A stretch of DNA of 35,459 nucleotides, from the NCBI GenBank assembly GCA_946477505.1, contig CAMKYP010000002.1, forward strand, positions 1-35,459, in the 5' to 3' direction. Both the position numbers and the translations under genes were made by a program. Each line of letters opens with the position of its first letter. Within the stretch, counting starts at the first letter, position 1. The notes beneath the pieces are model-generated. The model made no database searches, was not told where the DNA came from, and saw nothing but the letters and a program-made list of their open reading frames with translations. This DNA comes from an uncultured Dechloromonas sp. (lineage in GTDB: Bacteria; Pseudomonadota; Gammaproteobacteria; Burkholderiales; Rhodocyclaceae). Shown here piece by piece: positions 1-35,459 of this stretch.

Positions 1-20
1 AAAAGTGACTCGATTTTATG

Positions 21-2249
21 TCACCCTTGGCAGACGAAATTTCGGGGGAAGCTCATTTTGTTGCTGGGATGGACGTAAAAGCTTCTGTCGTCTCCTCCTC
101 GAACTGTTTCCATGCCGTATGCTCGCTGTGCTTCCTCCATGCTTCGATGCCACATCTTCTCAAGTCGTCCTTGGCAGACCGAATTAGGCAGGGGCAGGTT
201 TGCTGATATTTTTTTAAGGTCGAGAAGGCCCAGGCGTATTTCAGGTACGAAGCCTGCAGGTCGAGATGCGTACGGCCGGAAACTGTTGAGCTTTTTTGGA
301 ATGTTGAAGCCGACGCACCAAACATTGGGTGGGCTCGCAGCTTCAAGCATTTCCAGCAAATAATCGTGCTCGTGGTCTTTTCGGCCGATCAGCACATCCA
401 GGTCAGCTTGAAGGACGAAGCGCGTCGATACCTGTCCAAATGCCCACAATTGGGCGAACAGTGGCGCACCCGAATGAGTGTGCGTTGCAGTAATTCCGTT
501 GATGGAGAACCAGTTGGCGTAGGTTGCTTCAATTACTTCCGCGTCTTCTGGTGCCACCCATACAGCATCGATGACGCCGTTGGTTTTCAGCTCGTCGGCA
601 CTATCCAGCAGGGCTTGGAGATCGCCCGTAGTGTATTGACGAAGGTATGCCCCCACGAAAGGATCAATCGCAACCACCACCTTGGCGAAGAGCCTTGGGG
701 TTGATAACTGAAAAACGATATGCGCAACCTGCTCTCGGAAGGTGGCGTGGTCCTGCGGGCATGCCTTTATGAGTAGAGTGACATCATTTGCGACAAGCGC
801 CTTGGTGGCCGGGGCCTTGGGTAAAGTTGCCAGCGGGTGTAGTTCGCGCACTAGACCATCATAAAAAGCAGCAAAGCCATGCAGTTCGGCCAACACCTCA
901 TGTTGCCGTTTGGTGCTGTTTCTGCGCACCAGTTCGCCATCCGGCCAACCAAGGACGCCCAGCGCGTAAAGGCGAGCAGCAGAATCCAAAAATCTCGATG
1001 GTGCGTATGGCTGGATGTCGCGCCCGATATCGATGTAGGTCAGGCGACCTGTAGAAAAGCGTAGGTTCTCTCTCTTGATATTGCTGGCCACTAAGCCGGC
1101 TTGCGCGAGGTCGAGCAAGAAACCTCGTACCTCATCAAGGGGAATGTTTGTACCGATCGTCTCAAGTGGTTTGTCTCGATAGCGGCAAAATGTCGCTCCG
1201 GACTCCGAAAACGAATGATGAAAAACGGGGATGCGGCCCTTGGCGCTGATTGATGCTTTGGCCAGTTGGGCGATATCGGTCTGTTTTGCGGTGTGAGGAT
1301 AAAATAACTTGACGACATATTCACCTTGTCGCCAAACACATCCCTCCATGCCGAAGCCAAGGAACTCTCCCGGTTCCGAAAGTGAAGCAAGCCACGTCTG
1401 ACTAGCCGAGGCGAGTTCTTCTCTGACACGCCGATGGGCACCGATTTTTTCGTTGTTCGTTGTCGTCTGGCCGCGTAATGAATAGTGGCAATAGACTGGA
1501 TACGGGAGGATTGCAGCCTCATCGGCTCGGAAGAAAAGCAATTGGGCTACAAGCCAATGATCTTCTGCGCTGCGGATTGATGGGTATCGAATGCCGCATC
1601 GTGTTCGGAGGAGCAGGTTGCAAGAAGGGAGTTCGTTGACCGATTGCCCGAAGCAGAATGCCTCAATGAACTGAACCAGTTGTTCGCGATCGAGCAAAAT
1701 ATCAGGGTTGGCTATGTTGTCTGGTTTGACCGGAACTCGGTCTCTTTCCAGGTGGTTGCTACCTAGGACAAAGCTTGCACCCTTGGATTCTCCTGCGCAT
1801 ACCAGAGTATCTACTGACGTCGATGAACAAAGCAGGTCATCCGGGTCCAAGCGCGCAACCCAGCGTGCATTGGGTAGATCAGATTCAACAAAATCAAGAA
1901 TGGCATTTCTGGCCAGTGCAGCACTGCCACAATGCCCTTTCAGCAAAACCAGTCCGGGATGTTCAAGCAGATCGGCAATCTCGGTTTGCCAATCATCGGT
2001 GGAATTGTCATCCAGTAGAACAACGGCACAGTGCCCCTCGGTTAAGGTTTGGCTCAGTGCTGACTCCAGGGCGAAATAGAGTGTTGACGCCTGGTTGTGC
2101 AATGGCATCGCAATGATGACAGCGGCCGATTGTGCGTAGCTGCTGATTTCCCCCATCGTTCGCAGATTGCGTGGGCACAAAATCGCTTCTTCCTTGATTG
2201 GTGCTCGAAACCCGTCAAACGGGTCATCCCTAAGTGCGCGGCTACTCAT
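21..2249 (-). CDS. Multidomain protein: N-terminal GT2-type glycosyltransferase, central kinase-like domain, C-terminal DxD glycosyltransferase-like domain
   Basis: ORF 21..2288; internal start MSSRALRD at 2249 gives an ATGA overlap with the upstream stop. N-term 'AVIIAMPLHNQASTLYFALESAL...VVLLDDNSTDD' and 'RLDPDD' are GT2-like. Middle 'GMEGCVWRQGEYVVKLFY...SNIKRENLRFSTGRLTYIDIGRDI' is kinase-like. C-term contains 'LQADLDVLIGR'. Confidence 0.7.
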   Translation of the reverse strand: MSSRALRDDPFDGFRAPIKEEAILCPRNLRTMGEISSYAQSAAVIIAMPLHNQASTLYFALESALSQTLTEGHCAVVLLDDNSTDDWQTEIADLLEHPGLVLLKGHCGSAALARNAILDFVESDLPNARWVARLDPDDLLCSSTSVDTLVCAGESKGASFVLGSNHLERDRVPVKPDNIANPDILLDREQLVQFIEAFCFGQSVNELPSCNLLLRTRCGIRYPSIRSAEDHWLVAQLLFFRADEAAILPYPVYCHYSLRGQTTTNNEKIGAHRRVREELASASQTWLASLSEPGEFLGFGMEGCVWRQGEYVVKLFYPHTAKQTDIAQLAKASISAKGRIPVFHHSFSESGATFCRYRDKPLETIGTNIPLDEVRGFLLDLAQAGLVASNIKRENLRFSTGRLTYIDIGRDIQPYAPSRFLDSAARLYALGVLGWPDGELVRRNSTKRQHEVLAELHGFAAFYDGLVRELHPLATLPKAPATKALVANDVTLLIKACPQDHATFREQVAHIVFQLSTPRLFAKVVVAIDPFVGAYLRQYTTGDLQALLDSADELKTNGVIDAVWVAPEDAEVIEATYANWFSINGITATHTHSGAPLFAQLWAFGQVSTRFVLQADLDVLIGRKDHEHDYLLEMLEAASPPNVWCVGFNIPKKLNSFRPYASRPAGFVPEIRLGLLDLKKISANLPLPNSVCQGRLEKMWHRSMEEAQRAYGMETVRGGDDRSFYVHPSNKMSFPRNFVCQG

Positions 2250-3034
2250 TGCAACTCGTCCGCCGTTAGAGAAAACAACTCGAAACATCGAGACATGAAT
2301 CGCTGGCGAATCTCAAGGGACATTCGATGGCCGTGCAATGCCAAGAAGTGTCGAAGTGCATTGGTTTTTTCGGGGCCTGGTCGAGAAAGTGCGTTCGGAT
2401 AGGCATTCAGATTCCATGTTGCGGTGTGGCGGCCGGTGAACGAAATCCGGGTTTCAGGAAGGTCGAGCATTCGAATTGCCAAATCCCTGTCATGGCAACA
2501 GACGAGACTCTCTCGGAATCCACCGGCCGCGACGAGTTTGGTCGCAGTTGCAAAAGTGTTGCTTCCCTGCCAACCAGGATTGCCGATCAGGAAATCATTG
2601 ACCGCCAGGATTTTGAGGGGAGGGCGCGGGATTTCCTGCCCCTCAACGCAAATCCGCAAACCCGAGATCACTACATCCGGCCAAGATTCGCTTTCGGCCG
2701 TGCTCATGCAGAGGGCTAGATGGTCGGTATCCCACCGGTCATCATCGTCGAGGATTGCGATGTAGGATTCAGGCCAAGCTTGCTGGATAAAGGCGAGGCC
2801 GGTGTTCCAAGTGCCGGCAACACCTGAGGCGCGGGCATTCTCAAGGAAATGGATTTCGGTGGCTGGTATCAACGCCCGAATGGCTTGGCGCGCATTGGTG
2901 GGTAACCCCTGGCGATCAGCAACAATTACTAGAGCATCTGGCAGACGAGACTGTTGGGCAATGCTTGGGATTGATGTCGTCAGTAGCGCTTCAACTCTTG
3001 GACAGGTTGCGACAAGGCCGATGATTTGGGTCAC
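2246..3034 (-). CDS. GT-A (family 2-like) glycosyltransferase
   Basis: ORF 2246..3178; probable GTG start at 3034 (VTQIIGLVATCPRVEALLTTSIPSIAQQ) overlapping the TGA of the upstream gene (GTGA). Contains 'YIAILDDDDRWDTDHL'. Confidence 0.75.
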   Translation of the reverse strand: MTQIIGLVATCPRVEALLTTSIPSIAQQSRLPDALVIVADRQGLPTNARQAIRALIPATEIHFLENARASGVAGTWNTGLAFIQQAWPESYIAILDDDDRWDTDHLALCMSTAESESWPDVVISGLRICVEGQEIPRPPLKILAVNDFLIGNPGWQGSNTFATATKLVAAGGFRESLVCCHDRDLAIRMLDLPETRISFTGRHTATWNLNAYPNALSRPGPEKTNALRHFLALHGHRMSLEIRQRFMSRCFELFSLTADELQ

Positions 3035-3930
3035 TCGACCTCCGAACGGTGAGCTGCTGTCCCGGCCCGTGACCGCCAATCTTCGTAGATTTTTTGCCAC
3101 GATGGTGACGTTTCCTGCGTCAAGAGAGGAGGGCGAAGCTTTTCTGGAACATAGTGCCCATCGCGAAACCGTCCGCATAACCGACAGGCAGTGTCCATCA
3201 GATCGCGCATTTCATCACTCGGCGGGGGCAATCGACTCCTTCCTCGCTGGAGGCCCAGTACGCGGTCGATTCCTCCTGCTATTGCGCAGGGGTAATAGCC
3301 TTGCGGGGTCAAACCCAACCCGCATGTGCTCGCGATAGCGCATCCATTTCTATAGTCGGCCCACGAGTACGCAATGCTGTCTTGTGGTGCGAGATTGAAT
3401 GGGCCGAATCCTGGCTGCACATCGCTGTTCTTGGACGAGTTCTCGATGTAGATGGATCTGGGAATCGATTGGAGGATGCGCTTCACCTTTGGTCCATAGC
3501 CATTGGTCACGAGCTGAATCGATGTGTCGGGATATTCAGCGCTATAGCGCTTCAATTCGTCGAGTATTGCCATGAAATCCGGATGGAGAGTCGGTTCCCC
3601 TCCAAGAAGTCGAATACGGCTCCAACTGCGTCGAGCCAACAGTGAATCGTCAACGAATTGTCTGACAGTATCTAGACCGATATGAGCGGCCTCTGGGGCT
3701 TGTGCACTAGACCTGTTGCAGTTATTGCAGCGGAGGTTGCATAGGTAGGTCAGATCGATCTCGATGGTGTCGGTCGCCGCGCGGTATTGGTAACCAAGTA
3801 GCTTGGTCGTTGGGCGCTGGACACGAATCCAACGAAGCAACTTCATCACCGCGAATACGCAGCGATAGAACGTCCTGAATCGACGGGGGAAATCCCGCGA
3901 ATATGAAAAGCCGCTCTTCGAGATGGACAA
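3031..3930 (-). CDS. Radical SAM protein
   Basis: CxxxCxxC motif 'CNLRCNNC' and 'LLGGEPTLHPDF'; further C-terminal cysteines (CAIASTCG, CAIAGG, CRLCG). The start could be internal at MKLLRW (~3846). Confidence 0.8.
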   Translation of the reverse strand: MSISKSGFSYSRDFPRRFRTFYRCVFAVMKLLRWIRVQRPTTKLLGYQYRAATDTIEIDLTYLCNLRCNNCNRSSAQAPEAAHIGLDTVRQFVDDSLLARRSWSRIRLLGGEPTLHPDFMAILDELKRYSAEYPDTSIQLVTNGYGPKVKRILQSIPRSIYIENSSKNSDVQPGFGPFNLAPQDSIAYSWADYRNGCAIASTCGLGLTPQGYYPCAIAGGIDRVLGLQRGRSRLPPPSDEMRDLMDTACRLCGRFRDGHYVPEKLRPPLLTQETSPSWQKIYEDWRSRAGTAAHRSEVE

Positions 3931-4020
3931 TTTTCTGCTCAGTTCGGCAGCGGGGTGAGCTGCCCAGCAAGTTGGGAGGGGCTGAAGAATGCCAGATAAT
4001 TGGGGGGTAATTCAATCTAA

Positions 4021-4932
4021 CTAAGTTGCTATCGCTCTTCCGGCTTCGCCAAGCTTCTTTCTTTGAACATAGGCGCTTTTGCTTTCGTCGTCGTATTTGC
4101 ATTCCCAGGCTGTTTTTCCATCGATTTCCTCCAGTGCTTTTTTCACGGACATTCGACGGCCATAGAGGGCATCACCACTGCTGCTGTCGCCCCAAATGTG
4201 CTTGACGAGCAGGTCGAGTCCAATACGGTTTCCCTCGCATGGTCTCAGCCAACCACTCAGCCAGACAAGTAAGCGTACTGCGGCATCAGTTTTGAGTTTT
4301 CGCAGTTCATCCATATCGACGAAGGTGGTTGGTGCCAAAACCAGTGCTTTGCTGAGCATAGGGTTGAATGCAATCTGCAATTCTCCATCGCCTTGGACTA
4401 CGCCGATCAGTTGAGCCTTCCAGTACGCTTCTGCAGAGTCCTCCTGGTAAATCGAGAATGTTGTGCTGGCCAGTCGTCCCAGGCTTTCCTCAATTCTCGT
4501 AATGGCCGGGCCGCTGATTTTCAGTCCGAGCGTATGGGCAATCTCTCTGGGCGTGACCGCAATGGTTAGGCATTCGAGATTGCTGGCATCAAGGTCTAAT
4601 TTGAGGGCGTCTCGCGCTGAAAGCTGCTCTGCATTCGAGCACTCTTGCCCGGTGCGCGTGGCTCGCCCTGGTTGGGCGGCAATTCGATGGATAGCGAGGA
4701 AGACTTTTTGGTCTTTGATGCACAAGCGGCCAGCAGGGTTTTGCCATCGAAACGTTACGATTTTGTATGGGTAGGTCACATCCAGCGGTGATTCGCTACG
4801 CGCTCCATGCATGATGGGACGGAATAGACCATCGGCTAAGCAGTGTGAGGTATCGATTCGTGCGTGATCAAAGACGATGCCTTTGACAGAGATTTCACGT
4901 TTTTTTGCGGTGAGAGATTTTGTATTTGTCAT
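4021..4932 (-). CDS. Plasmid replication initiator-like protein, IncQ RepC-type
   Basis: N-term 'HARIDTSHCLADGLFRPIMHGARSESPLDVTYPY' resembles the remembered IncQ RepC N-terminus (HVRHDPAHCLAPGLFRALKRGERKRSKLDVTYDY). Later 'DMDELRKLKTDAAVRLLVWLSGWLRP' and 'VKHIWG' have similar RepC counterparts. Confidence 0.65.
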   Translation of the reverse strand: MTNTKSLTAKKREISVKGIVFDHARIDTSHCLADGLFRPIMHGARSESPLDVTYPYKIVTFRWQNPAGRLCIKDQKVFLAIHRIAAQPGRATRTGQECSNAEQLSARDALKLDLDASNLECLTIAVTPREIAHTLGLKISGPAITRIEESLGRLASTTFSIYQEDSAEAYWKAQLIGVVQGDGELQIAFNPMLSKALVLAPTTFVDMDELRKLKTDAAVRLLVWLSGWLRPCEGNRIGLDLLVKHIWGDSSSGDALYGRRMSVKKALEEIDGKTAWECKYDDESKSAYVQRKKLGEAGRAIAT

Positions 4933-5021
4933 GAAAACAGCCTATCAAAGTGACCTGGGCTGTTGTCAAGTGAGTGAGCTAATCAACTGAAATGCTCAAT
5001 TGCCATCAGGATTTGCCGTGG

Positions 5022-5125
5022 CATTTTGTGGCATTTTGACCCCGCAAAAATGTAGCCTATATGTAGCCCAGTTGTGGTGTGAAAATTTCAATATATTGAT
5101 TTATATATAAAATTAAAACATGCAC
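5022..5125. repeat. Short tandem repeats followed by an AT-rich stretch; candidate origin-like region upstream of repC
   Basis: 'gtggcatttt gtggcatttt' then 'atgtagcctatatgtagccc', then 'gaaaatttcaatatattgatttatatataaaattaaaaca'. Confidence 0.35.
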
Positions 5126-5214
5126 CGGTGATGCTGCATCATCGGGGTATGCTTGGGCTGCTCTTTTGATTCTTTAACCATTTGATTTTATGTAATAGTT
5201 TTTATATTTTCATT

Positions 5215-5241
5215 TGGTTTCCGGAAGGCTTCCGGAAACCA
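5215..5241. repeat. 27-nt perfect palindrome / potential hairpin
   Basis: TGGTTTCCGGAAG-G-CTTCCGGAAACCA. Confidence 0.8.
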
Positions 5242-5392
5242 GGAAAATCTTAATGAAGATGTCTTGCTGGAATAGGGTGATTATCCCTTCAATGCATGCA
5301 TTGCCCAAGTGCTCGCGGTGATTTCAAGGACTGATCCCCGCGGTTGGAGGAACAATGGGCATTGCTTCATGTCAGGCGAAGGCAGAAAACGA

Positions 5393-5416
5393 AAAACCCT
5401 GCCGGAGCAGGGTTTT
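5393..5416 (-). terminator. Intrinsic terminator downstream of tRNA-Val (minus-strand sense)
   Basis: aaaaccctgc-cgga-gcagggtttt; on the minus strand the stem is followed by a T-rich tail (TTTTTCGTTTTC). Confidence 0.7.
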
Positions 5417-5448
5417 GAGATTTCGTGCTACCTTGGGGTAGGACTGTT

Positions 5449-5524
5449 TGGTGGGTGCTGACGGGGTCGAACCGCCGACATTCGCCTTGTAAGGGCGACG
5501 CTCTACCAACTGAGCTAAGCACCC
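5449..5524 (-). tRNA. tRNA-Val (anticodon UAC), CCA encoded
   Basis: Minus strand GGGTGCTTAGCTCAGTTGGTAGAGCGTCGCCCTTACAAGGCGAATGTCGGCGGTTCGACCCCGTCAGCACCCACCA; cloverleaf arms recognisable, anticodon TAC. Confidence 0.95.
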
Positions 5525-5585
5525 GGTCCATCAATGCAATACGTAGCCGATTTTGTCTCGTCTTTGCGTATTGCGCTGGTGATGG

Positions 5586-5858
5586 TTAGTTGCAAGCGTC
5601 CTTCAGGCCCTTGCCGGCGCGGAACTTCGGCGACTTGGCTGCCTTGATCTGCAGGGTCTTGCCGGTTTGCGGGTTGCGGCCGGTACGGGCGGCACGTTCG
5701 CCAACGTAGAAGGTGCCGAAACCGATCAGGCTGACCGAGTCGCCCTTCTTCAGTGCGCCGGTGATGGCTTCAACAGCGGCATCCAGAGCGCGGCCAGCCG
5801 CAGCCTTGGAAATATCGGCTTGGGTGGCGATGGCGTCGATCAGTTCAGATTTGTTCAT
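5586..5858 (-). CDS. hupB: DNA-binding protein HU-beta
   Basis: [27 protein letters not shown]...[43 protein letters not shown]; typical HU sequence, start trimmed from the ORF at 5942. Confidence 0.95.
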
Positions 5859-5978
5859 GTGAAAGTCCCCTAAAAGTAGGATTTGGAGTGGTGAAAACTT
5901 TGCGAGGACGGATTTATATCTCTCGCGAAATCCTTGTGTCAAGCGGATTTTCGGTCATTTTACCGCGGGGCGGAGGGA

Positions 5979-6017
5979 GGGAAGGATGCCAGAGCGCAGG
6001 CCGCTGGCATCCTTCCC
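5979..6017. repeat. Perfect 14-bp stem-loop between lon and hupB
   Basis: GGGAAGGATGCCAG-agcgcaggccg-CTGGCATCCTTCCC; no strong U-tract on the minus strand. Confidence 0.75.
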
Positions 6018-6024
6018 TTCAAAA

Positions 6025-8439
6025 TCAATGAGTAACGACGGTCGAGGCCGCGGCAGCATCGGTGGCGGCCTGAACGCCTGAATTGGCGTCGGTTTCGGCC
6101 GGCAGCGCTTCCGGCTTGCGTTCCAGGGCTCTTTCCAGAACCTGATCGATCCACTTGACCGGCACGATCTCGATCTTGTTTTTGATGTTGTCGGGGATTT
6201 CGGTGAGATCCTTGACGTTCTCTTCCGGGATCAGTGCCGTCTTCAAGCCGCCACGCACGGCTGCCAGCAGCTTTTCCTTGAGGCCGCCGATGGCCAACAC
6301 CTCGCCGCGCAGGGTGATTTCCCCGGTCATGCAAACGTCGCAGCGAACCGGGATGCCGGTGTAGGAGGAAACCAGCGCGGTGGTCATGGCGATGCCGGCC
6401 GACGGTCCATCTTTCGGCGTGGCGCCTTCCGGAACGTGGATGTGGATATCGGTCTTTTCAAAAGCCTCATCCTTGACCCCCAGGCGGTGCGAGCGGGCAC
6501 GGACCACCGAACGAGCGGCTTCGACCGATTCCTTCATGACGTCGCCCAGCGAGCCGGTGCGGATGATGTTGCCCTTGCCCGGCATGTTGGCGCATTCGAT
6601 GGTCAGCAGTTCGCCACCGACCTCGGTCCACGCCAGCCCGGTGACCTGGCCGACCTGATTTTCCTTTTCGGCCATGCCGAAGCTGTAGCGACGGACACCG
6701 AGGAACTTGTCCAGGTTCTTGGCATTGACGGCGATCTTCGAGTCGCGTTTCTTGAGAACGAGCGTCTTGACGATCTTGCGGCAAATCTTGGAAATCTCGC
6801 GCTCGAGCGCACGAACGCCGGCCTCGCGGGTGTAGTAGCGGACGATGTCGCGGATGGCGCTCTCGGCGACCATGGCTTCCGTCTTCTTGACGCCATTGTT
6901 CTTCAACTGCTTGGGCAGCAGGTAGCGCATGGCGATGTTGACCTTTTCGTCCTCGGTATAGCCGGACAGGCGGATCACTTCCATGCGGTCGAGCAGCGGC
7001 GCCGGGATGTTCAGCGTATTGGCCGTGGCCACGAACATCACATCGGACAGGTCGAAATCGACTTCGACATAATGGTCCTGGAAGGTGTTGTTCTGTTCCG
7101 GGTCGAGCACTTCGAGCAGGGCGGACGATGGATCGCCACGGAAATCCTGGCCGAGCTTGTCCACTTCGTCGAGCAGGAACAGCGGGTTGCGCACGCCGAT
7201 CTTGGTCAGGCTCTGCAGGATCTTGCCCGGCATGGAACCGATATAGGTGCGGCGGTGGCCGCGGATTTCGGCTTCGTCGCGGACGCCGCCCAGCGCCATG
7301 CGGACGAACTTGCGGTTCGTCGCCTTGGCGATGGACTGGCCAAGCGAGGTCTTGCCGACACCTGGAGGGCCGACCAGGCACAGGATCGGCGCCTTGACCT
7401 TCTCGACGCGTTGTTGCACGGCAAGGTATTCGACGATGCGTTCCTTGACCTTGTCGAGACCGTAGTGGTCTTGGTCGAGAATCTTCTCGGCGGCACGGAG
7501 ATCCTTGCTGATGCGCGTCTTCTTGCGCCAGGGCAGACCGATCAGCGTTTCGATGAAGTTGCGGACGACGGTGGCTTCGGCGGACATCGGTGACATCAGG
7601 CGCAGCTTCTTCAGCTCGCTCTGTGCCTTGGCCAGTCCTTCCTTGCTCATGCCGGCAGCGGTGATCTTCTTGTCCAGTTCCTCGAGATCGGCGCCTTCCT
7701 CGCCTTCGCCCAGTTCCTTCTGGATGGCCTTGACCTGTTCGTTCAGGTAGTACTCGCGCTGGCTCTTTTCCATCTGGCGCTTGACGCGGCCACGGATGCG
7801 TTTTTCGACCTGCAGGATGTCGATTTCGGCTTCCAGTTGGGAGAGCAGGCGGTCGATGCGGTCGCGGATGCTTTCCATCTCCAGCACTTCCTGCTTCTGC
7901 TCGAGCTTGAGCGGCAGATGGGCGGCAATAGTGTCGGCCAGGCGGCCTGCGTCCTCGATGCCGGCGATGGAGGAGAGGACCTCCGGCGGAATTTTCTTGT
8001 TCAGCTTGACGAACTGGTCGAACTGGGCGACCACGGCGCGGCGCATGGCCTCAATCTCGTGATCCTCGACGCCGGGCTGGACGAGCGGGGTGGCGGTGGC
8101 CATAAAGACGGAGGTTTGGACGTCGATGGCTTCGACGTGGGCGCGCTGCGTGCCCTCGACCAGCACCTTGACGGTACCGTCGGGCAGCTTGAGCATCTGC
8201 AGGATATTGGCGAGGCAGCCGATGCGGTACAGGTCGTCCGGTTCGGGCTCATCCTTGGCGGCAGACTTCTGGGCCAGCAGCAGGATGCTCTTGCCTGATT
8301 CCATGGCCATTTCGAGAGCCTTGATCGATTTCGGGCGGCCCACGAACAGCGGGATGACCATGTGCGGAAACACGACGACATCGCGCAACGGCAGCAGCGG
8401 CAGTTCGACGGTTTCCGGGAGGGTGTTGGGGTTCGACAT
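6025..8439 (-). CDS. lon: ATP-dependent protease La (Lon)
   Basis: 'LPLLPLRDVVVFPHMVIPLFVGR', Walker A 'GPPGVGKTSLG', catalytic 'PKDGPSAGIAM'. Confidence 0.97.
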   Translation of the reverse strand: MSNPNTLPETVELPLLPLRDVVVFPHMVIPLFVGRPKSIKALEMAMESGKSILLLAQKSAAKDEPEPDDLYRIGCLANILQMLKLPDGTVKVLVEGTQRAHVEAIDVQTSVFMATATPLVQPGVEDHEIEAMRRAVVAQFDQFVKLNKKIPPEVLSSIAGIEDAGRLADTIAAHLPLKLEQKQEVLEMESIRDRIDRLLSQLEAEIDILQVEKRIRGRVKRQMEKSQREYYLNEQVKAIQKELGEGEEGADLEELDKKITAAGMSKEGLAKAQSELKKLRLMSPMSAEATVVRNFIETLIGLPWRKKTRISKDLRAAEKILDQDHYGLDKVKERIVEYLAVQQRVEKVKAPILCLVGPPGVGKTSLGQSIAKATNRKFVRMALGGVRDEAEIRGHRRTYIGSMPGKILQSLTKIGVRNPLFLLDEVDKLGQDFRGDPSSALLEVLDPEQNNTFQDHYVEVDFDLSDVMFVATANTLNIPAPLLDRMEVIRLSGYTEDEKVNIAMRYLLPKQLKNNGVKKTEAMVAESAIRDIVRYYTREAGVRALEREISKICRKIVKTLVLKKRDSKIAVNAKNLDKFLGVRRYSFGMAEKENQVGQVTGLAWTEVGGELLTIECANMPGKGNIIRTGSLGDVMKESVEAARSVVRARSHRLGVKDEAFEKTDIHIHVPEGATPKDGPSAGIAMTTALVSSYTGIPVRCDVCMTGEITLRGEVLAIGGLKEKLLAAVRGGLKTALIPEENVKDLTEIPDNIKNKIEIVPVKWIDQVLERALERKPEALPAETDANSGVQAATDAAAASTVVTH

Positions 8440-8509
8440 TACGAAGCCTTTGAAATAGGTATGTTGCCCCCAAATGGGGGCGGGAAACCGGGTTTCAAGA
8501 GCCCCCGGC

Positions 8510-9772
<1,263 letters not shown>

Positions 9773-9785
9773 CTGTCGTTCTCCG

Positions 9786-10418
9786 TTAAGCCGCGGCGTC
9801 GCGGCGGGTCAGAACCTTGTCGATCAGGCCGTATTCGGCCGCTTCGGCCGACGACATGAAATTGTCGCGGTCGGTATCCTTTTCCAGGCGTTCCAGTGGC
9901 TGGCCGGTATGCTCGGCCATGATGCGGTTCAGTTTGTCCTTGATGGACAGGATTTCCTTGGCGTGGATGGCGATATCCGAGGCCTGGCCCTGGAAGCCGC
10001 CCAGCGGCTGGTGGATCATGACGCGCGAGTTGGGCAGGGCGAAACGCTTGCCCTTGGCGCCGGCGCAGAGCAAGAAGGCGCCCATCGAGGCGGCCTGGCC
10101 GATACACAGCGTCGATACGTCCGGCTTGATGAACTGCATGGTGTCATAGATCGACATCCCGGCCGTCACCGAGCCGCCTGGCGAGTTGATGTAGAAATAG
10201 ATGTCCTTGTCCGGATTTTCCGCTTCAAGGAACAGCAACTGGGCAACGACCAGGTTGGCGCTGGCGTCGTTCACCGGGCCGACAAGAAAGATCACACGCT
10301 CCTTCAATAGGCGCGAATAGATGTCGTACGCGCGTTCACCGCGTCCGCTCTGTTCCACCACCATCGGGACGAGGCCCAGAGCCTGCGGATCCCAGTTGCT
10401 TGCGTTGTCGATATTCAT
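9786..10418 (-). CDS. clpP: ATP-dependent Clp protease proteolytic subunit ClpP
   Basis: '[24 protein letters not shown]', '[11 protein letters not shown]', '[10 protein letters not shown]'. Confidence 0.97.
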
Positions 10419-10483
10419 GTCAGCCCTTGTGTGTTGCGTTGGTTACATTCAAGACGTTTGTCGCATGTGCGACAGGGTCGAGA

Positions 10484-11788
10484 TTACTGCTTTTGGCCCA
10501 TCAGTTCATCAAAAACGGCAGCCTTGTCGGTAACCTTGGCCTTGCTCAGTACCCAGGCGACCACGTTGTTCTCGATGGCCACGCCTTCGACTTCCTGTAG
10601 GCGCTGCGGTTGAGCGTAGTACCAGCGGATGACTTCTTCCGGCTGTTCGTAGGAGGCTGCGGTTTCCTCGACCATCGCACGGACCTGTTCCGGGGTTGCT
10701 TGAAGCTTCTCGGTCTTTACGACTTCGGCGAGGATCAGGCCGAGGGTGACGCGGCGCTTGGCTTGGTCAGCGAACCATTCCGGCTGGATCGGTAGATCCT
10801 TGACCTTCATGCCGCGCTGTTCCATGTCCTGGCGGGCGGCCTGCATCAGGCGCTGGATTTCCATGTCGACGAGGGCGACCGGCACGGTGATCGGGTTGGT
10901 GGCGAGCAGGGCTTCCATGACCTGATCCTTGATCTTGCCTTCGATGCGGCGCTTGACCTCACGCTTCAGGTTGGCTTCGATCTCGGCGCGCATCTTGGTC
11001 ACATCGCCGTCGGCGATACCCATGCCCTTGGCGAATTCGGCGTCGACTTCAGGTAGCTTCGGCGCTTGCACCTGCTTGACGGTGATCTCGAACTGAACTG
11101 TCTGGCCTGCCAGGTCCTTGGCGTGGTAGTCGGCCGGGAAGGTCAGGTCGAAAGTCTTGGATTCGCCGGCCTTGGCGCCTTCGACGGCATTTTCAAAGTC
11201 AGGCAGCATCATGCCCTGACCGAGGACAAACGGATAATCGTTGGCTTGACCGCCCTGGAACGGCACGCCGTCCTTCTTGCCGAGGAAGTCGATGACGACG
11301 CGGTCTTCCTTGGCGGCGGCGCGGTCGGCGTCGGCGTAAGAGACGCGCTGCTTGCGCAGAATGTCCAAGGTCTTGTCGACTTCGGCGTCGCTCACGTCCA
11401 GCGTCGGGCGCTCGATTTCGGAGGCGGCGAGGTCACCAATGGCGAATTCCGGGTAGGTCTCGAAAATGGCGGTGAATTCGAGGTGGGTGGTGCTTTCGGT
11501 AACCTTCGGCTCGATGCGCGGATAGCCGGCAACGCGGGTCTTCTGGGCAGTGACGGTTTCGCCGAAGACGCGGTCGAGTTCCTCGGACAGCACTTCATGG
11601 CGGGCCTGGTCGCCATACTGCTGCTTGACGATATTGAACGGCACCTTGCCCGGACGGAAGCCAGGCATCTTCATGTTCTTGCCCATACGCTTCAGGCGTT
11701 GTTCCATTTCCTTCTCGACATCGGCGATAGCGATGGAGAGGTCGACGCGGCGTTCGAGTTCGTTAGCTTGTGCAGTGGTTGCTTCCAT
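10484..11788 (-). CDS. tig: Trigger factor
   Basis: 'GFRPGKVPFNIVKQQYG' and PPIase-domain 'DRVVIDFLGKKDGVPFQGGQANDYPFVLGQGMMLPDFENAVEGAKAGE'. Confidence 0.95.
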   Translation of the reverse strand: MEATTAQANELERRVDLSIAIADVEKEMEQRLKRMGKNMKMPGFRPGKVPFNIVKQQYGDQARHEVLSEELDRVFGETVTAQKTRVAGYPRIEPKVTESTTHLEFTAIFETYPEFAIGDLAASEIERPTLDVSDAEVDKTLDILRKQRVSYADADRAAAKEDRVVIDFLGKKDGVPFQGGQANDYPFVLGQGMMLPDFENAVEGAKAGESKTFDLTFPADYHAKDLAGQTVQFEITVKQVQAPKLPEVDAEFAKGMGIADGDVTKMRAEIEANLKREVKRRIEGKIKDQVMEALLATNPITVPVALVDMEIQRLMQAARQDMEQRGMKVKDLPIQPEWFADQAKRRVTLGLILAEVVKTEKLQATPEQVRAMVEETAASYEQPEEVIRWYYAQPQRLQEVEGVAIENNVVAWVLSKAKVTDKAAVFDELMGQKQ

Positions 11789-11951
11789 GAGTATTCCTTG
11801 TGACTACGGAGCCGAGAAAAAATAAGCCGACAATAATATCACGGTCGATCAAATGCCGTGATGCCCGCGCCAATTCAGACAGCTGTCGATTTTCTGCAAA
11901 AGCCTGTAGACAGAAGCGAGTGAGCATCGTACAATGCGCGCCTTCTTCGAC

Positions 11952-12028
11952 GGCGGCATTAGCTCAGTCGGTAGAGCACTGGATTGTGATTCCAGGTGTC
12001 ACCGGTTCGATCCCGGTATGTCGCCCCA
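11952..12028 (+). tRNA. tRNA-His (anticodon GUG), encoded G-1 and CCA; 3' part supplied by the integrated element
   Basis: GGCGGCATTAGCTCAGTCGGTAGAGCACTGGATTGTGATTCCAGGTGTCACCGGTTCGATCCCGGTATGTCGCCCCA; 8-bp acceptor stem typical of tRNA-His. Confidence 0.95.
11991..12028 (+). repeat. attL: 38-bp direct repeat (tRNA-His 3' end)
   Basis: tccaggtgtcaccggttcgatcccggtatgtcgcccca, identical to 18076-18113. Confidence 0.95.
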
Positions 12029-12034
12029 AGATTC

Positions 12035-12066
12035 AAGGCCCCGCAAGGTTATCCCTGCGGGGCCTT
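12035..12066 (+). terminator. Stem-loop/terminator just inside the element after tRNA-His
   Basis: AAGGCCCCGCA-aggttatccc-TGCGGGGCCTT followed by atctatt. Confidence 0.6.
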
Positions 12067-12147
12067 ATCTATTCTGCCCTCTGAACTGGCTTGGTGTCCC
12101 AATCCAGTGTCCCAAATCACCACCGGGACGGTTCATGCGAGGGCCGT

Positions 12148-13635
12148 ATGTCCTATCGTTTGCCGGCCAATCTTCACCGCAACCGACACGGCACCCTATA
12201 CTTCCGCCTTTCCGTTCCTCTTGACCTGCGCCAGATGGTCGGCCAGGGGGAGATTTACCGCAGTCTCGACACGTCCAGCGTGCGCCAGGCTGCGGATGTC
12301 GCTCAAACGCTCAGAATCGAGCTGTGGGCGATTTTCAGGGAGTGTAGGGCTGCAACCATGTCCGAAGGAGAAAAAACGCTGCCAGCGGTCAATATTGAAC
12401 GTCTGCAAGAGTTGGTGCGCTCGACCAAGAAGATTCTGAAGGCCGAAGCGCGTGGCGATGAGTTACAGGCCGATAAGGATGCGCTGCTAGACGAGTTGGC
12501 CAGGGTCAAGGCGCAGCACCGCCGGGAGTTGGCCATAGCCATCAAGTCGAAGATGCCCGGAGGTGCCACCGCAACGGCGCCAGCCAAGCCCACCGGTGGC
12601 AAGACCATCAAGGAGGTGTGGGAACTATACCGCGCTCAGATGGTGGCACTTGGCAAGCAGGGCGATGTGAAGGGCGGTTGGCGGGACGAGGGACGAGCCG
12701 ATATCGACCATTGGCCCCACGTTCGAGACTTCATCGAGCGCATCGGCGGCGACAAACCCATCCGGGAGGTGACAGAGGACGAGGTTATCGACTTCCACGG
12801 CCATGTCATGGTTACACCTGACATCAAGTCGGCGGGTTCGCGCAAAAAGAAGTTAAACAGGGCTGCGGCACTGTTTAAGTTTGCGAAAACGAAGCGCCTA
12901 ATTCAAGACGACTTCGCCGATCTTTTCAAATTTACAGGAACGATTAAGAAGAACTCATTCCTCAAGTTTTCAACAGATGACTTGAAAGCATTATTCGAGT
13001 CTGTCGCATACCGGGAATGTCAGTTTGACACGCCGTCAAAATACTGGCTTCCCGTGCTTGGTCTTTTCACGGGTGCGCGATTGAATGAGCTTTGCCAGTT
13101 GCTCAAGACTGACATTGGCCGGCATGGTGAAATCGACACGATCAGCATTATGGATGAGGAAGAGAACAAGCGGCTAAAGACAGAGGCATCGCGTCGTATT
13201 GTTCCAATTCATTCAAAGTTAATCGAGCTTGGCTTTCTTGAATTTGTGAAGTCAGCACCGGCAGGAAGATTGTTCCCTCACCTGAGAGAAGATCCATTGA
13301 AGCCAGGCAGCTACATTGCGAAGGCAACGGAGGACTTTACGAGCTACAGGCGCACAGTAGGCGTTGGCAACAAAGAGGGGGAGGGCAAGAGTCGTAAGGC
13401 TTTTCATAGCTTCCGCTCAACGTTTATTGATGCGATGCGCCATGCCAAGCCTGAGCCGGTTCCGGAAGAGCGCAGAACCCGTCTGGTCGGGCATGAATAT
13501 GATGGCACCCATAACACAAGTTATGATGGTGGCGACGCGCGGGATATGTTCCCCATCGAAACGCTAAAGGCTGACGTTGAGCGCGTGCAGTTTGACGTGG
13601 CATTCACTCCCTACGGATTAAGGTATGTGTCATAA
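12148..13635 (+). CDS. int: Tyrosine-type site-specific recombinase / integrase
   Basis: Start MSYRLPANLHRNRHGTLYFRLSVPLDLR; 'TGARLNELCQLLKTDI', 'SRRIVPIHSKLIELGF', 'FHSFRSTFIDAMR', 'RLVGHEYDGTHNTSYDGG' match the R..., HxxR and terminal Y-containing catalytic blocks. Confidence 0.9.
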   Translation: MSYRLPANLHRNRHGTLYFRLSVPLDLRQMVGQGEIYRSLDTSSVRQAADVAQTLRIELWAIFRECRAATMSEGEKTLPAVNIERLQELVRSTKKILKAEARGDELQADKDALLDELARVKAQHRRELAIAIKSKMPGGATATAPAKPTGGKTIKEVWELYRAQMVALGKQGDVKGGWRDEGRADIDHWPHVRDFIERIGGDKPIREVTEDEVIDFHGHVMVTPDIKSAGSRKKKLNRAAALFKFAKTKRLIQDDFADLFKFTGTIKKNSFLKFSTDDLKALFESVAYRECQFDTPSKYWLPVLGLFTGARLNELCQLLKTDIGRHGEIDTISIMDEEENKRLKTEASRRIVPIHSKLIELGFLEFVKSAPAGRLFPHLREDPLKPGSYIAKATEDFTSYRRTVGVGNKEGEGKSRKAFHSFRSTFIDAMRHAKPEPVPEERRTRLVGHEYDGTHNTSYDGGDARDMFPIETLKADVERVQFDVAFTPYGLRYVS

Positions 13636-13665
13636 TTAAGATGCATTCAATAAAAGGGAGGAACT

Positions 13666-14247
13666 ATGCTTAAGACTGCATTCGCAGCTCTGGCTTTGAT
13701 TGTGCCGTTCTGCACAGTTCAAGCAAAGGAGCAAACAAAGCAACCGCAAAAGTTTGTTTCATCGGCTCTTGAGCTAAAGGGCGCTCGGTTAGGTTTGTCT
13801 ATGAGTGACATCAAAGGAGATTTCTCTATCTCTTGCAGCAAAGACAAATGCGATGACTACTATTTCCCAAAAATTGGTGGAAGTCTGTCCGTAATTCCCG
13901 ATAAGAGGACATTTGCAGGCGCACCAATTACACGTTACAGCTTTGAGTTCTACGAAGATCGGCTTGTTGAAATGCACGTCTGTGTTGAGCCAGATTACTT
14001 TCAACTGATCTTGCTGGCGTTGCAAGAAAAATACGGCGAACCTCAAGTCAAGGAAAAGGATGTTTTGCAAAATGGCTACGGCGCAACCTTCAATAACCTC
14101 AAGGGAACATGGAAGGCGAAGGATGGCTCAACGATGCGACTGGAGCGATTCTATCCAAACATGGAATCGTCTTGCGTCATACTCAAAGACAACGTAGCGT
14201 TAAGCAAGAAACCGACGACGGGTAAGAACCCGATGGCTGACCTATAG
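13666..14247 (+). CDS. Hypothetical exported protein
   Basis: Signal peptide-like N-terminus MLKTAFAALALIVPFCTVQAKEQ; RBS-like 'gggagg' upstream of the ATG. No family recognised. Confidence 0.7.
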   Translation: MLKTAFAALALIVPFCTVQAKEQTKQPQKFVSSALELKGARLGLSMSDIKGDFSISCSKDKCDDYYFPKIGGSLSVIPDKRTFAGAPITRYSFEFYEDRLVEMHVCVEPDYFQLILLALQEKYGEPQVKEKDVLQNGYGATFNNLKGTWKAKDGSTMRLERFYPNMESSCVILKDNVALSKKPTTGKNPMADL

Positions 14248-14268
14248 TTCTTTAATCGTGAGGAAATT

Positions 14269-14487
14269 ATGCAGACCATTGACGAACTTAAAGCAGAGCA
14301 GAAACGCCTCGAATCTGAACTGAGCAAGGTCAAAGCAAAGATCAAGCGATTCGACCAAGACCGGGAGCGCGAGAAGGTTAAGCAGGTTCGCAAGCTCATG
14401 GATGAATTGGGCCTGACCATTGAACAGATCACACCCAAGACCCGCAAGCCGCGCAAGGTTAAGCCGTCACCGGCTCCAGCCGCTTAA
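14269..14487 (+). CDS. Short H-NS-family-like protein lacking the C-terminal DNA-binding motif
   Basis: MQTIDELKAEQKRLESELSKVKAKIKRFDQDREREKVKQVRKLMDELGLTIEQITPKTRKPRKVKPSPAPAA; the coiled coil plus 'VRKLMDELGLTIEQI' resembles the N-terminal region of betaproteobacterial H-NS-like proteins. 'agga' RBS-like sequence upstream. Confidence 0.55.
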   Translation: MQTIDELKAEQKRLESELSKVKAKIKRFDQDREREKVKQVRKLMDELGLTIEQITPKTRKPRKVKPSPAPAA

Positions 14488-15136
14488 TCACGCGCTGCAC
14501 CTGAGCAAGTAGCCAGCTCCCACCCTTCGGAGCTGGCACGCCGATTCTGTTAAGTTCGGCCATCATTCCACGTTGAGACAATCCACGCGCCTTCATTCCA
14601 TCGAACAGGGAGCGCAGCTTCTCGGCGTAATCGTCGGCGACCTTCTGACGTGCTTCGACATTGGGACGCAGATTGTCAGCTCCGGCACGACCCAGGACAA
14701 CACCGCGAGACTTCGCGACGGCCAAAGCGTCTTTCGTGCGCTGGCTAATCCGCTTCGCCTCATGCTCGGCAAACGCGGCCATGATGTGAATGGTTAGTTC
14801 GTTCGCTTCGGGCATATCGCACGCGACGAACTTCACTTTCGACTCCATCAGACCGGACACGAAATGCACGTTACGCGCCAGGCGGTCGAGCTTGGCAATG
14901 ATGAGCGTAGCGCCTTTCTTGCGACACGCAGCGAGAGCCGATTTCAACTGGGGGCGCTTCGCCAGGGCGTCCGAACCCTTGCCCGTTTCGACTTCCTGAA
15001 ACTCGGCGACCAACTCCCATTCGCCACCATTCAGGAACCGGCTAACGGCTTCCTTCTGAGCGTCCAGGCCAAGACCGGACGCGCCTTGCTTTTGCGTGCT
15101 GACTCGAAAGTAAGCGATGAACTTGCCGTTTGCCAT
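14459..15136 (-). CDS. Serine recombinase (resolvase/invertase family)
   Basis: 'FIAYFRVSTQKQGASGLGLDAQKEAV', 'LIIAKLDRLARNVHFVSGLMES', 'FAEHEAKRISQRTKDALAVAKSRGVVLG'. Confidence 0.93.
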   Translation of the reverse strand: MANGKFIAYFRVSTQKQGASGLGLDAQKEAVSRFLNGGEWELVAEFQEVETGKGSDALAKRPQLKSALAACRKKGATLIIAKLDRLARNVHFVSGLMESKVKFVACDMPEANELTIHIMAAFAEHEAKRISQRTKDALAVAKSRGVVLGRAGADNLRPNVEARQKVADDYAEKLRSLFDGMKARGLSQRGMMAELNRIGVPAPKGGSWLLAQVQRVIKRLEPVTA

Positions 15137-15216
15137 TGTTGCCTCCCTTGCTGACTACAGAACAAGACGTTCGTTTAATGTGTGGTCAGTATGCCATGCC
15201 GAGCATGTAGGAGTCA

Positions 15217-15277
15217 ATAGTGAATCTTATACTTGCATTCGCGTATGATTTATGTTAATGTCTCGTCCATAGTGAAT
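15217..15277. promoter_or_regulatory. Direct repeat ATAGTGAAT x2 in the divergent intergenic region
   Basis: atagtgaat at 15217-15225 and 15269-15277, between the serine recombinase gene and the downstream operon. Confidence 0.35.
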
Positions 15278-15294
15278 AACCAGGACGCAACAGC

Positions 15295-15855
15295 ATGACC
15301 ACCACCGAACTTCTGAGCCGCCAGGCAGCCGCCGAATGGTTGGCGCAGCAGCTCCAGGACAAGAACGCCGAACAGTGGGCGCTCTTCCTCCGCAACAACG
15401 CGAACAATGCACGCCGCGCCATCTACCGCCTGCCGGTCGAGCAGATCGGGCGCAACTCCTTCTATCAGCCCGACGAGCTGGCGAAGTTCGTCCAGTTCGA
15501 GCAAGGCCGACAGCTCGGCCAGCTCAAACTTACCGGAAGAGCCGCCGAAGTCCTCCAGGCATTCGGAACCGGAACCAGAGGCGCAACCGCTAACGGGCGC
15601 AAATGGAAGGGCGGTAGCGCAAACATCGGCCTGACCAATAGCGGCGAACGCTTCGTTCAGACCATGATTAACGAGCCGCTTACCGTGTTCGCAATGACAC
15701 CCGCCCAGGCTGTCGAATTCGGCAAAGAGCTGATCGAAGCAGGCCAGGCCGCACAACGTCAGAACAGCCAGGCCAACACCGGCAACGGTGCCGACATGAC
15801 CGGCTACAAAACCGTCACCGACAATCAAGACATCCTGATTCAGCGAAAGGGCTAA
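15295..15855 (+). CDS. Hypothetical protein, element gene
   Basis: Intact ORF of 186 aa (MTTTELLSRQAAAEWLAQQLQDKNAEQWALFLRNN...), first in a tightly spaced series. Confidence 0.65.
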   Translation: MTTTELLSRQAAAEWLAQQLQDKNAEQWALFLRNNANNARRAIYRLPVEQIGRNSFYQPDELAKFVQFEQGRQLGQLKLTGRAAEVLQAFGTGTRGATANGRKWKGGSANIGLTNSGERFVQTMINEPLTVFAMTPAQAVEFGKELIEAGQAAQRQNSQANTGNGADMTGYKTVTDNQDILIQRKG

Positions 15856-15857
15856 TC

Positions 15858-16286
15858 ATGGCAAGCAAGACAGCAAAACCCGTCAAGACCGACACCGTTA
15901 GTCTTGCCGAAGCGGCATACATGCTGCAATCCGAACTCGGCAACTTTCGTCAGTGGGTAGCGTTCCTTAACGACACCAACAAGGGCGATCCGACCAGCGT
16001 TTGCGGTATCAGCCTTCATGCCTGCGCTCACATGCACGACGGCCACCAGTTCAGACCCCGTTACGCGCTTATCGACGTGCTGGAGTTCATTAGTCGAGTC
16101 CAGGCAATTGAACCGAACGCCAGGCCGGCGAAGATTCAGCCGATCCCGCTCATGATCCACAAGGGCCGCTATTGGAAGCTCAACAAGTTCGACAAGGAAG
16201 GCAACCCCGTAACCACAACCATGCGGCACCTTGCACCCTTGAACGGCGCAAAGAGCAGCACCGGCACAGCCGCAACGATGCACTGA
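15858..16286 (+). CDS. Hypothetical protein, element gene
   Basis: ORF of 142 aa starting 2 bp after the previous stop (MASKTAKPVKTDTVSLAEAAYMLQSELGNFRQWVAFL...). Confidence 0.65.
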   Translation: MASKTAKPVKTDTVSLAEAAYMLQSELGNFRQWVAFLNDTNKGDPTSVCGISLHACAHMHDGHQFRPRYALIDVLEFISRVQAIEPNARPAKIQPIPLMIHKGRYWKLNKFDKEGNPVTTTMRHLAPLNGAKSSTGTAATMH

Positions 16287-16344
16287 ATACCCGACCAGGG
16301 GCGGCGGGATAACCGCCCCACCACTCAACCAAGGAGCAACAACA

Positions 16345-16518
16345 ATGCAAACCGTAACCTTTGACCAGGCCCACGAAATCATCGACCAAGCCAGCTACTT
16401 GCAACCGTCCATCGACGGCGGCGACAAGACAGTTCATTTTGGCATCGACGAGAAAGGCCGCGAGTTCGTTTTGATCGTGTCGGCGATGACCGGAAAGGGC
16501 AAGATCGGCATCCTGTAA
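16345..16518 (+). CDS. Small hypothetical protein (57 aa)
   Basis: 'aaggagcaacaacaATG' strong RBS; MQTVTFDQAHEIIDQASYLQPSIDGGDKTVHFGIDEKGREFVLIVSAMTGKGKIGIL. Below the length cutoff of the ORF track. Confidence 0.55.
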   Translation: MQTVTFDQAHEIIDQASYLQPSIDGGDKTVHFGIDEKGREFVLIVSAMTGKGKIGIL

Positions 16519-16526
16519 CCAGGGCA

Positions 16527-16631
16527 ACAGGGAAAGCGAAAGCCGTTTTCCCTGTCGTCTTGAGTCAGTCAGGAGTGACTGAGCGAGACACCAAAAAGAA
16601 AGCCGCCAGCAGGCACAAGACCAGCGGCGGC
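16527..16631. repeat. Cluster of three inverted repeats upstream of rep (candidate origin)
   Basis: ACAGGGAAA-gcgaaagccgt-TTTCCCTGT (16527-16555); TCAGTCA-ggag-TGACTGA (16565-16582); GCCGCC...GGCGGC (16602-16631). Confidence 0.5.
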
Positions 16632-16633
16632 AA

Positions 16634-17872
16634 ATGTTCATACGCAAAATGGATTATACCAATTCCCTTCACTGTCGGGCCGTAGTTGATTGGATCGAAG
16701 TAGAGATTCAGACGATCAATGCGACCAACTTTCAGACCGTTCAACGGGCGTTTGGTAAGGTGCTTAACTTGCCCGAAAGCATCAATATTTGGGTAAAAGC
16801 ACATGATGCAAATGAAGGTGGCGGAACATGCCGTTTTTCGGTTCGCATTCAGGACGTTACGCGCTATTACGACCTTGAGAAATGGTTAATAAATGTTAGC
16901 GCAATGTTACCCCTTTCCGAGAGTTGGCTTATCTCGAAAATGGAGCTTGCGTTAGACGTATATTGCGACGATCAAGAAGCAATGACGGCACGCCTTTACA
17001 AGTTCATGGCAAACCCTGTCAGCGATAACCGGCGCATGTATCACGAGGGGCGCGGCACACCTAAAGCCGTTCCTCGACACTTCGATTCAATCGAGCGCCA
17101 TCTGTCCGAAGGCTGGCAAATCGCCATCGGCAACAAGACCGACAACGAGTATCAACACCTCTACGTTAAGGACACCGACACACAGGACGGACAGCGGCAC
17201 AAGGTAGAGAAACGAGCCAGGCTCGAAATCAGATTGTCGGGTGCAGCATTGCCTTACCAGACCCCGGAAGAGTGGCAGCAATGCAAGTTCGAGAGGATGG
17301 CCGCTTACTTCAAGCAGCGTCAGCTTAAAGACAATCTCGACCCGCTCATTCAAACGCTGGCAGAGGCAACCGACCAGATCGGCGAACGCAAGACCAGGAA
17401 CAGGCGGGAAGGTGGCACACGGCAATACAGCAAGGCGACCAAGGCCGACCCCATTAACGGGGCGATCCGTCAGGCACTACGCGACCTGTCGAAGCGATGG
17501 GCAAGCACTGGCAAGCGGGGACGGGTTGCAAAGTCGGCTTGCGGAAATTCGGGGCGAATTAACGAGCAGAACCCGCATGAACAAAGGAAACAGGTAGCTG
17601 ACTCTAATAACTACATATACGAACAAGAAGAACAACAAGGCAAAGACAACCAGGAACAACACATTCAGGGCAACAACGGGCGCAACCGTGAGCAGTCGGC
17701 AGAATCGGCCAAGCCGATTCAGACCGACCCAACACGCAGCGCACTGGATGACCTGATCCAGAGTTACGAAGCAACGCCGGAAGCGAAGAACGAACACAAC
17801 CGGATTGATGAACTCATGGGGGCGGTTGTCGGCGCTGCCGACTCCCCGCCCCATCAAACATCGAAGTCCTAG
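16634..17872 (+). CDS. Putative replication initiation protein (Rep)
   Basis: 'CRAVVDWIEVEIQTINATNFQTVQRAF' and 'KVEKRARLEIRLSGAALP' recall Rep_trans / phage-replication-type initiators; polar low-complexity C-terminus. Start may be MDYTNS at 16649. Confidence 0.5.
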   Translation: MFIRKMDYTNSLHCRAVVDWIEVEIQTINATNFQTVQRAFGKVLNLPESINIWVKAHDANEGGGTCRFSVRIQDVTRYYDLEKWLINVSAMLPLSESWLISKMELALDVYCDDQEAMTARLYKFMANPVSDNRRMYHEGRGTPKAVPRHFDSIERHLSEGWQIAIGNKTDNEYQHLYVKDTDTQDGQRHKVEKRARLEIRLSGAALPYQTPEEWQQCKFERMAAYFKQRQLKDNLDPLIQTLAEATDQIGERKTRNRREGGTRQYSKATKADPINGAIRQALRDLSKRWASTGKRGRVAKSACGNSGRINEQNPHEQRKQVADSNNYIYEQEEQQGKDNQEQHIQGNNGRNREQSAESAKPIQTDPTRSALDDLIQSYEATPEAKNEHNRIDELMGAVVGAADSPPHQTSKS

Positions 17873-17924
17873 AAAAATCGACGACCCTCGAAGGCAGTCC
17901 ATTCATCAACGAGGACGATTTTTC
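17872..17924 (+). terminator. Long imperfect stem-loop after rep
   Basis: GAAAAATCG ... CGATTTTTC with an inner cctcg/cgagg pairing; T-run in the 3' arm. Confidence 0.4.
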
Positions 17925-17981
17925 GTGAAATCTTATACATTGGCACCGCTCGGCCAGGCCGCGATATACTTGCCCCAAGCA

Positions 17982-18001
17982 GGTGTCCCAACCGGGACAC
18001 C
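17982..18001. repeat. Inverted repeat near the right end, candidate arm-type site
   Basis: GGTGTCCC-aacc-GGGACACC; GTGTCCCAA is also present twice at the left end (12094-12102, 12107-12115). Confidence 0.5.
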
Positions 18002-18075
18002 GTGCGACGATCAAGATTTGTTTGGGGTGCCGAAGAATCAAGCGGTTGGCGCCGGTAGGATGGTGACACGGTGAG

Positions 18076-18113
18076 TCCAGGTGTCACCGGTTCGATCCCG
18101 GTATGTCGCCCCA
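18076..18113 (+). repeat. attR: 38-bp direct repeat (tRNA-His 3' end)
   Basis: Identical to 11991-12028. Confidence 0.95.
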
Positions 18114-18120
18114 GATTTAA

Positions 18121-18152
18121 ACCCCCGAAAGTCGAAAGACTCTCGGGGGTTT
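18121..18152 (+). terminator. Likely original tRNA-His terminator, now downstream of attR
   Basis: acccccga...tcgggggt stem followed by tttctcttt. Confidence 0.65.
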
Positions 18153-18170
18153 TCTCTTTGGAGTTTTGCG

Positions 18171-19640
18171 ATGCCTTCGTCCCTTGCCACACCTGCTGTG
18201 TTTTCCGGTCTTCAACCTGCAGTCGTATGGGCGCATTTTGCCACGCTGTGCCGTATTCCCCGTGCCTCCAAGCATGAAGCCTTACTCCGCGACGAATTGC
18301 TCGCCTGGGCGCTTGGAAAGGGATTGCATGGCGAGGTCGACGGTGTGGGGAATCTGCTTATCCGCAAGCCGGCAACGGCAGGTCGCGAGCATTCGCCTGG
18401 GGTGATTCTCCAGGCACACCTCGACATGGTGTGCCAGAAGAACGGCGACAGCGCGCACGATTTTCTGCGTGATCCGATTGTTCCTGTGCTTGACGACGGC
18501 TGGCTGGTTGCTGACAAAACTACCCTCGGGGCGGACAACGGGGTAGGCGTGGCGCTGATCCTGGCCGTTCTCGACAGCGAGGACATTGCGCACGGTCCGA
18601 TTGAAGCTCTGCTGACGATCGATGAGGAGGCCGGCATGGGTGGTGCGCGCGGTCTGGCGTCGGGTGCGCTGCAGGGGCGTCTGATGCTGAATCTGGATAC
18701 CGAGGAGTGGGGCGAGTTTTATCTCGGTTGCGCAGGTGGGCTGGATGTCAACGTCGAGCGCCCCGGCCGGTCGGTTTCCGTAGCCGAAGGCCATCAAGGC
18801 TGGGAGATCACGCTTCATGGCTTGCGCGGTGGGCATTCGGGAGTTGATATCCACGAAGAACGCGGCAATGCAATCAAATTGCTGGTACGCGTGCTGCGCC
18901 ACCTGGAACAGGATTTCCCGTTGCGCTTGGCGGCATTGAGGGGCGGTACGGCACGCAATGCCCTGCCGCGGGAGGCTAGCGCGTCGTTTACGCTGCGTGC
19001 GGGGATGGGGAATGCCCTGGTGGCTCGCGTGGCGGAACTCCAATTGTTGCTGCGTAGCGAATTGCTGGGCGTGGATGACGCGCTGGTGCTGGACGTCTCG
19101 CCTTGTGCTGTGAGTACCGTTTTGACGGCGGAGGAGCAGGCGGTCTGGCTGTCTACCCTGCATGCGGCGCCGCACGGTGTCCGACGCATGAGCCGGCAGG
19201 TTCCGGGCGTGGTCGAGACGTCCAATAATCTTGGCATGGTTGACCTGCACCCGAATGGTGGCTCGTGTAACTTCATGGTGCGTTCGCTGCTCGACAGCGG
19301 AAGTGCAGCATTGGCTGACGAGATTGTCAGTTTGTGGGGACTCAGTGGCACGGTGGCGAGTAGGGATGGCTACTACCCCGGATGGACGCCGAATCCGTCG
19401 TCAGCCCTGCTGAAAACCTGCCAAGCGGTCTATAAGCGGAATTTCGGTGCAGATTCGAGCGTGCAGGTAATTCATGCCGGACTGGAGTGCGGCATCATTG
19501 GCGCCAAGTATCCTGGGCTGGATATCGTTTCCTTCGGTCCGACCATACGCGGTGCCCACGCGCCGGGGGAACGGGTCGAGGTCGCATCGGTAGCACGCTG
19601 CTGGCGACTGCTGACGGCTATCCTGGCTGAATTGCGGTGA
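18171..19640 (+). CDS. pepD: Aminoacyl-histidine dipeptidase (cytosol nonspecific dipeptidase, PepD)
   Basis: 'GVILQAHLDMVCQKN', 'TTLGADNGVGVAL', 'LTIDEEAGMGGARGL', 'GLRGGHSGVDIHEERGNAIKLLVR', 'IHAGLECGIIGAKYPGLDIVSFGPTIRGAHAPGERV'. Confidence 0.93.
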   Translation: MPSSLATPAVFSGLQPAVVWAHFATLCRIPRASKHEALLRDELLAWALGKGLHGEVDGVGNLLIRKPATAGREHSPGVILQAHLDMVCQKNGDSAHDFLRDPIVPVLDDGWLVADKTTLGADNGVGVALILAVLDSEDIAHGPIEALLTIDEEAGMGGARGLASGALQGRLMLNLDTEEWGEFYLGCAGGLDVNVERPGRSVSVAEGHQGWEITLHGLRGGHSGVDIHEERGNAIKLLVRVLRHLEQDFPLRLAALRGGTARNALPREASASFTLRAGMGNALVARVAELQLLLRSELLGVDDALVLDVSPCAVSTVLTAEEQAVWLSTLHAAPHGVRRMSRQVPGVVETSNNLGMVDLHPNGGSCNFMVRSLLDSGSAALADEIVSLWGLSGTVASRDGYYPGWTPNPSSALLKTCQAVYKRNFGADSSVQVIHAGLECGIIGAKYPGLDIVSFGPTIRGAHAPGERVEVASVARCWRLLTAILAELR

Positions 19641-19651
19641 TGGGAGTGATC

Positions 19652-19855
19652 ATGAAACGATTACCGATGGTATTGATGTTCGGCATTCTTTCCGCCTGTG
19701 GTGTGGAGACGGCAAGTACGGCCACGACTTCGGCTGCCCTGAAGAAGCAGGAACTGGAACAGGGGCTTGCCACTCTGGACAAGGTTCAGCGCGATCTGGG
19801 CGAGGTGGTCAAGCAATCTGAGCAACGCGCTGCGCAGACTGACGAGGCCAAATAG
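19652..19855 (+). CDS. Small putative lipoprotein
   Basis: MKRLPMVLMFGILSACGVETAS (lipobox LSAC). Confidence 0.55.
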   Translation: MKRLPMVLMFGILSACGVETASTATTSAALKKQELEQGLATLDKVQRDLGEVVKQSEQRAAQTDEAK

Positions 19856-19859
19856 GCGC

Positions 19860-20729
19860 TTAGCGCCGGCGGATGGCTTCGCGGCGGGCGAGGCCGAGTT
19901 TGCTGGAGCGTTCCATCTTTTGCACGAAGGCCGGGAAGTCGAGGCCGAATTTGGCGCGCAGTTCCTTGGCGTAGTTGTGCAGCCAGCGCCAGCGCGGCTC
20001 GAAGTAGGTTTCCTTGAAGGCGTAAAGCACGTGGTTGCCGTCGTCTGGCACCGAAATGACGATGACCTGATCGTCGAATACGTGCATCGCTTCGCCGATC
20101 AGTCCGGCATAGCTTTCCTTTTCGCCGGCCAGGTTGATGACCAGCACCCCGTTACCGGCCAGCTTGGCGTAAGCGTTCTCGAAGAATTCGCGGTTGGCCA
20201 GGCTGGGCGCGAAACCGGTTTTGTCGAAGGCATCGACGAGCAGGACGTCGAGGCCCTTGTCGGTGGTTTCGAGAAACGCCGCACCATCCCCGTTGATGAT
20301 ACGCAGGCGCTCGTTGTCCGGCGGTACCAGGAAGGTATCGCGAAAGGCGATCACCTCGGGGTTGAGTTCAACGGCCGTCATGTGCGTGCCGGGCATCCGG
20401 TGGTAGCAGAACTTGACCAGCGAGCCGCCGCCCAGGCCGATCAGCGCAATGCGCTTCGGCCGGGGCTGGAAGAGCAGGAAGGCCATCATTTTCTGCGTGT
20501 AGCGGATGGCCAGGTCGTTCGGCGCCTTGAGCGACATTTCGCTCTGCATCAGACGGACGTTGAAATACAGGAAGCGCGATTTTCCGTCGTCGATGACAAA
20601 AGGCTTGGGATAGCTTTCGTCGAGCAGTTGGGCGCGTAACTCGCCGGCCCGCGCCCAGGAGGGTTCGTGCAGCAGTACCGTGCCCGTTTCAACTTCGAAC
20701 GGGCTGGGCAGTTCGTACAGCTTGCTCAA
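19860..20729 (-). CDS. Spermidine synthase-like (SpeE-type) methyltransferase-fold protein
   Basis: 'RIALIGLGGGSLVKFCYHRMPGTHMTAVELNPEVIAF', 'RLRIINGDGAAFLETTDKGLDVLLVDAFDKTG'. Confidence 0.85.
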   Translation of the reverse strand: MSKLYELPSPFEVETGTVLLHEPSWARAGELRAQLLDESYPKPFVIDDGKSRFLYFNVRLMQSEMSLKAPNDLAIRYTQKMMAFLLFQPRPKRIALIGLGGGSLVKFCYHRMPGTHMTAVELNPEVIAFRDTFLVPPDNERLRIINGDGAAFLETTDKGLDVLLVDAFDKTGFAPSLANREFFENAYAKLAGNGVLVINLAGEKESYAGLIGEAMHVFDDQVIVISVPDDGNHVLYAFKETYFEPRWRWLHNYAKELRAKFGLDFPAFVQKMERSSKLGLARREAIRRR

Positions 20730-20738
20730 GCGGCGAAC

Positions 20739-23952
<3,214 letters not shown>

Positions 23953-23979
23953 GACAAGACCTTCGTGGATTGACGGAAC

Positions 23980-24795
<816 letters not shown>

Positions 24796-24812
24796 GTGAA
24801 GTTCTCTCTTGG

Positions 24813-26012
24813 TTACAGTTGTTGTGCGAATTGGCGGATGCGCTGGGTTGCGTCGAGACACTCGGCCAGCGAGGCAACCAGCGCTATACGGATGAAATTG
24901 GTGCCCGGATTGATACCCTGTGACTCGCGGGCGAGAAAGCTGCCGGGTAGAACCACGACATTATAGTGTTCGAGCAAGCCACGGGCGAACTCGGTGTCGG
25001 CGATCGGGGTCCTGGCCCACAGGTAGAAGCTGGCGTCCGGCATGCCGGTCCCGAGTACCTCGGAAACCAACGGCGTGCAGGCCGCGAATTTCTCGCGGTA
25101 CTGGTTGCGGTTGTCGAGCACATGCGCCTCGTCGTTCCAGGCGGCAATCGATGCGGTCTGCACCGGCGGCGACATGGCGCAGCCCTGGTAGGTGCGGAAC
25201 AGCAGGTATTTCTTGAGAATTGCCGCATCGCCAGCGACGAAGCCGGAGCGCATGCCCGGCACATTCGAGCGCTTGGACAGGCTGGAGAACATGACCAGGC
25301 GTTCGTTGCCGCGGCCAAGCAGCTTCGCGGCCTGCAGACCGCCGATCGGCGGGTTGGCTTCGTCGAAGTAAATTTCCGAATAGCACTCGTCGGAGGCTAT
25401 CACGAAGCCATATTTGTCAGACAGGGCAAACAGTTGTTTCCAGTCGTCCAGCGACAGTACCTTGCCGGTCGGATTGCCCGGCGAGCAGACGTAGAACAAC
25501 TGGACGCGCGCCCATTCGGCATCGGTAAGCTGGCTGTAGTCGAAGGCGAAGCCGTTTTCCGGCAGGTTGTTCAGGAAACGCGGTTCGGCGCCGGACAGGT
25601 AGGCTGCCCCCTCGTAGATCTGGTAGAACGGATTGGGGCTGACGATGAGTGGAACGTGCCCGCGACTGGGGTCGATCACCGTTTGCGCGAATGAGAAGAG
25701 GGCTTCACGGGAGCCGTTGACTGGCAGGATTTCCGTTTCCGGATTCAGCTCGAGGCCGTATCGGCGCTGGCACCAACCGGCGATGGCCTGGCGCAATGCC
25801 GGCAAGCCTTGGGTAGTCGGATAGTTGGCCAGGCCTTTGAGGCCGCCAGCCAAGGCTTCCATGATGAAAGCCGGTGTGGCGTGCTGGGGCTCGCCGATGG
25901 ATAGCTTGATTTCCTTGTACTGCGGGTTCGGTGTGAGGCCGGCAAATAAGGCGCGCAGCTTTTCGAAGGGATAGGGCTGAAGTTGGGCGAGATGCGGATT
26001 CACGTCGGACAT
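24813..26012 (-). CDS. dapC: Succinyldiaminopimelate transaminase
   Basis: Class I aminotransferase: '[19 protein letters not shown]', '[14 protein letters not shown]', '[19 protein letters not shown]'. Confidence 0.93.
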
Positions 26013-26061
26013 CGAATGGGTGTAAAAAGCTGATTATCGCCGAAAACGACTTGCCTGCCTC

Positions 26062-26442
26062 ATGAACCGACGCGTTATGCTTTGCATTGTCCTGCCGCTG
26101 CTTTTGGCGGCCTGTGCCTTCGGTTATCACGCCCACGGCACGTTCAGCGGCATTTCCGGCGAGCTGCGGGGCAAGGCGTTTCCGAGCAATACGCAGGGCG
26201 GCGGGCGCTTTTTGCTGGCCGATCAGGAAGGGCGGCTTCGCTGCGAGGGCGAGATGGCGCCGCCTCAATCCGCAACGCCTTCGGGGAGTTGCGAGGATGA
26301 GATGGGGGTCGGGATAGTCCGCTGTAGCGACGGGCGCGTGATGGCGGCACGTTGGACAGCCATCTCGTGTCGGGCGTTTCGGGGATACGCCGAGGATGAA
26401 AGGGGCAATCGCCTTGATTTTCGCGTTGAACGTCGGCGCTGA
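26062..26442 (+). CDS. Putative lipoprotein of unknown function
   Basis: MNRRVMLCIVLPLLLAACAFGYHAHGTFSG (lipobox LAAC). Confidence 0.6.
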   Translation: MNRRVMLCIVLPLLLAACAFGYHAHGTFSGISGELRGKAFPSNTQGGGRFLLADQEGRLRCEGEMAPPQSATPSGSCEDEMGVGIVRCSDGRVMAARWTAISCRAFRGYAEDERGNRLDFRVERRR

Positions 26443-26548
26443 GTCTATCCTCAACGATATATTGTTAAAATTGTAATATTCGTCTAGATTTGACAGGTAT
26501 CTGGCCGTGCGGGCAGGCGGTGTGCAGGATTGCTGGTTGGGGAGGAGT

Positions 26549-27004
26549 ATGCGCCGTTCATTCTTGTCTTATTTGCCAAGTACGTTGGTGATCGATATTC
26601 CGGAGATCGACGCGCAGCACGCGCATCTTTTTGAGCAGCTCGATGAGTTCAAGACCTCCTGCATCGACCATAACGCCTATCAGGCCGACGAGGCCGAGGC
26701 ACTTTTTGCGACGCTGGCGGCACATTGCCGGACCGAGGAGCGGCTTGCCGGCGAGGCGGGGCTCGATTTCCGGCGGCATGGCGAAAAGCACCGGGTCATG
26801 CTGCGCGGTATCCGGAAAATGCTCGATGACATGGAAAAGCCGGGCGCCGACGTATTCAGCCTGATCCGCTATGTCGATTACTGGTTCGAGCGGCATATCC
26901 AGGAGGAGGATAGGAACCTCGGCATCAACCTGAAGCAGCTGGCATTCGCCGAGGTTGGGGAGCAATTTGCCGATGAATTCCTGGGGCAGCGTACGTCGGG
27001 ATGA
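26549..27004 (+). CDS. Bacteriohemerythrin
   Basis: 'VIDIPEIDAQHAHLFEQLDEF', 'AHCRTEERLAGEAGLDFRRHGEKHRVML', 'HIQEEDRNL': hemerythrin His/Glu/Asp spacing. Confidence 0.85.
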   Translation: MRRSFLSYLPSTLVIDIPEIDAQHAHLFEQLDEFKTSCIDHNAYQADEAEALFATLAAHCRTEERLAGEAGLDFRRHGEKHRVMLRGIRKMLDDMEKPGADVFSLIRYVDYWFERHIQEEDRNLGINLKQLAFAEVGEQFADEFLGQRTSG

Positions 27005-27013
27005 GCGTTGCCG

Positions 27014-27328
27014 CTAGCCGAGCAGGGTGACACGTATTTTTTCGAACAGGCTCAGGCTGGCCCACCAGACCAGGCCTTTTTCACGAAACAGGTCGCCGCT
27101 GGGGGTTAGGGTCAATTTACGCGCCCCGAATTCGGTGCGCCCCGTTTCGGCGATAAAGCCCGACTCCATGAGATAACGGGCAATGGCTGGCTGAATCTGC
27201 TGTCCGCCCAGCGTCCAGCGCGAGCCGTATCCTTCGTCGTCACCGCTCAGCATCAGAATCGGTTCGCTGGCGATGAAACGCAGTACTTGCAGGGTTTCAG
27301 CGCGATGGGGAATGATGTTGGGCGACAT
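27014..27328 (-). CDS. Hypothetical protein
   Basis: MSPNIIPHRAETLQVLRFIASEPILMLSGDDEGYGSRWTLGGQQIQPAIARYLMESGFIAETGRTEFGARKLTLTPSGDLF...; winged-helix-like terminus. Confidence 0.6.
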   Translation of the reverse strand: MSPNIIPHRAETLQVLRFIASEPILMLSGDDEGYGSRWTLGGQQIQPAIARYLMESGFIAETGRTEFGARKLTLTPSGDLFREKGLVWWASLSLFEKIRVTLLG

Positions 27329-27339
27329 CGGGTGTCGGC

Positions 27340-27813
27340 TCAGTAGGCAACGCGGGTCGGATTTTGGGACCAGGCGATCAGCGGCGCCAATGCGTCCGCC
27401 AGCGGATGGTGTTCCATGACAATACCGCGTTCGGTGAAATGCCGTTGCAGCTCGTCGTACAAAGCGTCGTCGCAAAAGCCGATGGCAGCGGCCTCGCTGC
27501 GGCTGTTGGCGAAAACCACCCGCTCGATGCGCGCCCAGTAGGCCGCTGCCAGGCACATCGGGCAGGGTTCGCTGGAGGTGTACAGGGTACAGCCGGTCAG
27601 GTGGAAATCACCCAGTTGCGCGCAGGCTGAGCGGATGGCGGAAATTTCGGCGTGGGCGGTGGGGTCGCGGTCGGCGACAACCCGGTTCCAGCTTTCCCCT
27701 ATGATTTGGCCATCACGGACGATGACGGCGCCAAAAGGGCCGCCGTCGCCGGCTTCGCTGCCGCATCGTGCCAATTCGACGGCACGGGTGAGGAAAACAT
27801 CGTCGGAGTTCAT
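27340..27813 (-). CDS. Nucleoside deaminase (CMP/dCMP deaminase superfamily, guanine-deaminase-like)
   Basis: 'HAEISAI' and 'SSEPCPMCLAAAYWARIERVVFA' zinc motifs. Confidence 0.88.
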   Translation of the reverse strand: MNSDDVFLTRAVELARCGSEAGDGGPFGAVIVRDGQIIGESWNRVVADRDPTAHAEISAIRSACAQLGDFHLTGCTLYTSSEPCPMCLAAAYWARIERVVFANSRSEAAAIGFCDDALYDELQRHFTERGIVMEHHPLADALAPLIAWSQNPTRVAY

Positions 27814-27923
27814 GCGCTTGCCCTCGGGTTGGCGACCATGAAGCGTTTAAGGCGTCGGTGTCATGGATGCTATCATACGCCCCACCGCTGCGGTGCGGCA
27901 TGGTGCGCCGGGCGGAATAAACC

Positions 27924-30900
27924 ATGCGCCTGACCAAACTAAAACTCGCCGGCTTCAAATCCTTCGTCGATCCAACATCCGTTGCCTTGCCCGGGCAATT
28001 GGTCGGGGTCGTCGGCCCCAATGGCTGCGGCAAATCCAACATCATGGATGCCGTACGCTGGGTGCTGGGCGAATCCAAAGCCTCGGAACTGCGTGGCGAG
28101 TCGATGCAGGATGTCATCTTCAACGGCTCGACCAACCGCAAGCCGGTGTCGCGCGCCTCGGTCGAGCTGATATTCGACAACTCGCTTGGTCGGGCGATGG
28201 GGCAGTGGTCGCAGTATGGCGAGCTGTCGGTCAAGCGCGTGCTGACGCGCACCGGGCAGTCCGACTATTTCATCAATAACCAGAAGGTCCGCCGCAAGGA
28301 CATCACCGACCTGTTCCTGGGAACCGGGTTGGGGCCGCGCGCCTACGCCATCATCGGCCAGGGCATGATCTCGCGCATCATCGAGGCCAAGCCGGATGAT
28401 CTCCGCGTCTTTCTCGAGGAGGCCGCCGGCGTCACCCGCTACAAGGAGCGCCGCAAGGAAACGCAGGGCCGCCTCGAAGATACGCGCGAAAACCTGCTGC
28501 GCGTCGAGGATATCCGCGAGGAACTCGGTCACCAGATCGGTCGCCTGGAAGCGCAGGCGGAAGTGGCGCGGCGCTATCAGGCGCTCAATGAGCAGCTGGT
28601 CCGGCGCCAGCAGTTGCTCTGGTTGTTGAAGAAGCGCGAAGCGGAGGCCGAACGTCAGCGACTGGCGCTCGAAGTCGAACGCGCAACGACTGATCTCGAA
28701 GCGCAGAGCGCGGCATTGCGCGAAACCGAGGCACGTGCCGAGGAAACCCGCGAGGCGCACTTTGCCGCCGGCGACGCGCTGCATGTGGCGCAGAGCGAGA
28801 TGTATGCGGCCAATGCCGAAGTGGCGCGCATCGAGGCTGAAATCCGCCATCGCCGCGAGTCGCGCAGCCAGCTCGAAGCGCGTCTCGTGCAATTGGAGGG
28901 AGAGCTGGCGCACTGGACGGCGACCGCCGAAAAGCTGGCCGAAGACCGTCTGCGCTGGGAGGAGCAGCAGGAAATCACCCGCCTGCGCGTCGAGGAAGCT
29001 GAGGAGCGCCTGCACCAGCAAATGAACCTAGCGCCGCAGGTTGAGGAGGACCACGCCCAGGCACAGGAAGAACTGCAGCGACTGAAGACGCGTTCGACGA
29101 ACGGCGAGCAGAAGCTGGAAGTCGAGTTGACGAACAAATCGCACGCCCAGCGCGCCCTGCAGGCCATCACCCAGCGCCGCGAACGCCTGCGCGAAGAAAC
29201 CTTCGGCGACGCACCGGACGAGCTCGAACTCGCCGAAAAGGAAGAAGAGCTGTCGCTGTTGCGCGAGGAGCTTGCTGGCGATCAGGACCAGTTGCAACAA
29301 TTGCAGCAGGAAATGCCGCAGCTTGAAGCCCGCCGCCGCGAGGCGCAGGCCGAATTGCAGCGACTCGAACGCGAGCTGGCCGCCGGCCATGCCCGCCGTG
29401 CCGCGCTGGAGCAGATGCAGGTCAAGACGCAGGCAACCGGCCAACTGCCGGAGTGGCTGCGCCGTCATGGCCTGGAGGACGCCCCGCCGCTGTGGCAAAA
29501 AATTCATGTCGAGGCCGGCTGGGAAGAGGCCGTCGAAGCGGTTCTGCGCGAGCGCCTGTCGGCCATCGCCTGCGACGATCCGGCCAAACTCGACGAATGG
29601 CTGCATGACCGTCCCGAAGCGCGGCTGGCCGTGGCCCTGCCGGAAAACACGGAGGATATGGACCGGCGTTTTCGGCCGGCCAGCGGATCTCTCGCCGAGC
29701 GCCTGCGCTGCGACGATGCAGGTCTCGCCGCCGTGCTGGCGGATTGGCTGTCGCCGGTGCGCACGGCCGAAACGCTGGCCGATGCCCTGGCCGGACGCGC
29801 CGCGCTGGAAGCCGGGGCGGCGATCGTGACCCGGGGCGGCGATCTGGTCACGGCGACCAGCGTCACCTTCTTTGCCCCCGATGCCGGCGAACACGGCCTG
29901 CTCGAACGGCAGCGCGAGATCGAGACGCTGGCCGACGGCATCGCCTTGGCCGAGGAGCGCTCCGAGTCGCTGCGCGAGCAACTGGCGATGTTCGACGAGC
30001 AGGTCGGCGATAAGCAGGAGGAGATGGACGAAATCCGCCAGTACGTGACGGACCGCCAGCAGCGCGTGCATGTCGCGCAGATGGACGTGCTGAAGATGAC
30101 GCAGGCTATTGAGCGCTACAGGGAACAGAAGGAGCGGATTTCCGAGCAACTGGCCGAACTTGCCGAGGAGGAAGAGGGCGAGCGCGAGCGCGAAATGGCG
30201 GCCGACGAGCGCATCGAGGAGATTCGCGACGGACTGGCGCGCATTCGCGTCCTGGTCGCCGGTGCGCAGTCGCGCCTCGATGAATGCGAACGGGCGGTTC
30301 GCGCCGAGCGCGAGCGCAACGCCGATCTCGACCGTGCCTTGCGTGAGGCGCAGTTCTCGCTGCGCGAGGCCGACGGCAAGCTGCAGGATGTTTTCGCCCA
30401 GCAGGCCATGGCACAGCGCGAGTTGACCCGTATCGAAAAGGACAGGGCGCTGTGCGCCGAGCAGGTCGAAGCGGCGCCGCCGGATGTCATGGAAGGCCAG
30501 CTCCAGGCGGCGCTGGAAGCGCGGCAGTCGGCCGAACTGGTCCTTGCCGGCAAGCGGGACGCACTCGAAAACGCCACCAATGCCTTGCGCGCACTCGACG
30601 AACAGCGCCTTAAGATCGAGCAGGGCTTGGAGCCCTTGCGCGCGCGTATCGGCGACCTGAAATTGAAGGAACAGGCGGCGGCGCTCAATACCGAGCAGTT
30701 CGCGCTGCAGTTGCTCGAAGCCGGGGCCAACGAGGAAGCGTTGCAGGCCGAACTCGGCACGGCGCGTCCGCCGGCGCTACAAGGTGAAATTACCCGTCTG
30801 TCGAATGCCATCGCCGAACTGGGGGCGGTCAACATGGCTGCCTTGCAGGAGCTTGAAACGGCGACCGAGCGCAAGGGCTACCTCGACATGCAGGCAGCCG

Positions 30901-31436
30901 ACCTGAACGAGGCGATGGAAACGCTGGAAAACGCCATCCGCCGCATCGACCGCGAAACGCGCGACCTGCTGCAGAGCACCTTCGATACGGTCAATGGTCA
31001 TTTCGGCCAATTGTTCCCGGAGCTTTTCGGTGGTGGCCGTGCAGAATTGGTAATGACCGGCGACGAAATCCTCGATGCCGGCGTGCAGGTTATCGCCCAG
31101 CCGCCGGGCAAGAAGAACTCGACCATCCATCTGCTGTCGGGTGGGGAAAAAGCGTTGACGGCGATCGCGCTGGTCTTTTCGATGTTCCAGCTCAATCCGG
31201 CGCCGTTCTGCCTGCTTGACGAGGTCGATGCGCCGCTCGACGACACCAATACCGAGCGTTTCTGCGGCATGGTGAAGAAAATGTCAGGAGCAACCCAATT
31301 CCTGTTCATTTCCCATAATAAAATCGCGATGGAAATGGCCGAGCAGCTGGTCGGCGTCACCATGCAGGAATCCGGTGTTTCGCGCGTGGTGGAAGTGGAT
31401 ATCGAAGAAGCCTTGAAGATGAGGGATGCTGCCTGA
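27924..31436 (+). CDS. smc: Chromosome segregation protein SMC
   Basis: 'MRLTKLKLAGFKSFVDPTSV...GVVGPNGCGKSNIMDAVRWVLGE', long coiled coils, 'LLSGGEKALTAIALVFSMF', 'PFCLLDEVDAPLDDTN'. Confidence 0.97.
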   Translation: MRLTKLKLAGFKSFVDPTSVALPGQLVGVVGPNGCGKSNIMDAVRWVLGESKASELRGESMQDVIFNGSTNRKPVSRASVELIFDNSLGRAMGQWSQYGELSVKRVLTRTGQSDYFINNQKVRRKDITDLFLGTGLGPRAYAIIGQGMISRIIEAKPDDLRVFLEEAAGVTRYKERRKETQGRLEDTRENLLRVEDIREELGHQIGRLEAQAEVARRYQALNEQLVRRQQLLWLLKKREAEAERQRLALEVERATTDLEAQSAALRETEARAEETREAHFAAGDALHVAQSEMYAANAEVARIEAEIRHRRESRSQLEARLVQLEGELAHWTATAEKLAEDRLRWEEQQEITRLRVEEAEERLHQQMNLAPQVEEDHAQAQEELQRLKTRSTNGEQKLEVELTNKSHAQRALQAITQRRERLREETFGDAPDELELAEKEEELSLLREELAGDQDQLQQLQQEMPQLEARRREAQAELQRLERELAAGHARRAALEQMQVKTQATGQLPEWLRRHGLEDAPPLWQKIHVEAGWEEAVEAVLRERLSAIACDDPAKLDEWLHDRPEARLAVALPENTEDMDRRFRPASGSLAERLRCDDAGLAAVLADWLSPVRTAETLADALAGRAALEAGAAIVTRGGDLVTATSVTFFAPDAGEHGLLERQREIETLADGIALAEERSESLREQLAMFDEQVGDKQEEMDEIRQYVTDRQQRVHVAQMDVLKMTQAIERYREQKERISEQLAELAEEEEGEREREMAADERIEEIRDGLARIRVLVAGAQSRLDECERAVRAERERNADLDRALREAQFSLREADGKLQDVFAQQAMAQRELTRIEKDRALCAEQVEAAPPDVMEGQLQAALEARQSAELVLAGKRDALENATNALRALDEQRLKIEQGLEPLRARIGDLKLKEQAAALNTEQFALQLLEAGANEEALQAELGTARPPALQGEITRLSNAIAELGAVNMAALQELETATERKGYLDMQAADLNEAMETLENAIRRIDRETRDLLQSTFDTVNGHFGQLFPELFGGGRAELVMTGDEILDAGVQVIAQPPGKKNSTIHLLSGGEKALTAIALVFSMFQLNPAPFCLLDEVDAPLDDTNTERFCGMVKKMSGATQFLFISHNKIAMEMAEQLVGVTMQESGVSRVVEVDIEEALKMRDAA

Positions 31437-31459
31437 GGCGCTCCCGGGAAGAGATCGAG

Positions 31460-35459
<4,000 letters not shown>

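Follow-up and report, generated by a model that had tools for sequence, protein, structure and literature searches.

Several described systems resemble the element analyzed here. PICMI115, which is 6,110 bp long, carries int, alpA, and a primase gene but no packaging genes, replicates by the rolling-circle mechanism, and is packaged as an eight-copy concatemer; a new defense system has also been reported in it (PMC10803314). Satellites of filamentous phages are likewise known (PMC11389934). Rep_trans proteins, in addition, act as relaxases of ICEs and of integrative mobilizable elements (IMEs), and IMEs with relaxases of this type have been described from streptococci (PMC5704250, PMC7563843). 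The element found in the present window, that is, the whole stretch of 35,459 nucleotides analyzed, is best read as an integrative rolling-circle plasmid that would excise, replicate from its own origin, resolve its multimers, and move with the aid of a helper, a reading to which we assign a probability of about 0.7.

The element is integrated into the tRNA-His gene. The 3′ end of the gene is its target and recurs as a perfect direct repeat, maximal at exactly 38 bp, whose last bases are the CCA encoded in the tRNA gene and which is far longer than any other direct repeat in the region (Table 1). Because the element supplies the 3′ part of the tRNA again, the target gene remains intact. When the flanks were joined (11760–12028 plus 18114–18329), they matched contiguously, at 87–91% identity, in three genomes of the same genus (G734, G719, and G700), and the insertion is therefore proved by empty sites, a comparison that the original prediction had called for. 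The perfect repeat at both ends, the position of int directly inside attL, and the placement of the genes read as tig (10484–11788) and pepD outside, one on each side, all agree with what had been predicted, and the estimate of about 6.1 kb between 11991 and 18113 was right as to the repeat ends, while the length of the integrated unit is now fixed at 6,085 bp. The attP junction proposed at the same time, 18075 joined to 12029, has to be corrected because it loses the repeat; in the circle, 18113 would be followed by 12029 (or 18075 by 11991). Three copies of GTGTCCCAA, all near the ends of the element, occur within 35 kb against 0.28 expected, and they might serve as arm sites of the integrase.

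Table 1. Features of the integrated element and its target gene.
Feature	Position	Strand	Basis or remark
tRNA-His (gtg), intact target gene	11953..12028	+	ARAGORN; Rfam tRNA 65.6 bits
attL repeat, 38 bp	11991..12028	+	Perfect, maximal repeat
Two copies of GTGTCCCAA, candidate integrase arm sites	12094..12115	+	Third copy at 17983-17991; putative function
int, tyrosine integrase with N-terminal DUF6538	12148..13635	+	Pfam DUF6538 E 7e-13; PHROG integrase E 8e-21
193-aa protein with N-terminal signal peptide, cargo	13666..14247	+	Signal peptide by inspection
72-aa coiled-coil protein with basic tail	14269..14487	+	Best match PHROG 10171 (function unknown), E 1e-6
serR, small serine recombinase (resolvase/invertase type)	14459..15136	-	Pfam Resolvase E 8e-27
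Candidate serR recombination (res-like) site	15151..15189	.	Dyad CTGACTAC/GTGGTCAG around AGACGTTCGTTTAAT; putative function
o186, first gene of rep-side operon	15295..15855	+	L059 homologue at same position, 46% identical
o142	15858..16286	+	Homologues upstream of rep in L020 (35%), L057 (30%), L059 (42%)
o57	16345..16518	+	Homologues upstream of rep in L010, L057, L059
rep leader cis-element: HP1, GTCTTG, HP2, A-rich, HP3 (GGCANNAGACC-type apex)	16525..16638	+	Aligned in 7 loci; candidate double-strand origin
rep, predicted divergent Rep_trans-fold rolling-circle initiator or relaxase	16649..17872	+	Foldseek 4CIJ/4CWC/4CWE; invariant residues; alternative start 16634
attR repeat, 38 bp	18076..18113	+	Perfect repeat

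All ORFs of the element are open. Among the eight, searches of Pfam, PHROG, and NCBIfam recognized no transfer or virion family, as had been claimed, and accordingly neither the T4SS mating-channel and coupling genes by which an ICE is defined nor the Zot-type ATPase and coat genes of an inovirus were found inside the element; of the int, AlpA, and primase core of PICMIs and tailed-phage satellites, it has int only. Like an IME, it is integrated and possesses its own integrase and att sites. The same three collections gave no family above the cut-off for the 193-aa protein and no identity for o186, o142, or o57, and no excisionase was identified in the element. The 72-aa protein, which had been taken for an H-NS-like protein, scored 15.4 bits against Pfam Histone_HNS_N, where the cut-off is 24.5, and that assignment is not supported. 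In a search of plasmid DNA, no match spanned the greater part of the element; its resolvase gene gave the best matches, and no free circular or plasmid copy was found.

The identity of Rep depends on its predicted structure and active-site residues. The protein matched no family in Pfam, PHROG, or NCBIfam; Pfam PF02486 (Rep_trans) gave no match to it at E up to 1 and was silent in a search of the element's own genome, and a PDB sequence search with a Rep profile returned no true match. When models of two different family members, the first of low (pLDDT 53) and the second of moderate (64) confidence, were submitted to Foldseek, solved rolling-circle initiators of the Rep_trans type came first for both, with 4CIJ as the top PDB match; for the second model RepDE/RepDN (4CWC, 4CWE) came next, followed by proteins of the TBP fold, which is also that of Rep_trans (PMC4797284, PMC13107129). 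The Rep_trans matches had E values of 1e-6 to 1e-4 and a probability of 1.00, with low TM-scores (about 0.3), and profile–profile comparison of Rep with Rep_trans was weak (probability 20%, P 0.001). D19, E104–A106, Y177–K179, and R196–E198 are invariant in 8/8 aligned family members, and the three positions of metal ligands, D19, E104, and E198, are all carboxylates. The Y-x-K (Y177-x-K179) and R-x-E motifs, present in 8/8 homologues, match those of RepDE, in which the counterparts are D46/D142/E214, Y191/K193, and R212/E214 (PMC4797284). From the predicted fold and the catalytic residues, Rep is, with moderate confidence, a divergent and unannotated Rep_trans-fold initiator or nickase, and the earlier guess of a putative Rep is upheld at that strength. 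Its start is more likely at 16649, where the sequence reads MDYTN (compare MDYS in relatives), than at 16634.

A protein of this kind might instead function as a relaxase of the MobT type, nicking an oriT that could be the leader discussed below, and the element would then travel through the mating channel that a resident conjugative element provides. The relaxase role of Rep_trans proteins in ICEs and IMEs offers a precedent (PMC5704250, PMC7563843), whether such a protein is called an initiator or a relaxase probably does not matter (PMC5704250), and the host genome contains a VirB4/TrbE-type gene. That gene, however, need not belong to a working system, Pfam, PHROG, and NCBIfam recognized neither a coupling protein nor an accessory gene for mobilization in the element, and the published Rep_trans/MobT IMEs that were found come from streptococci and other Firmicutes, so that we regard mobilization of this type as somewhat unlikely.

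The leader of rep contains a conserved array of hairpins for which Rfam has no family, and which is a candidate replication origin. A covariance model of it scores 89.5 bits at the window's own leader and otherwise matches only rep leaders, plus one locus found by pattern (L084/L092), with a divergent Rep gene immediately after the leader; the leader thus predicted a Rep that the profile search had missed. The short HP3 pattern is too loose to be a stand-alone marker, as many genomes match it and the reversed control does likewise, and the true cases were separated by the covariance model only. Nor does the leader mark one single Rep clade. It is missing from five loci and so cannot serve every member as an origin. 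The hairpins might alternatively control rep expression as RNA or as a protein-binding site, i.e., as an attenuator or autoregulatory operator, a possibility that we consider somewhat unlikely: HP3 ends about 15–18 bp before the rep start where this was measured, and the orientation is that of rep in all loci, a placement suited to translational control. Covariation in the leader was not significant and was rejected as proof of a leader RNA, and the conservation of its sequence exceeds the changes in pairing; this conservation, and the link of the leader even to a Rep whose divergence put it beyond the profile search, speak against control of this kind, although both are compatible with RNA control. 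For an integrative rolling-circle plasmid, Rep is the predicted initiator, and the leader is only a candidate origin.

The remaining step would belong to the serine recombinase. Its counterpart in locus L023 is 79% identical, the dyad upstream of serR is conserved there, and the candidate site is present in a single copy in the window and in its own genome. The life cycle of the proposed plasmid might thus run as follows: the integrase would move the element into and out of the tRNA-His 3′ end; Rep, as a tyrosine nickase of the Rep_trans fold, would nick the circular form at the hairpin leader before its own gene; the nicked circle would be copied by rolling circle; and the serine recombinase would resolve multimers to monomers at the single dyad site beside serR. 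The remaining space would hold cargo, in siblings often an anti-phage defense system, and transfer to a new cell would have to use a helper. The original proposal of a minimal integrative plasmid or satellite remains the best reading, its integration being shown by the repeat and empty sites and its Rep upheld by fold and residues, while its H-NS-like gene is not supported. The hairpins of the rep leader, the candidate recombination site, and the defense genes carried by siblings had escaped that proposal.

The predicted combination of two recombinase classes with a Rep is not confined to the window. An integrase, a serine recombinase, and a Rep occur together in at least 11 beta-proteobacterial loci (the window, L010, L011, L012, L020, L023, and L057–L061) and therefore constitute a family trait rather than an oddity of one genome; the element is a member of a beta-proteobacterial family of small elements that has had no label so far and whose insertion sites are tRNA-His, tRNA-Met, tRNA-Gly, tmRNA, ksgA, or rlmD. 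In four of the siblings the cargo includes a known or candidate defense system (DRT-UG17+SLATT, AbiO/Nhi, type II RM, and PDC-S06). Two sibling Reps are damaged, by an in-frame stop in L060 and as a fragment in L061, and tRNA-His is an integration hotspot able to keep dead islands, which might suggest a decaying, immobile remnant. The open ORFs, perfect repeats, and intact active-site residues of the window element make this very unlikely.

Another possibility is a phage satellite, induced by a helper phage, whose rolling-circle concatemers are packaged headful into phage capsids as in PICMIs, or which a filamentous phage packages in single-stranded form. PICMI115 is a precedent in its similar size, rolling-circle replication, and defense (PMC10803314), as are the satellites of filamentous phages (PMC11389934); the defense cargo of the siblings, the inovirus-type Zot gene on another contig of the host genome, and an inovirus Rep_trans protein as the second-ranked viral fold match of Rep (PMC13107129) also count in its favor. 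Pfam, PHROG, and NCBIfam, however, recognized neither AlpA nor a gene for a primase, a terminase, or a capsid in the element, the element shares no significant DNA with the Zot contig beyond chance-level matches, and Rep was unmatched in phage records and, when the window Rep alone was used, in viral contigs. We consider this explanation rather unlikely. More speculative, and improbable as it stands, is the idea of a family of defense shuttles, in which the unannotated initiator and its own hairpin origin would make concatemers or single strands for a helper phage to package, and a 5–9 kb integrase–Rep–resolvase chassis would spread exchangeable anti-phage systems among beta-proteobacteria; if true, such shuttles would parallel the PICMIs but use another enzyme for replication.

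For many small genomic islands, no route of replication or movement is known. The family gives one such class a concrete replication hypothesis, in which the catalytic tyrosine can be named and the candidate origin can be mapped, and its leader motif has already led to a member missed by the protein profile. With one chassis at several genomic sites and with different defense systems, the travel of defense genes becomes directly testable. As for the initiators themselves, RepDE, RepSTK1, and inovirus Rep have in common with the element's Rep the predicted fold, three carboxylate ligands, Y-x-K, and R-x-E, but the latter lacks a Pfam match, has Glu rather than Asp at the second ligand position, and belongs to a family in which the equivalent of R189 is not conserved. 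The streptococcal Rep_trans/MobT IMEs resemble the element in small size, an integrase, a Rep_trans-type protein, the lack of mating-channel genes, and an implied helper, whereas the element is beta-proteobacterial, has a Rep outside the Pfam Rep_trans model and an extra serine recombinase, and has siblings with defense cargo. The PICMIs of Vibrionaceae likewise measure about 6.1 kb, combine an integrase with a replication gene without packaging genes, and have a reported defense system, but the element has a predicted Rep_trans-fold initiator instead of a primase, no AlpA, and a serine recombinase, and its family uses tRNA and other 3′-end targets in place of the fis site. The filamentous-phage satellites RS1 and pDolos can be likened to it as replicons without virion genes of their own that depend on a phage, as the element may do, and RS1 also encodes a Rep_trans-type initiator. 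The element differs from both in having a serine recombinase and a tRNA-site integrase and no recognized filamentous-phage genes.

The element is integrated into tRNA-His. A perfect repeat with a maximal length of 38 bp, which begins in the 3' half of the tRNA gene and ends with its encoded CCA, lies at both ends of the element, as the original prediction had stated. When the two flanks were joined with the element left out and compared with same-genus genomes, as proposed there, the query matched contiguously at 87-91% identity in three congeners, showing that the site exists without the element. In many other genomes of the genus the halves of the query lie ~1 to 42 kb apart, and tRNA-His is thus an integration hotspot that is used by other islands as well. 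The G+C content of the element is 0.54 vs 0.59-0.60 in the flanks. Terminator-like hairpins (I10 and I11) follow each of the two repeat copies, and therefore the restored tRNA-His would probably retain a hairpin supplied by the element. In addition, the 35 kb contain three copies of GTGTCCCAA, two of them close to attL and the third close to attR, which are candidate integrase arm sites.

Features of the element and of the other loci discussed in the text
Locus	Feature	Position	Description
Window	attL	11991-12028	repeat copy
Window	int	12148-13635	N-terminal DUF6538; matches PHROG integrases
Window	193-aa protein	13666-14247	typical signal peptide at N-terminus (sequence inspection)
Window	72-aa protein	14269-14487	
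Window	serR	14459-15136 (-)	serine recombinase, 225 aa, resolvase/invertase type
Window	serR-upstream stretch	15151-15189	39 bp; dyad and 15-bp core
Window	rep leader	16525-16638	
Window	rep	16649-17872	
Window	attR	18076-18113	repeat copy
L010, L057	insertion site		tmRNA; 74-bp repeats at 95%
L058	insertion site		tRNA-Gly; 18-bp repeats
L061	insertion site		tRNA-Gly; 17-bp repeats
L060	insertion site		beside ksgA; 82-bp repeat at 96%
L011	insertion site		rlmD
L023	insertion site		adjoins tRNA-Met
L020	cargo	6087-8133	SLATT protein and UG17 defence reverse transcriptase (DRT)
L060	cargo	7071-8558	AbiO/Nhi defence helicase
L061	cargo	5533-7950	type II methyltransferase and neighbouring HNH gene
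L010	cargo	3757-6087	alpha/beta hydrolase, two unknown genes, CopG-type antitoxin-like gene
L024	Rep relative	8069-9682	long C-terminal extension
L048	Rep relative	11944-12960	on plasmid
L092	Rep	8124-9071	315 aa

The view that the element carries no recognisable transfer or virion genes held up, as family searches of its ORFs gave no match to genes for T4SS, coupling, capsid, terminase or Zot proteins. The proposed H-NS-like identity of the 72-aa protein was not convincing in the family comparison; this protein and the 193-aa protein are the element's own cargo, with no recognised function. The same searches gave no family match for o186, o142, o57 and Rep.

The combination of integrase, serine recombinase and Rep recurs in L010, L011, L012, L020, L023 and L057 to L061, which are sibling elements at other beta-proteobacterial loci, and the delimited members range from 5.4 to 8.9 kb. 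Because there are at least two groups of integrases and two types of serine recombinases among these loci, what recurs is the combination rather than one recombinase lineage. Rep was present in 7 of 77 genomes of the genus; the corresponding counts, obtained with different queries, were 6 of 299 for a sample of the family and 4 of 400 for a sample of the order. Rep also occurs without the full gene set in L024, L092 and enterobacterial plasmids. The L024 relative lies shortly after phage tail genes in a prophage-like neighbourhood. The plasmid relative (L048 in the table), which is unannotated and 30% identical to the Cupriavidus pauculus Rep across 96% of its length, was seen on 27 plasmids (~74-134 kb) of Escherichia, Salmonella and Shigella, and on the one plasmid inspected the gene lies beside a RepB gene and adjoins IS1.

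The cargo of several siblings is related to defence: L020 (from C. pauculus), L060 (a 5.4-kb element) and L061 carry the genes listed in the table, and L011 carries the candidate system PDC-S06. The L060 Rep has one in-frame stop and that of L061 is a fragment. A short ORF with a signal-peptide-like start is found in several members. The L010 cargo had no match to known defence systems and is possibly an undescribed one.

Relatives of Rep, sought by tblastn and profile searches, are found in genomes of the order and in Chitinimonas taiwanensis, C. pauculus, Cupriavidus sp. U2 and Comamonas testosteroni. Eight members share D19, E104, A106, Y177, K179, D182, A195, R196, E198 and L285 (window numbering). 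Solved Rep_trans initiators bind the metal through D46, D142 and E214, use Y191, adjacent to K193, as the nucleophile and also conserve A144, D146 and R212 (PMC4797284). The spacings E104-x-A106, Y177-x-K179 and R196-x-E198 agree with D142-x-A144, Y191-x-K193 and R212-x-E214, respectively. The Geobacillus Rep_trans initiator 4CIJ was the top PDB match of the AlphaFold2 models of both the window Rep (pLDDT 53) and the C. pauculus Rep (pLDDT 64), the latter also matching RepDE, RepDN and then TATA-binding proteins, whose fold is that of Rep_trans (PMC13107129). Among viral structures, the second match of the window model was A0A345MNV4, an inovirus Rep_trans protein (PMC13107129), and direct profile comparison with PF02486 members gave a weak match with the motifs aligned in order. 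Because of the fold match and the active-site residues, Rep is predicted to be a divergent Rep_trans-fold nickase, which may serve as a replication initiator, a relaxase, or both.

Three hairpins and a GTCTTG box upstream of rep are common to the window, L010, L057 and L059, and the last hairpin, with the apex GGCRNAGACC or nearly so, is also shared by L058, L020 and L021. Rfam holds no family for this leader. A covariance model built on seven leaders scored them at 37-106 bits, and the best other match reached 19.9 bits, except for L084 (within L092) at 46.9 bits. L084 had been chosen among 400 genomes by DNA pattern alone, without Rep similarity, and the first ORF, ~30 bp downstream, contains all four Rep motifs; it gave 25 bits with the family profile when scored after this detection. 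That a Rep gene stands right behind a leader found by pattern is the strongest evidence that the two act together. This Rep is very divergent, detected only via the leader hairpin, and the region upstream of it contains a broken tyrosine recombinase as well as a transposase-like gene. Loci with the leader are dispersed in the Rep tree, and five loci lack it. The leader may act as DNA, e.g., as a double-strand origin, or instead as an RNA or operator; 87% of cells keep the pairing, with no significant covariation, which is compatible with either role.

The window has a single copy of the serR-upstream stretch, whose right part is also present only once in the genome; its 15-bp core is also found in L023, whose serR is 79% identical. 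Small replicons need multimer breakdown by a resolvase, and a single site per element fits such a function. The element would excise, start its replication at the leader and have its multimers resolved by serR at this one site. An inovirus-type Zot gene and a gene of the VirB4/TrbE type are present in the host genome (contigs C449 and C497) as possible helper signatures, and both an inovirus-type and a VirB4-type conjugative helper are therefore possible.

The element is built from known kinds of components. Searches of the open full-text literature, which leaves subscription journals outside its scope, found no description of this family, and its Rep clade, the leader of that Rep and the three-gene chassis that recurs with exchangeable defence cargo appear to be undescribed. 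The nearest analogues of the element are IMEs of streptococci that have Rep_trans proteins (PMC5704250, PMC7563843) and the PICMIs, satellites of 6.1 kb with rolling-circle replication and packaging in the form of concatemers (PMC10803314). The element shares with both the integrative part of their definitions, but the likeness stops short of the part that defines transfer.
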